64,000 nucleotides of DNA, from positions 124,001 to 188,000 of the forward strand of contig NZ_QJRF01000060.1 of the NCBI RefSeq assembly GCF_013393345.1. Reading direction: 5' to 3'. Position 1 is the first letter of the stretch, and the number at the start of each line of letters is the position of its first letter. The position numbers and the translations under genes were made by a program. The notes below the pieces were generated by a model. That model saw nothing but the letters and a program-made list of their open reading frames with translations. It was not told where the DNA came from and did not search any database. Below are positions 1 to 64,000 of this stretch, piece after piece. Source of the stretch: Pseudomonas taiwanensis. GTDB lineage: Bacteria; Pseudomonadota; Gammaproteobacteria; Pseudomonadales; Pseudomonadaceae.

Positions 1-1
1 C

Positions 2-2452
<2,451 letters not shown>

Positions 2453-2461
2453 GCCGGGGCA

Positions 2462-2498
2462 CCGCAGGCAGGCATCACATCGAGATGCCGACCTGCGG
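2462..2498. terminator. Hairpin between convergent genes
   Basis: Bipartite stem: CCGCAGG (2462-2468) pairs with CCTGCGG (2492-2498), and GGCATC (2471-2476) with GATGCC (2484-2489), separated by a 2x2 internal loop. It lies in the 57-bp gap between the convergent helicase and mtiP stops. There is no T tract, so it is only terminator-like. Confidence 0.5.
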
Positions 2499-2509
2499 AA
2501 AGCGACGCA

Positions 2510-3256
<747 letters not shown>

Positions 3257-4255
3257 TCAATCGATCAATTGGGCTTCACGCAAGGCAGCAGTCGCCTGCA
3301 ACCAGCGGGGGTCCTGGCGGTACTCGGTGCCGGGGAACGCGCGGCGGCGCATACGCGCGAGGCTGGCGGGCGGAGTTGCGCCCAGGCGCTGCAAGCGCTC
3401 CAGGGCCAGCTCGGCAGCGGCGCGGTCATTGCACACCAACCCCATGTCGCAACCAGCGGTCAACGCGGCTTCGATACGCTCGGCGGCGTCGCCCACGACA
3501 TGGGCACCGGCCATGGACAGGTCATCGCTGAAGATGACGCCGGAAAATTTCAGTTCGCCACGCAGAATGTCCTGCAACCAGCGCCGGGAAAAACCGGCCG
3601 GCTGGCTATCCACCTGCGGATAGATGACGTGGGCCGGCATCATGCCGTCGAGTTCGGCTGCCAGGCTTGCGAAGGGAATCAGGTCGCTCGTGCGGATCTG
3701 CTCCAGGCTGCGCTCGTCGGTGGGAATCGCAACATGGGAGTCGGCCTCGGCCCAGCCATGCCCCGGAAAATGCTTGCCGGTAGCAGCCATACCTGCCTGG
3801 CGCAGTCCACGAATGAACGCACCCGCCAGTCGCGCGGCACGCTGGGGATCACCTTCGAACGCGCGACTGCCCACCACGGCACTGCGCTGGTGGTCGAGAT
3901 CGAGGACCGGGGCAAAGCTGATATCCAGCCCTACTGCCAGCACTTCGGTCGCCATCAACCAGCCGCACTGCTCGGCCAACTGCTCGGCGTTATCGTTGTC
4001 GGCCAGTGCCCGCATCGCGGGAAGGCGCAGGAAACCCTGTCGCAGGCGTTGTACGCGGCCGCCTTCCTGATCGACAGCCAGGATCAGGTCCGGACGAACG
4101 GCACGAATGGACGCACAAAGCTCACGCACCTGGCGCGGGCTTTCGATGTTGCGGGCAAAGATGATCAGGCCGGCAACTTCCGGCTGACGAAGGATCTGCC
4201 GATCCTCAGCGGTCAGCCAGGTGCCGCCGATATCCAGCATCAGGGAACCTTGCAT
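3257..4255 (-). CDS. nagZ: Beta-N-acetylhexosaminidase NagZ
   Basis: A 332-residue glycoside hydrolase family 3 enzyme of the cytoplasm. It removes GlcNAc from anhydro-muropeptides during cell-wall recycling and so makes the 1,6-anhydroMurNAc peptides that induce AmpC in pseudomonads. The sequence has the GH3 signature KHFPGHG with the following loop H, and the FSDDLSM segment that carries the nucleophile Asp. There is no signal peptide, as expected for NagZ. Length is normal. It sits 9 bases from both neighbours in the psrA operon, which also holds an L,D-transpeptidase domain protein, so the operon has a cell-wall theme. Confidence 0.95.
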   Translation of the reverse strand: MQGSLMLDIGGTWLTAEDRQILRQPEVAGLIIFARNIESPRQVRELCASIRAVRPDLILAVDQEGGRVQRLRQGFLRLPAMRALADNDNAEQLAEQCGWLMATEVLAVGLDISFAPVLDLDHQRSAVVGSRAFEGDPQRAARLAGAFIRGLRQAGMAATGKHFPGHGWAEADSHVAIPTDERSLEQIRTSDLIPFASLAAELDGMMPAHVIYPQVDSQPAGFSRRWLQDILRGELKFSGVIFSDDLSMAGAHVVGDAAERIEAALTAGCDMGLVCNDRAAAELALERLQRLGATPPASLARMRRRAFPGTEYRQDPRWLQATAALREAQLID

Positions 4256-4264
4256 TAAAAATCC

Positions 4265-4789
4265 TTAAGAGAGTTGCGTCGCTGCCCAATCCGGGCAAGG
4301 CGCTTCGTCAATGCGTACCGCACAGTGGACGGGTACTCGATCGAAGAGTTCCAGCACATCCGTATTGCGCAGACGAATGCACCCGTGAGAACGGGGAACG
4401 CCCATGGGCTCGGTGTCGGGCGTACCGTGCAGGTAGATATAGCGGCGGAAGCTGTCCACGCTGCCGAGGCGATTGCGGCCGGGCTCTCTTCCGCTGAGCC
4501 AGAGGATGCGGCTCAGGATCCAGTCCCTTCCCGGAAAGCGCTCGTGCAGCTCGGCGCTCCAGACCTCACCCGTCCAGCGCCGACCACGCAGCACCGCCCC
4601 CAGGGGCAAGGCGGCGCCAATCTTCGCGCGAACCTGGTGCAAGCCACGGGGCGTGCAATTGGAGCCGTTGGTTTCACCCGCACCGTTGAGCGCGGTGGAG
4701 ACAGACATGCGCAGCACCAACCGCCCCTCGGCAAAGCCGTAGAGCTGTTGGTCAGCGATGGAAATATGCAGAAGATCGAGGTTTTGCAT
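4265..4789 (-). CDS. YkuD-type L,D-transpeptidase domain protein
   Basis: 174 residues, almost all of it a YkuD catalytic domain. The active-site motif is clear: HGTPDTEPMG followed by PRSHGCIRL, with the catalytic Cys after SHG. I chose the ATG at 4789 over a TTG three codons upstream because it begins the conserved MQNLDLL segment. No signal peptide is visible, which is odd for an enzyme acting on peptidoglycan and suggests either a cytoplasmic carboxypeptidase-like role on recycled peptides or a different export route. Its place between nagZ and psrA fits muropeptide recycling; that role is inference. Confidence 0.85.
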   Translation of the reverse strand: MQNLDLLHISIADQQLYGFAEGRLVLRMSVSTALNGAGETNGSNCTPRGLHQVRAKIGAALPLGAVLRGRRWTGEVWSAELHERFPGRDWILSRILWLSGREPGRNRLGSVDSFRRYIYLHGTPDTEPMGVPRSHGCIRLRNTDVLELFDRVPVHCAVRIDEAPCPDWAATQLS

Positions 4790-4833
4790 GGGCCGCAAGC
4801 TTAGCTGATCAGCCCGCTCGCGCCCATAGGGGA

Positions 4834-5541
4834 TTAAGCCTTGGCGGGAGACGCCGGGGCCTTGTTGCGCGGTTTCAGCATGGCGCTCGCCAGCACCTCA
4901 TCGGTCACGCCAGTCTCGGCACGCATGCCGGCTGCCAGGAATGGCACCATCAGGCGCATGACCTGCTCGATCGAGGTGTTCACGCCGAAGTCGTTCTCCG
5001 CCATCGCACGCAACGCCTTGATCCCGGACATGCTGAACGCCGCGGCGCCGAGCATGAAGTGCACCCGCCAGAACAGTTCCAGCGGTGGCACCCTTGGTGC
5101 GGATTCGTTCACCAGCAGCATGTATCGACGGAAGACCTTTCCGTAAACCTCTTCCAGATACTTGCGCAAATGCCCCTGGCTCTGACTGAATGCGAGACCG
5201 AGCAGACGCATGAAAATAGAAAGGTCGTTGCCACTACGAGGCTTTACCGCGAGGGCCTGCTCAACGAGCATTTCCAATAGCTCTTCGAGGCTGGCCTTGC
5301 TTTCGGCCTTGGACTGGCGTCGATCCAGTTCACGCTCCAGACTCTGGCAGAATGGACCAAGAAAGCGCGAGAAGACCGCCTGGATCAGCGCTTTCTTCGA
5401 GCCGAAGTGATAGTTCACCGCTGCCAGATTGACCCCAGCTTTGCTGGTGATAAGGCGCAACGAAGTCTCGGCGAAGCCCTTCTCCGCGAACAGCTGTTCC
5501 GCAGCATCCAGAATGCGTTCTACGGTTTCCGACTGGGCCAT
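4834..5541 (-). CDS. psrA: TetR-family fatty-acid-responsive regulator PsrA
   Basis: 235 residues. The N-terminal TetR helix-turn-helix (residues about 3-60: [22 protein letters not shown], then [12 protein letters not shown]) is essentially identical to the P. aeruginosa protein as I remember it. The start is the ATG at 5541 ([11 protein letters not shown]); an upstream in-frame start at 5559 adds six residues and runs into the operator. PsrA represses fadBA and itself, is released by long-chain fatty acids, and activates rpoS in P. aeruginosa. The divergent gene is lexA. Two PsrA boxes lie directly upstream, so autoregulation is expected. The next gene in the operon starts 44 bases downstream. 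Confidence 0.95.
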
Positions 5542-5556
5542 GGCTCCTCCGCCTGA

Positions 5557-5583
5557 CAAACACTTGTTTGAAACATACGTTTC
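5557..5583 (-). promoter_or_regulatory. Double PsrA operator of psrA
   Basis: Two interlocking perfect boxes: CAAAC-N4-GTTTG (5557-5570) and GAAAC-N4-GTTTC (5570-5583), sharing base 5570. This matches the published PsrA consensus (G/C)AAAC-N2-4-GTTT(G/C). The pair covers the -10 element of the psrA promoter and the bases just after it. Confidence 0.88.
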
Positions 5584-5601
5584 AGCCGGTCAGCTTGTCA
5601 A
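5572..5601 (-). promoter_or_regulatory. psrA promoter
   Basis: On the minus strand TTGACA (5596-5601) and TATGTT (5572-5577) are 18 bases apart. The -10 element lies inside the upstream PsrA box, which fits repression of its own transcription. Confidence 0.7.
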
Positions 5602-5712
5602 GCCGCGTTCACCACTATCTGACGCAACGGTCATTCTTGCCGCGCAGCCACGGCATGAAGCTTTGTCGCTCTCTCTGCGCCCGCCTTCTGCCCTCCCCCC
5701 AAAAAAGAAGCG

Positions 5713-5740
5713 TTGCCAAGGCCGAATCACTGTATATAAT
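5713..5740 (+). promoter_or_regulatory. lexA promoter
   Basis: TTGCCA (5713-5718) and TATAAT (5735-5740) are separated by 16 bases. The -10 element is buried in the first LexA box. Confidence 0.75.
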
Positions 5741-5745
5741 CCCAG
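5730..5745 (+). promoter_or_regulatory. LexA box 1
   Basis: CTG at 5730-5732, ten AT-rich bases, CAG at 5743-5745: a canonical SOS box that covers the lexA -10 element. Confidence 0.92.
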
Positions 5746-5748
5746 CAA

Positions 5749-5764
5749 CTGTATAAAAAAACAG
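5749..5764 (+). promoter_or_regulatory. LexA box 2
   Basis: CTG at 5749-5751, TATAAAAAAA, CAG at 5762-5764. It is a second SOS box three bases after the first, ending nine bases before the lexA ATG. Confidence 0.9.
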
Positions 5765-5773
5765 AGCGCCTCC

Positions 5774-6385
5774 ATGCTGAAACTGACGCCCCGCCAAGCC
5801 GAGATTCTCGCATTCATCAAGCGCTGCCTTGAAGACAATGGCTTCCCGCCTACTCGCGCGGAGATCGCCCAGGAACTTGGCTTCAAGTCACCCAACGCCG
5901 CTGAAGAGCACCTCAAGGCTCTGGCACGTAAAGGTGCGATCGAGATGACGCCGGGCGCTTCCCGGGGCATTCGCATCCCCGGCTTCGAACCCGGCAACAA
6001 CGAAGAAGACGGCCTGCCGGTGATTGGCCGGGTCGCTGCAGGCGCGCCGATCCTCGCACAGCAGAACATCGAGGAATCTTGCCGCATCAACCCCGATTTC
6101 TTCCATCCCCGCGCCGACTACCTGCTGCGTGTTCGCGGCATGTCGATGAAAGACATCGGCATCTATGACGGAGACCTGCTCGCCGTCCATAGCACTCGCG
6201 AAGTCCGCAACGGCCAGGTGGTCGTAGCTCGACTGGGCGAAGAAGTCACGGTCAAACGTTTCAAGCGTGAAGGCGACAAGGTCTGGCTGATTGCCGAGAA
6301 CCCGGAGTTCGCCCCAATCGAAGTCGACCTGGATGAACAGGATCTGGTGATCGAAGGTTTGAGTGTCGGCGTGATCCGCCGCTAA
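5774..6385 (+). CDS. lexA: SOS repressor LexA
   Basis: 203 residues. The N-terminal winged helix (1-70, [25 protein letters not shown]) binds SOS boxes; the C-terminal S24 domain self-cleaves when RecA filaments form. Cleavage site A89-G90 (VAAGAP), catalytic Ser124 (RGMSM) and Lys161 (VTVKRF) are all present. The ATG at 5774 is the correct start by comparison with the family; the frame stays open far upstream but through the operators. Two LexA boxes give autorepression. sulA begins ten bases after the stop, so the two form an SOS operon, as in PAO1. Confidence 0.97.
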
Positions 6386-6395
6386 AGGAGGCGTT

Positions 6396-6869
6396 ATGCA
6401 GTTCCCGCAGTCGCTTGGTCGGTCGCAGCTCCCCCTGTTCCACGACGCCATCCTGGCAAATCCCGTGGCGCCGTTGCTGACCGATGTGGTCGAAGAACCC
6501 AGCAAGGAAGAACCCGAAGCGTTCAGCGAATTGTCGCTACGCGGTGCAGCCGGGCATTGCCGCAGCCTGCTCGCGTCGATATTGAGGGAACTGAGCGAAG
6601 AGAAAGACGCGCGCTGGCTGACATTGATCGGCGCACCCGCGGGCCTGTCCCGTGACTGGCTGCGCGAGTCCGGCCTCAACCGCGAACGCATTCTGATTCT
6701 TCAACCACGGGGAGAACAAAGCGCTCTCGAGCTGGCTTGCGAAGCCCTGCGTCTGGGCCGCAGCCATACCGTTGTGAGCTGGCTTCAATTGGGGCAACGA
6801 GCCAAACGCCAACTGGCCCAAGCAGCACGCCAGGGAGACGCGCAAAGCCTGAACATACTTCTTGGCTAA
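6396..6869 (+). CDS. sulA: SOS cell division inhibitor SulA
   Basis: 157 residues, similar in length to other SulA proteins, with the family core from about residue 50: LTLIGAPAGLSRDWLRESGL and the HTVVSWLQLG segment. SulA binds FtsZ monomers and stops ring assembly during DNA damage; it is normally degraded by Lon. A strong AGGAGG ribosome site precedes the ATG at 6396. It has no promoter of its own and is read from the lexA promoter. Confidence 0.92.
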   Translation: MQFPQSLGRSQLPLFHDAILANPVAPLLTDVVEEPSKEEPEAFSELSLRGAAGHCRSLLASILRELSEEKDARWLTLIGAPAGLSRDWLRESGLNRERILILQPRGEQSALELACEALRLGRSHTVVSWLQLGQRAKRQLAQAARQGDAQSLNILLG

Positions 6870-6951
6870 AAAGTTACGGGGCGCCTGGCGATTGCTGCGC
6901 CCATCTGACACAAGACGGTAACCGGATCAGTGGAAGATCTGGCTCCAGAGA

Positions 6952-7185
6952 TCAGTGCAGGACGCGCGGACCATCCTGATGGTCCATCTCACCTTCAGCC
7001 AGTCGACCCGCCATCTGAACACCCACATTCAGCATGGCCTTGGCGACTTCCAGGTGATGCCCCTGAAGGAAAGCCTTGGCATCAGCGGAGAAGTCCAGCG
7101 TCACCAACGCCTCCTCGTCCTCAGCCCGGCGCAGAATGATGCGGCCATCAGGCAGTTCGACTATTTCCAGAAAGGACGTAGGCAT
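6952..7185 (-). CDS. Small conserved Pseudomonas protein (PA3009-like)
   Basis: A 77-residue cytoplasmic protein without a recognised domain. The ATG at 7185 (MPTSFLEIVELPDG) has a GGAGA ribosome site nine bases before it; starts further upstream have none. The sequence is acidic and short-helix rich (GRIILRRAEDEEALVTLDFS). It occupies the position of PA3009 between sulA and the DUF6586 gene and converges on sulA. Function unknown. Confidence 0.75.
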   Translation of the reverse strand: MPTSFLEIVELPDGRIILRRAEDEEALVTLDFSADAKAFLQGHHLEVAKAMLNVGVQMAGRLAEGEMDHQDGPRVLH

Positions 7186-7256
7186 AATTTCATATCTCCA
7201 CGAAAGGCGGCCATTGTAGCAGCCAGCCGCCAGCACGCCCTAGCCCGTCGATCAAA

Positions 7257-7775
7257 TCAGCACTCGCTTAGTGTTTCTCGGAAGCGCAATGCAAGCGATT
7301 TCAGATTCTGCCGCCACGATTCCAACACTTCGCGCGACAGTGGCATCTCTTCCTCATCTACGCTGACCGCGGTGATCAACGGTAGAGTCGGGTCGATCTT
7401 GGCCTGCTTCGGCGCCTGCGGCGGCTGGAACAATGCGCGATAGGCCGAAAGCAGTTCAGCCAACCATGTTTCACGTTGCTGGGCCAACTCCACCAGCTCA
7501 GCCAACTCGGGGCTGGGTGCGGCAGCCAATACTTCCGGCGTCAGCAGCAACTCGACGCGCGGCGCGCCGGCCTCGGGAAGACGGTAGTAGCCGGCGATTT
7601 CATGACACAGGCCGAGCAGCGCGCCATAGAGATGGAACAACACCGCCTCGCGCTGGGACTGCACCAATGCCTGGGCATTCATCGCCCTGCTTTCTTCCAC
7701 CTTGCCCCATGACTCCAGGGACAGGCCAGCGAAGAAGATTTTCTGATTGGTGCGGGTGTAAAGCTCATGGGCCAT
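7257..7775 (-). CDS. DUF6586-type conserved protein (PA3010-like)
   Basis: 172 residues, mostly helical, no signal peptide or membrane segment. I chose the ATG at 7775 (MAHELYTRTNQKIFFAGL), which has GGAGGG upstream. I recall this family as DUF6586, restricted to pseudomonads. It follows topA on the same strand across a tandemly repeated spacer and precedes the 77-residue gene, 71 bases on. Function unknown. Confidence 0.75.
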   Translation of the reverse strand: MAHELYTRTNQKIFFAGLSLESWGKVEESRAMNAQALVQSQREAVLFHLYGALLGLCHEIAGYYRLPEAGAPRVELLLTPEVLAAAPSPELAELVELAQQRETWLAELLSAYRALFQPPQAPKQAKIDPTLPLITAVSVDEEEMPLSREVLESWRQNLKSLALRFRETLSEC

Positions 7776-7797
7776 GACGGCGCCCTCCACAGGTGAC

Positions 7798-7857
7798 CCG
7801 GGCAGTATAAGCGCGCCCGGAACCGGGCAGTATAAGCGCGCCCGGAACCGGGCGCGC
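7798..7857. repeat. 25-bp tandem duplication with palindrome between topA and the next gene
   Basis: Two exact 25-bp copies (7798-7822 and 7823-7847) followed by a ten-base partial third copy. Each junction makes a perfect palindrome GCGCGCCCGG-N2-CCGGGCGCGC. Read on the minus strand, each full copy ends with TTATACT, a good -10 element, so the duplication copies both a topA terminator-like hairpin and a possible promoter element for the DUF6586 gene. Confidence 0.85.
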
Positions 7858-7866
7858 TACGGTCGG

Positions 7867-10473
7867 TCAGCGCTTGTCCTCGACCTTCCACTTGCCGCCA
7901 TCGAAGAAAGCGCGCCAGCCGGTGGGCTTGCCTTCGACCTCGGTCTGCACATATTGCTCCTTGGTCTTGCGACTGAAGCGGATCACCGCCGGGCGCCCTT
8001 CCGGGTCTTTCTTCGGCGCATCCAGCAGGTAGTGGTACTTGGCATCCAGCTCGTCCTTGTGGGGAATCAGCTCCTGCACCAAGGGTGCACGGGTTTCGCG
8101 ATTCTTCGGGAACTGGCTGGCCGCCAGGAACAGGCCGGAAGCGCCATCACGCAGCACATAGATGTCGTCGACCTTCTCGCACTTCAGCTCGGGCATGCGG
8201 ATCGGATCGATCTTCGGCGGCGCAGCCTCGCCGCTCTTCAGCAACTTGCGAGTGTTCTTGCAACTGGCGTTGGTGCAACCGAAGAACTTGCCGAACCGAC
8301 CCGTCTTGAGCTGCATCTCACTACCGCATTTGTCGCATTCCAGGCTCGGACCTTCGTAGCCCTTGATGCGGTACTGGCCCTGCTCGATCTCGTAACCCGA
8401 GCAATCCGGGTTGTTGCCGCAGATGTGCAGTTTGCGGGTTTCATCCAGCAGATAGGCGTCCATCGCAGTCGCGCAGATCGGGCAGCGGTGCTTGCCACGC
8501 AACACACGGGATTCCGACTCACCTTCGTCGTCCGCGGCGATCTCGTCGCCCGGGACCAGGTTGATGGTGGCCTTGCAACGCTCTTTCGGCGGCAGGCTGT
8601 AGCCCGAGCACCCGAGGAACACGCCGGTCGAGGCGGTACGGATCATCATCGGACGACCGCACTCGCGGCAGGGAATATCGGTCAGCGTTGGCTGGTTGGC
8701 ACGCATGCCCTTGTCGGCGCCTTCGGCCAGCTCCAACTTCTTCCTGAAGTCACCGTAGAACTCGTCCAGCAGGTGCTTCCAGTCGCGCTCGCCCTGGGCG
8801 ACGTCGTCCAGGTGCTCTTCCATGCCGGCGGTGAAGCCATAGTCCATCAGGTTGGCGAAGCTTTCATTCAGGCGCTCGGTAACGATGTCGCCCATCTTCT
8901 CCGCGTAGAAACGACGGTTGTGCACCGTGACGTAGCCACGCTCCTGAATGGTGGAGATGATCGCCGCGTAAGTGGAGGGCCGGCCAATACCACGTTTTTC
9001 CAGCTCCTTGACCAGGCTGGCTTCGGAGTAGCGCGCCGGCGGCTTGGTGAAGTGCTGGCTGGGTTCGAGCTTGAGCAGCTCGAGCAGTTCGCCCTCGCTC
9101 ATTTCCGGCAGGACATCGTCCTCGCCCGGCTTGCTCTGCTGCGGCAGGACGCGGGTGTAACCATCGAACTTGAGAATACGACCCTTAGCGCGCAGCTCGA
9201 ACTTGCTGGCAGCGACGCTAACGCTGGTGGACAGGTACTCAGCCGGCGGCATCTGGCAAGCCACGAACTGGCGCCAGATCAGGTCGTACAGGCGCTCGGC
9301 ATCACGCTCCATGCCAGACAGCTGGGTGGGACGCAGATTGACGTCGGACGGGCGAATGGCCTCGTGCGCTTCCTGGGCGCCTTCCTTGCTGGAGTAGACG
9401 TTCGGCTTGGACGGCAGGTACTTCTCGCCGAACTCACCCTCGATGAAGCCACGCACCATGGTAATGGCGTCAGCCGAGAGGTTGGTCGAGTCGGTACGCA
9501 TATAAGTGATGTAGCCGGCCTCGTAGAGACGCTGGGCCATCATCATGGTCTTCTTCACCCCGAAGCCCAGGCGGTTGCTCGCGGCCTGCTGCAGGGTGGA
9601 GGTAATGAAGGGCGCGGACGGGCGACTGGAGGTCGGCTTGTCCTCGCGCTTGGCCACGGTGTAGCTGGAAGCCTTGAGCTTCTCCAGCGCCGCCATGGCC
9701 TGGGCTTCGTTCAGCGGCTTGAAGGCCTCGCCGTTCTCGCGCGCCACTTCGAAACGCACCTTGGCGCCCTTGGCGGTGCCAAGATCGGCATGAACTTCCC
9801 AGTATTCTTCCGGAACGAATGCGCGAATTTCGCGCTCGCGCTCCACAACCAGCTTCACCGCTACCGACTGCACACGACCGGCCGACAGGCCGCGGGCGAT
9901 CTTCTGCCAAAGCAGCGGCGACACCATGTAGCCCACGACGCGGTCGAGGAAGCGGCGCGCCTGCTGCGCATTGACACGGTTGATGTCGAGGTCGCCAGGC
10001 TGGGAGAAGGCTTCCTGAATGGCCTTCTTGGTGATTTCGTTGAACACCACGCGCTTGTAGCGGCTGTCATCGCCGCCGATGGATTCCCGCAGGTGCCAGG
10101 CAATGGCCTCCCCTTCGCGGTCCAAGTCGGTTGCGAGATAGATGGTGTCGGCATCCTTGGCCAGGCGGCGCAGTTCGTCGATCACCTTTTCCTTGCCGGG
10201 CAGGATCTCGTACTTGGCCTTCCAGCCGTGCTCAGGATCCACCCCCATGCGTGCAACCAACTGACGCTTGGCCTTCTCCTTGGGGGACAGAGCCGGCGCT
10301 TCACCAGCGGTCTTGCCACGCTTGGCCGGCTCCTTGGCGGTACTGGCCGAACCGCTGGTGGGGAGGTCACGGATGTGGCCGATGCTCGACTTCACCACGT
10401 ACTGGTTGCCCAGGTACTTGTTGATGGTCTTGGCCTTGGCCGGGGATTCCACGATGACCAGCGATTTGCCCAT
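7867..10473 (-). CDS. topA: DNA topoisomerase I (omega protein)
   Basis: 868 residues, normal for TopA. It relaxes negative supercoils through a 5'-phosphotyrosine intermediate. The Toprim domain is at the N-terminus ([29 protein letters not shown]). The catalytic tyrosine is Tyr324 in YITYMRTDS. The C-terminus carries Cys-rich zinc ribbons: CRECGRPM...GCSGY, CPIC...CGNNPDC and CDKCGSEM...CTNASC. The correct start is the ATG at 10473; the open frame extends 75 codons upstream but through the promoter region. It is a single-gene unit ending in the palindromic repeat at 7798-7857. Confidence 0.97.
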
Positions 10474-10589
10474 GGATCGGTGTGTTCCTGATTGAAGAAT
10501 GTAAAAGGCGGGTGCCGCCTGTCGCGGCACCGCTATATATAGTGGCCAGCGCGACGCGGTCAAGCGCGCCCCGGCTGCCTCGATGCCCG

Positions 10590-10826
10590 TCAGGGCTGAG
10601 AAAAGAGATTCGGCTCCGCACTCACCAAGGCGAAGCGCGCAATCTGCTCGCCATCCACCTGGACCGTTTCGGTGAACATGCTGAGCGGTCGCACCCAAAG
10701 GCCGAATTCGCCGTAGAGGGCCTGGTACACCACCAGCTCCTCCTCCGTCTCGGAATGTCGCGCAACACCGACGACGCGGTACTGCTGACCCTTGTAGTGA
10801 CGATAGAGACCCGGTTGCAGGCTCAT
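10590..10826 (-). CDS. DUF1653 small protein (PA3012-like)
   Basis: 78 residues that are all one DUF1653 domain ([30 protein letters not shown], then [13 protein letters not shown]). The family is an SH3-like barrel of unknown function, widespread in proteobacteria. The ATG at 10826 starts the conserved part; the longer frame up to 10958 has no support. It stands alone between topA and fadA. Confidence 0.8.
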
Positions 10827-10945
10827 GATTGCCTCACAGTGATGAATGCAGGCTATCCCGCAAAGGTTGCGCATGGTGCCGCGTGATGCGACTCGAAACC
10901 AGCCCTTGCATGAAAATTCCTGAGAAGTATCTCCACATAAAAGCA

Positions 10946-10972
10946 AAAACCGGGGCACTAGGCCCCGGTTTT
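10946..10972 (-). terminator. fadBA terminator
   Basis: AAAACCGGGGC (10946-10956) pairs with GCCCCGGTTTT (10962-10972) over a five-base loop. On the minus strand it lies 16 bases after the fadA stop and ends in a run of T, so it is a good intrinsic terminator. Confidence 0.9.
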
Positions 10973-10988
10973 CTCATCTTGCGTGCGC

Positions 10989-12179
<1,191 letters not shown>

Positions 12180-12183
12180 TCAA

Positions 12184-14331
12184 TTAGCCGAAAAACTTCT
12201 GGCCGTTCTTGGCCATTTCGCGAAGCTTGGCGGTCGGGTGGTACAGCGCGCCCAGGTCGGCGTACTTGTCGGCCAGGGCCACGAACTCGGCCACACCGAT
12301 GCTGTCGATGTAGCGCAGCGCACCACCACGGAAGGGCGGGAAGCCGATGCCGTAGATCAGGCCCATATCGGCCTCGGCAGCGGTCGATACGATGCCGTCT
12401 TCCAGGCAGCGCACGGTCTCCAGGCACAGCGGGATCATCATGAAGTTGATGATGTCCTCGTCGGTCAGCTCACGCTGCTCCTTGACGATCGACTTCAGCA
12501 CTTCGTAGGCAACCGGGTCGGTGACCTTCTTCGGCTTGCCGCGCTTGTCGGTTTCGTAGGCGTAGAAGCCCTTGCCGTTCTTCTGACCCAGGCGGTTGGC
12601 GTCGTACATGACGTCAACGGCGGTCTTGCCTTCCACAGCCATACGATCCGGGAAGCCTTCAGCCATTACATCGCGGCCATGGTGGCCGGTGTCGATGCCG
12701 ACCACGTCGGACAGGTACGCCGGGCCCATGGGCCAGCCGAACTTCTCCATGATCTTGTCGATGCGGACGAAGTCGACGCCGAACTCCAGCAACTTGGCGA
12801 AACCGCCGAAGTACGGGAACAGCACGCGGTTCACCAGGAAGCCGGGGCAGTCGTTGACCACGATCGGGTTCTTGCCCATTTTCTTGGCAAAGGCAACGGT
12901 GGTGGCGACAGCCACTTCGCTGGACTTCTCGCCACGGATCACTTCAACCAGCGGCATCATGTGCACCGGGTTGAAGAAGTGCATGCCGACGAAGTTCTCC
13001 GGACGCTTCAGGGCCTGGGCCAGGTAGCTGATGGAGATGGTGGAGGTGTTGGAAGCGATGATGGCGTCTTCGCGAACATGGCCTTCCACCTCGGCGAGCA
13101 CAGCGTGCTTGACCTTCGGGTTCTCGACCACTGCTTCAACCACGATGTCGACGTTGCCGAAATCACCGTAGGACATGGTCGGGCGAATCGCGTTCAGCGC
13201 TTCAGCCATCTTCTCGGGCTTCATGCGGCCTTTCTCGACGCGCTTGCCGAGCAGCTTGGAAGCTTCGTTCAGACCCATCTGGATACCCTCTTCGCGGATA
13301 TCCTTCATCAGGATCGGAGTGCCCTTGGAAGCGGACTGGTAGGCGATGCCGCCACCCATGATGCCGGCGCCGAGAACGGCAGCCAGTTTCACGTCTTTGG
13401 CAGCTTCGTCGTACTGCTTGCCCTTTTTCTTCAGCTCCTGATCGTTCAGGAACAGGCCGATCAGGCTGGTGGCGACCGAAGTCTTGGCCAGCTTCACGAA
13501 ACCGGCGGCTTCCACTTCCAGAGCCTTGTCACGACCGAAGTTAGCGGCCTTCTGGATGGTCTTGATGGCTTCGACCGGAGCCGGGTAGTTCGGGCCGGCC
13601 TGACCAGCGACGAAGCCCTTGGCGGTTTCGAAGGCCATCATCTGTTCGATGGCATTGAGCTTCAGCTTCTCCAGCTTGGGCTGACGCTTGGCCTTGAAGT
13701 CCAGCTCGCCGGAAATGGCGCGCTTGACCAGGTCCAGGGCAGCGGCCGGCAGCAGCTCGGGAGTGACAACGGCGTCAACGGCGCCGACTTTCAGGGCGTC
13801 TTCGGCACGATTTTCCTTGCCGGAAGCGATCCACTCGATGGCGTTATCGGTACCGATGATGCGCGGCAGGCGCACGGTGCCGCCGAAGCCCGGGTAGATA
13901 CCCAGCTTGACTTCCGGCAGACCGATCTTGGCGACAGTGCTCATCACGCGGTAGTCAGCTGCGAGGCACATTTCCAGGCCGCCACCCAGGGCGATGCCGT
14001 TGATAGCGACAACGGTGGGGACTTCGAGGTCTTCGAAGGCGCTGAAGATCTTGTTGGCTTCGAGGTTGCCCGCCACCAGCTCTTCATCAGGCAGCTGGAA
14101 GTTATCGACGAATTCAGTGATATCGGCGCCGACGATGAAGACGTCCTTGCCGCTGCTGACGATAACGCCCTTGACCGAAGCGTCGGCCTTGATGGCTGCA
14201 ACTGCATCACGCAGTTCATTCAGGGTGAGGCGGTTGAACTTGTTGACGGACTCACCCTTGAGGTCGAACTTCAGTTCGACGATACCGCCCTCAAGAGCCT
14301 TAACCGTGATGGCTTTACCTTCGTAAATCAT
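12184..14331 (-). CDS. fadB: Multifunctional fatty acid oxidation alpha subunit FadB
   Basis: 715 residues with enoyl-CoA hydratase/isomerase activity in the N-terminal third ([15 protein letters not shown]; crotonase oxyanion-hole segments) and a 3-hydroxyacyl-CoA dehydrogenase in the rest ([14 protein letters not shown] dinucleotide fold; [27 protein letters not shown]). The ATG at 14331 follows GGAGATCAG. The frame remains open 103 codons upstream, but that stretch holds the promoter and operator. First gene of the PsrA-controlled fadBA operon. Confidence 0.97.
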
Positions 14332-14457
14332 CAACTGATCTCCACGGTTTGGGAAACTGGACTGTACGCATCGGAGCCAACCGGCGGACTCGCTTCCCGG
14401 CGCTGCCGGAGCATAGTCCCGATCGATCCGGCACACCCACCGATGCGATATTCGGGC

Positions 14458-14486
14458 TGTATGGCTAGAAACGTCATACAAGACAA
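14458..14486 (-). promoter_or_regulatory. fadBA promoter
   Basis: On the minus strand TTGTCT (14481-14486) and CATACA (14458-14463) are 17 bases apart. The -35 element overlaps the end of the PsrA operator. Confidence 0.6.
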
Positions 14487-14510
14487 ACGCTTGATTCATA
14501 CGCCCGTTTG
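14484..14510 (-). promoter_or_regulatory. Double PsrA operator of fadBA
   Basis: Minus-strand reading: CAAAC-N4-GTATG interlocked with GAATC-N4-GTTTG through one shared G. Each box has one half-site that departs from the PsrA consensus. The 27-bp two-box layout is the same as at psrA. The 474-bp region from fadB to the divergent gene at 14806 otherwise shows no gene. Confidence 0.75.
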
Positions 14511-14805
14511 ATTTGGGTGAGCGCAGATTCAGGGAAAAGTCAGCGCTTGTCAATCGCGCAGCGTGACCGGCCGGCCACGATAAAACGGCTCTGCCACCAG
14601 CCTCGCCGCAACGCGGGCTGCACGGTCGAGACAAATTCACACTTTTGATTGCATCTCATCACGCTCACCGCGCATTGGCGGAAAAGCCGCCGGGAGGCCG
14701 CTGGCAAATTGCCTGTCCCACGGGTACATTCGTGCCACTCGATCCGCGAGGATTCGAACGCCAAAACAACAACAATCAAGGCCAATGGCCCACGGAGTCG
14801 TGCCA

Positions 14806-15612
14806 ATGACGAGCCGCCTGCTTGCCATTCTTCTGGGTACCCTGCTCACCCTTCCCGCTTTCGCCACTGCTCAGACTTCCTCGGCTGACAGCCTGCTCAA
14901 GCTCCATCAGATGCGCCTCGCCGCCCAGCGCAGCCTTGGCGACTTCTATATGTACAACGGCATGGAGGGCGATCAGCGCTACGCGCGCCTGATCGACGAG
15001 TCGGTGCAGAAGGCGGATGCGCGCCTGAAGGAACTGGGCGAAATGCCCGGGGAAGCGTCGAAAGCCCTGCACGCCCAGTTGACCCAGGAATGGCAGCACT
15101 ACAACAGCGAGCTGACCCGCCTGGTCACCTCACTCAAGCAACAAGGCTATACCGACCTGCAACCGGTGGCTGACCTGACCGCGCGCAACAAGCGCCTGAT
15201 GGACCTCTCCAACGAGCTCTACGCCAGGATCCAGCAGGAAGGTTCGACCCAGGTCCCGTCCCTGACGCAGCGCAGCCGCGACCAGAGCCTGCTGATGCAA
15301 ACCATCGCGGTGGACTACGCCTCCCGTAGCGCATCCATTGGCGGCAGTTTCATCGGCAGCAACGGCGGCAAGGGCATTGATGAGCTGGCCGGCCAGTTCG
15401 CCAACCAGCTGACCAGCCTGGAACAGGCCCCTCAAAACACGCCGGAGATTCGCCAGGCGCTGGATGGCATCAGCACCAAATGGCGCTACATCGAAAAATC
15501 GCTGAAGAACTACAACGAAAACAGCGTGCCGTTCCTCATCAACAAGTACTCGGACCGCATAATCGACGGCCTCGAAGACGTATCTGCCCGCTACTCCGCC
15601 GCCCAGAGCTGA
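14806..15612 (+). CDS. Predicted periplasmic helical protein
   Basis: 268 residues. The ATG at 14806 begins a typical signal peptide (MTSRLLAILLGTLLTLPAFATAQ, cleavage near A-Q-T). The mature part is long amphipathic helices with repeated heptads (LLKLHQMRLAAQRSLGDFYMY, NKRLMDLSNELYARIQQE), which recall four-helix-bundle sensor domains of the PilJ type but without a membrane anchor or signalling domain. It lies divergently from fadBA in the PA3015/PA3016 area. Function unknown; the domain resemblance is weak inference. Confidence 0.75.
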   Translation: MTSRLLAILLGTLLTLPAFATAQTSSADSLLKLHQMRLAAQRSLGDFYMYNGMEGDQRYARLIDESVQKADARLKELGEMPGEASKALHAQLTQEWQHYNSELTRLVTSLKQQGYTDLQPVADLTARNKRLMDLSNELYARIQQEGSTQVPSLTQRSRDQSLLMQTIAVDYASRSASIGGSFIGSNGGKGIDELAGQFANQLTSLEQAPQNTPEIRQALDGISTKWRYIEKSLKNYNENSVPFLINKYSDRIIDGLEDVSARYSAAQS

Positions 15613-15654
15613 GACAGCAATCGGCGCGATGGCATTCGCCCTCGCGCCCTCCCC

Positions 15655-16089
15655 TCAGGCCAGCGCCTTCAGCGTGTCGGCAATGCGCTGCAGGTCCTCC
15701 GCGGTCCCCCGCTCCCCCCAGTAGAGGGCAATCATCTGCGAGCTCGCTTCGACCTTGTAGACATCCTTCGGCAAGCCAGCCAGATGCGCCAGCACCGCTG
15801 CATCCTCGCAGGGCTCGCGCCACTGGTTCAGCCAGCTGCCTGGCTCGTTCTGCCAATAGCACCAGGCCTCGCGCCCGCGCAGGCGCGGTCGATGGTACTG
15901 CGCGCAGGAATGGGGAGGCTCCTGGACCAGCCAGTGCGGCCAGTCCTGGCGCGACAGCTGCATGGCCAATCCCATTCGCCGCGCTTGCAGCCGCAGTTCC
16001 ATACGACCTCGCTGCCCCTTGGACGGCACCAGCCAGACCAACGGACTGAGCATCGCCAGAAGCAGCAACAGGACGATCCAGAGGGTCAT
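15655..16089 (-). CDS. Single-pass inner membrane protein, unknown function
   Basis: 144 residues. An N-terminal membrane segment (WIVLLLLLAMLSPLVWLV, residues 4-21) is followed by a basic stretch and a cytoplasmic domain rich in Trp and Arg (WLVQEPPHSCAQYHRP, WCYWQNEPGSWLNQWREP). No known motif. It converges on the signal-peptide gene and is divergent from uspA. Looks like a conserved Pseudomonas hypothetical. Confidence 0.7.
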   Translation of the reverse strand: MTLWIVLLLLLAMLSPLVWLVPSKGQRGRMELRLQARRMGLAMQLSRQDWPHWLVQEPPHSCAQYHRPRLRGREAWCYWQNEPGSWLNQWREPCEDAAVLAHLAGLPKDVYKVEASSQMIALYWGERGTAEDLQRIADTLKALA

Positions 16090-16175
16090 AACGGTTATCT
16101 CCGCGCAAAAGCCTGTGTTAAACGTTTCGGAAAGCCATACTTGTGATCATGCGCAACCTTAAGGAGGAGTCACCC

Positions 16176-16616
16176 ATGACCTACCAGCACATTCTGGTCG
16201 CCGTAGACCTGACCGATGAATGCCATCCTGTGGTGCGTCGTGCCCAGGCGCTGGCCCAGGCCAGCAATGCCAAGCTGTCGCTGGTGCATATCGTCGAACC
16301 GATGGCCATGGCCTTCGGTGGCGACGTACCCATGGACCTGTCCATGCTCCAGCAGCAGCAGTTCGAACAGGCCCGGGAGCGCCTGCAGGGCTTCGCCGGC
16401 ATTTACTCCGAACTGAGCGCCGACCAGCGCCATCTGGCGTACGGCCAGCCTCGCCAGGAAATTCACCGCCTTGCAGAGGAACAGGGCTGCGACCTGATCG
16501 TTGTCGGCAGCCACGGCCGCCATGGCCTTGCCCTGCTGCTCGGCTCCACCGCCAACGACGTGCTCCACGGCGCGCCCTGTGACGTGCTCGCGGTCCGCCT
16601 GAAGAAACCTGAGTAA
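16176..16616 (+). CDS. Universal stress protein (UspA family)
   Basis: 146 residues, one Usp domain. Start MTYQHILVAVDLTDE with AAGGAGGAG before the ATG at 16176. The nucleotide-binding pattern G-x2-G-x9-G-S/T is present as GSHGRHGLALLLGSTANDV. Such proteins are small cytoplasmic dimers induced by growth arrest, and this ATP-binding type probably binds ATP. Stands alone; hairpin after the stop. Confidence 0.92.
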   Translation: MTYQHILVAVDLTDECHPVVRRAQALAQASNAKLSLVHIVEPMAMAFGGDVPMDLSMLQQQQFEQARERLQGFAGIYSELSADQRHLAYGQPRQEIHRLAEEQGCDLIVVGSHGRHGLALLLGSTANDVLHGAPCDVLAVRLKKPE

Positions 16617-16630
16617 ACCGACGCGACTCC

Positions 16631-16664
16631 GCGGGCGAAGGCTTCAGTCGAAGCCCTCGCCCGC
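16631..16664. terminator. Hairpin at convergent 3' ends
   Basis: GCGGGCGA (16631-16638) pairs with TCGCCCGC (16657-16664), and GGCTTC (16640-16645) with GAAGCC (16650-16655) over a four-base loop. It overlaps the last codons of the minus-strand gene and follows uspA. No T tract. Confidence 0.5.
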
Positions 16665-17330
16665 GCTCATCACTAGCGGTCGAATCTTCTGCAACTGGGT
16701 TTCCAGCGAATAGGTCATGCTGGATGCCATGGAGAAGAAGGTCAGGAAAGCCTTGAGGTTGGAGTCCCCTTCGCAGGTATCGTGGATACGCTGCCAGAAG
16801 GCCTGATTCACCAACTGCAATTGCTGGAACAGCCGCACCAGCCCTTTCAGCTCCCAGTCCGCATGACGCCCTTCCCGAAGGTTGAAATACTGCCGCGCGA
16901 GGTAGAGCGAAACCGCCCGCAGGATGAACTCCTGATTGCTGGCGAATGGCAGGTGTTGCTGCGCCATCGGCTTGAGCTTGCCCAGGACCGGGCAGGCGCT
17001 GGTAGCCATGATGACCCCCAGCAGGGCGCGCAGGCCCTCCTCCAACCCGACAACCTTGGCGTATTCACGATCCGGCGTACGCACCCAGACCTGCACCTTC
17101 TTGAAGGCCGGCAATCCCTGGAAGTCCTCGATCACCCGGTGCAGGTCCACCGCAGCCGGGCAATGACTGTGGATCTCGCGGCGTAGCGGGCAGTTGCTGC
17201 ACTGCTGGTGTTCCAGACGCGTCCACTTAGGCGCGCCAACAGCGCGCTCCTGGTCGTACTCACGATCCAGCTCGATGCGATAGCTGAACTCATGTACGTC
17301 ATCCAGGCTGATGCGGTATTCGATGGCCAT
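16644..17330 (-). CDS. Conserved cysteine-containing protein (PA3018-like)
   Basis: 228 residues, no signal peptide or membrane segment. The N-terminal third has a compact Cys/His cluster (CSNCPLRREIHSHCPA, residues about 44-60), spaced C-x2-C-x9-H-C, that could bind a metal or iron-sulfur cluster. The rest is helical. I recall homologues annotated as DUF6901. It is 20 bases from the uup stop and probably co-transcribed with it. Function unknown; the metal-site idea is inference. Confidence 0.72.
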   Translation of the reverse strand: MAIEYRISLDDVHEFSYRIELDREYDQERAVGAPKWTRLEHQQCSNCPLRREIHSHCPAAVDLHRVIEDFQGLPAFKKVQVWVRTPDREYAKVVGLEEGLRALLGVIMATSACPVLGKLKPMAQQHLPFASNQEFILRAVSLYLARQYFNLREGRHADWELKGLVRLFQQLQLVNQAFWQRIHDTCEGDSNLKAFLTFFSMASSMTYSLETQLQKIRPLVMSAGEGFD

Positions 17331-17350
17331 GGGCTCTCCGGCTCACTTCC

Positions 17351-19264
17351 TCAACTGTCTTCCAGTTCCGCCCAGCGTTCGATCAGGCGGTCCAGTTCCT
17401 TCTGCAAGCCATCCAGCCGTTCCAGCACCACGCGAGTCTGCTCCGGCGGACGCTGATAGAAGGCCGGGTCGGAAATTTCTTCCTGTAGCTTCGCCTGCTC
17501 GGTTTCCAGGGCTTCGATCTGCCCCGGAATCGCTTCCAGTTCGCGTTGAAGCTTATAGCTCAGCTTCTGTTTCGGAGCTTCGGCTACCGCCGCCTTGGCC
17601 ATCGACGCAGGCTCGGCAGCCTTAGGCGCCTCGGCCTTGGCCTCGCGACCTTCGCCAACGCCCAGCAGACGCGGCGAACCGCCCTGGCGCAGCCAGTCCT
17701 GATAACCGCCGACGTACTCGCGCACGCGGCCATTACCTTCGAACACCAGCGTGCTGGTGACCACGTTGTCGAGGAACGCCCGGTCGTGGCTGACCATCAG
17801 CACGGTGCCAGGGAAGTTCAGCAGCACCTCTTCGAGCAGTTCCAGGGTTTCCACGTCCAGGTCGTTGGTCGGTTCGTCCAGCACCAGCAGGTTGGCCGGC
17901 TTGCTGAACAACTTGGCGAGCAACAGTCGTGCCCGTTCACCACCGGACAACGCCTTCACCGGCGTGCGGGCGCGCTGCGGACTGAACAGGAAGTCACCCA
18001 GGTAGCTCAGCACGTGGCGGTTCTGGCCGTCGATGGAGATGAAATCGCGACCTTCGGAGATGTTATCGATTACGGTTTTTTCCAGATCCAACTGGTGACG
18101 CAGCTGGTCGAAATACGCCACTTCGAGGCGAGTACCGATCTCGATACTGCCACTGGTGGGCTGGAGATCACCCAGCAGCAGCTTGAGCAGTGTGGTCTTG
18201 CCAGTTCCGTTGGCGCCCAGCAGGCCGATACGGTCGGAGCGCTGCAGCACCAGGTTGAAATCGCGGATCAGCGGCTCGCCGCCCGGATGGGCGAAGCCGA
18301 CATTCTCCGCCACCATCACCTGCTTGCCGGATTTCTCCGCTGCGTCCAACTGGATCGTCGCCTTGCCCTGCCGCTCACGACGCTCTGAACGTTCGACACG
18401 CATCGCCTTGAGCGCACGCACCCGGCCTTCGTTACGGGTACGACGGGCCTTGATGCCCTGGCGAATCCAGACTTCTTCCTGGGCCAGGCGTTTGTCGAAC
18501 AGGGCATTGGCCACTTCTTCCGCCGCCAGCTGCTGTTCCTTGTGCACCAGGAAGCTGGCGTAGTCGCCGTTCCAGTCGATCAGGTGGCCACGGTCCAGTT
18601 CGAGGATGCGGGTGGCCAGGTTCTGCAGGAAGGAACGGTCGTGGGTGATGAACAGCACCGCGCCGTTGAAACCAAGCAGGGCTTCTTCCAGCCAGGCGAT
18701 GGCGCCAATGTCCAGATGGTTGGTGGGCTCGTCGAGCAGCAGCAGGTCCGGCTCGGCCACCAGCGCCTGGGCCAGCAATACCCTGCGGCGCCAGCCACCG
18801 GAAAGTTCGGCCAGGGTCTTGTCCGCAGGCAACTGCAAGCGGCTCAGGGTACTGTCCACCAGCTGCTGCAAACGCCAGCCGTCGCGGGCCTCGAGTTCCT
18901 GCTGGACGTGGGCCAGCTTGGTCAGGTCGGCCTCGGACTGGATGTGCAGGCTGAGGTGATGATATTCGGCCAGCAGTGCACCAACGCCAGCCAGACCTTC
19001 GGCAACCACGTCGAACACGGTGCGGTCATCGGCAAGCGGCAGCTCCTGGGGCAATTCGCCGATCTTCAAGGCGGGTGCACGCCAGATCTCGCCGTCATCG
19101 GCGAACTGGTCGCCCTTGACCAGACGCAGCAGGCTGGACTTGCCGGTGCCGTTGCGGCCGATGATGCACACGCGCTCGCCACGGGCGATCTGCCAGGACA
19201 CCTTATCCAGCAGCGGCATGGCGCCGTAGGCAAGAGATACGTCGGTGAACTTGAGCAGCGTCAT
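17351..19264 (-). CDS. uup: ABC-F ATPase, Uup-like
   Basis: 637 residues with two ABC domains and no membrane part. Walker A motifs GRNGTGKSS and GANGTGKTT, signatures LSGGWRRR and LSGGERAR, and Walker B LLLDEPTNHLD and LVLDEPTNDLD are all intact. A basic linker joins the domains, and the last 90 residues form a coiled coil typical of Uup (LQRELEAIPGQIEALETEQAKL). ABC-F proteins act on the ribosome; Uup also affects precise transposon excision in E. coli. The ATG at 19264 is the family start. Confidence 0.93.
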   Translation of the reverse strand: MTLLKFTDVSLAYGAMPLLDKVSWQIARGERVCIIGRNGTGKSSLLRLVKGDQFADDGEIWRAPALKIGELPQELPLADDRTVFDVVAEGLAGVGALLAEYHHLSLHIQSEADLTKLAHVQQELEARDGWRLQQLVDSTLSRLQLPADKTLAELSGGWRRRVLLAQALVAEPDLLLLDEPTNHLDIGAIAWLEEALLGFNGAVLFITHDRSFLQNLATRILELDRGHLIDWNGDYASFLVHKEQQLAAEEVANALFDKRLAQEEVWIRQGIKARRTRNEGRVRALKAMRVERSERRERQGKATIQLDAAEKSGKQVMVAENVGFAHPGGEPLIRDFNLVLQRSDRIGLLGANGTGKTTLLKLLLGDLQPTSGSIEIGTRLEVAYFDQLRHQLDLEKTVIDNISEGRDFISIDGQNRHVLSYLGDFLFSPQRARTPVKALSGGERARLLLAKLFSKPANLLVLDEPTNDLDVETLELLEEVLLNFPGTVLMVSHDRAFLDNVVTSTLVFEGNGRVREYVGGYQDWLRQGGSPRLLGVGEGREAKAEAPKAAEPASMAKAAVAEAPKQKLSYKLQRELEAIPGQIEALETEQAKLQEEISDPAFYQRPPEQTRVVLERLDGLQKELDRLIERWAELEDS

Positions 19265-19449
19265 GTGGGGCCTCCGGGATAAGGGCGCGCATTCTACCCG
19301 ACTTGCCACACCGTCTCTCGGGCATTTTTTACCGCTGGTTTCCCCTGCTGGCGCAATGCTTTAACCGGCTCGTCGCAGAAGCTAAGCTAGGCGCTATTCG
19401 ATGTCCCGAAACGGGGCATTCATAACGATATATCTGCCTCGGAAGTGTC

Positions 19450-21384
19450 ATGCGCGGTCGTCTGCTCAGCCTGTTTTCCTGTTTGCTCCTGTCTACGGTC
19501 GGCCTGCAAGGCGCTCAGGCCGCCTCGGCGTCCCTCACACAACAACGACTGATGTACGACGAGGCCAAGCGCGCCCTGGCCAAGGGTGATTCTGGCCCCT
19601 ACCAGCGTTATGCCAATGCGCTGCGCGATTACCCGCTGGAGCCGTACCTGGCCTATGACGAGCTGACCGCCCGTCTGAAATGGGCGAGCAACGACGAAAT
19701 CGAGAAATTCCTCGCCGAACACGGCGACCTTCCCCAGGCTGGCTGGATGAAGCTGCGCTGGTTGCGCTGGCTGGCCGAGCGCGGCGAATGGCAGACCTTC
19801 ATCAACTACTACGACCCCAAGCTCAACTTCACCGAACTGGACTGCCTGTTCGGCCAGTACCAGCTCAAGCACGGCATGAAGAAGGAAGGCTACGCCACCG
19901 CCAAGAAGCTCTGGCTGGTAGGCAAATCCCAACCCGAGGCGTGCGATGTGCTGTTCGGCATGTGGAGCGCCGAAGGACAACTGACCGAGGAGCTGCGCTG
20001 GAAGCGCGCCAAGCTGGCGGCTGAAGCGCGCAATTACGGCCTGGCCAACCACCTGGTGAAAACCATGCCGCGCCTGGGCACCCAGGGCAAGCTGATGGTA
20101 GAAGTGGCGCAGAAGCCGCAGATATTGAGCCAGACCGGGCGCTTCGTTCCCGCCGATCGCCACACGGCCGATGCGGCCGGCCTCGGCTTGCGCCGCCTGG
20201 CACGCCAGGACCCGGAGAAAGCGCTGAGCCTGCTGGAGGTCTATACGGCCCGCCTGCCTTTCTCCAAGGAGGAGAAGGTCGCCATCGCCCGCGAAATCGG
20301 CCTGACACTGGCCAAGCGTTTCGATTCGCGCGCCCTGAAGGTCATGGCCCAGTACGACCCCGAGCTGCGCGACAACACCGTCAGCGAATGGCGTGCGCGC
20401 CTGCTCCTGCGCCTGGGGCGCTGGGATGACGCCTACCAACTGACCCGGCAGATGCCCGAAGACCTGGCCAAGACCAACCGTTGGCGCTATTGGCAGGCCC
20501 GCACCCTGCAACTGGCGCAGCCCCAGAGCCAGCAACCGGTTCCGCTGTACCAGCCGGTGGCCCGCGAACGCGACTTCTACGGTTTCATGGCCGCCGACCG
20601 TATCCAGGCGCCCTATCAGTTGAACAACAAACCTCTGGCCATTGATCCGAAGGTCATGCAGAAAGTGCGCAACACCGCCGGCATCCGCCGTGCGCTGGAG
20701 TTCCATGATCGCGGCGAGATCGTCAACGGTCGCCGCGAGTGGTACCACGTCAGCCGTCTCTTCGACCGCGATGAGATGGTGGCCCAGGCCAAGATCGCCT
20801 ACGACTTGCAATGGTACTTCCCGGCCATCCGCACCATCAGCCAGGCACAGTACTGGGATGACCTGGATATCCGTTTCCCGATGGCCCACCGCTCGGCTCT
20901 GACCCAGCAGGCGAAGATTCGTGGCCTGCATTCCAGCTGGGTATTCGCCATCACGCGCCAGGAAAGCGCCTTCATGGCCGACGCGCGCTCCGGTGTCGGC
21001 GCCATGGGCCTGATGCAGCTGATGCCCGGTACGGCCAAGGAAACCGCGCGCAAGTTCGGCATTCCTCTGGGCTCGCCGAAGCAGGCGTTCAACCCCGACG
21101 TCAACATCCAGCTCGGCGCCGCTTACCTGAGCCAGGTCCACGGCCAGTTCAACGGCAACCGCGTGCTCGCTTCGGCCGCTTACAACGCGGGCCCGGGTCG
21201 CGTGCGCCAGTGGCTGAAGGGTGCTGACCACCTGTCCTACGATGTCTGGGTGGAATCCATCCCCTTCGACGAAACCCGCCAGTACGTGCAGAACGTGCTG
21301 TCCTACTCGGTGATCTACGGGCACAAGCTGAACGCCCCGCAGCCCCTGGTGGACTGGCATGAGCGATACTTCGACGACCAGTGA
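19450..21384 (+). CDS. slt: Soluble lytic murein transglycosylase
   Basis: 644 residues, the size of Slt70. A signal peptide (residues 1-25, ending QAASA) sends it to the periplasm. Residues about 30-440 are the alpha-helical U and L superhelix; the catalytic SLT domain is near 480-600, with the Glu in SWVFAITRQESAF and the following GAMGLMQLMPGTA and AAYNAGPGRV motifs. It cuts the MurNAc-GlcNAc bond to form 1,6-anhydro ends, the substrates that NagZ later recycles. Monocistronic, with its own terminator. Confidence 0.96.
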   Translation: MRGRLLSLFSCLLLSTVGLQGAQAASASLTQQRLMYDEAKRALAKGDSGPYQRYANALRDYPLEPYLAYDELTARLKWASNDEIEKFLAEHGDLPQAGWMKLRWLRWLAERGEWQTFINYYDPKLNFTELDCLFGQYQLKHGMKKEGYATAKKLWLVGKSQPEACDVLFGMWSAEGQLTEELRWKRAKLAAEARNYGLANHLVKTMPRLGTQGKLMVEVAQKPQILSQTGRFVPADRHTADAAGLGLRRLARQDPEKALSLLEVYTARLPFSKEEKVAIAREIGLTLAKRFDSRALKVMAQYDPELRDNTVSEWRARLLLRLGRWDDAYQLTRQMPEDLAKTNRWRYWQARTLQLAQPQSQQPVPLYQPVARERDFYGFMAADRIQAPYQLNNKPLAIDPKVMQKVRNTAGIRRALEFHDRGEIVNGRREWYHVSRLFDRDEMVAQAKIAYDLQWYFPAIRTISQAQYWDDLDIRFPMAHRSALTQQAKIRGLHSSWVFAITRQESAFMADARSGVGAMGLMQLMPGTAKETARKFGIPLGSPKQAFNPDVNIQLGAAYLSQVHGQFNGNRVLASAAYNAGPGRVRQWLKGADHLSYDVWVESIPFDETRQYVQNVLSYSVIYGHKLNAPQPLVDWHERYFDDQ

Positions 21385-21393
21385 AACAAAGAA

Positions 21394-21417
21394 AAAGGGC
21401 GCCACGCGGCGCCCTTT
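21394..21417 (+). terminator. slt terminator
   Basis: AAAGGGCGCC (21394-21403), loop ACGC, GGCGCCCTTT (21408-21417), ten bases after the slt stop. Intrinsic terminator. Confidence 0.9.
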
Positions 21418-21427
21418 CTCATCGTAG

Positions 21428-21445
21428 GGTGGGCTTCAGCCCACC
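21428..21445. repeat. REP-like palindrome
   Basis: GGTGGGCT-N2-AGCCCACC just after the slt terminator, in the form of a common Pseudomonas extragenic repeat. Confidence 0.6.
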
Positions 21446-21466
21446 AACACACCCTGCACCGATCCG

Positions 21467-22270
21467 CTACTCCAGCACTTCGACTTCCATCCCCACTTCC
21501 AGCACGCCGGCGCTGCGGTTGATCAGGTTCTGCCCAAAGTAGACCTCGCCTTCCCGCTCGCGGTAGGTCTTGAGGGTGGTCAGCGGTTCACGGTCGGCAC
21601 TGCGCTCTCCGGTCGCCGGATCGATGGTGGTGAGAATGCAGCGGCTACAACCCTTGGCGACACTGAATTCGATACCACCAATGCGGATACGCTTCCAGCC
21701 ATCCTCGGCGTAGGCATCGCTGCCCTCCACCACCAGGTTCGGGCGAAAACGCAGCATCTCCAGAGGCCGTCCTACCCGTTCGCTCAGGTCCTCCAGCGAC
21801 GCCTGGCCAATCAGCAACAGCGGGAAACCATCGGCGAAGCCCACCTTCTCTTCCGGCAACAGACTGCCGGGTATGTCCCGCGCCCGGTGCTCCGGCACAT
21901 GGACCAGACGGCACGCCTTGCCAAGGAAATCGCTGAGCCATTGCGCCGCTTCGTCACCGGCATCGGGCACATGCATCGGCGCGCCCCAGACGAAGGTGCC
22001 GCGCAGATTGTTGTCCGGTTCTGGCAGCGGCACGTCAAGGGCAGGCTGCCCCTGTGTGCTCAGGGTCAGGCCGCCGGCATCGTTCCACCGCGCCGACAGC
22101 TGGGACATGTGAGGAAAGGCGCGCTGGGTCAGGAAACGGCCGTTTTCAGCGTCCACCAGCATCCAGCGGCGGTCACCTGCCAGGCCCAGGGCATCCAGCC
22201 GGGCGTGTTGCAGGGGTTCGCCAATGGCGGACTTCATGGGGTAACGATAAAGGGAGGAGAGACGCAACAT
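21467..22270 (-). CDS. MOSC domain protein (YcbX/mARC-like)
   Basis: 267 residues. An N-terminal beta-barrel domain (MLRLSSLYRYPMKSAIGEPL, with DRRWMLVD) is followed by a MOSC domain with the conserved Cys in GCSRCILTTIDPATGERS. YcbX-type proteins bind the molybdenum cofactor through this Cys and reduce N-hydroxylated compounds; unlike E. coli YcbX I see no C-terminal ferredoxin domain, so an external electron donor would be needed. ATG at 22270; the upstream extension of 12 codons lacks a ribosome site. Confidence 0.88.
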   Translation of the reverse strand: MLRLSSLYRYPMKSAIGEPLQHARLDALGLAGDRRWMLVDAENGRFLTQRAFPHMSQLSARWNDAGGLTLSTQGQPALDVPLPEPDNNLRGTFVWGAPMHVPDAGDEAAQWLSDFLGKACRLVHVPEHRARDIPGSLLPEEKVGFADGFPLLLIGQASLEDLSERVGRPLEMLRFRPNLVVEGSDAYAEDGWKRIRIGGIEFSVAKGCSRCILTTIDPATGERSADREPLTTLKTYREREGEVYFGQNLINRSAGVLEVGMEVEVLE

Positions 22271-22338
22271 GGCTGGCTTCCTGATCAGCGTTCGAGCGAA
22301 ACCCACCTTATACGCAGCCGACCCCGCTCACCTCAAGC

Positions 22339-23265
22339 TCATTGATCGCGCTTGAGGCGGTCCATCACCACGTCCACCAGCCTGTCGGGCTGGAACTTGG
22401 AGAGGAAGTTATCGCAGCCGACCTTCTTCACCATGGCATCGTTGAAGCTGCCGGACAGCGACGTGTGCATCACCACGTAGAGGTCGCGCAGACGCGGGTC
22501 GTTGCGAATTTCGGTGGTCAGGCGGTAGCCGTCCATTTCCGGCATCTCCGCATCCGTGAAGATCATCAGCAGCTTCTCGGTCATGTTTTCGCCGCTGTCC
22601 GCCCAGGCCTTGAGCATCTTCAATGCCTTCAGCCCATCGCTGGCCATGTGCATGCGCATGCCGAGCTGCGAAAGGGTCTCCCGCAGTTGCGTCAGGGCAA
22701 CGCTGGAGTCGTCCACCAGCAGCACCTCGCGCCCCACGGCCATCTGCAGCAATGGGTTGCCCAGACGATCGGCGGATACCCGAGTGCTCATCGGCACGAT
22801 CTCCGCCAGTACCTTTTCCACGTCTATGACTTCGACGATCTGCTCGTCCACCTTGGTGATCGCCGTCAGGTAGTGTTGGCGGCCCGCGCCACCAGGCGGC
22901 GGCATGATGGACTCCCAGTTGAGATTGAGGATGCGATCCACGCCACCGACCAGGAATGCCTGCACCGAGCGGTTGTACTCGGTGACGATGATGGTGCTGC
23001 GCTCGTCCGGCACCAACGGACGCATGCCGATGGCCTGGGACAGGTCGATCACCGGCAGCGTCTGACCCCGCAGGTTGACCACACCGCACACGAAGGGATG
23101 GCGTTGCGGGATCAGCGTCATCTTGGGCAGCTGAAGAACTTCCTGCACCTTGAACACGTTGATGGCGAACAGCTGACGACCGCTGAGGCGGAACATCAGG
23201 ATTTCCAGGCGGTTTTCACCCACCAGTTGGGTGCGTTGATCGACGGTGTCGAGAATGCCGGCCAT
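22339..23265 (-). CDS. CheV-type chemotaxis coupling protein (CheW-REC)
   Basis: 308 residues. The CheW domain (about 15-165; RLSGRQLFAINVFKVQEVL, VVNLRGQTLPVIDLSQAIG) is followed by a receiver domain (about 175-305) with VLLVDDSS, the phosphorylatable Asp in IFTDAEMPEMDGY and the Lys in DNFLSKF. CheV proteins link chemoreceptors to CheA and adapt the signal. The ATG at 23265 begins MAGILDTVDQRT, usual for the family. No other chemotaxis gene is nearby. Confidence 0.92.
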   Translation of the reverse strand: MAGILDTVDQRTQLVGENRLEILMFRLSGRQLFAINVFKVQEVLQLPKMTLIPQRHPFVCGVVNLRGQTLPVIDLSQAIGMRPLVPDERSTIIVTEYNRSVQAFLVGGVDRILNLNWESIMPPPGGAGRQHYLTAITKVDEQIVEVIDVEKVLAEIVPMSTRVSADRLGNPLLQMAVGREVLLVDDSSVALTQLRETLSQLGMRMHMASDGLKALKMLKAWADSGENMTEKLLMIFTDAEMPEMDGYRLTTEIRNDPRLRDLYVVMHTSLSGSFNDAMVKKVGCDNFLSKFQPDRLVDVVMDRLKRDQ

Positions 23266-23399
23266 GGAACTTCCTCTGCTGCGAATGCGATATGGGCAGG
23301 ACTGCCATGGCAGCGTTTCGGCAAAGCGCCGCAAAACTGAAGACATGGCACCGAGCCATCATGCCGCAGCCAACCCCATGACGCCAGCGCGCCCGGGGC

Positions 23400-24299
23400 T
23401 CAGCCTGGCAGCAGCAGCGGAGAGTCTTCGGGCAGATGCAACCGCAGCGCCCCCACCCGTGCGGAGACGCGCAGGCGCGAGCTTTCCAGCGGTTCGCCAT
23501 CGAGGTTCAGGTCCAGCCCTTCCGCAGCTTCCACTTCTACCCACGGCAGGCGCGCGCTCACGGAAACCGCCTCCAGACCGAGGATGCCGCCGGACAGCAG
23601 TGTCGTCAGGGTGCCCACCACATCCTGGGGAGCCGGGATGATGCAGAGGTCCAGCAGCCCATCGTTCAGCACCGCCTGCGGACACAGCGGATGGCCACCG
23701 CCGGCCTGGCGTCCATTGCCGATGCCGAGCGCCAGGAACTCGCCCTCCCAGAAGAAATCCGGACCGCGAAAACGGCCCATGGCCGAATGGACTTCGGCGA
23801 AATGGGTAAGGCCCGTGAGGAAATAGGCAGCCCCACCGAGCACTTTCTTCAGGTCTTCGGAGGTGTTGGCCGTGATCTTCGAACCGAATCCCCCCGTCAC
23901 CATATTGAGGAATAGATGGCCGTCTGCATCGCCCAGGTCGATCGCTCGCGGCGCCACATCCAGCAGGGCCAATGCTTCGACGGGTTCGAGGGGTACTCCA
24001 GCGGCACGTGCGAAATCGTTGGCCGTGCCCAAGGGCAACAGCGCCAGGCTGGCATCTCTATCCGCCCGAACCATGGCTTCGGCCACCTCGCGCAAGGTGC
24101 CGTCACCGCCCCCGGCGATCAGCGTCCGATAGCCCGCTGCCAGCGCTTCCCCCACGAGTCGGCGCGCATCACCCGCTTCCCAGGTGACGCGCACCGCCAA
24201 GTCCCACCCGTCCGCCCGGCGTGCTTCGATCACCGTTCTAACGTCGTCGTTGGTTGCCTGTTTGCCGTGCAGGATCAGCAAGGCCTTGCGCTCGCCCAT
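23400..24299 (-). CDS. yegS: Diacylglycerol-kinase-type lipid kinase YegS
   Basis: 299 residues. The catalytic core has the GGGDGTLREVAEAM nucleotide-binding motif and the PLGTANDFARAAG segment of the DAGK family, followed by the beta-sandwich C-terminal half. YegS phosphorylates lipids such as phosphatidylglycerol in vitro; its physiological substrate is unclear. ATG at 24299 (MGERKALLILHGKQA) in PAO1 context PA3023. Divergent from the pirin gene. Confidence 0.9.
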   Translation of the reverse strand: MGERKALLILHGKQATNDDVRTVIEARRADGWDLAVRVTWEAGDARRLVGEALAAGYRTLIAGGGDGTLREVAEAMVRADRDASLALLPLGTANDFARAAGVPLEPVEALALLDVAPRAIDLGDADGHLFLNMVTGGFGSKITANTSEDLKKVLGGAAYFLTGLTHFAEVHSAMGRFRGPDFFWEGEFLALGIGNGRQAGGGHPLCPQAVLNDGLLDLCIIPAPQDVVGTLTTLLSGGILGLEAVSVSARLPWVEVEAAEGLDLNLDGEPLESSRLRVSARVGALRLHLPEDSPLLLPG

Positions 24300-24505
24300 A
24301 TCACCTCCATCGATCAGGAATGGCCGGAGTATAGGACCGCAAGACTTCGACAATGACGCCCGTGCCGATTGTTCCAACGCCAAACCAATCGACTATTTAG
24401 ATATCAATTGCGGAAAAATTGCGCTTTTGCACAGTTATATGATGATTGATCATGCCACCCATTCCTCCGGAGAACTCCCTCCGCGAGCAGACTGGAGAAC
24501 TGAAC

Positions 24506-25204
24506 ATGATCGAAGTACGCCCCTTCACTGAACTGGGTGGAGCCCACCACGGCTGGCTCAATGCCCGTCATCACTTTTCCTTCGCCAGCTATTACGACAG
24601 CCAGCGGATGAACTGGGGTCAACTGCGGGTATGGAACGACGACGAGATCGCGCCCCACAGTGGCTTCCCGCCGCATCCGCACCAGGACATGGAAATCATC
24701 ACCTACGTCCGCGAGGGTGCCATCACCCATAAGGACAACCTCGGCAACCAGGGCCGCACCGAAGCCGGTGACGTGCAAGTGATGAGCGCCGGCACGGGTA
24801 TCGCCCACAGCGAGTACAACCTGGAAGACGAAACCACCAAGATCTTCCAGATCTGGATCATGCCCACCGAGTACGGTGCTGCGCCGTCCTGGGGCGCCCG
24901 TCCCTTCCCCAAGGGAGAGCGTGCAGGCAGCTTCGTCACCCTGGCGAGCGGGATCGATGAAGGCACCGACGCCCTGCACATCCGCGCCAACGCGCGACTC
25001 GTCGCCGCGACCCTGAAGGCAGGACAAAGCGCCGAGTACCGCCTGGAGAAAGGCCGCAAGGCCTACCTGGTGGCAGCCAAGGGCAAATACGAGGTGAACG
25101 GCGTTGCTGCCGAGGCCCGCGACGGCGTGGCGGTGCACGATGTGGAAGTGCTCAGCTTCACCGCCAGCGAGGACAGCGAAATCGTCCTGGTGGATGTGGC
25201 CTGA
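24506..25204 (+). CDS. Pirin-family bicupin
   Basis: 232 residues with both cupin halves. The metal ligands appear as PHPHQDMEI and, later, GIAHSEYN. The start MIEVRPFTELGGAHHGWLNARHHFSFA is typical of the YhhW type, which has quercetin 2,3-dioxygenase activity in vitro. The true in vivo role of bacterial pirins is not settled. ATG at 24506 with GGAGAA upstream. A REP-like repeat follows. Confidence 0.9.
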   Translation: MIEVRPFTELGGAHHGWLNARHHFSFASYYDSQRMNWGQLRVWNDDEIAPHSGFPPHPHQDMEIITYVREGAITHKDNLGNQGRTEAGDVQVMSAGTGIAHSEYNLEDETTKIFQIWIMPTEYGAAPSWGARPFPKGERAGSFVTLASGIDEGTDALHIRANARLVAATLKAGQSAEYRLEKGRKAYLVAAKGKYEVNGVAAEARDGVAVHDVEVLSFTASEDSEIVLVDVA

Positions 25205-25220
25205 CCAGGCGCTTTCCCTT

Positions 25221-25287
25221 GTGGGAGCGAATTCATTCGCGAGTGGGCCGCAACGCCCTGCTTCATCGCGATTGAAATCGCTCCCAC
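25221..25287. repeat. REP-like inverted repeat pair
   Basis: GTGGGAGCGA at 25221 and its complement, TCGCTCCCAC ending at 25287, bracket 47 bases between convergent genes. Typical Pseudomonas REP doublet. Confidence 0.7.
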
Positions 25288-25315
25288 TGGGGATTCCCAA
25301 ATGCAGTCTCCCGAA

Positions 25316-26875
25316 CTACGCCGGGTAGCCGGTGATATCCCTGATCCTCCGGTACAACGGCCGCAACTGCTTGTACATCCCCTGGTAAACCTCCCGGTAC
25401 AACCGGTCATAGGTCCGCTGTGCCTGCGGGTCCGGCTGGAACACCTGACCTACCCGCGTCATGGCGCCAATCGCCGTCGGAAAGTCCGGGTGCAAGCCCA
25501 GGCCCACCGCGCAGTCGATTGCCGCACCGAGCCCCGAAGTTTCGTAGACGTGCGGCCGCTCAGCCGGCAGGCCGAAGATATCGGCGGTCAGTTGCATGGC
25601 GGCATCGCTCTGGGAACCACCTCCGGATACCCGCAATCGCGTGATGTGAGTGCCGGAACGTTTCTCGATCTGCTCCTTGCCCTGGCGGAGGGCATACGCA
25701 AGACCTTCGAGAATGGCGCGATAGATATGCGCGCGGGTATGAACATCGCCGAAGCCGATGATCGATCCCTTCGCCTCCAGACCCGGCTCACGGATGCCCG
25801 GCGACCAATAGGGCTGCAGCATCAATCCCATGGACCCAGGCGGCACGCTGTTGACCAGCTCGTCGAACAGCGCCTCCGGCTCAACCCCCAGCTCCTTTGC
25901 CCGCTGCATTTCACGCAGGCCGAATTCCTGCTTGAACCAACTGACCATCCAGAAGCCCCGATAGATCATCACCTCAGTGTTGAAGTGATCGGGAATCGCC
26001 GCCGGATAGGGCGGAATCAGCGGGATAGTTTCCAGGTACTTGCGCCGCGTGGTGTTGATCGTCGCGGTCGTGCCGTAGGAGAGACAGGCCATGCTTGGCT
26101 CCACCCCGCCGGCACCAATCACTTCACAGGCCTTGTCGGCACCCGCGGCAATCAGCGGCAGACCTTCCGGGATTCCGGTATGTCGGCTGGCCTCGGCAGT
26201 GATGCTGCCCAAGCGCTCGCCGGGCTTGAAGAGTTCCGGCAACTGCTCGCGGCGCACCGGCATGGACTGCCATTTCCAGTCACGCGGCGCGGCCCACTGC
26301 AGGCGCTTGTAATCGAATGGCAGATAGGCGACCTGGCACGCCACGGAATCGACGAAGCGGCCACACAGCCGGTGACTGAGGAAGCCTGACAGCAGCAGAA
26401 CCTTGTGCGTTCTGGACCAGAGCTCCGGCTGGTTCTGCGCCACCCAGTTGGCCTCCGCCTGGGCACGGAAATAGTCCACCGTGCCCTCCAGACCGATCGC
26501 CTTGAACAACCATCCCCAAGGGCCCTTGATCCGCCCCTCCACCTTGGCCTGGCGCTGGTCGAGCCAGAGAATGGCCGGGCGCAATGGCTTGCCCTGCTCA
26601 TCGACATTGATGACCGTGCCGCGCTGGGTGGTCAGGGACACACCGCGAATCAGGCTGCGGTCGATGTCCACTGACGCCCACAACAGCCGGCAGGCTTCAC
26701 CCAGGCTGTTCCAGTAGTAGTCAGGGTCCTGTTCGGCCCAGCCAGGCTGGCTGGAGTAATAGGCCTCCAGCGGCACCTTGCCCTTGCCCACCAGGTTGCC
26801 TTGCAGGTCGAACAGCAGGGCGCGAACGCTCTGGGTGCCGTTGTCGATGGCCAGCAGATAACTCTTTTCGCTCAC
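25316..26875 (-). CDS. FGGY-family carbohydrate kinase
   Basis: 519 residues with the FGGY fold: LLAIDNGTQSVRALLFD at the N-terminus, WAEQDPDYYW, the catalytic-type Asp in AILWLDQRQ, and the second ATP-binding half with RVSGGGSQSDAAMQ. It belongs to the PA3024-like group and not to classical GlpK. The substrate is unknown. It is the last gene of an operon with a GlpD-like dehydrogenase and an AGPS-like flavoprotein, which suggests a glycerol-like or sugar-alcohol substrate whose phosphate is then oxidised; that is inference. Confidence 0.88.
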   Translation of the reverse strand: MSEKSYLLAIDNGTQSVRALLFDLQGNLVGKGKVPLEAYYSSQPGWAEQDPDYYWNSLGEACRLLWASVDIDRSLIRGVSLTTQRGTVINVDEQGKPLRPAILWLDQRQAKVEGRIKGPWGWLFKAIGLEGTVDYFRAQAEANWVAQNQPELWSRTHKVLLLSGFLSHRLCGRFVDSVACQVAYLPFDYKRLQWAAPRDWKWQSMPVRREQLPELFKPGERLGSITAEASRHTGIPEGLPLIAAGADKACEVIGAGGVEPSMACLSYGTTATINTTRRKYLETIPLIPPYPAAIPDHFNTEVMIYRGFWMVSWFKQEFGLREMQRAKELGVEPEALFDELVNSVPPGSMGLMLQPYWSPGIREPGLEAKGSIIGFGDVHTRAHIYRAILEGLAYALRQGKEQIEKRSGTHITRLRVSGGGSQSDAAMQLTADIFGLPAERPHVYETSGLGAAIDCAVGLGLHPDFPTAIGAMTRVGQVFQPDPQAQRTYDRLYREVYQGMYKQLRPLYRRIRDITGYPA

Positions 26876-26893
26876 GATGCGTCCTTGTTCTTG

Positions 26894-28468
26894 TTATTCC
26901 GGCAGGCTGTAGCAGTGTCGCCAGAGCGCCAGGTAGGCCGCCTCTTCCTCTGCCCAGCGGGAATCGCCCCAACCCAGCAGCGGCTGGCACAGCGAGCGAA
27001 TGCGCGGCAGCTCCGCGCGGGCCCCTTCCGGCAGCAACAGACCGAGGCGCGTCCGACGCAGCAACAGATCATCCAGATGCAGGACCAATTCGCCCTCCGC
27101 CGCCCAGGCCAGTTCGGCCCAAAGCGTATTGCTGCTTCCGACGCGCCCGTTGCCGAGCTTCGCGGCCCAGCGCGCCACTTCGGCAGCACTTCGCCCATGC
27201 CGCCCCACCAGACGCAGACGCTGGGCGGGCGACAGGTTCGTCGCGTCCGGAGCTGCGCAAGGCCGAAACACCAGGTCATCGCCCTCCTCCACAGTCCGGT
27301 CGACGAAGCCTGCGCAGGCATGCAGCACCTCAAGGGCCAGCAGGCGGAAAGTGGTCAGCTTGCCTCCGGCCAGGGTGACGCAGCCGGGCTCCGTCCAGAG
27401 GACGTGCTCGCGCTTCTCATCCGAGGGTTTCAACCGCGCCTCACCATCGCTCACCACCGGCCGAACGCCCGCCCAGGTGGACAGCACATCGCAACGGCCA
27501 ATCCGGGCTGCAGGGAACTGCAGGGCACAGGCTTCCAGCAGGTAGCTGACTTCCGCCTCAGTGATGCGCGCGTCCCGGTCCAGGTCGTCTCGGTGGTCAA
27601 GATCGGTGGTGCCTATCACGGTCGCCCCTTCCCAAGGGAAAACGAAGACCGGCCGACCGTCGGTGGGATGCATGAAGCTGATCGCGTGGGCCAGCGGCAG
27701 GCGCCAGGCCGGAAGCAGAAGATGACTGCCGCGCAGCGGGCGAATGTGCTCCGTGCCCTGTGCAGTGCGCAGACGATCAGCCCAGGCACCTGTGGCCTGG
27801 GCCACCGCACGGCTGCGAAAAGTGAAGCGCTGGCCAGTCTCCAGGTCCTCGGCTTCCAGGCCGGTCACCCTGCCCTGGTCCCGCCGCAAACTCACCACAC
27901 GCACACCGTTCAGGGCCTCGCCACCTTCGGCGCGAGCCTCGCCCAGCACTCGCATCACCAGACGGGCATCGTCGGTAACGGCATCGAAAAAACGGGTGCC
28001 CCCCTGTAAGCCACCTTCGGCCAGGCCAGGCACCAGATAGCGCAGTTGCTGCAGCGGGTAGTAAAAGTGGTTGCGATGCCCGGCGAGCGCGTCGTACACC
28101 GCCAGCAGGCCGCCGAAGATTCGAGGCCCTGGAAAACCGCCGCGGTGCGGCATGACGAAGCTCAACGGCTCCACTAGCCCTGGCGCTTCGGCCAGCAGGC
28201 GCTGGCGTTCACGCACAGAGGCACGGGTAAGGCCGAACTGGCCCTTGGCGATGTAGCGCAAACCGCCGTGGACCATCTTCGAGGACCGGCTCGACGTTCC
28301 CCAGGCAAAGTCCCGCTGTTCCAGCAGCAGGCATTTCCAGCCACGCCTGGCCGCTTCCCGCAGGATGCCGGCACCACAGATGCCGCCGCCGACCACGATC
28401 AGGTCCCACTCGCGGTTGGCCAGTTCGGGCAAGGCAGCGGCGCGCCAACCGGCGTTCCAGGCACCCAT
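26894..28468 (-). CDS. glpD2: GlpD-like FAD-dependent glycerol-3-phosphate dehydrogenase
   Basis: 524 residues. The N-terminal FAD-binding Rossmann motif is VVGGGICGAGILREAARRG, followed by GTSSRSSKMVHGGLRYI, the signature of the GlpD family; the C-terminal DAO_C domain has LAGGKLTTFR. Such enzymes oxidise sn-glycerol-3-phosphate to dihydroxyacetone phosphate and pass electrons to quinones at the inner membrane. It matches the position of PA3025 (glpD2). I chose the ATG at 28468, two bases after the preceding stop (TGAACATG); a TTG two codons upstream is also possible. Confidence 0.88.
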   Translation of the reverse strand: MGAWNAGWRAAALPELANREWDLIVVGGGICGAGILREAARRGWKCLLLEQRDFAWGTSSRSSKMVHGGLRYIAKGQFGLTRASVRERQRLLAEAPGLVEPLSFVMPHRGGFPGPRIFGGLLAVYDALAGHRNHFYYPLQQLRYLVPGLAEGGLQGGTRFFDAVTDDARLVMRVLGEARAEGGEALNGVRVVSLRRDQGRVTGLEAEDLETGQRFTFRSRAVAQATGAWADRLRTAQGTEHIRPLRGSHLLLPAWRLPLAHAISFMHPTDGRPVFVFPWEGATVIGTTDLDHRDDLDRDARITEAEVSYLLEACALQFPAARIGRCDVLSTWAGVRPVVSDGEARLKPSDEKREHVLWTEPGCVTLAGGKLTTFRLLALEVLHACAGFVDRTVEEGDDLVFRPCAAPDATNLSPAQRLRLVGRHGRSAAEVARWAAKLGNGRVGSSNTLWAELAWAAEGELVLHLDDLLLRRTRLGLLLPEGARAELPRIRSLCQPLLGWGDSRWAEEEAAYLALWRHCYSLPE

Positions 28469-28470
28469 GT

Positions 28471-30066
28471 TCAATCCTCGAGCAGAACGCCGGGAGCGAG
28501 ACGCTCCTCGGGGTCGAAGTGCTGTGCCAGGCTCCGCAACGCAGACATGCCCAGAGGCCCTTTTTCCACCGGCAACCAGGGGGCGTGGTCGCGGCCAACG
28601 CCATGTTGATGGCTGATGGTGCCGCGATTCTGCGCGATCACTTCGCTGGCAACGCGTTTGAGTTTGCTCCAGCGCGCCAGGGCCTCGGCGTAACTCGCAC
28701 CGGGACGATAGACGTAGGTGGTGTAGATGCTCGATCCCTCGCCATAGACATGGGACAGGTGCGTGAACACGTGGACGCGCTCGCCTTCATCCGCCAGGCC
28801 ATTGCGCAGGCTTGCTTCGATTTTGCCGAGCAGGCTGTCGACATTGACCCAGTCGGTGGCGGTTTCCAGGGTGTCCACCACATAACCTGCGCTCCACAGC
28901 GCGTGGCGTAGGTAGGGGAAACGGAAGCGATTGTGCTCCCACTTCTTGCCCAGCAAGGTACCGGTGAAAACACCACCGAAGTCCTTCAGCAGGCGCTTGG
29001 CCTGCTTCAGCGACGCGGCGTTCTGCGTGCGGTTGCCCGTGACGCCGAAGGTCAACATGCATTTCCCCGCGCCAGCACCTCGCAGGGCCAGGTACTTCTC
29101 CAGCAGCGCAATCTGCCCCGGATGGCCGGCCAGGGCCAGCTGGGTTTCCGTTTCAATGGCGTTCGACAGGCGCAGCATAGACAGCGGCACCCGCGCCTGG
29201 GCAAGGCGGCGGATGCCTTGGAGCGCCTGGCTCCAGCTGGGCAGGAAAACCGCATAGAAGGCTTCCTGATCGGCCAGCGGGGTGACACGCACCCGCACTT
29301 CGGAAATCACCCCGAAGCGTCCTTCGGAGCCGAGCACCATTTCACGCAGGTCCGGACCCGCCGCCGACGCTGGGAAGGTCGGCAGTTCCATGGCACCGGC
29401 GAAGGTCTCCAGCGTACCGCCGGCAAACAGCTGTTCGATGCGTCCATAACGCAGGGACTGTTGGCCACTGGAGCGACTGGCCACCCAGCCGCCAAGGGTG
29501 GACAGCTCCCAGGACTGCGGGAAATGGCCAAGCGTATAACCACGCGCACGAAGCTGGCTTTCCACCTGAGGGCCGTTGGCACCAGGGCCGAAGGTTGCGA
29601 TCTGGCTTTCTTCGTCCAGCTCCAGCAAGCGGTTCATGCGCGCCAGGGAAAGCGTCAGCACCGGCCGCTCGCTGGCCTGGGGGTTGATATGACCCGCTAC
29701 CGACGTGCCGCCGCCATAGGGAATCAGTACCAGGTCGCGTTCAGCCGCCAGGGTCAACAGCTCGCGGATCTGCTCCGGGGTTTCCGGGAAGGCCACGCCA
29801 TCGGGGAACAGGCCGAAATCGCCCTCGCGCATGGCCAGCCAGTCTGGCAGGCTCTGGCCTCGGGCGTGGCGCACGCGGGTCTCGGCATCCAGGCTGATCA
29901 GCGGATGCGCCGCCAGGCGCGAGGCCGGCACGCGCGCCAGTACCTGCTCAAGAGTCGCATCAGCCAGCGGCTGGCCCATGCTGATGCGTTCGGCCAGGAA
30001 GGCCGCTCCATTGGCCGGCAATTCCACCACCGTCGCCTCATCGCCCCAGCCGTTCCAGCGTCGCAT
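28471..30066 (-). CDS. FAD-binding oxidase of the VAO/AGPS type
   Basis: 531 residues. The FAD-binding PCMH domain is near 110-280 (DLVLIPYGGGTSVAGHINP; GGWVASRSSGQQSLRYG), and the C-terminal FAD-oxidase domain ends with GTISHQHGVGRDHAPWL. This resembles alkyldihydroxyacetonephosphate synthase (AGPS), which makes ether lipids in eukaryotes, and bacterial homologues such as PA3026. The real start is the ATG at 30066 (MRRWNGWGDEATVVELP). First gene of the operon with glpD2 and the FGGY kinase. Reaction unknown. Confidence 0.88.
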   Translation of the reverse strand: MRRWNGWGDEATVVELPANGAAFLAERISMGQPLADATLEQVLARVPASRLAAHPLISLDAETRVRHARGQSLPDWLAMREGDFGLFPDGVAFPETPEQIRELLTLAAERDLVLIPYGGGTSVAGHINPQASERPVLTLSLARMNRLLELDEESQIATFGPGANGPQVESQLRARGYTLGHFPQSWELSTLGGWVASRSSGQQSLRYGRIEQLFAGGTLETFAGAMELPTFPASAAGPDLREMVLGSEGRFGVISEVRVRVTPLADQEAFYAVFLPSWSQALQGIRRLAQARVPLSMLRLSNAIETETQLALAGHPGQIALLEKYLALRGAGAGKCMLTFGVTGNRTQNAASLKQAKRLLKDFGGVFTGTLLGKKWEHNRFRFPYLRHALWSAGYVVDTLETATDWVNVDSLLGKIEASLRNGLADEGERVHVFTHLSHVYGEGSSIYTTYVYRPGASYAEALARWSKLKRVASEVIAQNRGTISHQHGVGRDHAPWLPVEKGPLGMSALRSLAQHFDPEERLAPGVLLED

Positions 30067-30192
30067 GCCGTTCTCCTTGTTCGGGTTGTTTCGAAGGTCT
30101 TGGATGGCTGCATATACTAGCCAGCCGCCCAAAGGCGTCACTGTCGAATCGGGACAGTGGCCATCGCCAATCAGGACATAACAAGAAAACGC

Positions 30193-31215
30193 ATGCACGC
30201 CCTCGGCTATACCTCCGTTCCCGCCCTTCTCAAGTACCTGCGCCATGCGGAACAGCTTGGCCTGGAACAGGCCTCCGTTCTCGCTGCGGCCGGGCTCAGC
30301 CCCGAAGACCTCGCGGACAACGGGCGACGCCTGCCCAGTGAAGTCCACGAGCGCCTGCTGGGCCATCTGATCCGCGAGTCCGGCGATCCGCTCTTCGGTC
30401 TGCATTCAGCGCGCTACGTGCAGCCCGGCTCCTGGAGTGTGCTGGGCTACATAACCATGAACTGCGCCACCCTCGGCGAAGCCATGAGTCGCATCGCGCC
30501 TTACGAAAAGCTGGTGGGTGACATGGGCGTGAGCCGCATCGAGGCCGAGGGCGACCTGGTGCGGATGATCTGGAGTTGCCGCCACCAGGACCCGGCCATC
30601 CGCCGCCACATGGTGGAAAACGTGCTGGCCTCCTGGCTGCTCTATGCCCGCTGGATCGCCGATATGCAGCGCTCACCGAGGGAGGTGTGGTTCGAACACG
30701 CCCAGCCAGAAGGCACCCGCCCCGAAGACTACGAAGCAGTGTTCGGCTGCCCGGTCCATTTCGAACAGCCCTGCAACGCCCTGCTGGTCCCCCTTGAGTA
30801 CCTCGCCGTACCCCTGCGTCAGGCCGATGCCAACCTGCTGCGCACACTGGAGGAACATGCCCTGGCACTGATGGCTGGGCTGGATAACGACGAGCCGCTG
30901 CCGCAACGAGTGAAGAATGCGCTGCGACTGCTGCTCAAGGATGGCCTGCCGCGCAAGGAACGGGTGGCAGAGAAGTTCCATATGACGGTGCGCACCCTGC
31001 AGCGCCACCTTCAACAGGCCGGTACGAGCTACCAGCAGATTCTCGACGAACTGCGCCGCGAACTGGCGGAGCACTACCTGCTGCGCAGCGATCTGCCGAT
31101 CCAGGACATCGCCTGTTACCTGGGCTTCACCGAATCGCGCTCTTTCCACCGCAGCTTCAAGGCCTGGACCGGGCAGACGCCGGGGGAGTATCGGGAGGCG
31201 AAGAGGCAGGGCTGA
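30193..31215 (+). CDS. AraC-family transcriptional regulator (PA3027-like)
   Basis: 340 residues. The N-terminal 'arabinose-binding' type domain of the OruR/ArgR-like subgroup (VPALLKYLRHAEQLGLEQ, GSWSVLGYITMNCATLGEA) is followed by a C-terminal double helix-turn-helix (residues about 240-338: RVAEKFHMTVRTLQRHLQQAG, then IQDIACYLGFTESRSFHRSFKAWTG). It is divergent from the AGPS/GlpD/kinase operon across 126 bases, so it probably regulates it. I prefer the ATG at 30193 to an upstream GTG at 30157. Confidence 0.9.
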   Translation: MHALGYTSVPALLKYLRHAEQLGLEQASVLAAAGLSPEDLADNGRRLPSEVHERLLGHLIRESGDPLFGLHSARYVQPGSWSVLGYITMNCATLGEAMSRIAPYEKLVGDMGVSRIEAEGDLVRMIWSCRHQDPAIRRHMVENVLASWLLYARWIADMQRSPREVWFEHAQPEGTRPEDYEAVFGCPVHFEQPCNALLVPLEYLAVPLRQADANLLRTLEEHALALMAGLDNDEPLPQRVKNALRLLLKDGLPRKERVAEKFHMTVRTLQRHLQQAGTSYQQILDELRRELAEHYLLRSDLPIQDIACYLGFTESRSFHRSFKAWTGQTPGEYREAKRQG

Positions 31216-31230
31216 AGGCAGGAACAAATC

Positions 31231-31328
31231 TGTGGGGGCGATTTCAATCGCTAAGCAGGACGCAGTCCTGCCATATGGGCTTGCATGGGGCAGCTGTGCT
31301 GCCCTTAGCGAATAAATTCGCCCCCACA
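31231..31328. repeat. REP-like block of nested hairpins
   Basis: TGTGGGGGCGA at 31231 and TCGCCCCCACA ending at 31328 enclose further small hairpins (AGCAGGAC...GTCCTGC; GGGCAGC...GCTGCCC). It lies between the convergent araC-type gene and moeA and may serve as terminator for both. Confidence 0.7.
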
Positions 31329-31353
31329 AGGAAAGGCAAAACCCACGCAACTG

Positions 31354-32568
31354 CTAGGCCTGCAACTCACTCAACGGAATGAAGCGCAAGGTATCGCCCT
31401 CGGCCAGGGTGGTACCTTCCAGCACCTCTACCAGTCCCTCGGCCCAGGCAGCACTGCGCAGCACACCGGAGCTCTGGTTCGGGTAGATCACCGCGCGGCC
31501 GTTCTCCAGTCGCGCACGCAGGTACTCGCGACGATTACCCGGCTTCTTCCAGGTGAAGCCAGCAGGCACCACGAACCCCAGCGGTTCCACCTCTTCGACG
31601 CCGAGACGACGCAGCAGGTAGGGCCGCGCCAGAAGGCCGAAGGTCACCAGGGTCGACGCCGGATTGCCCGGCAGGCCGATCACCGGCACCCCACGGAAAT
31701 GCCCGAAGGTCAGGGGCTTGCCCGGCTTGATCGCCAGTTTCCACAGCGCCAGCTCGCCCGCTTCGCGCAGCGCTTCACCCAGGAAGTCCGCCTCGCCTAC
31801 AGAAACCCCGCCGGTGGAAAGAATCAGGTCCACCTGGCCCAGTTCGGCCAGTGCCTTGCGGGTCAGCTCCAGATCGTCGGCGAGGATGCCGGCGTCCACC
31901 ACCGAGCACCCCAGGCGCTTGAGCCAGGCGATCAGTAGGCTGCGGTTGCTGTTGTAGATCTGCCCCAGCCCCAGTGGCTGGCCGGGTGACACTAGCTCGT
32001 CACCAGTAGAGATCACCGCCACAACGGGACGACGGCGTACCAGTAGCTCCGCAGCACCAAGCGAGGCGCACAACCCCATTTCGATGGGACCAAGACGAGT
32101 GCCGGCTGGCAGCACGGTTTCGCCGGTGCGAGTTTCCTGGCCACGAGCGCGAACGTTCTGCCCGATCTTCAGCGGTTCGAGGAAACGCACCCGACCATCG
32201 GGAAGGACTTCGGCGTTCTCCTGCATCTCCACCAGGTCCGCCCCCTCGGGCAGCGGCGCACCGGTAAAAATACGCGCGCAAGTACCCGGCTCCAGCGGCT
32301 CCGGTGCGCTGCCGGCAAGAATGCGCTGGCTCACGGCCAGAGGCTGACCTTGCCAGTCGGCCAGGCGCAAGGCGTAACCGTCCATAGCGCTGTTGTCCCA
32401 CGGCGGCAGGTCGAGGCCTGCCACCAGTGGTTGCGCCAGCACGCGGCCATCGGCATCGACCAGCGCGACCGTTTCACAGGCTTCGATCGGTGCGGCCTCC
32501 GCCAGGTCGAGCAGACGCCGCAGGGCGTCCTCCACCGGCATCAGGCCAGGATGGTCGCAACCACTCAT
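31354..32568 (-). CDS. moeA: Molybdopterin molybdenumtransferase MoeA
   Basis: 404 residues. It inserts molybdate into adenylated molybdopterin. The MoeA N-terminal domains (WDNSAMDGYALR) and the central MogA-like domain (VAVISTGDELV, LILSTGGVSVGEADF, IGLPGNPASTLVTF) and C-terminal domain IV are complete. The ATG at 32568 overlaps the moaB stop by four bases, so the two are translationally coupled. PAO1 synteny PA3028. Confidence 0.95.
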   Translation of the reverse strand: MSGCDHPGLMPVEDALRRLLDLAEAAPIEACETVALVDADGRVLAQPLVAGLDLPPWDNSAMDGYALRLADWQGQPLAVSQRILAGSAPEPLEPGTCARIFTGAPLPEGADLVEMQENAEVLPDGRVRFLEPLKIGQNVRARGQETRTGETVLPAGTRLGPIEMGLCASLGAAELLVRRRPVVAVISTGDELVSPGQPLGLGQIYNSNRSLLIAWLKRLGCSVVDAGILADDLELTRKALAELGQVDLILSTGGVSVGEADFLGEALREAGELALWKLAIKPGKPLTFGHFRGVPVIGLPGNPASTLVTFGLLARPYLLRRLGVEEVEPLGFVVPAGFTWKKPGNRREYLRARLENGRAVIYPNQSSGVLRSAAWAEGLVEVLEGTTLAEGDTLRFIPLSELQA

Positions 32569-33104
32569 CCGCGACTCTCGCAGGCATTGGCCTGGGTCAG
32601 ATGCGGCACGAAATTGCAGGGGCGATGACGGTTGTCCAGTTGCTCGGCGAGGATGCCGTCCCAGGCGGTGCGGCAGGCATTGGTGGAACCCGGCAGGCAG
32701 CACACGAGGGTGCCGTTGGCCAGCCCGGCCAGGGCGCGGGACTGCATGGTAGAGGTGCCGATATCCGCCACGGAGATCTGCCGGAAGTACTCACCGAAAC
32801 CATCCACCTGCTTGTCCAGCAGGCAGGCAACCGCTTCGGGAGTGCTGTCACGGCCAGTGAAGCCAGTGCCGCCGGTGATGAGCACCACCTGCACATGATC
32901 GTCGGCAATCCAGGTGGCGACCTGGGCGCGGATCTTGTACAGGTCGTCCTTCAGCAGCACGCGCGCGGCCAGGTTGTGTCCGGCGGCGGTCAGGCGATCG
33001 ACGAAGAGCTGGCCGGAGGTGTCGGTCTCCAGGCTGCGGGTATCACTGACGGTTAGAACGGCGATATTGAGCGGCACGAACACCGCCTCGGCCTTGTGAC
33101 TCAT
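32565..33104 (-). CDS. moaB: Molybdenum cofactor biosynthesis protein MoaB
   Basis: 179 residues of the MogA/MoaB fold, the molybdopterin adenylyltransferase family. Visible: IAVLTVSDTRSLETDTSG, LITGGTGFTGRDSTPEAV and GTLVCCLPGSTNACRTAWD. In many bacteria MoaB replaces MogA. ATG at 33104 (MSHKAEAVFVPLNIAVLTVSD). It is divergent from mobA over 67 bases and coupled to moeA. Confidence 0.94.
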   Translation of the reverse strand: MSHKAEAVFVPLNIAVLTVSDTRSLETDTSGQLFVDRLTAAGHNLAARVLLKDDLYKIRAQVATWIADDHVQVVLITGGTGFTGRDSTPEAVACLLDKQVDGFGEYFRQISVADIGTSTMQSRALAGLANGTLVCCLPGSTNACRTAWDGILAEQLDNRHRPCNFVPHLTQANACESRG

Positions 33105-33171
33105 GGCAGGCTTCCAGTTGTAGGTGTGAATGCCCGGTGTTATATCACAGCGCCGTCCCGGAGACCTTTCC

Positions 33172-33759
33172 ATGACCGACCAGCCCTTGCCGCCCTGTTC
33201 CGTACTGCTGCTTTCCGGCGGTCGCGGCCAGCGTCTGGGCGGCCGCGACAAAGGCCTGGTCGAATGGCGCGGTCGCCCCCTGATCGCGTGGCTGCACGAA
33301 CGGGTCCGCCCACTCACCGACGACCTGATCATCTCCTGCAACCGCAACGGCGAGCAGTACGCGACCTGGGCCGACCAACTCGTGCAGGACGACAGCCCGG
33401 ACTATCCGGGACCGTTGGCAGGCATCCGCGCAGGCCTCGCAGTGGCCCGCCATGAGCACGTACTGGTCCTGCCCTGCGACGCCCCGCAAGTGGACGACAG
33501 GCTGATCGCCAGCCTCCTCGCCGCCGCCTGCGAGCGTCCGGTCATGGTCCGTCAGGGTGAATTCTGGGAGCCGCTGTTCTGCGTCCTGCCCCGTGCCGTG
33601 CTGCCGATACTGGAAGCCGGATGGCAGGCCGGAGAGCGCAGCCCGCAGCGCATCCTCCGGAAACTGGACCCAGTCGCGGTGGTCTGCGCGGAAGGCGATC
33701 CGCGGCTCGCCAACCTGAATACGCCGGACCTGCTGGGCCGTTCGCATCCTGGGAACTGA
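33172..33759 (+). CDS. mobA: Molybdenum cofactor guanylyltransferase MobA
   Basis: 195 residues. It joins GMP to molybdenum cofactor to make the bis-MGD form used by DMSO reductase-type enzymes. N-terminal GTP-binding motif [21 protein letters not shown], then PLAGIRAGL and LPCDAPQVD are all present. ATG at 33172. With moaB-moeA on the opposite strand it makes a divergent cofactor locus. Confidence 0.94.
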
Positions 33760-33836
33760 GTCAGATTTCTGGAACTTTGCCCGGAAGTTCTTCGTCAGAA
33801 GCTCGGTAAACCAGCGTACTCATCAAGGAGATGACG

Positions 33837-34058
33837 ATGAACCAGCGGATAGTCCCCGCTTTCCTGCTCGCAATGGGTCTCTTCACCCTGGCCGGCTGCT
33901 CTTCGCCGACCGTGATCACCCTCAACGACGGGCGTGAAATCCAGGCCGTGGACAAACCCGATTTCGACGATGACACGGGCTTCTACGAGTTCGAACAATT
34001 GGACGGCAAGCGTGCCAAGGTGAACAAGGATCAGGTCCGCACCATCAAAGAACTTTGA
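33837..34058 (+). CDS. YgdI/YgdR-family small lipoprotein
   Basis: 73 residues. The signal peptide ends in the lipobox LAGC (Cys at residue 19), and the mature domain is the YgdI/YgdR SH3-like fold (VITLNDGREIQAVDKPDFDDDTGFYEFEQLDGK). AAGGAG lies six bases before the ATG at 33837, which I prefer to the ATG two codons upstream. Likely outer-membrane anchored; function unknown, and PAO1 has the similar SPA-type lipoprotein here. Confidence 0.88.
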   Translation: MNQRIVPAFLLAMGLFTLAGCSSPTVITLNDGREIQAVDKPDFDDDTGFYEFEQLDGKRAKVNKDQVRTIKEL

Positions 34059-34065
34059 TTCTCGC

Positions 34066-34097
34066 GGCCCGCTCGCACTCTTCCAGCGAGCCGGGCC
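34066..34097 (+). terminator. Hairpin after lipoprotein gene
   Basis: GGCCC-GCTCGC (34066-34076) pairs with GCGAGC-C-GGGCC (34086-34097) with one bulged C. Only a short T run follows. Confidence 0.55.
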
Positions 34098-34181
34098 TTC
34101 ACCCTCCCCCAGCAATCCCGCGTCATTCTTCGCCTCCTCACCCCGCAATGCAGCGAAATTAAAAAAATTCTCGCTAACCCC

Positions 34182-34209
34182 TTGTAGGCCAAAAGTTTTT
34201 CTGTAGAAT
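34182..34209 (+). promoter_or_regulatory. tRNA-Pro promoter
   Basis: TTGTAG (34182-34187) and TAGAAT (34204-34209), 16 bases apart, ending 13 bases before the tRNA. Confidence 0.65.
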
Positions 34210-34222
34210 GCGCGCCACACAA

Positions 34223-34299
34223 CGGAGCGTAGCGCAGCTTGGTAGCGCGTCTCGTTCGGGACGAGAAGGTCGCTGGTTCGAATCCAGTCGCTCCGACCA
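34223..34299 (+). tRNA. tRNA-Pro (anticodon CGG)
   Basis: 77 bases with encoded CCA. Acceptor stem CGGAGCG/CGCTCCG, anticodon stem TCTCG/CGAGA around the loop TTCGGGA (anticodon CGG), and T arm GGTTCGAATCC. It reads CCG proline codons. It has its own promoter and terminator. No integration scar is visible at its 3' end. Confidence 0.97.
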
Positions 34300-34308
34300 A
34301 ATCCCGAA

Positions 34309-34331
34309 AAACCCGCCTAAATGGCGGGTTT
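34309..34331 (+). terminator. tRNA-Pro terminator
   Basis: AAACCCGCC (34309-34317), five-base loop, GGCGGGTTT (34323-34331) followed by more T. Strong intrinsic terminator. Confidence 0.93.
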
Positions 34332-34452
34332 TTTATTGCCTGCGATTTTTGTCAGCGGCATGCGATGAGGATTCCAGGCGTGGAAGCGGAACGATCTGCG
34401 TCGGTCCGCGTGGCGGGTACTACTGGGGAAGAGCTACGTCCGGAAATAGCGG

Positions 34453-34689
34453 TCAGGACAGGAAGGAAGCCACGGCGGCTGCATCGAAGGGCCAGCCCAG
34501 TTCACCGCCGGTATCGCAACGGCGCAGGACCGGAATGCGCAGGCCATAGACTTCGACCCACTCTTCGCGCTCGGCTATGTCCACCAACTCCACCAACAAG
34601 CCGCGTTCGACGAAGGGCATGAGCACGCCCTCGGCGACCTCGCAGAGGTGGCAGCCGAGGGTGCCGAAGAGTTGGCATTCAGGAAGCAT
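34453..34689 (-). CDS. Glutaredoxin-like small protein
   Basis: 78 residues of the thioredoxin fold, DUF836 type. It has the redox motif C-H-L-C (GTLGCHLCEVAE, residues 13-16) near the N-terminus and the cis-Pro segment RIPVLRR. Likely cytosolic thiol-disulfide or iron-sulfur related; not tested to my knowledge. Matches PA3033. Confidence 0.82.
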   Translation of the reverse strand: MLPECQLFGTLGCHLCEVAEGVLMPFVERGLLVELVDIAEREEWVEVYGLRIPVLRRCDTGGELGWPFDAAAVASFLS

Positions 34690-34735
34690 GGGGACGCGCC
34701 TCGAAGATCAGCGAGGCGCGAAGTCTAGCACGCAG

Positions 34736-35887
34736 TCAGGCGTCGGTGGACCTGCCCTGCCCCTTGTCCAGCAAGGGCTGCAGGCCATCCAGCAGCCTAT
34801 TGTTCAGCGCCTCGGCCTTGGCCAGTTGAGCCGGATCGAAGCGCTCGTCCAGGTCGAATCCACCCTTGAGCAGCTGCTTCAGCGTGTCACGGCCGTTGTC
34901 GACCAGCTCCCCGGCGCTGCGCAGTGCTTCCAGCAGGCTGTTGGCGTAATCCTTGAGATTGCCATTGACCGCACTGGCCGCCCGGCCGCCCTGCTGGGCG
35001 ACTGCGCCATAAGCATCTGTGGCCTGCATGACCTTGGTCTGGGTGAGGTGCAGTGACATGGACGCCAGTTGCTCGCCATCCATGTCCAGCGCCATGGCAC
35101 GGTCAAAGGCGCCGGACAGATCACCGGAGTAGAACTTGCTGGAGATGCCCTGGACCTGGCCAAGCAAGTCGCTCAGTGCAGCCTTTTCTTCGTCGTCCAG
35201 CTCGCCTTGCACCTCGATCTGCCAGGCGCCGATCTGCAGGCTGGAAGACTGGCTGCTGCCGACCAGCAGTGACGTCTTGCCATCGCTGGCCGCCGCCAGG
35301 CTGCTGCGGGAGTAGCTGGCCGATGCCTGGGCGATCGAGATGCGCAGTTTGTCACCGTCACGGGTCTTCACTTCCAGGTCGAAGGTATCCGCCTGGGCCT
35401 GGAATCGCTCGCTGTAGCCGGCAACGGCCACGGTGCCGCCGGGCTCGGTCGTTGTCACAGGTTGCAGGTAGGTGTTCTGCAACTGGCCCAGGCCGTCCTG
35501 AATGCGGTCGAAGGTGTCATCGATATCCTCGGCCACCTTCCCGCCGAGTACGCCCAGGCCATCGAGAATCTTGCGCGCGTCATCGAAGCCTTTCTGAATC
35601 CCGGCGCGGGCCTGATCGAGCAGCCCCTGCAATTTGGCTGGGTCGCCGCCGTTGGCCGATTCGCTGCGCAGGCGCTGGTCGATGAAACCGAGCACTCTTT
35701 CCGCGACCTTCTCGGGGGTGTACTTGGAGGCCTTGTCGCTCAGGGCGCCCGGTTCCAGCCCCAACTGCTGGCCGAGTCGACCAGCCAGGGTTTCCTGCGC
35801 ATCCACCTGCTTTCGCGCCAGGGCAACGGGCAAACCGGAAACAGCGGAACGTTGGGTGGAGGAAGCGAAAGGGGCCAGGGCATTCAT
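34736..35887 (-). CDS. DUF5610 domain protein
   Basis: 383 residues without signal peptide. The N-terminal part (GRLGQQLGLEPGALSDKASKYTPEKVAERVLGFIDQRL... IQKGFDDARKILDGLGVL, residues 30-125) is a domain I recall as DUF5610. The middle is beta-rich (YSERFQAQADTFDLEVKTRDGDKLRISIAQ), and the C-terminus is helical with GGRAASAVNGNLKDYA. Similar proteins occur in many pseudomonads near surface-related genes, but no function is established. Confidence 0.75.
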   Translation of the reverse strand: MNALAPFASSTQRSAVSGLPVALARKQVDAQETLAGRLGQQLGLEPGALSDKASKYTPEKVAERVLGFIDQRLRSESANGGDPAKLQGLLDQARAGIQKGFDDARKILDGLGVLGGKVAEDIDDTFDRIQDGLGQLQNTYLQPVTTTEPGGTVAVAGYSERFQAQADTFDLEVKTRDGDKLRISIAQASASYSRSSLAAASDGKTSLLVGSSQSSSLQIGAWQIEVQGELDDEEKAALSDLLGQVQGISSKFYSGDLSGAFDRAMALDMDGEQLASMSLHLTQTKVMQATDAYGAVAQQGGRAASAVNGNLKDYANSLLEALRSAGELVDNGRDTLKQLLKGGFDLDERFDPAQLAKAEALNNRLLDGLQPLLDKGQGRSTDA

Positions 35888-35971
35888 AGCGGGGAATCCG
35901 GAGTCGGCGGCGTCCCCTGTTTGGCGGCCGAGGACCGAAGAACTTGAGCAGCTGTCGACGAGCGGATTGCG

Positions 35972-36529
35972 TCAGATACCGGCGGCGCGCATCAGTTGAT
36001 CAGCCGCCTCCTTGGCCTCCAGTGCCTGGTCGCTCGGTCCCTCGATGTGGGCCATGCTGATCGCCCCCTCCATCAGATACTGGAGTTGGCGAGCCAGGCG
36101 CTCGGGCTGGGCAACCTCCAGTCGTGCCAGCGCCTCGCGGAAGTAGCGCTGGGTTGCCAGCTTGTAGGACGCCGCGAGGCGATGCACCGGATGGTCGCGA
36201 TCATGGAATTCGCCCGCAGCATTGATGAAGGCACAGCCGCAGAATGGCTCCTGCCTCAACCACTCGGCCAGACCATCGAAAACCCGCAGGATGGCTTCCC
36301 GCGGCGGCAAATGCTCGAACGCCAAGGCCATGCGCTCGGCTGCCGGCGCAAAGCGTGATTCCAGGGCGGCGATAATCAGCTCGTCCTTGGATTTGAAATG
36401 CTTGTAGAGGGTCATCTTGGCCACGCCGGACTCGGCCAAGATGCGGTCGATACCCGTGGCGTGGAAACCTTCGCGATAGAAAAGCGCGATGGCGGTGTTG
36501 ACCAGTTGATCGCGTTTGCTCGATGCCAT
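35972..36529 (-). CDS. TetR-family repressor next to GST
   Basis: 185 residues with an N-terminal TetR helix-turn-helix (KRDQLVNTAIALFYREGFHATGIDRILAESGVAKMTLYKHFKSKDELI). The C-terminal half has the conserved CGCAFINAAGEF segment found in a large subgroup that controls detoxification genes. It is divergent from the GST gene, whose promoter contains a matching palindrome, so it probably represses that gene and itself. Ligand unknown. Confidence 0.9.
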   Translation of the reverse strand: MASSKRDQLVNTAIALFYREGFHATGIDRILAESGVAKMTLYKHFKSKDELIIAALESRFAPAAERMALAFEHLPPREAILRVFDGLAEWLRQEPFCGCAFINAAGEFHDRDHPVHRLAASYKLATQRYFREALARLEVAQPERLARQLQYLMEGAISMAHIEGPSDQALEAKEAADQLMRAAGI

Positions 36530-36620
36530 TGCTGTCTCCTGAACCGCCGCATTATGCGCACCCGGCCTGATCGACTCAAACCGCGCGGGACGCGAGCCCG
36601 GAATGTCGCGAGCTTTGCGC

Positions 36621-36650
36621 TTGAAATATACAGACAGGTCTGTCTACTAT
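36621..36650 (+). promoter_or_regulatory. GST promoter with TetR operator in the spacer
   Basis: TTGAAA (36621-36626) and TACTAT (36645-36650) are 18 bases apart. AGACAG-GT-CTGTCT (36632-36645), a perfect 6+6 palindrome, fills the spacer, which is where a TetR repressor would block polymerase. Confidence 0.72.
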
Positions 36651-36683
36651 CCAGCGCATTCCAACCAACGCGAGGGACTCGCC

Positions 36684-37277
36684 ATGCAACTCCACGACTT
36701 CTATCTCTCCGGCAACTGCTACAAGGTCCGTCTGCTTCTTGGCCTGATCGGTCAACCGGCCGAACTGGTGAACGTCGACCTGCCCCGCGGCGCGCAGAAG
36801 CGTCCGGAGTTCCTGGCGTTGAATCCGCGAGGCCAGGTCCCGGTGCTGGTGGACGATGGCCAGCCGCTGGTCGATTCCCAGGCGATACTCGTCTACCTCG
36901 CGCGACGCTATGCAGAACCACACTGGCATCCGCAGGACGCCTTTTCCCAGGGGCAGATCGCGGGTTGGCTGAGCCTCACCGCCAACGAAATCCATAACGG
37001 TGTGGCACGTGCGCGAGTCGGCCTGAAATTCGGCCGGCCGGTGGACCTGGAGGACGCCCAGGCACGTGGCCGGCAGGTTCTGGAACTGGTGAATGCCCAC
37101 TTGGCCAATCGCTCCTGGCTGGTCGGCGAGCAGCCCACCATCGCCGACGTGGCGGTGTACCCCTATCTGGCGATGGCCGAAGAAGGTGGCCTGGAGCTTG
37201 CGCCCTATCCGCACCTGAACGACTGGATCGCACGGGTCCGCGCCCTGCCTGGCTACGTCGACCTGCCCCGGTTGTAA
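36684..37277 (+). CDS. Glutathione S-transferase family protein
   Basis: 197 residues. Thioredoxin-like N-terminal domain (MQLHDFYLSGNCYKVRLLLGLIG, the cis-Pro in GQVPVLVDDG, then VDSQAILVYLA) and helical C-terminal domain with the N-capping box TIADVAVYPYL. The ATG at 36684 follows the operator-bearing promoter. Substrate not predictable. Matches PA3035. Confidence 0.92.
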   Translation: MQLHDFYLSGNCYKVRLLLGLIGQPAELVNVDLPRGAQKRPEFLALNPRGQVPVLVDDGQPLVDSQAILVYLARRYAEPHWHPQDAFSQGQIAGWLSLTANEIHNGVARARVGLKFGRPVDLEDAQARGRQVLELVNAHLANRSWLVGEQPTIADVAVYPYLAMAEEGGLELAPYPHLNDWIARVRALPGYVDLPRL

Positions 37278-37384
37278 GGACCCGGACGCCAACCTGACCT
37301 TTCCATTCCACCCCGGGAGCCGCCGGGCAGTGATCTCAGAAGCTGCCCGCCTCTATCGCTTCCTGCCTCAAGGACACTGATCAA

Positions 37385-38251
37385 ATGCGCCTGCGTTCGT
37401 ACTGCCTGCTCTTTCTGCTCGGCACCTTCAGCGCCATCTCCCAGGCCGATGGCCTGCGTTTCGCCCTGGTGAAGACCTCGGAAACCGAAACCCTGGACGC
37501 CTTCACCGTGGCGGACGGCAAATGGACGGAAAAAGTGAAGGCGAACCACGTCGCGGTGCTGATCCAGCATCACGCCGCTACCCTGCTGTTCGACACTGGA
37601 CTCGGCCGCCAGGTGGATAGCCAGTTCACCCGCGAGATGCCCTGGTGGGACAAGCCGCTGATGCAGTACGGCGCCGTGAGTCCGGCCCGCGATCAACTGG
37701 ACCGTGATGGCGTCCGGGTGGACCGCATCATCCTCAGCCATGTCCACTGGGACCACGCCTCGGCCCTGGCGGACTTCCCCGAAGTGCCGGTCTGGGCGCC
37801 TTACGACGAAATCGAATTCACTGAAATCGCCACGCCGCCTGCGGTCCTGCCCAGCCAGTTCGCCCACAAGGTGAAATGGCACCCCTTCACCTTCCTGCCG
37901 GTTCCCTTCATGGGCTTCGAGGAAAGCCTCGACCTCTTTGGTGATCGCAGCCTGGTGCTGGTGCCGCTGAGTGGCCATACACCGGGTTCGGTGGGCCTGT
38001 TCGTGACCCTGGACGACGGACGGCGCTTCTTCTTCACCGGTGATACCAGCTGGCGCCTGGAAGGTTTTACCGGGCCGAAGGAGAAGTTCTGGGTCAGCCG
38101 CAGGATGGTCGACAACGATCGGGAAGCCACCCGCGCTCAACTGCAGAAGGTCCACGACCTGCTCCAGCAGGAACCCGGGCTCACCGTGGTTCCGGCCCAC
38201 GATGCCAGCGTGCAGGACAAGCTCGGCTACTACCCGCAATGGGTGCAGTAG
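37385..38251 (+). CDS. Exported metallo-beta-lactamase-fold hydrolase
   Basis: 288 residues. A signal peptide (residues 1-21, ending ISQA) suggests periplasmic location. The zinc site is HVHWDHA, with LSGHTPGSVGLF and GDTSW later; the pattern H-x-H-x-D-H is complete. The fold is that of the lactonase/quorum-quenching and general hydrolase branch. Substrate unknown. It sits alone between the GST and porin genes. Confidence 0.88.
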   Translation: MRLRSYCLLFLLGTFSAISQADGLRFALVKTSETETLDAFTVADGKWTEKVKANHVAVLIQHHAATLLFDTGLGRQVDSQFTREMPWWDKPLMQYGAVSPARDQLDRDGVRVDRIILSHVHWDHASALADFPEVPVWAPYDEIEFTEIATPPAVLPSQFAHKVKWHPFTFLPVPFMGFEESLDLFGDRSLVLVPLSGHTPGSVGLFVTLDDGRRFFFTGDTSWRLEGFTGPKEKFWVSRRMVDNDREATRAQLQKVHDLLQQEPGLTVVPAHDASVQDKLGYYPQWVQ

Positions 38252-38358
38252 ACGGCCGACCATCGTCTAACAGACAGGAAATGTAACGAAATGCTTTAGT
38301 CAAATTGTTGTAACAGGACGACCCGACCGACCTGCAATCCAACGAGGAGACAATAACA

Positions 38359-39627
38359 ATGAGCAATACCTCGCTTGCACGAGCCGTGGCCCTGGCCGCG
38401 CTCGGCGCCAGTTTCACTCTGCCGGGCATCGCCCAGGCCGAGTTCATCAAGGACAGCAAGGCCAGCCTGGAGCTACGCAACTTCTACTTCAACCGCGACT
38501 TCCGCCAGGACAATGCTCCCCAGTCCAAGGCCGAAGAATGGGCCCAGGGCTTTCTCCTGCGCTATGAGTCCGGCTTTACCGAAGGCACTGTCGGCGTTGG
38601 CGTCGATGCCCTCGGCCTGCTCGGTGTCAAGCTCGATTCCAGCCCTGACCGCAGCAACACCGGCCTGCTCAAGCGCGACCGCGAAACCGGCCGCGCCCAG
38701 GACGATTACGGCGAACTCGGCCTGACTGCCAAGCTGCGCGCCTCCAAGAGCGTGCTGAGGGTCGGCACCCTGCTGCCCAAACTGCCAGTGGTCCAGTACA
38801 ACGATTCGCGCCTGCTGCCGCAGACCTTCAAGGGCGGCCATCTGAACTCGCTGGAACTCGACGGCCTCACCTTCGATGGCGGCCAGCTCAAGCAGGTCAA
38901 CCAGCGTGACTCCTCCGACTACGAGGACATGACCATCGCCAGCGGCGCTGCCCGCGCCATCACCTTCCGTACTGGCACCACCAGCGACGAGTTCAACTTT
39001 GGCGGCGCCACCTACAAATGGACCGACAGCCTCTCTACCGGCTACCACTACGGCGAACTCGACGAGTTCTACAAGCAGCACTACTTCACCGTCCTGCATG
39101 TACTGCCGCTGGGCGACAAGCAATCGCTGAAGAGCGACCTCCGCTTCGCCCGCTCCACCGATGAAGGCACCAGTAACGTCGACAACAAGGCCTTCGGCGC
39201 CATGTTCACCTATGCCCTCGGCGGCCACGCCTTTGGCCTCGGCTACCAGAGCATGAGCGGCGATACCGGCTTCGCCTACATCAACGGTACCGACCCCTTC
39301 CTGGTGAACTACGTACAGATCGGCGACTTCGCCAACAAGGACGAGAAGTCCTGGCAGGCCCGCTACGACTACAACTTCGCCAGCATCGGCATCCCCGGCC
39401 TTACCTTCATGACCCGCTACCTCTCCGGCGACAACATCGACCTGGGCGTGGGCCGCGAAGAAGGCAAGGAGTGGGAACGCAATATGGACATCGCCTATGT
39501 GTTCCAGGAAGGTGCGCTGAAGAACTTCGGCGTGAAGTGGCGCAACGCGACCGTGCGCTCCACCAACTTCGGCAGCGACATCGACGAGAACCGCCTGATC
39601 CTCAGCTACGTGCTACCGCTTTGGTAA
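38359..39627 (+). CDS. OprD-family outer membrane porin
   Basis: 422 residues. A signal peptide (residues about 1-26, ending IAQA) is followed by an 18-strand-type barrel with the OprD start EFIKDSKASLELRNFYFNRDFR and the C-terminal strand ending LILSYVLPLW with a terminal aromatic residue. OprD-type porins take up amino acids, carboxylates or other small solutes. The position between the GST gene and the DUF883 trio corresponds to OpdQ (PA3038) in PAO1; that orthology is by synteny. Its terminator is split by a MITE-like insertion. Confidence 0.93.
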   Translation: MSNTSLARAVALAALGASFTLPGIAQAEFIKDSKASLELRNFYFNRDFRQDNAPQSKAEEWAQGFLLRYESGFTEGTVGVGVDALGLLGVKLDSSPDRSNTGLLKRDRETGRAQDDYGELGLTAKLRASKSVLRVGTLLPKLPVVQYNDSRLLPQTFKGGHLNSLELDGLTFDGGQLKQVNQRDSSDYEDMTIASGAARAITFRTGTTSDEFNFGGATYKWTDSLSTGYHYGELDEFYKQHYFTVLHVLPLGDKQSLKSDLRFARSTDEGTSNVDNKAFGAMFTYALGGHAFGLGYQSMSGDTGFAYINGTDPFLVNYVQIGDFANKDEKSWQARYDYNFASIGIPGLTFMTRYLSGDNIDLGVGREEGKEWERNMDIAYVFQEGALKNFGVKWRNATVRSTNFGSDIDENRLILSYVLPLW

Positions 39628-39640
39628 TACCGCTCGCAAG

Positions 39641-39867
39641 AAAAAGCCCGCCATTGGCGTAATGCTGTTCACATAAGAACGCCGCTAATCCCTCACCGGG
39701 TGAGCGGCGTTCTTGGTTTCTGCAGCGGGGAAACGCTGTAGGAGCCAGCTTGCTGGCGAATGGGCGATATCCCGGAAAGCTTCGCGAGCAAGCTCGCTCC
39801 TACAACAACCGCGGCACCTCGTTGGCGGGGCTAACTGAACAGCATTACGCCAATCGGCGGGCTTTTT
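39641..39867. mobile_element. MITE-like element in the porin terminator
   Basis: A left arm (39641-39671) and right arm (39836-39867) are inverted copies with a single-base indel. The outer 12 bases are the two halves of a GCCCGCC/GGCGGGC terminator; the inner part (ATTGGCGTAATGCTGTTCA and its complement) looks like terminal inverted repeats. Inside are a 12-bp-stem hairpin (AAGAACGCCGCT/AGCGGCGTTCTT, 39675-39714) and a REP pair. No transposase gene. Confidence 0.6.
39738..39803. repeat. REP doublet
   Basis: GTAGGAGCCAGCTTGCTGGC and the inverted GCGAGCAAGCTCGCTCCTAC, typical Pseudomonas REP units facing each other. Confidence 0.75.
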
Positions 39868-39883
39868 CATGTGCTCACTGTAG

Positions 39884-39910
39884 GTTGGGCGGAGCGAAGC
39901 GAAGCCCAAC
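39884..39910. repeat. Short extragenic palindrome
   Basis: GTTGGGC (39884-39890) and GCCCAAC (39904-39910), a common Pseudomonas interspersed motif, just downstream of the ammonium channel gene. Confidence 0.55.
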
Positions 39911-39933
39911 GCTTCAGGCACAGACCGCGGACC

Positions 39934-41142
39934 TCAATCCTGCGAAGTCGCCCCGATCTTGTGGATCGACAGGTCCGCGCCGTAGTACTCCTCCTCCTGG
40001 CTCAGGCGAATACCCCAGGTCGCCTTGAGCAGGCCATAGACCACGAAGCCGCCTACCAGCGCCACCAGCACGCCGAGGCCGGTACCGATCAGTTGGCTCA
40101 CGAGGCTGACGCCGCCCAGGCCGCCCAGCGCCTCCTGACCAAAGATGCCGCAGGCGATACCGCCCCAAACGCCGCAAAGCCCATGCAACGGCCAGACGCC
40201 GAGGACGTCATCGATCCTCCATTTGACCTGGGTAGCAGTGAACGCCCAGACGAACAGGCCCCCGGCGATGGCGCCGGTCACCAGCGCGCCAACCGGGTGC
40301 ATCAGGTCGGAACCGGCACAGACCGCCACCAGCCCGGCGAGCGGTCCGTTGTGCAGGAAGCCGGGGTCATTGCGTCCTACCAGCAGCGCCGCGACGGTAC
40401 CGCCGACCATGGCCATCAGGGAGTTCACTGCCACCAGGCCGCTGACACCCTGCAGGGTTTGCGCGCTCATCACGTTGAAACCGAACCAGCCCACGATGAG
40501 GATCCACGAGCCCAGCGCGAGGAAGGGGATATTCGAAGGTGCGAATGCCACCAGACGGCCCTCGCGATAGCGCCCGTTGCGGTGCCCCAGCAGCACCACG
40601 GCACCGAAGGCCAGCCAGCCGCCTACGGCATGCACCACCACCGATCCGGCGAAGTCATGGAAGCTGGCGCCAAAGCTGCTCTTCAGCCAGTCCTGCAGGC
40701 CGAAGTTGCCATTCCAGATCAAACCCTCGAAGAAGGGATAAATGAAGGCGACGATCAGCAACGTGGCACAGAGTTGCGGGCAGAAGCGCGCACGCTCGGC
40801 GATGCCGCCGGAGATGATGGCCGGAATCGCGGCGGCGAAGGTCAGCAGGAAGAAGAACTTCACCAGGGCATAGCCGTGGTCGGCGGCGAGCACGCTGGCC
40901 GGCTCCAGGAACGTTACGCCATAGGCGATCCAGTATCCGACGAAGAAATAGGCCAGGGTCGAAACGGCGAAATCGGACAGGATTTTCGACAGGGCGTTGA
41001 CCTGGTTCTTCTGCCGCACCGTGCCGACCTCGAGGAAGGCGAAGCCCGCGTGCATGGCCAGCACCATCACGGCGCCCATGAGGATGAACAGGGTATTGGA
41101 GCCGTGGATGAGGGTCTCCACGGCGCTGTTGAGGTTTTCCAT
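39934..41142 (-). CDS. Ammonium transporter (Amt family)
   Basis: 402 residues, 11 or so membrane helices. Amt landmarks: LGSWILIVGWFGFNVMSA, DFAGSVVVHAVGGWLA (the conserved Asp of the ammonium site and first pore His neighbourhood) and LHGLCGVWGGIACGIFG (second pore His). I took the ATG at 41142 (MENLNSAVETLIHG), since a 52-codon extension has no family support. No glnK lies beside it, unlike the usual amtB locus, so its control by PII is unclear. Confidence 0.93.
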   Translation of the reverse strand: MENLNSAVETLIHGSNTLFILMGAVMVLAMHAGFAFLEVGTVRQKNQVNALSKILSDFAVSTLAYFFVGYWIAYGVTFLEPASVLAADHGYALVKFFFLLTFAAAIPAIISGGIAERARFCPQLCATLLIVAFIYPFFEGLIWNGNFGLQDWLKSSFGASFHDFAGSVVVHAVGGWLAFGAVVLLGHRNGRYREGRLVAFAPSNIPFLALGSWILIVGWFGFNVMSAQTLQGVSGLVAVNSLMAMVGGTVAALLVGRNDPGFLHNGPLAGLVAVCAGSDLMHPVGALVTGAIAGGLFVWAFTATQVKWRIDDVLGVWPLHGLCGVWGGIACGIFGQEALGGLGGVSLVSQLIGTGLGVLVALVGGFVVYGLLKATWGIRLSQEEEYYGADLSIHKIGATSQD

Positions 41143-41497
41143 TGGCGAAGGCAACTCCGGCAGCGAGGAAAAAGCACCAAAGCAGTTCAAGTCAGGTTCC
41201 GCGCGCACCATCCTGAAGCCGCCCCGCACCGCAACGGATCGCAGCGATCCCCCGATTTGGTGCAGGCCAACTGGCGCAAGAAGTCCCTCGAACGGCATTT
41301 CTTTTTGATTTTCATAGCGTTGAACGTCGGATTGACGTGGCGGAAAGCCCTACAGGGCGCCCCGTACCAGCGCATTCCGCCGCAACCGCGCACCAGCCCG
41401 ATGCAAGCGCTATACCAGAGGTGCAAGTGGAAATTCCCCGTGAACCTTGGCAGATGGCACCTACTCTTAGGCATTGAGTCCTACAAGGAGAATCGAC
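41143..41497. other. 355-bp intergenic region, divergent promoters
   Basis: Lies between the divergent amt and DUF883 genes. I found no gene and no convincing GG-N10-GC sigma-54 site for amt on the minus strand. AAGGAG precedes the DUF883 start. Confidence 0.5.
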
Positions 41498-41812
41498 ATG
41501 CCCCGTAAGACCGCAGCAAGCGCCCAGGACGAACTGCTGGCCGACTTCCAGACGTTGGTCAGCGATACCGAGAAACTCCTCCAAGACACTGCCAGCCTGG
41601 CAGGCGAACAAGCCGATGAGCTTCGTCTGCAGATCCACGACAGCCTCAAGCGCGCCCGTGACACCCTTCGCGATACCGAGAAGAACCTGCGTGAACGCGG
41701 TGAGGCGGCTTTTCAGGCCACTGAGGACTACGTCCAGGAACATCCCTGGCAGAGCGTCGGCCTCGCCGCAGGCCTCGGCTTCCTGCTTGGCCTTCTGGCC
41801 GCGCGGCGTTGA
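41498..41812 (+). CDS. DUF883 (ElaB/YqjD-like) membrane-anchored protein
   Basis: 104 residues. A long amphipathic helix (ELLADFQTLVSDTEKLLQDTASLAGEQADELRLQI) ends in a C-terminal hydrophobic anchor (VGLAAGLGFLLGLLAARR). E. coli ElaB and YqjD are inner-membrane proteins that bind ribosomes in stationary phase. First of a compact trio like yqjD-yqjE-yqjK; PAO1 PA3040. Confidence 0.9.
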   Translation: MPRKTAASAQDELLADFQTLVSDTEKLLQDTASLAGEQADELRLQIHDSLKRARDTLRDTEKNLRERGEAAFQATEDYVQEHPWQSVGLAAGLGFLLGLLAARR

Positions 41813-41814
41813 CC

Positions 41815-42204
41815 ATGAGTGAGGAAAACCCTTCCGCCCAGGAGGCGGGACGCGGTCCGTCGCCCAAGCGTCTGAGCGCGTCGCTGCTCGGCTTGCTGCA
41901 CGGTCACGTGGAACTGTTCGGCATCGAATTGCAGGAGCAGAAGGCCAACAGTCTCTATCTGTTGCTATTCGGCGGACTCACGCTGGTCTTTGCCCTGCTC
42001 CTGCTGATCTGTCTCTCCGCCCTGGTCCTGGTCATGTTCTGGGATACCTGGCGTTTCGAAGCGGTCGGTGGTCTCTGTCTGTTCTACCTGTTGGCGACCA
42101 TCTATTGCGGCTTGCGCCTTCGCGCAGCGGTCGACGATGACGAGTCGCCGTTCAGCGCTACGCTCGAAGAACTGGCCCGAGACCGGGAGCGCCTATTGCC
42201 ATGA
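41815..42204 (+). CDS. Phage-holin-family (YqjE-like) membrane protein
   Basis: 129 residues with two close membrane helices (LYLLLFGGLTLVFALLLLICLSALVLVMFW; VGGLCLFYLLATIYCGLRL). Family DUF1469/YqjE, named holin-like only by shape. It begins two bases after the DUF883 stop and overlaps the next gene by four bases. Confidence 0.85.
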   Translation: MSEENPSAQEAGRGPSPKRLSASLLGLLHGHVELFGIELQEQKANSLYLLLFGGLTLVFALLLLICLSALVLVMFWDTWRFEAVGGLCLFYLLATIYCGLRLRAAVDDDESPFSATLEELARDRERLLP

Positions 42205-42518
42205 GCTTGCCGGAACTGCCCCGCAAGGCGACCCGTCGTGACATGCGCAAGGCGTTGATACGCCTGCGCCTGGAGATGCAGCGCCAGGAATTGCGCCACG
42301 AAACCCTGCTGCTGACGCAACCGATACGCCAGGCGCGGGACTTCACCCGTCAGCTGGACATCCCGCACGCCCCGCTTTGGGGCATGGCGGCGGTGGCTGT
42401 CCTGGGATTCCTCGTCGCGCGCAAAGGCAGTCTGCGGCGCGGCCTGCGTCTGGGCGGGGCGCTTTACCCCTTGCTGCAAGCCCTGTTGAAGCACCCTCCA
42501 CGAAGCGGGCCGGGGTGA
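42201..42518 (+). CDS. YqjK-like small protein
   Basis: 105 residues, very basic at the N-terminus (RKATRRDMRKALIRLRLEMQRQELRHETLL) with one hydrophobic segment (LWGMAAVAVLGFLVARKG). Overlaps the preceding stop (ATGA), so it is the third member of the coupled trio. Function unknown. Confidence 0.8.
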   Translation: MSLPELPRKATRRDMRKALIRLRLEMQRQELRHETLLLTQPIRQARDFTRQLDIPHAPLWGMAAVAVLGFLVARKGSLRRGLRLGGALYPLLQALLKHPPRSGPG

Positions 42519-42639
42519 TTCGCCAGGAACAGGAAGGCAACTGGCCACATTCTTGCTACGGGTGAGCGGCCCGTCGCACTCGGGATGGGCAACGCCCTGC
42601 GCGATGCGCAATCCCCTGGCCGTCCACTAAGGAGTCAAC

Positions 42640-43812
42640 GTGATCGATGGGCAACCGCTCGCCTGCTTCCAGCCCTTCATCGATACCGCTACGGGGCTGA
42701 TCGCCGGTGTCGAAGCCCTAGGGCGGCTGCGCCAGCCGGACGGTAGCCTGCAATCGGTCGGCCCACTCTTCGTCGATAACAGAATCTCCCCGGCGGCCCT
42801 GCGCCGCCTCGACCGACAACTGCGGGAAGACGCCCTGCGGCGCCTGCATGACGCACCGCCGGACTGGTTCCTCAGCCTGAACATCTCCCCCCGCTGGATA
42901 AGCCGCCTGCGCCCCGGCCAACCCTTGCCCAGCCTCAAGCAACTGCAGCGGTACGGTATTCCGGCCGAACGCATCGTCTTCGAAATCACCGAGCTTGGCG
43001 GCGCCAGCCAGCGCCTGGCAGACGTCGTCGCACGTTACCGGGAGGCCGGTGCGCGAATCGCCATCGACGATTTCGGTGCCGGCTATTCCCAGCTCGACCG
43101 GGTGCTGGCCTTGCAACCGGACATCCTCAAGCTCGACATGCGCCTGTTCCAGGCCGCTGCCCGTGGCGGCCCCAGCGGCGAAGTGGTGAAAGCACTGGCG
43201 CAGATGGCCGAGAAGACCGGCTGCTGGATCATCGCCGAAGGGGTCGAAACCGAAGCCGAACTGGACTTCGCCCTGGAATGCGGCTCGCGCTACGTGCAGG
43301 GCTACCTGTTTGCCGCACCGCGCCTGGAGTTCTTCGAGCCCCAGGCGTTCGTCCAGCGTTTCGCCCTGCTCCGCGATCGCTACGTGCAAAGCAAATTGGC
43401 CGAACGTGCACGACTGATGACACTGCGCCGCGGCCTCAACCAGTTGATGGCGCGGCTACGTGAATGGGCCGAAAGCGGTGCGCCGGCATCGAGCCTGGCC
43501 AGCCCGGAGGATTACCCCTGGCTGCTGCGCATCTACCAGTGCGACCGCAACGGTACCCAGATCACGCCCAACCTCCATTGGCAGCCAGGCGGCTGGCAGG
43601 AAGATGCAAGCTATCGGGGGCACAACTGGTCCTGGCGGCCCTACTTCTATCAACTGCTGGCCGAAGGCTGGGAAGAGCGCCGCCTGACCCTGTCCACCAC
43701 GTACCGCGATGCCACCACCAACCAGTACTGCCTGACGGCCGGGCAATTCATTGACAATGGTCGCCGGCTGCTGCTGGTGGACGTGGACGCGGCCGGCCTG
43801 GCAATGGACTGA
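42640..43812 (+). CDS. Stand-alone EAL c-di-GMP phosphodiesterase with YkuI-type C-domain
   Basis: 390 residues starting with GTG at 42640 behind AAGGAG. The EAL domain (about 1-245) has every residue I would look for: the E-A-L in GVEALGRL, N in LNISPRW, E in [15 protein letters not shown] in ILKLDM and E in EGVETEAEL. So it is probably an active phosphodiesterase. The C-terminal part (about 285-390; [31 protein letters not shown]) resembles the PAS-like domain of YkuI. There is no GGDEF domain or membrane segment. Confidence 0.88.
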
Positions 43813-43873
43813 GTCGCCGGCAACCGCTTGGGTTAGAGTAGGCTCTTCGGCCACTGAACGGCGAGGACAGGCC

Positions 43874-45205
43874 TTGGACTGGCAGACCCTGCTCACCCGC
43901 GAACGCCTCGGCAAACCGGTGCACAGCACCGATGAGCTGGGCCGCAGCCCCTTCCACAAAGATCACGATCGCATCGTCTTTTCGGGCGCCTTTCGCCGCC
44001 TCGGACGCAAGACCCAGGTGCATCCAGTCTCCAGCAACGACCACATCCATACGCGCCTGACCCACTCGCTGGAAGTGAGCTGCGTGGGACGGTCCCTGGG
44101 CATGCGCGTTGGCGAAACCTTGCGTGACGCGCTGCCGAACTGGTGCGAACCGTCGGACCTCGGCGTCATCGTCCAGTCGGCCTGCCTGGCCCATGACATC
44201 GGTAACCCTCCTTTTGGCCATTCCGGGGAAGACGCTATCCGCCACTGGTTCGAGCAGGCCGCGGCACGGGGCTGGCTGGACGCCATGAGTGAGGCCGAGC
44301 GAGCGGACTTCCTCAGCTTCGAAGGCAACGCCCAGGGCCTGCGTGTGCTGACCCAACTGGAATATCACCAGTTCGATGGCGGCATGCGCCTGACCTACGC
44401 CACCCTCGGCACCTACCTGAAGTACCCCTGGACCTCGCGCCATGCCGAGGCACTGGGCTACAAGAAGCACAAGTTCGGCTGCTACCAGAGCGAGTTGCCA
44501 TTGCTGGAACAGATCGCGGCCAAACTGGAGTTGCCGCGTCTCGATCAACATCGCTGGGCGCGCCATCCACTGGTCTACCTGATGGAGGCTGCCGACGACA
44601 TCTGCTATGGCCTGATCGATCTGGAAGACGGCCTGGAGATGGACCTGCTGGACTACGCGGAAGTCGAGTCCCTGCTGCTGGGGCTGGTGGGCGACGATCT
44701 GCCGGAGACCTACCGCCAGCTTGGCCCCAAGGATTCTCGCCGGCGCAAACTCGCCATCCTGCGCGGCAAGGCCATCGAGCACCTGACCAATGCCGCCGCC
44801 CGCGCCTTCGTCGACCAGCAGGACGCCCTGCTCGCCGGTACCTTGCAAGGCGACCTCGTGGAACACATGCACGGCGCGGCCAAGCGATGCGTGCTCCGCG
44901 CCAAGGCCATCGCTCGCGAGAAGATTTTCCAGGACAAGCGCAAGACGCTTCACGAAATCGGCGCCTATACCACCCTGGAAATCCTCCTGAACGCATTCTG
45001 CGGCGCTGCGTTGGAACAACATGGCGGGCGCACGCCGTCGTTCAAGAATCAGCGCATCCTCGACCTGCTCGGCAACAATGCGCCTGATCCTGCCTGGCCG
45101 CTGTATCAGTCCTTCATTCGGATGATCGATTTCATTGCCGGGATGACCGACAGCTACGCAACCGAAATGGCCCGCGAAATGACCGGCCGATCCAGCCCCA
45201 CCTGA
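43874..45205 (+). CDS. dgt: dGTP triphosphohydrolase-type HD hydrolase
   Basis: 443 residues if it starts at the TTG at 43874 ([13 protein letters not shown]), as the PA3043 family does; the frame continues upstream into the EAL gene without support. HD-domain motifs are complete: [24 protein letters not shown] and, later, [17 protein letters not shown]. It hydrolyses dNTPs, usually dGTP, to the nucleoside and triphosphate. The TTG start probably lowers translation. Confidence 0.93.
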
Positions 45206-45229
45206 TCCAGCGCCCTCAGGAGACGCTTG

Positions 45230-46297
45230 ATGCGTACGTTGCTCAGACAAAGCCTGCACTGGCACGCGGGCGCACCCGCATGGGGACCCGCCCTGGTTGC
45301 CGGCCTGGGCTGTGGGTTGCCGCTGGTGCTGGGCCTGTTCACCAGCCACACCGGCTTTCTCTGGGCCGCCACCGGCGCCTTCCAGGCATCACTGGCCAAT
45401 CCCCTGCACCGTCTGGGCATGCTGCGCATGACGCTGCTCACCGGATTGGGAGCGCTCGCTGCTGGGACGGGCTTCTGGGTGGCGAGTCATCCTTTGCTGA
45501 GCCTGTTCAGCTTCGCCCTGACGGGGCTCCTGCTCGCCGCTCTGCAACGATTCGGCAATGAACTGGGCAAGCTCGGTGCGGGTCTCGCGGTGTGCCTCTG
45601 TCTTGGCCAGGGCCAGGCGGGGCTCGGCAACCTGCACAATGGCATGGCAGTGGGAGCACTGTTCGCAATCGGCGGGCTGTGGGTGATGCTGCTGGCCTTC
45701 GCCCTGCGGGCCTATCACGGGCTGCGGTTCTGGCCCGCGCTTCCCGGCCCGGGCAACCTGGCCAAAGTGATGCGTCGTCTTGCGCAACGCGTTTCCCATC
45801 GCCTCTGGGTCATACACGCCCTGGCCTGCAGCCTTGCTGGGGCGCTCGCAGGTCTTGCGGTCAACCTGACGGGCATGCCCCGTGGATACTGGCTGACGTT
45901 GACGGTACTGACCACGATCCAGATGGACCTCAACAGCAGCCTGCAACGTGGCATCCAACGCTGCGTGGGAAGCCTCCTAGGCGCCTTGATCCTGATCGGG
46001 ATGGGGAGCTGGTTGCAGAGCCCTGCCCTGCTGGTGGCCTGCCTACTGCCACTGATCGTTCTCAGCCGGGCCTTCATTGCCCAGCATTACGGGCTGTTCG
46101 TGGTACAGACCACCGTATGCTTCGTGCTGCTGGCCGAGAGCCTGTCCCGTGACTGGCATCTTCCGGAACTGCGCCTGTACAACTCGCTGCTGGGCGCCGG
46201 GCTCGCGATGCTTGTAGCCTTCTTCGCTTATCGTGCGCGACTGCGCTGGGGCACCGGCCCAACGCCCACAATGGAAATGGCACGTCAGACCGAGTAA
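45230..46297 (+). CDS. FUSC-family inner membrane protein
   Basis: 355 residues, about ten hydrophobic segments in two groups separated by a linker near residue 180 (PALPGPGNLAKVMRRLAQR). The second group has the FUSC-type pattern PRGYWLTLTVLTTIQMDLNSSLQRGIQRCVGSLLGALI. Members relate to fusaric acid and aromatic acid efflux, but this one lacks a companion membrane fusion protein. It starts 24 bases after dgt and is probably co-transcribed. ATG at 45230; a TTG precedes it. Confidence 0.85.
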   Translation: MRTLLRQSLHWHAGAPAWGPALVAGLGCGLPLVLGLFTSHTGFLWAATGAFQASLANPLHRLGMLRMTLLTGLGALAAGTGFWVASHPLLSLFSFALTGLLLAALQRFGNELGKLGAGLAVCLCLGQGQAGLGNLHNGMAVGALFAIGGLWVMLLAFALRAYHGLRFWPALPGPGNLAKVMRRLAQRVSHRLWVIHALACSLAGALAGLAVNLTGMPRGYWLTLTVLTTIQMDLNSSLQRGIQRCVGSLLGALILIGMGSWLQSPALLVACLLPLIVLSRAFIAQHYGLFVVQTTVCFVLLAESLSRDWHLPELRLYNSLLGAGLAMLVAFFAYRARLRWGTGPTPTMEMARQTE

Positions 46298-46306
46298 CCC
46301 CGGTCG

Positions 46307-49300
46307 TCAGTCCTGCAGCTGATGCGCCAATTCGACCTGCACGCTGCCCAGGCTTTTCCAGACTGCCCGCGCTCGTCGCATCAGCTCGGGGCTCTCGGCA
46401 CCGTTGTCATGGGCTCGACCAAAGGCCATGCAATGGGCCAATAGTGGCTCGGCGCCGATCAACTCCATAGCACCCTTGATCCTGTGCACCAGGCGCTCCA
46501 GGTCATCCCAGCGCTCAGCCTCCAGAAGGATGCCCATCTCCTCGGCATCGGACTCGTTGGCGCGGTACAGCTCCTTCAGCAGCATGCGGATCACTTCCGG
46601 CGAGCCCCCAGCAGTGTGGTCCAGCAAGCTCAGGTCCAGGCGGATGGGCTGATCATCGCTGCAAGGCTCGACCCCGTCGGGCAGCAGACGCTGGAGATAG
46701 CGCTGCAGGCCTTCCAGGCCGATGGGCTTGAACAGGCAATCGTCCATGCCGGCTTCGCGGCAGCGCGCCAATTCTTCCGGTTGGGCATTGGCAGTGAGGC
46801 CGATGACCAGCGCTGGATGCATGCCTCGCGCGCGCTCCAGTTCGCGAACACGCCGCGTCAATTCATAGCCATCCATTACCGGCATGTTGCAGTCGGTGAT
46901 CACGAGGTCGAAATCCGATGCACTCCAGATAGCCAGCGCCTTTTCACCATTCTCCGCCTGCTCGGCCAACTGCCCCAGCAGCTCCAGTTGCTGGACCAGC
47001 ATCATTCGGTTGACCGGGTGATCGTCCACCACCAGCACACGAAAAGCCCCCGGCGGCAGTTCCCGAGCCTCATGCAGCTCCGCAACCGGCGGCAATGGTG
47101 CCAGCGCTGGCAGAGCGAGGCTCACGGAAACACGTGTACCCTCACCCAGCCGGCTATACAGCTCGATACTTCCCCCCATGAGTTTCACCAGCCGGCGGCA
47201 GATGCTCAGGCCCAGGCCCGTACCGCCTTGCCCCGCCCCCACGCCACCGGCGAGCTGGGTAAATGGCTGGAACAGGCGCTGCTGGTCCTCTTGGGAAATG
47301 CCGATTCCGCTGTCCTCCACTTTCACGGTCAGTTGCAGTTGCTCATGTCCTTTGCAGGAAGCCTGTAGACGCACGCGAACCGTGCCCTCATCGGTGAACT
47401 TGATGGCGTTGCTGATGAGGTTCGACAAGATCTGCTTGAAGCAGGAGCCGTCCACCATCACATCGTCCCGGGACTGGAGGTCCAACTCCAACACCAAGCG
47501 CAACCCTTTCTGCCGAGCCAGCCCCTCGAACACACGGACCACGGACTCGATCAGCGCGCGCGGTGACTCGCGACTTGGCTCCAGAGTCATGCGCCCGGAC
47601 TCGATCTTGGCGATGTCGAGAATGTCGCCGATCAGCGCCAGCAGGGAATCCGCTGACTCCCGAGCGACAAGAATGGCTTCCCGATCGAGATGCTCGCGCT
47701 TCAGGGCAAGCTCGAGCATCCCGATGATGGCGTTCAGCGGCGTGCGGATTTCGTGGCTCATGGTGGCGAGGAAACGGCTCTTCGCGACGCTCGCGGACTC
47801 TGCCTGCTCCTTGGCGTGACGCAGTTCATCCATCAGTCGATTGCGTTCGGTGATATCCACCCAGCCACAGATCAGGCCGCGAATCCTTTTCAAGGCATCG
47901 CGATAGGGAATGGCCCAGTAGGAAACCTCCAGGGTGCTGCCGAGCAGATGCAACTGATGGTCGCTGAACAGCGCCTCGCCCCTCTCCAGCGCGAGCCGGC
48001 TCAATCCCTCCAACTCCTCCAGCTCTGCCACGGTGTTCGTCTTGAGACCGGGCACTTCGGTCAACCGCAGACCGATCAGCGCCGCGCGCGGTACACCAAG
48101 GGCCTCGATGAAGCTGCGGTTGCATGTGATGGTGCGACCGTCCAGCCCGCGCACGGACAACGGAAAGGGAATCCCATCGATCAGTGAACGCTTGAATGCC
48201 AGCTGGTCGTTCAGGCGGCGCTCCTCCCGTTCACGCCGCCGCACCTGCCGGCGCAAGTACAGCGCCCAGGACGCGAACACGATCGCCACCAGCAGGAAAG
48301 CGAAGCCGATCTGGTAAAGCCGCGACCGATACTCTATCCAGCTGCTCGGCTCTTCGGCCTTGGTGTACCAGCGGTTGATGATGCTCCCCAACTCATCCGG
48401 CGAGATGGACAACAATGCTTTTTCGAGGATGCTTTGCAGTTCGGGCGCACTGCGAGTTACGGAGAAGGCGAAGCGGCCCGGATCGCGGCCGATCGTGTCG
48501 GCGATGCGGAGTCGCCCGGGAAAGTAGCGATTGATCAGGAAGGTGGATGAAGCCATGGCATGCACCGCTGCGTCGGCCCTGCCCTCCGCGACGTTTGCAA
48601 GTCCCTGGACAGCGGTTTCGACCTCTCGCAGCTCCAGCCTGGGGTAACTCTCGCGAATGTATGGGATCAGCGAGTGACCGGCAGGAACAGCCAGGACACG
48701 GCCATCGAGTTCCCCAAGCGTTTGCGGAGCGCTATCCGAGGCCCGAACCACCAGAACACTGCTGGTGCTGTAGTAGGGTCGGGTGAACCCGAGGTACTGG
48801 CTACGTTCGGGAGTGGAGAACAGCGTGGCGGCCATGTCGACGCGACCCTCCCGCAGATCCGCGAGCATGTCCCTGGCGGTGGACCTGGCACTGACCTCGA
48901 ACTCGAGGCCAGTCCTCTGGTGGATCAGCTCCAGGAGGTCCGACACGATTCCGCGGAAACGACCCTGCCTGTTGAAGAAGGTCAGCGGCTCGAACGTCTC
49001 GTCGACCACCAGCCGGGTGGGACCGTGCTGCTCCATCCAGTGCCGTTCGCGCTCGGTGAGTTGGGGCCGGAGATTGTCCAGGAACATGCCCGCACCACCG
49101 CCCCAGCGTTTCGCGACGCCCATCCGTGCGGCGTCCGGGATGGCTGCGATCGCACTGTCGATAATCCGCTGTAGTCGTTCGTTGCCCTCGGCAAGGGAGA
49201 AGCAGATGCCGACGCCATCAAAGCCGGCGAAGTTCGTCATGCGCAGGTTGATGAGGTAGCCCTGTTTGATCAGGTAGTCGGCAGCCACGGCGTCGCCGAT

Positions 49301-49927
49301 GAAGACATCGCTCTGATCGAACGCGACCGACTGCAAGGCCCTTCGCACCGAGCTGTACTTGACCGGCTGCGCATCGGAGTAGAGCCGGCGGAGTAACTCC
49401 AGGCTCGGGCCACCCTCTGAATAGGCGAGGCGCAGCCCGCGAAGATTACCGCTCGCGGCACGACGGTCGTCTATGCGCGTCACCATCACCGGCTGATGAT
49501 GCATGTAGGAGATGCTCTGGATCAGGCCGGGGCTGGCAGCGTCGCCTTCCATGCTGTTGCCCAGCAGGTCGATTGTCCCGTTGCGCAGCGCCTCTCGCGC
49601 AGAATCACGATCCGGAAAACGCAACACCTCGGCTTTGACCCCGAGGCCCTGGGCGATCAGCCGCAGGAAATCCGCAGTGACGCCTTCGTAGTCCTGGCCA
49701 CTCGCCGTGATGTCGAAGGGCGGAAAGTCCGGCTCGTTGGTGCCGACCCGTAGTACGCGCTTTTCCTTCAACCAGCGCCGGTCCTCTTCTTCCATGGGCA
49801 CTACCAGGCTGGTGGACTCGGACCGACCTAACAGTTCCAGGGAAAGGTTCCTGTCGTCGCCAAGGCTGTTCGAGGACAGGAGTGAGCCCCCGAGCAAGAG
49901 GCCTGCCAGCAGGTAGAGAGTGCGCAT
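46307..49927 (-). CDS. rocS2: Unorthodox hybrid sensor kinase RocS2
   Basis: 1206 residues. Signal peptide, two tandem periplasmic SBP_bac_3 domains (about 40-265 and 285-520), one membrane helix (about 545-565), PAS (about 580-690), HisKA with His725 (ATMSHEIRTPLNAIIG), HATPase (NLISNAIKF, GTGLGLSICRRL), receiver with Asp1012 (VITDCNMPVMDG) and Hpt with His1148 (LVHRIKGAMELIG). This is the RocS1/RocS2/BvgS layout. In P. aeruginosa RocS2 works with RocA2 on fimbrial and efflux genes. Synteny with dgt and yggL supports the name. Seven bases after rocA2. Confidence 0.93.
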   Translation of the reverse strand: MRTLYLLAGLLLGGSLLSSNSLGDDRNLSLELLGRSESTSLVVPMEEEDRRWLKEKRVLRVGTNEPDFPPFDITASGQDYEGVTADFLRLIAQGLGVKAEVLRFPDRDSAREALRNGTIDLLGNSMEGDAASPGLIQSISYMHHQPVMVTRIDDRRAASGNLRGLRLAYSEGGPSLELLRRLYSDAQPVKYSSVRRALQSVAFDQSDVFIGDAVAADYLIKQGYLINLRMTNFAGFDGVGICFSLAEGNERLQRIIDSAIAAIPDAARMGVAKRWGGGAGMFLDNLRPQLTERERHWMEQHGPTRLVVDETFEPLTFFNRQGRFRGIVSDLLELIHQRTGLEFEVSARSTARDMLADLREGRVDMAATLFSTPERSQYLGFTRPYYSTSSVLVVRASDSAPQTLGELDGRVLAVPAGHSLIPYIRESYPRLELREVETAVQGLANVAEGRADAAVHAMASSTFLINRYFPGRLRIADTIGRDPGRFAFSVTRSAPELQSILEKALLSISPDELGSIINRWYTKAEEPSSWIEYRSRLYQIGFAFLLVAIVFASWALYLRRQVRRREREERRLNDQLAFKRSLIDGIPFPLSVRGLDGRTITCNRSFIEALGVPRAALIGLRLTEVPGLKTNTVAELEELEGLSRLALERGEALFSDHQLHLLGSTLEVSYWAIPYRDALKRIRGLICGWVDITERNRLMDELRHAKEQAESASVAKSRFLATMSHEIRTPLNAIIGMLELALKREHLDREAILVARESADSLLALIGDILDIAKIESGRMTLEPSRESPRALIESVVRVFEGLARQKGLRLVLELDLQSRDDVMVDGSCFKQILSNLISNAIKFTDEGTVRVRLQASCKGHEQLQLTVKVEDSGIGISQEDQQRLFQPFTQLAGGVGAGQGGTGLGLSICRRLVKLMGGSIELYSRLGEGTRVSVSLALPALAPLPPVAELHEARELPPGAFRVLVVDDHPVNRMMLVQQLELLGQLAEQAENGEKALAIWSASDFDLVITDCNMPVMDGYELTRRVRELERARGMHPALVIGLTANAQPEELARCREAGMDDCLFKPIGLEGLQRYLQRLLPDGVEPCSDDQPIRLDLSLLDHTAGGSPEVIRMLLKELYRANESDAEEMGILLEAERWDDLERLVHRIKGAMELIGAEPLLAHCMAFGRAHDNGAESPELMRRARAVWKSLGSVQVELAHQLQD

Positions 49928-49934
49928 GAAGGTT

Positions 49935-50612
49935 TCAGATCAGGGTGTTGCGGGAAGCGAACTCCACCAGTTCGATCAACGTCCGGGCGTTGAGCTTGAG
50001 CAACAGGCGAGTCTTGTAGGTGCTGACGGTCTTGTTGCTGATGAACATCTCTTCGGCGATTTCCTTGTTGCTCAAACCATTGGCGAGGAACTTGAGCACC
50101 ACGAGCTCCCGATCGGAAAGGCGGCCGATCATCTCGACTTCATCGGGCAAGCCGATCTGCCGCTTGCCCGACTTGATCACGTCGCTGGGGAAATAGCTGT
50201 ATCCGGAGAGGACCGCCCGAACCGCGGCGGTGACTTCGGCGAGGTCGCCTTCCTTGCAGACGAAGCCGGCCGCACCGGCCTGCATGCAGCGCGTGGCGTA
50301 GTGATTGGGGTTCTGTCCGGTCAGCACCAGCACCCGCAGAGGCAGGTCCAGGGCATTGAGCCGGACGATGACGTCCAGGCCGCCAAGCTTGGGAATGCCG
50401 ATATCGAGGATCACCATGTCCGGCTGATGCTCTCGTGCGAGCGCTATCGCATCGACACCGTTGTCGGTTTCCGCCACCACCGCATAGCCTTCGCGGTCCA
50501 GCAACAGCCTGACGGCAAGGCGAATCACCGGATGATCGTCGACGATAATGACCTTGTAGGCGGACTCGCTTCCAGGCTCGAGGAAATCATCCAGATTGAC
50601 CAGTTTGCTCAC
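49935..50612 (-). CDS. rocA2: NarL/LuxR-family response regulator RocA2
   Basis: 225 residues from a GTG at 50612 (MSKLVNLDDFLEPGSES), which has AAGGGGG upstream. Receiver domain near 20-135 (VIIVDDHPVIRLAV, phospho-acceptor Asp in MVILDIGIPKLGG) and LuxR-type helix-turn-helix near 155-220 (LSDRELVVLKFLANGLSNKEIAEEMFISNKTVSTYKTRLLLKL). First gene of the rocA2-rocS2 operon; cognate output of RocS2. Confidence 0.92.
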   Translation of the reverse strand: MSKLVNLDDFLEPGSESAYKVIIVDDHPVIRLAVRLLLDREGYAVVAETDNGVDAIALAREHQPDMVILDIGIPKLGGLDVIVRLNALDLPLRVLVLTGQNPNHYATRCMQAGAAGFVCKEGDLAEVTAAVRAVLSGYSYFPSDVIKSGKRQIGLPDEVEMIGRLSDRELVVLKFLANGLSNKEIAEEMFISNKTVSTYKTRLLLKLNARTLIELVEFASRNTLI

Positions 50613-50963
50613 AGCATCGCCCCCTTGGCACGGTTTAGTGGCTGCCAAGATAGAGAAGCGCGTTGCACTGTCGACCCCCGAACGGCACAAGTCGAGCGAA
50701 TCAGGACGAGCCCTACCGAAGCTTGCGTCCCGTCCTACAGGCACGGGCTGATTTCAATAGGCAGGACGGCCCGCTTCCCGCACGGCGAGTACCAAATCCA
50801 CGGTCCCGCGTGCACACGGGAGAGCCAGGCTTTCGCGTTTTCCCGGATTATTTCCTCCCGACCCTGACATATCCGTCCTTCATGGCAGATTGCACGACGC
50901 GCGCAACAAGCCTCATCTATGCTGCTGTAGGCCATCAGGGACAGGGCTCAAGGAGCTTCCGCA
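50613..50963. other. 351-bp divergent intergenic region
   Basis: Separates rocA2 from the HD-GYP gene. I see no gene, no strong promoter match on either strand and no repeat. AAGGAG precedes the HD-GYP start. Confidence 0.5.
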
Positions 50964-53918
50964 ATGCCGCAAAAGTTCGCTGAGCGTCGCTTTCCGCTGC
51001 ACGTCCACATCAGTGCGCTCTTCACCCTGCTGCTGCTTATCACCGGCATCGTCCTCGGCCTGTTCAATTACCGGCAGACCAGCCAGATCATCCTGTCCAG
51101 CAGCGACGAGCTTTTCGGCCGCATCAGCGCGGAGGTGGAAACCGACCTGCAGCACACCTACCAGCCGATCCACCATCTGCTCAACCTGCTGGCCCTGAGC
51201 GACACCGACCAGAACCTGGACAGTGCCGCTCGCGTGGACGCCTTGCTCAAACCCCTGACCCAGGCACTGAAGGACAACCCCAAGCTGGCATCGCTGTATC
51301 TCGGTTATGACGACGGCGACTTCTTCATGGTCCGACACCTGCGCAGCGAGGCGCTGAAGAAGGCATTCAAGGCACCGGCGACCGCGGCCTACCAGGTGTG
51401 GAGCATCGAGCGAGACAACCAGTCCTCGGCGCGATCGATGACCTTCTTCGTCGACGACCAACTCAACCAGATCGCCAACCGCGAGGAGCCCAACGAGCGC
51501 TACGATCCGCGCGGCAGGCCCTGGTACTACCGCGCCCTGGAGCAGGATGGTGCGATCACCACGACGCCCTATGTGTTCTTCTCCAGTGGCGCCGTCGGTA
51601 CGACATTGGCCCGTCCCAGTGGCGGTGATGCGGTGATAGGTGCCGACCTGACCCTGGAAGACCTGTCCGCCACCCTGGCCAGCCATCGCGTCACTCCATC
51701 CACCGAGGTGGTGCTGTACCAACCCGACGGCCGCGCCGTGGCCTATCCCGATACCAGCAAACTGGTGAAGCGACTCAACGGCGCTCCCGAACTGGGTGAG
51801 GTGAAGGACTTCAGTCCCCCGCTCGCGGCACTGATCGGACTCGCGGGACAGGATGACCTGCGCACCAGCCTGGAGATCGACGACCGTCGCTGGGTCCTCG
51901 CCCGCCAGCACCTCAAGGAGGGAGGCCCGCAGGGCCTGCAGCTGGCGATCCTCTCTCCGGAGGACGAGCTCCTGGATGATGCCTACCGCATCCGCTGGCA
52001 AGGCGCGATGCTGACCCTGGCCATTCTGTTGCTGTGCATCCCGCTCGGCGTCCTGCTCTCGCGCGTCGTGGTCAAACCCCTGCGAGCCCTGGTGACCCAG
52101 GCAGAAGCCATCCGCAGTTTCAACTTCAGCCTGCCTGCCATGGGCCGTTCGCCGATCCTGGAAGTCGACCAGCTGGCGGTGGCCACGGCACGAATGAAGG
52201 AAACCATTTCCAGCTTCCTCGAGATCGCCTCCAGCCTTTCGGCGGAAACCCGCTTCGACAATCTGCTGCGCCGCGTCCTCGACGAAACCATCGACATCAG
52301 CGAAGCCTCTGGGGGTCTGCTCTACCTGATCGACAACCAGAAGGGTCGCCTGGAACCCCACGGACTGTTCCTCAACGATCAGGAGCAGGACCTGGACGCC
52401 CACGGCATTCGCGGCTTCGGCCTGGAGAGTCCCGCCCTGCCCCACTGGCTCGACCTCCCGTCCCACGGCGGCCCCAGCCAGGTATGCTCCTTCGGCTATG
52501 ACCAGGCCGGGGCCTACCGCGACCTGCTGCAAACCCTGGAAAGCCCTCGCGTGCATCTAGTCAGCACCGGCCTGCACAACCGCCAGGGCGTCACCATCGG
52601 CGTACTGGTCCTGCTGCACCGCGACACCGGCAAGGAGTCGCGCCCCTCCATCCTCAAGCCCGAGCGCATTGCCTTCGTGGAAGCCATCTCCGGCGTCGCC
52701 GCACTGTGCATTGAAAGCCAGCGGCTGCTGGAGAAGCAGAAGCAACTGCTGGACGCCTTCATCCAGTTGATGGCCGGCGCCATCGACGCCAAGAGTCCCT
52801 ACACCGGTGGTCACTGCCAGCGAGTGCCGGAAATCACCCTGATGCTGGCCCGCGCTGCCGCCGCCAGCAACGAGACAGCATTCCGCGGGTTCAACCCCAC
52901 GGATGAGGAATGGGAGGCGCTGCATATTGCCGCCTGGCTGCATGACTGCGGAAAGGTCACGACCCCGGAATACGTCGTGGACAAGGCCACCAAGCTGGAA
53001 ACCCTGAACGATCGCATCCATGAGATTCGCACCCGCTTCGAGGTGCTCAAGCGCGATGCCTGGGTGCGCTACTGGCAAGCAATTGCCGAGGGTGCCGAGG
53101 AGGCCGGGCAAGCGCGGCTGCGCGACGAGGAGCTGGCCAGGCTGGACGATGACTTCGCGTTCATCGCCCACTGCAACCTGGGCGGCGAAGCCATGGCGGA
53201 TGCCGACCAGGCGCGCTTGAAGGACATTGCCGCACGCACCTGGACTCGCACCCTGGACAACCGTCTAGGCGTGTCCTGGGAAGAGGCCCAGCGCTTGGCC
53301 CGCACCCCGCCCCAGCCGCTCCCGGTGGAGGAAAATCTACTGGCCGATCGCCCCGACCACGTGGTCGAGCGCCCCGCCAGTGAACTGCTCCCTCCGGACA
53401 ATCCCTGGGGCTTCAAGCTGCAGGTGCCGGCACACAAATTCAATCGCGGAGAGCTGCACAACCTTTCCGTCGGCCGTGGAACATTGACCGAGGAAGAGCG
53501 TTACATCATCAACCACCACATCGTGCAGACTATCCTGATGCTCAATCACCTGCCCTTCCCGGCTCATCTTGCAAACGTCGCGGAGATCGCCGGCGGGCAC
53601 CACGAGAAGATGGATGGCACCGGCTATCCGAAGCGCCTGACTCGCGAAGAAATGAGCCTGCCCGCACGGATGATGGCCATCGCCGATATCTTCGAGGCGC
53701 TGACCGCCGTGGACCGCCCCTACAAGAAGGGCAAGACGCTTTCCGAAGCGCTGGGAATCATGACCGGCATGTGCCGCAACGCCCACATCGACCCTGACTT
53801 GTTCGGCCTGTTCATCCGCTCCGGGGTCTACCTGGATTACGCCCGGCGCTTCCTGAAGCCGGAGCAGATCGACCAGGTGGATGAGACGGCGGTGTTGGCG
53901 AAAGCGGGGTTGGCTTGA
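50964..53918 (+). CDS. dCACHE-HAMP-GAF-HD-GYP signalling protein
   Basis: 984 residues. Membrane helix (about 15-34), periplasmic dCACHE domain (about 40-340; WSIERDNQ, YDPRGRPWYYRALE), second helix (about 352-374), HAMP, GAF (about 430-590) and a C-terminal HD-GYP domain. The HD pair is His660-Asp661 (LHDCGK) and the GYP motif is HHEKMDGTGYP from His879. About 219 residues separate them, against roughly 60 in standard HD-GYP proteins, so an insert of about 150 residues is present. Canonical members hydrolyse c-di-GMP. It is not at this site in PAO1. Confidence 0.87.
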   Translation: MPQKFAERRFPLHVHISALFTLLLLITGIVLGLFNYRQTSQIILSSSDELFGRISAEVETDLQHTYQPIHHLLNLLALSDTDQNLDSAARVDALLKPLTQALKDNPKLASLYLGYDDGDFFMVRHLRSEALKKAFKAPATAAYQVWSIERDNQSSARSMTFFVDDQLNQIANREEPNERYDPRGRPWYYRALEQDGAITTTPYVFFSSGAVGTTLARPSGGDAVIGADLTLEDLSATLASHRVTPSTEVVLYQPDGRAVAYPDTSKLVKRLNGAPELGEVKDFSPPLAALIGLAGQDDLRTSLEIDDRRWVLARQHLKEGGPQGLQLAILSPEDELLDDAYRIRWQGAMLTLAILLLCIPLGVLLSRVVVKPLRALVTQAEAIRSFNFSLPAMGRSPILEVDQLAVATARMKETISSFLEIASSLSAETRFDNLLRRVLDETIDISEASGGLLYLIDNQKGRLEPHGLFLNDQEQDLDAHGIRGFGLESPALPHWLDLPSHGGPSQVCSFGYDQAGAYRDLLQTLESPRVHLVSTGLHNRQGVTIGVLVLLHRDTGKESRPSILKPERIAFVEAISGVAALCIESQRLLEKQKQLLDAFIQLMAGAIDAKSPYTGGHCQRVPEITLMLARAAAASNETAFRGFNPTDEEWEALHIAAWLHDCGKVTTPEYVVDKATKLETLNDRIHEIRTRFEVLKRDAWVRYWQAIAEGAEEAGQARLRDEELARLDDDFAFIAHCNLGGEAMADADQARLKDIAARTWTRTLDNRLGVSWEEAQRLARTPPQPLPVEENLLADRPDHVVERPASELLPPDNPWGFKLQVPAHKFNRGELHNLSVGRGTLTEEERYIINHHIVQTILMLNHLPFPAHLANVAEIAGGHHEKMDGTGYPKRLTREEMSLPARMMAIADIFEALTAVDRPYKKGKTLSEALGIMTGMCRNAHIDPDLFGLFIRSGVYLDYARRFLKPEQIDQVDETAVLAKAGLA

Positions 53919-53948
53919 GCACGTCTGGCCAGGATGCGGGAGGGAATT

Positions 53949-53974
53949 GTGGGAGCGATTTCAATCGCGATGCG
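53949..53974. repeat. Single REP-like unit
   Basis: GTGGGAGCGATTTCAATCGC in the gap between the convergent HD-GYP gene and the yggL remnant, same family as the repeats near 25.2 and 31.2 kb. Confidence 0.6.
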
Positions 53975-54053
53975 TGTTCGAAGGTGTTGGCCGCCGAAGG
54001 TGTAGGAGAATCCGACTTCAACGCAGCGCTAGCTTGCATAACAGCAAGACACA

Positions 54054-54081
54054 AAAAAGGGCGCCACCAGGCGCCCTTTTT
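54054..54081. terminator. Bidirectional terminator of yggL
   Basis: AAAAAGGGCGCC (54054-54065), loop ACCA, GGCGCCCTTTTT (54070-54081). A/T runs on both sides let it work for the HD-GYP gene and for yggL. Confidence 0.92.
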
Positions 54082-54096
54082 CATCCTTCAACCCAA

Positions 54097-54382
54097 TCAG
54101 GCGTTGACGGAATTTTCCGGGTACCACACGTCGATCAGCGGGCTGACGGTGGAGCCGGCCAGTTCGGCGTGGCCCTTCTTCAGCCAGGCTTCGACCAGGT
54201 CACGCTGCTCAGCGGTAACCGAACCACGCTTGCCAAGGCAAACGAAACCGTAGTCCTCGGAACCGATGAAGCCCAGGCCATTGCCTTCGACCGCTTCGTC
54301 GATGAAACGCTCGAAGAACGCCGAAACCGCTTCCAGATCCAGGCCCTCCTTGTAGTTGAAGGTGAGTTCGAAACCCAGTTCC
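54097..54382 (-). pseudogene. yggL: yggL 3' fragment, 5' end lost to island insertion
   Basis: Encodes the last 95 or so residues of YggL, the DUF469 ribosome-associated protein: ELGFELTFNYKEGLDLEAV, then GSEDYGFVCLGKRGSVTAEQRDLVEAWLKKG and LIDVWYPEN. The normal basic N-terminus (about 19 residues, rich in Arg/Lys, ending VDEFQ in relatives as I remember them) is missing. Homology stops at the Gln codon before ELGFEL, giving a break at about 54,383. The frame continues into foreign DNA to a TTG at 54402, so a chimeric protein of 101 residues is conceivable. PAO1 has intact PA3046 at this place. Confidence 0.82.
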
Positions 54383-54387
54383 GCGAT

Positions 54388-54416
54388 TTGACTATTTAGC
54401 AACCTTTGTCATTATT
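54388..54416 (+). promoter_or_regulatory. Possible promoter of the recombinase operon
   Basis: TTGACT (54388-54393) at the island edge and CATTAT (54410-54415) or ATTATT one base later, spacing 16-17. The ATG of the first recombinase gene follows at 54434. Confidence 0.4.
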
Positions 54417-54433
54417 TTTTCAACGCCCCTGGA

Positions 54434-56779
54434 ATGGGCCATTCAGACCGCCACGGCAACTCAATAAAAATGACAATTATCAAAGACACCCGGGCCATCC
54501 GCTCTCATCCTCTCGCTGCAATCGACCCAGAAGTGGCGAATCTTATTAACCATGGGGCTTCGCTCCACCAACGATCCTTCGGCACGAGTCACCACAGCAT
54601 CAGTGTTCCCCTGCAGCTGTTGGAGGCCTACTGCGACATTGCCGGCCTGCGAATCACCATGGAAACGCTCAGAAGCTCAGCCATTGAGGCAATCATGCAA
54701 GGGTTCTGCGCCGCGATGGCAGGCAATGCTCTATTGGAGCAATCGGGACCACGGAACGTCGGAATTTGCCGTCGTCTCTACCAGTCGCTCACCTCGGCAC
54801 GAGCGCGAGTTTCTGGCGCTCACGCTTTAGCTTGGGACATCTCCCTGTTCAAACCAGACCCAGCCGTGTGCGCGAGGATTGCTTCGACTAGTGATGACAA
54901 ACGTTGGTACTGGAAGGGCTGGGCAATCCAAAGCCCGCACAAACGTGGCGTGTACCTGCGGCTCGGCCAGCTCGTAGTCCCTTATGGAAGGAAATTTGTA
55001 GAGGCCATCTTCGCAGAGGTTGAAAAAGACTTCCGTGGCCGACCTGCCTCATTTCACAACGAATGGAATGACATGTTCGACTACCTCGGCGAGCACCAAA
55101 CCAGGTGGCCACGGAGGACCTTTAATACCGAAGAAGGCGTGAAAAGCTTCATGCAAGCCTTCACGATTGCTCACTTCACCAAGGCAGAGAAGGCCCAGAA
55201 GGACGCAAAATCACAAATCAAAAGCTGGAACACGTTTGTAAGCACGGTTGAGGTATGCCTATGCAAAACAGGGGTATGGGCAAACCTCTCGAAGCCTATC
55301 AAGAAGCCACCATCGTCAACCAAACGTGGATCTGAAACCAAACTAAAAGAGTGCGAAGACGGGCTGCTTGTCCAAGAGAAACTACTTACGAGCATTCCCC
55401 TTCACGTAACCGACTCTGAAGCCGTTGAGGTCCTCTTCTTCCACATTAAGAACGACCTAGCCACGGTTCGTGGCTGGGCAGCCCATCAGGCTGCAGACCT
55501 TAAATCCCGACAAGCTCGTCGTGTCCTGCTAGCTCAGAAAGGCAATCCGATTATAGAGTGCAAAGGTTCAAGTACCGCGAAAAAATATACGCTGGCCGAC
55601 GTCTGCGCGACACTGGAGGCCACCAGTTCCGAAGTGCCACCTGCGTTCCTCTGCAAAGTCCATTATTGGGTCACTGGCGAAAACTGCAGTGGCTCAGAAC
55701 TTGCCAACTATTACGGATACCCCGTGACAGGAAGCCTGTTCCCGCTTCAGTGCTTATTGGTGCTTGAGCATCCTGAAATCACGACCGAATTTCTACGGAG
55801 TTTCGAGCTTTATAATGAGCAAGGTCAATTGACGGGATTTGACGAAGAGAAGCGTTTACTCACTGGATACAAAAACCGCAAAAGATCAGATATGCGGGAG
55901 CAGGTAATCAAACTCAATGACATTTCTTTCCAAACAGTTAAGGACATCATCGAAATAACTAGCGTATGCCGGAGAAAGCTTCGTGCCCAAGGAGATGACA
56001 GCTATCGCTACCTATTTATCACGTCAGGCACAGCCTTTGATCGAGTTCGGCGGGCCAATGTAACGTACTGGAACAAGCATAAATTTCTTGGAAATCCTAA
56101 GTTGCGCGAACAACTAATCGCACAATTTAGTCCCCACAGCGACCTGCCAGCAGACGAGTTGATCGAGTTCATCAAACGGGTGCGACTGACCAAGATACGG
56201 ACATCTAGGGCAGTTGAAATATTTATTCAGACCAAAAGTAGCGAGGCCATGTCTAAGGCCCTCGGCCATGAGCGTTACTATCCAGATCTTCTCAGCCACT
56301 ACCTTCCGGATGCGTTACTAGCATTTATCAAAGCTCGGTGGATCCGAATCTTTCAGAAAGCTCTTGTTTGTGAAGCGATGAAAGATAGCCCGAACCTCCT
56401 TCGGGCGACGCAATTCAATACCATGAATGAGTTAGATGACTTTCTGGCCAACCACCGAATCAAAGAGATTCCGTCCCAGGCCTCCGACCCTGAACGCACA
56501 GAACAATGGGAAAATACCGAGACCAGTGAGGCTGTACTCTCTATCGGCGTGCCGTTCCTGGCTTCTCTGCTCTCACTCGAAGTGGCAGTCACAGCCTCCA
56601 CCGACCGGGCCCGCGTATGCGGAAAAGCAGAATACTGGGCGTCGTTTGCAGACAAAATCAAGACAGAAATCAAAAAAGGATCTAACCGTCTACTGAAAAA
56701 ACACCTGAATGCTGCATTGAAGCTGATCGACGCAAAAAAAATGGAGAAATTGATCTATGTCCCTGCTCACTGGGCGTGA
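54434..56779 (+). CDS. Large degenerate tyrosine recombinase-like protein
   Basis: 781 residues; start at ATG 54434, with a second ATG at 54470 equally possible since neither has a good ribosome site. The first 450 residues match nothing I recognise. The C-terminal third looks like a tyrosine recombinase fold: KIRTSRAVEIFI with Arg589, ALGHERYY with His612, and SHYLP with Tyr623. The His of H-x-x-R is replaced by Thr586, and I cannot find a convincing first Arg, so it may be a non-catalytic partner. It overlaps the next gene by 23 bases. Large partners of this kind accompany recombinases in trio-type islands (for example the GMT islands of gammaproteobacteria); exact family not established. 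Confidence 0.72.
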   Translation: MGHSDRHGNSIKMTIIKDTRAIRSHPLAAIDPEVANLINHGASLHQRSFGTSHHSISVPLQLLEAYCDIAGLRITMETLRSSAIEAIMQGFCAAMAGNALLEQSGPRNVGICRRLYQSLTSARARVSGAHALAWDISLFKPDPAVCARIASTSDDKRWYWKGWAIQSPHKRGVYLRLGQLVVPYGRKFVEAIFAEVEKDFRGRPASFHNEWNDMFDYLGEHQTRWPRRTFNTEEGVKSFMQAFTIAHFTKAEKAQKDAKSQIKSWNTFVSTVEVCLCKTGVWANLSKPIKKPPSSTKRGSETKLKECEDGLLVQEKLLTSIPLHVTDSEAVEVLFFHIKNDLATVRGWAAHQAADLKSRQARRVLLAQKGNPIIECKGSSTAKKYTLADVCATLEATSSEVPPAFLCKVHYWVTGENCSGSELANYYGYPVTGSLFPLQCLLVLEHPEITTEFLRSFELYNEQGQLTGFDEEKRLLTGYKNRKRSDMREQVIKLNDISFQTVKDIIEITSVCRRKLRAQGDDSYRYLFITSGTAFDRVRRANVTYWNKHKFLGNPKLREQLIAQFSPHSDLPADELIEFIKRVRLTKIRTSRAVEIFIQTKSSEAMSKALGHERYYPDLLSHYLPDALLAFIKARWIRIFQKALVCEAMKDSPNLLRATQFNTMNELDDFLANHRIKEIPSQASDPERTEQWENTETSEAVLSIGVPFLASLLSLEVAVTASTDRARVCGKAEYWASFADKIKTEIKKGSNRLLKKHLNAALKLIDAKKMEKLIYVPAHWA

Positions 56780-58835
56780 ATCTAGCACGGGGTATGAATT
56801 CCTCGATGAGTTTGGGGTAACAGAACTATCGCCTCATACGTCAGCACCTTGGCTGCTCAGTGACTTCGATGAGACTCTTTGGTCAATTTATATTAACAAA
56901 AAGAAATTATACGAACTTGATTGGAGTGTACGTCTTGGGGATGGCAGCCTATTAACTGACGACAACAACGAGGTACTACTCCGGTCATTGAAGCACCTGC
57001 TCATCATTGGCACGACGGGAGTCAACGACGAGTTTGCCACACTCGCGCCAGCGTCCCTAAAAACGCGCCTTTCATTCATATTAAAAATCATTGACTATCT
57101 GTTAATCCATGCTCAAAGCCTTAGTCTTATCCAATTCGGCCTTGGCGCCTTGAACGCCGATGAATTGAAAGGAATTCTCAACCATTTGGCCTCCTCCCCA
57201 CGGGCTGAAGAGTCCGTTTATGCATGGCATGAACGCGCATCCGCTTTCTGTAATGCCCAACTGAGCAATATAATCTACAGCGAGGCCGAGGATTTTTTTG
57301 CTAAGTATCCAAGTATGCTGGAGGTTAACGATGATGAATGTGAAGATCTTAAACTCAATATCACCGTAGCTGAGATCCCGATGATTCGTGCGGCGCTCAT
57401 GAAAGCTAATTTGTACTACGGAACCCACTGCCAGGGCTTTAAGGTAAATACTAAATTACTTTCGGAAAGCGTCTATCCAGACACGATCTACGGGCGGCAG
57501 ACGCCAAAATCGTCTCTCGAAGTACTAAGCTTCTATCCCAGCGAAACCAGGTATAAGCGCGAATATCCGAAAGTCAAAGTAACCACAGGTGAATCCGAAC
57601 ACCTTATAGACACCGCGTACTTTTACTATCGGTATGCACTCGTGAATAGCGCAGCGCTCAGCACATTGGGGTTGCCGGCTCCCTCAGATACTCACACCAT
57701 CATAGAGTACATTCCAAAACTCAACGAGGCTTCCCGGTACAGAAGTGTGCCTGCGAGCAACCTGCTAAAGCTCTTCCGTTGCAGTATAGATTTTCATGTC
57801 GAACATGGAAGGAAGGTCCTAAACGGCTTCATCAGAGTAGCAGCGCATTGCCACAGACAGAATCTCGCAATGACCCGCCTACCCGAGGCGGACTTTTTGA
57901 GGATTATCGGCCCGGAACTTGTCAGCTTCGGCGTTAAAAAGTTAGGCCTTTCGAGTTACCGTAGTAATAAATCTCCTCGAAAAGGTGGCGCAAAGCAATA
58001 CTTCCAGCACTTACGCGCCAACCATGGACTGCTTGAGTTGGTGAGTGTCTACCTGGGCAGTGTCCAGTTGGCCGTTGGGATGCTCATGGCGCGGCGCATT
58101 GACGAGTTGGTCACTCTAGACGCCTCGAGATGCTTGGACGAAAGCAAATCATGGCTTGTCTTCAACCTAGCGAAATCCACCCACAAAGCCTTGGGGATTC
58201 GGCAGCGTGAGTCTCGGCCTATCGATGCCATTGCCGTCGAAATGATTGAGGAACTGCGCCGCTTTCAAATGATACTTAAACGCCTTGGAGTTATAAGCGA
58301 CCTGACCAACTTGTTCGCGACTCCATGGTTGCGGGGACTCAAAGGACTGCAGGACTGCACACTGCACCTGTACCATCGCAATCTGGACTTGGCCTGTGAC
58401 TACTTCGAAAGCGATATTAACGCTGCTGGGGAGCGCTACTACGTACGCCAACACCAACTACGCCGCTTTTTCGCCATCATGTTCTTCTACACGAATAGCT
58501 TCGGCGAGTTGGATACCCTTCGCTGGATGCTTGGCCACCGCGACATCGAGCACGTTTGGCACTACCTGACTGAATGTCTGGAGCCCAAAGATATCAGGGG
58601 AGCGGGCGCCCGCTATTTCGCTGAACTTGCTAAACAGGAGCGGTTGGAAAACTATCAAAATTTGCAAGATTTGCTGTTTGCGGAATTCGGCACCTCTAAA
58701 TTTTCATTGGTAGACGAGCAGAAAATCGAAGATTACCTTTCGGCGATGCTTGAAGAAGGTAAAGTCCGGATTGAGCCGCAATTCTTCAACGATGAAAACG
58801 GCAAATCCATGAAAGTCCTATTTATTGTCAGCTAA
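56757..58835 (+). CDS. Tyrosine recombinase A of the island operon
   Basis: 692 residues, long for the family. ATG at 56757 with GGAG upstream, inside the end of the preceding gene. The C-terminal catalytic domain is complete: Arg447 (ARRIDEL), His566-x-x-Arg569 (RQHQLRRFF), His594 (MLGHRDIEH) and Tyr603 (VWHYLTE). The N-terminal 400 residues, with an all-helical middle, are unlike core-binding domains I know. Likely cuts and rejoins DNA at the island ends. Codon use is clearly more A+T-rich than the core genes. It ends five bases before the preferred start of the next gene. Confidence 0.85.
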   Translation: MSLLTGRESSTGYEFLDEFGVTELSPHTSAPWLLSDFDETLWSIYINKKKLYELDWSVRLGDGSLLTDDNNEVLLRSLKHLLIIGTTGVNDEFATLAPASLKTRLSFILKIIDYLLIHAQSLSLIQFGLGALNADELKGILNHLASSPRAEESVYAWHERASAFCNAQLSNIIYSEAEDFFAKYPSMLEVNDDECEDLKLNITVAEIPMIRAALMKANLYYGTHCQGFKVNTKLLSESVYPDTIYGRQTPKSSLEVLSFYPSETRYKREYPKVKVTTGESEHLIDTAYFYYRYALVNSAALSTLGLPAPSDTHTIIEYIPKLNEASRYRSVPASNLLKLFRCSIDFHVEHGRKVLNGFIRVAAHCHRQNLAMTRLPEADFLRIIGPELVSFGVKKLGLSSYRSNKSPRKGGAKQYFQHLRANHGLLELVSVYLGSVQLAVGMLMARRIDELVTLDASRCLDESKSWLVFNLAKSTHKALGIRQRESRPIDAIAVEMIEELRRFQMILKRLGVISDLTNLFATPWLRGLKGLQDCTLHLYHRNLDLACDYFESDINAAGERYYVRQHQLRRFFAIMFFYTNSFGELDTLRWMLGHRDIEHVWHYLTECLEPKDIRGAGARYFAELAKQERLENYQNLQDLLFAEFGTSKFSLVDEQKIEDYLSAMLEEGKVRIEPQFFNDENGKSMKVLFIVS

Positions 58836-58839
58836 AACA

Positions 58840-59445
58840 ATGAGCACATTGCCTAAGCGCGAGTTGATCGACCAATCTATTGGGAACATTTTTAAATTAC
58901 TTTCAGACATAGCGTACTCCCCAGGGAGCTATGTCGAAAATAAACAGGTTTTTAACGCACTGAAGAGCCAGGGAAATCTCTGCGCCCTCGATCTGGATTT
59001 CACCGTACAGGATGAACAGCTAGCAATTCGACCAATAAGCCTTAACACTCTCAAGAAAAGGCTCTCCGACAATTCCTCTGATATAAATTTTCAGCACCTG
59101 GATAAGCTTCGAGTGCAAGCACAGGCGGCAATACGAAAATTTAGCGAAGATTTGACCACCCCTAAGAAGAAGACCCGTTCTGCATTGGAGGATCAGATTG
59201 AGGAACTTAAGAAATCTGTCGCCACACTCCATGCAGTTAACATGGTTCTAATACAGGCACTGGAGGTTAACCGAAGGGATCTAATCACAATATCCGATAC
59301 CCCCAGCACAGGTCTTCGACAAAAAAGGATTAACGACGCGATCAATCGGATCATCAAGATTTTAAATTTGAATCCTGCACCTTTCGACGACATCACTATT
59401 CTGTCCATGAAAAAGCATTTGCAGTCGGTGCCCAATGAAAAATAG
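58840..59445 (+). CDS. Small coiled-coil protein of the recombinase operon
   Basis: 201 residues from the ATG at 58840 (MSTLPKRELIDQSIGNIFKLLSDIA); a TTG five codons upstream overlaps the previous gene. A central helix (QAQAAIRKFSEDLTTPKKKTRSALEDQIEELKKSVATLHAVNMVLIQALEV, residues about 90-145, quoted here only as a locator) is predicted by eye to be a coiled coil. In position and size it resembles the small third proteins of recombinase trios (GmtX-like, or TnpC of Tn554), which modulate recombination. Overlaps the next gene by 11 bases. Function is inference. Confidence 0.7.
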   Translation: MSTLPKRELIDQSIGNIFKLLSDIAYSPGSYVENKQVFNALKSQGNLCALDLDFTVQDEQLAIRPISLNTLKKRLSDNSSDINFQHLDKLRVQAQAAIRKFSEDLTTPKKKTRSALEDQIEELKKSVATLHAVNMVLIQALEVNRRDLITISDTPSTGLRQKRINDAINRIIKILNLNPAPFDDITILSMKKHLQSVPNEK

Positions 59446-60853
59446 AATCGTTGAGTATCCTGAATCAGCTCAACTTTTTAAACCTATTCCTATATTAAGA
59501 CTCTACGACTATTTAACGCAGGACACGCTCCGAACGCTTGACGGCAGCAACATGCCCTTCATGACATGGCCGGATGGATCACCATGCCTGCAAGCAAATG
59601 CCTACATGATTAGAATCCGTATGCAATCCGGCCGAGGCGGGAACGGCCCGTCAAGACTCGGAAGCAAAGGTGGTACATTTGGAGAGTACGCGGGTCAGAT
59701 TAGCCATTTGATCAGGTTCTGCTACTACAACAAACTCAATTTCATTTCTCTTTCGGACGACGATTTTTGTGAGTTCATCGATGGGCTCCGCAAGGAGACC
59801 AAACTCAACAACCCAAGCCAACTCAAGAGAAATGAGCGCACAATTTCCAGCATTGGCAAAAGGTGCTTGAACTTTCTATCACACGTTGGAGAAATGAACC
59901 AGCTGCATAATTTCGTTGGCATTGGTGGAACCATTGCTATAAAAATGGTCGATTCAACTGCCTATCGAAACGGAAAATCCTTCAAACGCTCCAGCGTCCA
60001 CCATAGATCTTTCAGGACGGCCAGCGCCAAAAAGACTCGCAAGCCTATTGGCGAGGCGAGCATTGAAAAGTTGCGCTATGCAGTTGATGAGATATCCAAC
60101 TCAGAATTTCTATGCAATCGTCGGCACTTGATGATTTCCTTGTTTGAGGAACTTGGTGCGCGACGAGGCGAAATTCAGCCTATTACCGTTGCCCAGGTAT
60201 TAGCCGCCAGCAAGAAAAAAAAACACATAATTACCATCACCACTTTAAAGCGAGGAGAGACTGGCCTGACGCGCGAGTTAGAGCTGAGCCCTCCCCTGAT
60301 TGAGGATCTCTTGACATATATTCGCGGCGATCGCCGCGAAATCATGAAACGATTTAAGGGCATTCCAGATCACGGCTTCCTGTTTGTTACCGAGCGCGGC
60401 GGACGCCCTTTAGGGGCAGACACGCTGACGACCGAATTTTCAATAATCCGACGCGCAGCTGGCATTGAGGAACAAGCTTGTGCACACCTCTTTAGACACG
60501 CCTTTTGTACCAACATTGTCGCCAACCTCATTGCTGAAACACAGGCGCTAAGCACCGACTCATTCAGACAAACGCTGATGACCAATAAGATGCTGGCCGA
60601 GCGAGCGATGTCCATGAGCGGCCATGCAACGCTAGAAAGCTTGCTTGACTATGTAGACGCCGCTTTCAGGGTCAAATCCAAATTCGAGCAACTCATCCAC
60701 AACGTCGAAATCGCCCGACGTTATGAAGTCTACGAGCGCCGAAGAAAACGCCTTCTTCAGGATTTCAAGGCCGGCAAAATCAGCAAAGAAAAATACATCG
60801 AGCGCGAGGAGTCCCTCACAGCGGCAATGGATAGTGACCTTAAGACTGTGTAA
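59435..60853 (+). CDS. Tyrosine recombinase B of the island operon
   Basis: 472 residues, ATG at 59435. Catalytic set complete: Arg243 (GARRGEI), His351-x-x-Arg354 (AHLFRHAF), His397 (MSGHATLES) and Tyr406 (LLDYVDAA). A basic, Lys/Arg-rich tail follows (RRYEVYERRRKRLLQDFKAGK). The N-terminal half holds a core-binding-like segment (SRLGSKGGTFGEYAGQISHLIRFC, NNPSQLKRNERTISSIGKRCLNFL). It is the last gene of the overlapping operon. With recombinase A this makes two presumably active enzymes in one element. Confidence 0.87.
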   Translation: MKNRIVEYPESAQLFKPIPILRLYDYLTQDTLRTLDGSNMPFMTWPDGSPCLQANAYMIRIRMQSGRGGNGPSRLGSKGGTFGEYAGQISHLIRFCYYNKLNFISLSDDDFCEFIDGLRKETKLNNPSQLKRNERTISSIGKRCLNFLSHVGEMNQLHNFVGIGGTIAIKMVDSTAYRNGKSFKRSSVHHRSFRTASAKKTRKPIGEASIEKLRYAVDEISNSEFLCNRRHLMISLFEELGARRGEIQPITVAQVLAASKKKKHIITITTLKRGETGLTRELELSPPLIEDLLTYIRGDRREIMKRFKGIPDHGFLFVTERGGRPLGADTLTTEFSIIRRAAGIEEQACAHLFRHAFCTNIVANLIAETQALSTDSFRQTLMTNKMLAERAMSMSGHATLESLLDYVDAAFRVKSKFEQLIHNVEIARRYEVYERRRKRLLQDFKAGKISKEKYIEREESLTAAMDSDLKTV

Positions 60854-60883
60854 GGCCCTCTCAACGCGCCGTCAAACTGATGG

Positions 60884-61189
60884 CCAATTCAGCCTGGCAA
60901 TCCCACGCAGAATGCCTTCATCGAGTCTTTCAACGGCGAGTACCAGGATGAATGCCTCAACGAGCCACGATTCTGTTCGCTGGCAAAATCCAGAATTCGC
61001 ACCGCGGCGTAGCGACGGGATTACAACGAACACCGACCGCACCGCACGATTGGCGATCTCACTCCGGAGGAATTTGCTGCGGAATGGCGAGCCAGCCAAG
61101 AGAAGATAAAGTCACTGCTTGCCGGAAAGGTGGAAGAGCTTCCACAAGAAAGTCAGCCTTGGGCTTTCTTGAATTCCCGTAACGATTAG
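60884..61189 (+). pseudogene. IS3-family transposase OrfB, C-terminal remnant
   Basis: In one frame the DNA encodes PIQPGNPTQNAFIESFNGEY, DECLNEPRF, RRDYNEHRPHRTIGDLTPEEFAAEW: the DDE/catalytic-Glu end of IS3-group transposases, closest to the IS407/IS51 type. A TAG at 61010-61012 replaces the Trp codon expected before RRDYN, and no start or OrfA is present, so it is dead. It begins 30 bases after recombinase B, with no inverted repeat seen at either side. Confidence 0.85.
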
Positions 61190-61416
61190 TTGGCCTGCAG
61201 TTCTGTCACCTGAGGCAGAAGAGTGGCTGGATCGCACGCCAGCACGCTGGCGATACGGTATAGCTTCTCGACGGTGATATTCACTTCACCACGCTCGATG
61301 CGTCCCATATAGCTGCGGTCAATGCTGCAGGCCAGTGCCAATGCGTCCTGGGAAATCCGGCAGGACTTTCTCTGCGTCCGAATGCGTGTCCCCAACGCTT
61401 TCGCCAACTGATCCAT
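61186..61416 (-). CDS. XRE-family helix-turn-helix regulator
   Basis: 76 residues from the ATG at 61416 (MDQLAKALGTRIRTQRKS); the frame is open 17 codons further. A single lambda-Cro type helix-turn-helix covers most of it (ISQDALALACSIDRSYMGRIERGEVNITVEKLYRIASVL). It is divergent from the winged-helix/helicase pair and probably controls it, a layout common for defence and toxin modules. Overlaps the IS remnant end by four bases. Confidence 0.85.
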   Translation of the reverse strand: MDQLAKALGTRIRTQRKSCRISQDALALACSIDRSYMGRIERGEVNITVEKLYRIASVLACDPATLLPQVTELQAN

Positions 61417-61453
61417 GACCGCCTCAACTCCACTTGAGGCGGCACTATCCTGC

Positions 61454-61494
61454 GTTTGCCGACGCACAAACCACGGACTATAATCCGCATTTTT
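61454..61494 (+). promoter_or_regulatory. Divergent control region of XRE gene and helicase pair
   Basis: A perfect -10 TATAAT (61489-61494) points towards the cargo pair but lacks a good -35. Upstream, GTTTG-N8-CAAAC (61454-61471) is a perfect inverted repeat where the -35 should be, a candidate XRE operator. On the minus strand TTTGTG-N17-TAGTGC could serve the regulator. Confidence 0.5.
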
Positions 61495-61519
61495 ACGCTA
61501 CGACCCCGTGGGTGCCCGC

Positions 61520-62089
61520 ATGAGATCTGCCTCGTTCATCTTCGATAGGCGGCTGTATCAGCTGCTTCAGGAGGAAGGGCGCACGCAATTCACGACTCGT
61601 GACCTGCGGGATGCCTATGCCAAGCGCTTGGAGGGCATGACCTTTCGTCTCGGCAATGTGCGCCGATATGTGTATAAGCAGATCCGCCGAATGCTGCGGG
61701 TAGGCTGGCTCGTGCTTGACGAAGAGCGCCGCACGCGCGGGCAGGTCTACCACCTGCAACCAATCCCGGCACATTTGCAACTCGAGCTAGTAGACAACGG
61801 GTTCGAGAATAGCCTCAGCGAACCAAGGCAGGCGCCGCCAGTGCTTGAGCCGCCTAGACCTTCATTCGACGCGGAGCAGCACCTGGAAACGCTCCTCAAG
61901 GAGATCCGGCTCGACTTCCTGTCCGCCATGGGCGAGGCGGAGCGATTCAAGCAGTTACTTGATGACATGCCGGATCTGCGGGAAAAGGTCGAAGGCGAGT
62001 ATTTGGAAGCCATGGACCGCAGCTCGCGCCTCTTGGGACACCTCCGTGCCGTCGAGAAGACGCTCAAGACACTTACTACTTCGCGATGA
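61520..62089 (+). CDS. Winged-helix-like partner of the helicase
   Basis: 189 residues from the ATG at 61520 (a GTG lies four codons upstream). The first 80 residues look like a winged helix (FIFDRRLYQLLQEEGRTQF, RDLRDAYAKRLEG, VRRYVYKQIRRMLRVGWLVLDEE, then a beta wing RTRGQVYHLQP). A Pro-rich linker leads to a helical C-terminus (LETLLKEIRLDFLSAMGEAERFKQLLDDMPDLREKVEGEYLEAM) that may dimerise. The stop overlaps the helicase start (ATGA), so both are made together. I do not recognise the family. Confidence 0.72.
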   Translation: MRSASFIFDRRLYQLLQEEGRTQFTTRDLRDAYAKRLEGMTFRLGNVRRYVYKQIRRMLRVGWLVLDEERRTRGQVYHLQPIPAHLQLELVDNGFENSLSEPRQAPPVLEPPRPSFDAEQHLETLLKEIRLDFLSAMGEAERFKQLLDDMPDLREKVEGEYLEAMDRSSRLLGHLRAVEKTLKTLTTSR

Positions 62090-63477
62090 CGTCATCCCTG
62101 AGAAATTGGCAGCGTCGCTGTATTGAAACGGCGCTCGAGCACTTCATTTCCACGCCGCATTTCTTCTGCCAGGCAACACCGGGCGCCGGCAAAACTCGCA
62201 TGGCAGCGGAGCTGGCCCGGCGCCTGCGGGAGCAAGGCTTGATCGATCTGGTGCTCTGCTTTGCTCCGTCGTGCCAGGTGGTGGACGGCTTTCGCTCGAC
62301 CTTTTCATCGGTGCTTGGCGGACGCTTGGACGGCTTGCTTGGCGCTTTGGGTGGCGCGTACACCTACCAAGCCATGGAGTACCGAGACGAGGCATTCTGG
62401 CGCCTCCTCGACGACTACCGCGTATTTGTCGTCTTCGACGAAATCCACCATTGCGCCGGTCATGATCCGCTCCTGAGCAACGCCTGGGGACAGCAGATCC
62501 TGCAACGGATCCAGGATCGTGCCGCTTTCACCCTGGCCCTTTCCGGCACTCCATGGCGCTCGGACGACCGTGCTATTGCCCTCGCGCGATACTCCTCTCC
62601 CGAGGGGCACCTGATCTGTGACTATCGCTATGGCTTGAAGGAGGCCATTGCGGACGGGGTGTGCCGTTCGCCTCGCATCGTCCTCCTCGACAACCAGAAG
62701 GTGAAGCTTACGGAAGAGTTGGGGGCCGAGAGCCTCGCCAGGCACTTTCCCAGCATTGTCAAGCTATTGGAGGAATCCCCCGTCACCTATGAAGACCTGC
62801 TTCGCCATGACGAGGTGATCGATCAACTGCTCGGCCTGGGATGCGAAAGGTTGGATGAGCTTCGCCGAATCAAGCCGGATGCTGCTGGCCTGGTGGTCGC
62901 CACCGATATCGAGCATGCCCATCAGATTGCCCAGACCCTAAAATCCAGGGGAGAAAGTTGCCGGGTCGTAACCAACCGAACCCCGGATGCCCAGCAGGTG
63001 ATCAATAACTTCAAGCACAGCGACTGCCGTTGGATCGTCGCCGTGGGAATGATCAGCGAAGGCACAGACATCCCCCGCTTGCAGGTGTGCTGCTACCTCA
63101 GCCGCATCCGAACCGAGCTGCACTACCGGCAAGTGTTGGGACGGGTGCTGCGGCGTATAGGCGAGCCCGATGACAAGGCCTGGCTATTCATGCTCGCGGA
63201 GCCCACGCTCCAGCGCTTTGCGGAGCGCATTGCAGATGATCTACCGGATGATCTGGCGGTGCTGAGTCAGGTTCATACGCCTACTTCTACACCCGGCATT
63301 ACGTCTGGCGGGCTGGCTACCGCTAACTATGTCGATGGCAGCAGTGGTACTGAGAGTGGGCAGGGTCTTGGGACAGGTTCGGTAGGCATCTCCTCGTTGG
63401 GTGATTTCGCCGCTGAGCCAAGCTATCAAATCAGCTTCTCGCAGCACTACCGGCAGCTGTTGGTGGCTTGCTTTTGA
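62086..63477 (+). CDS. SF2 DEAD/DEAH-box helicase, ResIII-like, without nuclease
   Basis: 463 residues. Walker A ATPGAGKT (residues 30-37), DEIH box (118-121), SGTPWR (153-158), EGTDIP (from 325) and QVLGRVLRR (from 349) form a full superfamily 2 motor of the type I/III restriction-subunit kind. After the helicase core a Gly/Ser/Thr-rich stretch (about 405-445) leads to a short tail. There is no nuclease or methylase domain. Such small ResIII helicases occur on islands beside XRE regulators. Its partner, target and role are unknown; a defence function is inference. Confidence 0.87.
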   Translation: MTSSLRNWQRRCIETALEHFISTPHFFCQATPGAGKTRMAAELARRLREQGLIDLVLCFAPSCQVVDGFRSTFSSVLGGRLDGLLGALGGAYTYQAMEYRDEAFWRLLDDYRVFVVFDEIHHCAGHDPLLSNAWGQQILQRIQDRAAFTLALSGTPWRSDDRAIALARYSSPEGHLICDYRYGLKEAIADGVCRSPRIVLLDNQKVKLTEELGAESLARHFPSIVKLLEESPVTYEDLLRHDEVIDQLLGLGCERLDELRRIKPDAAGLVVATDIEHAHQIAQTLKSRGESCRVVTNRTPDAQQVINNFKHSDCRWIVAVGMISEGTDIPRLQVCCYLSRIRTELHYRQVLGRVLRRIGEPDDKAWLFMLAEPTLQRFAERIADDLPDDLAVLSQVHTPTSTPGITSGGLATANYVDGSSGTESGQGLGTGSVGISSLGDFAAEPSYQISFSQHYRQLLVACF

Positions 63478-64000
63478 CGGCCGATTGGTAACGGAATCAA
63501 ATTAAACGCAGAGGCCATCGAGCTTGCCAAGGACCAGGTCAGTGAGATGCTCACCCATGAGAAGGCTGGACAGAATCGGGCCAGAAAGAGAAGAACTTCT
63601 TCGAAACTCGCGTCATCGAGTACTAGACCTACGGCGCACTGAGCTGGGATCAAAGCTATCTCGCGTAGTTTTTCAACAAACGCTGGAACGTTTTCACGAT
63701 TGTTGGAACGGATGCACCAAGCGGTGCACAGCCGCTGCCTGGGGAGGCAGCGGCGCTGGCCATCGAAGGGTGGCTTTAGCAACAGGGCAAGGCCATTAGC
63801 CCCAAAGGAACTGGGGTAGAAAGGAGTAATCGAAAGGGCCGGTGGGCAATGCTCACCGGCCCTTTTCCTTGGTAACGGGAAAGACCTTTAGCCGAAAAGC
63901 GGCCATTGAAACGGCTCGTTGTACCATCGTTGCGCTCAAAGCTCCGTAGAGGCTCAGCGCCCGAGATGTCGGAGCCAGAGAGTGCCCGTTTCTGACCGGT
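63478..64000. other. 523-bp region without a supported gene
   Basis: All six frames are broken by stops or carry only short frames without recognisable similarity. A frame with FFNKRWNVFTIVGTD near 63,670 could be a gene remnant, but I cannot name it. A strong hairpin lies near 63,850. The last 100 bases contain no yggL 5' sequence and no copy of the left island edge. Confidence 0.5.
63834..63866. terminator. Strong intrinsic terminator in the island
   Basis: GGGCCGGTGGGC and GCTCACCGGCCC form a nearly perfect stem of about 12 pairs over a three-base loop, preceded by AAA and followed by TTTT. It may end a leftward transcript from outside the window or a rightward one. Coordinates are accurate to a base or two. 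Confidence 0.8.

Follow-up and report, generated by a model that had tools for sequence, protein, structure and literature searches.

A putative site-specific integrative element of the Pseudomonadaceae that splits yggL or hrpB and carries a complete copy of the split gene

The window (the whole 64,000-nucleotide stretch analysed here, positions 124001-188000 of contig C53 in genome G000) was found to harbour one end of a genomic island inserted in yggL, which is very probably a site-specific integrative element of the SE, GInt and Tn554 kind, with a gene order of its own, a footprint of 6 bp and a strategy of splitting and replacing the target gene. Two tyrosine recombinases (g2 and g4) and two helper proteins (g1 and g3) would drive this element, which sits in yggL between codons 19 and 20 at a 6-bp core and carries a yggL copy that is proposed to assume the function of the split gene, whilst a change in the target site may prevent the element from entering the copy that it brings. 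If the carried copy does take over this function, the host could tolerate the insertion and would pay a price for losing the island. An earlier note on this DNA had claimed that an island with a tyrosine-recombinase operon lies in the 5' part of yggL, and the finding of both junctions and of intact orthologues bore this out.

A minus-strand open reading frame at 54097-54402 matched the PF04320 profile (YggL_50S_bp) from profile position 13 onward only (E 2.1e-22). Codons 20-113 and the stop codon of native yggL, as delimited by this match and by intact orthologues, occupy 54097-54380 on the minus strand, so that native sequence ends 3-4 bases away from the approximate position of 54,383 given in the earlier note; the frame itself extends through the junction into the element end, up to a TTG at 54402. 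Adjoining the native part is a foreign 6-bp footprint at 54381-54386, also present in G015, in which TCGCGG (gene strand) stands instead of the native core TCCAGG. It is followed by the operon-proximal terminus at 54387-54402, which was read at the junction and repeats the distal terminus (on contig C23) imperfectly and in inverted orientation; read by eye, the element ends are imperfect inverted repeats with a 6-bp spacer. The island fills the window from 54387 to 64000, continues to the end of C53 and then into C23 up to base 232031. The claimed rise in A+T content at the junction was also recovered, with GC falling from 0.60-0.64 on its left to 0.45-0.51 over 55-61 kb, and standing at 0.57-0.60 over 61-64 kb.

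The lost N-terminal codons, which were to be sought further on according to the earlier note, were located on C23. Native yggL is cut between codons 19 and 20, and codons 1-19 start at C23 base 232031, the far end of the island, where they lie next to dacB and read MATNRSRRLRKKLCVDEFQ before the other terminus. An intact site reads GAATTCCAGGAACTGG, the dacB side GAATTCCAGG then TTTTGCTAATTAGCAAAAAATAATC, and the window side (gene strand) GACAAAGGTTGCTAAATAGTCAAA, TCGCGG and AACTGG. We read the core TCCAGG as still native distally and as replaced by the foreign footprint next to the operon; where the core starts and stops is our own placement, and G142 fits if the terminus is one base shorter. 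The short direct repeat that had been expected at the junctions was absent, the six bases beside the two ends being different, because the foreign footprint sits at the operon end. Footprints at this end were TCGCGG in G000 and G015, GTAAGG in G005, CTAAAG in G142 and ACAAAG on the chromosome of G242.

Comparison with island-free relatives, another step proposed in the earlier note, supported the insertion. In G006 an intact yggL lies between dacB and the gene encoding the 984-aa protein that flanks the island in the window (50964-53918, plus strand, from the list of open reading frames), and yggL is likewise intact in the same gene context in G002, G007, G008 and G017; the neighbour names, such as dacB, are presumed here and follow the earlier note. 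A census of 18 genomes of the genus returned a single full-length yggL in 15, and a truncated copy with the same cut alongside a full copy in G000, G005 and G015, which are exactly the genomes harbouring a close form of the operon. Neither rearrangement alone nor a short yggL without an island, both named beforehand as evidence against the note's reading, was encountered among these 18 genomes. Local rearrangement as the only cause was rejected on the agreement of both yggL halves and the intact orthologues, and a fixed short yggL paralogue on the occurrence of the short form only together with the island in the 18 genomes. An island at a tRNA site was likewise rejected, as the insertion is not at a tRNA gene, the sole tRNA gene of the window being at 34223-34299. 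Across the full comparison, in which all genomes were Pseudomonadaceae, yggL was split in five genomes of three genera (genus codes g1, g14 and g15).

The operon begins approximately 83 bp inside the terminus. Its first gene, g1, is listed as an open reading frame from 54434 (781 aa), and alignment of relatives indicated a conserved MTII start at 54470, giving a 769-aa putative helper protein (54470-56779, plus strand, as are the next three genes) with no Pfam match and a few conserved Arg, His and Tyr residues. The g2 gene (56757-58835) encodes a large, 692-aa protein of tyrosine-recombinase type with a weak PHROG integrase match (E 0.013) and conserved R447, K473, H566, R569, H594 and Y603; g3 (58825-59445), taken from the list of open reading frames and found in relatives, a small protein of 206 aa; and g4 (59435-60853) a canonical tyrosine recombinase of 472 aa (PF00589, E 1.3e-8). 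In alignments A1, A2 and A3, comprising 12, 13 and 13 rows from among the relatives, g2 kept the full set of catalytic residues and g1 fewer of them. Profile comparison gave a weak match between g2 and g4 and no match of g1 to g2 or to g4, whilst PDB searches returned no match for the g1 profile, the g2 profile or g4, and a match at chance level only for g2 alone. The Gamma-Mobile-Trio and the gis-gene island family were rejected as candidates: no NCBIfam model reached the cut-off for g1-g4, and a literature search gave nothing bearing on the matter. The cargo starts with an HTH regulator at 61186-61467 on the minus strand (PF01381; conserved in G005), followed at 61508-63477 on the plus strand by a 193-aa protein and a helicase-like protein (ResIII and Helicase_C domain matches), conserved in G005 and G015.

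Matches to g2 were obtained in 39 of 398 family genomes, and searches recovered the complete order g1-g2-g3-g4 at 17 of 20 relative loci. The incomplete loci were L095, without a g4 match, L100, without a g3 match (a 167-aa frame lies there), and L101 of G015, with only the end of g1. A scan of genome contigs with g1 matched one locus. In G171, G179 and G197, which stand outside the counts, the g2 relative was split over two adjoining open frames (approximately 520 and 170 residues), and its position was the same in all three genomes.

The island of G000 measures approximately 204 kb, a size that depends on the tail-to-tail overlap by which C53 and C23 were joined, namely 1,060 bases, 100% identical in the part compared, within what by eye is a monooxygenase-like gene. 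The island spans 71.1 kb in G142, 27.9 kb in G242, and approximately 89 kb or more in G015, provided that contigs C76 and C53 are both part of it. In G142 and on both replicons of G242, the two ends and the carried yggL were read. When G000 and G015, which belong to two species, were compared, their flanks were 81-92% identical on the distal side (500-bp steps) and 72-90% on the proximal side (250-bp steps). At the distal junction the last 200 native bases matched at 177/200 and the first 401 element bases at 401/401; at the proximal junction the footprint and the first 120 element bases matched at 126/126. Further island steps compared were 100.0% identical, and identity over 73 kb, flank included, was 99.1%. 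In G015, g1 is broken, with approximately 1.9 kb gone and, in its place, 1.2 kb of sequence containing what by eye is an IS3-like transposase (between the end of L029 and the start of L101), hence this island may no longer move by itself.

Genome G242 harboured two copies of the element, 99.9% identical over 27.9 kb, one in chromosomal yggL and the other in a TerD-family gene on a replicon of 909,734 bp. Annotations of YggL, of TerD and, for the g2 relative, of an 'integrase' stand at matching places on CP136011.1, a plasmid of Pseudomonas sp. FeN3W; the annotated table of CP136011, which is incomplete, holds no terD homologue between the element's YggL and its g1 gene. The footprints of the two copies are reciprocal, in that the chromosomal ACAAAG recurs as the six bases of terD at its distal junction, and the plasmid TCCAGG is identical to the yggL core. 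This is to be read with the caution that both records start at an element junction, as is common for assemblies at repeats, and that a small tandem repeat is present on the terD side. We take the pair as a probable trace of successive transfers, out of a yggL into terD and from there into yggL. The cargo of the G242 element (L112, L083) includes a type I restriction-modification system and a YgjP/SprT-like metallopeptidase.

According to the earlier note the island had no repairing duplicate, a view overturned by the presence of a second full-length yggL in all five split genomes, which lies within the island in every case where the two ends could be located. That of G000 is at C23 232433-232777, outside the window. 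The carried gene lies approximately 0.4 kb from the distal terminus in G000, G005 and G015, 0.6 kb in G242 and 6 kb in G142. In a DNA tree from which codons 15-25 were left out, one group (SH-aLRT 99) contained four of the five carried genes, and the fifth, that of G142, was in the same fork (81), together with the yggL of other genera, the host genes being elsewhere in the tree. The dN/dS ratios among the carried copies were approximately 0.08-0.18, by which measure carried yggL is under purifying selection.

As a control on copy number, 127 of 148 family genomes matched yggL and 22 had more than one match, these being G000, G005, G015, G142, 16 genomes of genus g9, G069 and G119. The 16 g9 genomes each encode two full-length yggL genes, and a g2 match, a distant one, was found among them only in G130. 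Since these genomes have two copies, two yggL copies alone prove nothing, and the argument is one of position and foreign origin. In G069, yggL fragments (profile positions 1-32 and 65-102) lie approximately 1.5 kb apart on contig C1 (75782-77443), with a full-length yggL elsewhere, perhaps as a result of another insertion.

A parallel arrangement was found at the helicase gene hrpB, in distant relatives with a matching gene order. In 12 relatives with g2 identities of 34-41%, the C-terminal part of HrpB adjoins g1, and searches with TIGR01970 recovered from all 12 an HrpB of full or almost full length, a C-terminal part starting at position 120-125 or thereabouts and an N-terminal part of approximately 124-136 positions; two genomes without the operon had a single hrpB copy over the cut-off. 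The full hrpB lies between its two halves on one contig in 10 of the 12, and two contigs are involved in G345 and G116. A full hrpB and a C-terminal part were also found in G110 and G206, with an N-terminal part below the cut-off used, bringing the genomes with the element and both forms to 14 of 14, compared with one hrpB copy in 20 of 20 genomes lacking a g2 match. Three genomes with the operon at 39% g2 identity (G214, G230 and G143) are outside these counts. The carried hrpB of G088 is frame-shifted, its first 47 positions being in another frame. Distal junctions, read in 12/12, consist of GACGAATTCCACG or a variant and then the terminus. The DNA motif at the hrpB cut matches the yggL target, the two targets in G006 being GACGAATTCCAGGAAC (yggL) and GACGAATTCCACGAAC (hrpB). 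Next to the carried hrpB in G175 (C2 178557-179232) and G209 (C2 1031987-1032662), further degraded hrpB remnants were seen, one of them interrupted by a stop codon; they possibly derive from an older replacement copy. At loci L095 and L097 (G354 and G270) the same operon type lies next to a fragment of a gene that by eye encodes a cation antiporter, and a search with the fragment detected no second full copy in either genome.

The carried hrpB copies differ from the native genes at the cut itself. Immediately after the residues that we take to be the DExH motif, all 22 native sequences read DEFH-E-R and all 14 carried ones DE[FY]H-L-R, the Glu to Leu change occurring in 14/14 carried and 0/22 native copies, and Tyr at the motif in 11 of the 14. 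Among 262 gap-free columns invariant in the 22 native sequences, the cut column alone was replaced in all 14 carried copies, and five others in 5 to 12 of them; one native-variable column also had disjoint residues in the two sets (Cys or Met in carried copies). The 14 are not independent cases, since those of G151, G110 and G206 are identical and those of G209 and G175 nearly so. In a tree inferred without the motif the carried copies formed groups of five, three and six, requiring at least three changes, the bootstrap of this tree having not yet converged. These groups would represent either three captures or one capture with recombination that kept the motif, and could stem from one origin plus gene conversion. 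For yggL, TTG follows the Glu codon in 5/5 carried and 3/44 native copies. Because the yggL site differences are synonymous and also occur in some native genes such as L161, because three natives share the TTG and because the carried copy of G005 retains the core TCCAGG, copy protection is weakly supported for yggL, and the TTG pattern is compatible with site protection without arguing strongly for it. We infer from the hrpB comparison that an altered site would protect the replacement copy from the element.

A fuller reading, in which we place as much doubt as belief, is one of split and rescue: the islands would disable a conserved gene, bring a replacement with an attack-proof site and so become needed, the Glu to Leu change having arisen, or been kept via recombination, in the three carried-hrpB groups, with a switch between hrpB and yggL through their shared motif and plasmid terD as a possible shuttle station. 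Several other explanations were weighed against the same data. An ordinary GInt- or SE-like island with yggL as chance cargo unlinked to the target would be in keeping with the similar part lists and varied cargo of those families, and with the antiporter pair and its want of a second copy; it is nevertheless quite improbable, given that the carried gene is a homologue of the split gene in 5/5 yggL and 14/14 hrpB genomes, that the carried yggL is under purifying selection and that the hrpB copies are all altered at the cut. Hardly credible is the notion that the truncated yggL still works from a start that the element end provides, with the island merely tolerated. The frame is indeed open through the junction in all five truncated copies (97-103 residues), but these forms lack the conserved basic N-terminus, and a second, complete yggL is present in all five genomes.

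Descent from a diverged donor, with no selection for immunity, is an unlikely explanation of the target differences, albeit one with some substance. The carried yggL is a foreign homologue whose synonymous differences are found in native genes as well, and the states shared by carried hrpB copies (the Tyr in 11/14 and the Cys or Met column) would fit one old origin with recombination. Against this, the sole native-invariant hrpB column replaced in every carried copy is that of the cut residue, and the carried hrpB copies group with different native clades.

Integrative elements usually spare their host by using the ends of tRNA genes or by restoring the end of a target gene; the islands described here bring along an entire replacement gene, which in the hrpB group is altered at the one residue on the insertion point. 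Free-standing homing endonucleases of phages are linked to a resistant allele of their target and are similar in that a selfish enzyme gene lies beside a resistant copy of the target gene, but they rely on an endonuclease and gene conversion, in contrast to the recombinase island described here. The proposed design also resembles the rescue-plus-resistant-site arrangement of engineered gene drives. It offers a direct assay for self-immunity of recombinase elements and may explain why some genomes have an unexpected second copy of a housekeeping gene. Such islands could be sought by looking for a core gene whose two halves enclose a complete homologue.

In agreement with the earlier note, to which no yggL-specific element was known, a literature search combining yggL or DUF469 with island or integrase gave nothing relevant; subscription journals were mostly outside this search, and an earlier description is possible. 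For P. aeruginosa, hrpB is mentioned once as a place where islands integrate (PMC8373256), which differs from the present islands in that the portion of the source covered here describes no carried hrpB copy or altered site; the word hrpB is absent from the main text of two works cited there. The GInts, or ginABCD islands, occur in pseudomonads and other organisms at fixed protein-gene sites with cargo up to at least 70 kb, the targets named in the covered portion of the source being ssb, an ABC transporter gene and a reductase gene, and two P. aeruginosa GInts sit at a duplicated ribonucleotide reductase gene (PMC5385486). They resemble the present element in having three recombinase-type genes and a small gene, and in forming islands at fixed protein genes. 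As described, the GInts are set apart by the order ginA-ginB-ginC-ginD, in which the small gene is last, whereas here the small gene is third and the canonical integrase last; the words hrpB and yggL are absent from the main text of that paper (PMC5385486).

Another close correspondence, in parts and ends, is with the SEs (strand-biased circularizing integrative elements), reported in the covered portion of their description to have the core order intA-tfp-intB-srap, a 6-bp donor-site footprint at the operon-distal end and few targets (PMC10214605). Both have a core of four genes, which encode two tyrosine recombinases, one ordinary and one large, together with a small protein and a recombinase-like one. 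Both also end in imperfect inverted repeats with a 6-bp spacer, use few targets and bear a 6-bp donor-site footprint at one end, seen here in the reciprocal pair of G242. The present element departs from the SE order, its genes running g1-g2-small-integrase, its footprint is operon-proximal instead of operon-distal, and it carries a target gene, of which that part of the SE description has none (PMC10214605). Relatives of Tn554 are told apart by their three-gene set tnpA, tnpB and tnpC, against four genes here. One of them, the 9-kb Tn552-II of Staphylococcus, has tnpABC together with a target-gene-like gene, tgl, considered a possible rescue (PMC12486829). It thereby shares with the present element a homologue of the disrupted gene inside the element (here yggL 5/5 and hrpB 14/14, but not the antiporter pair), and both carry in the donor att sequence at one end; going by the covered portion of that source, tgl holds a copy of att, whereas the carried hrpB here has an altered site (PMC12486829).
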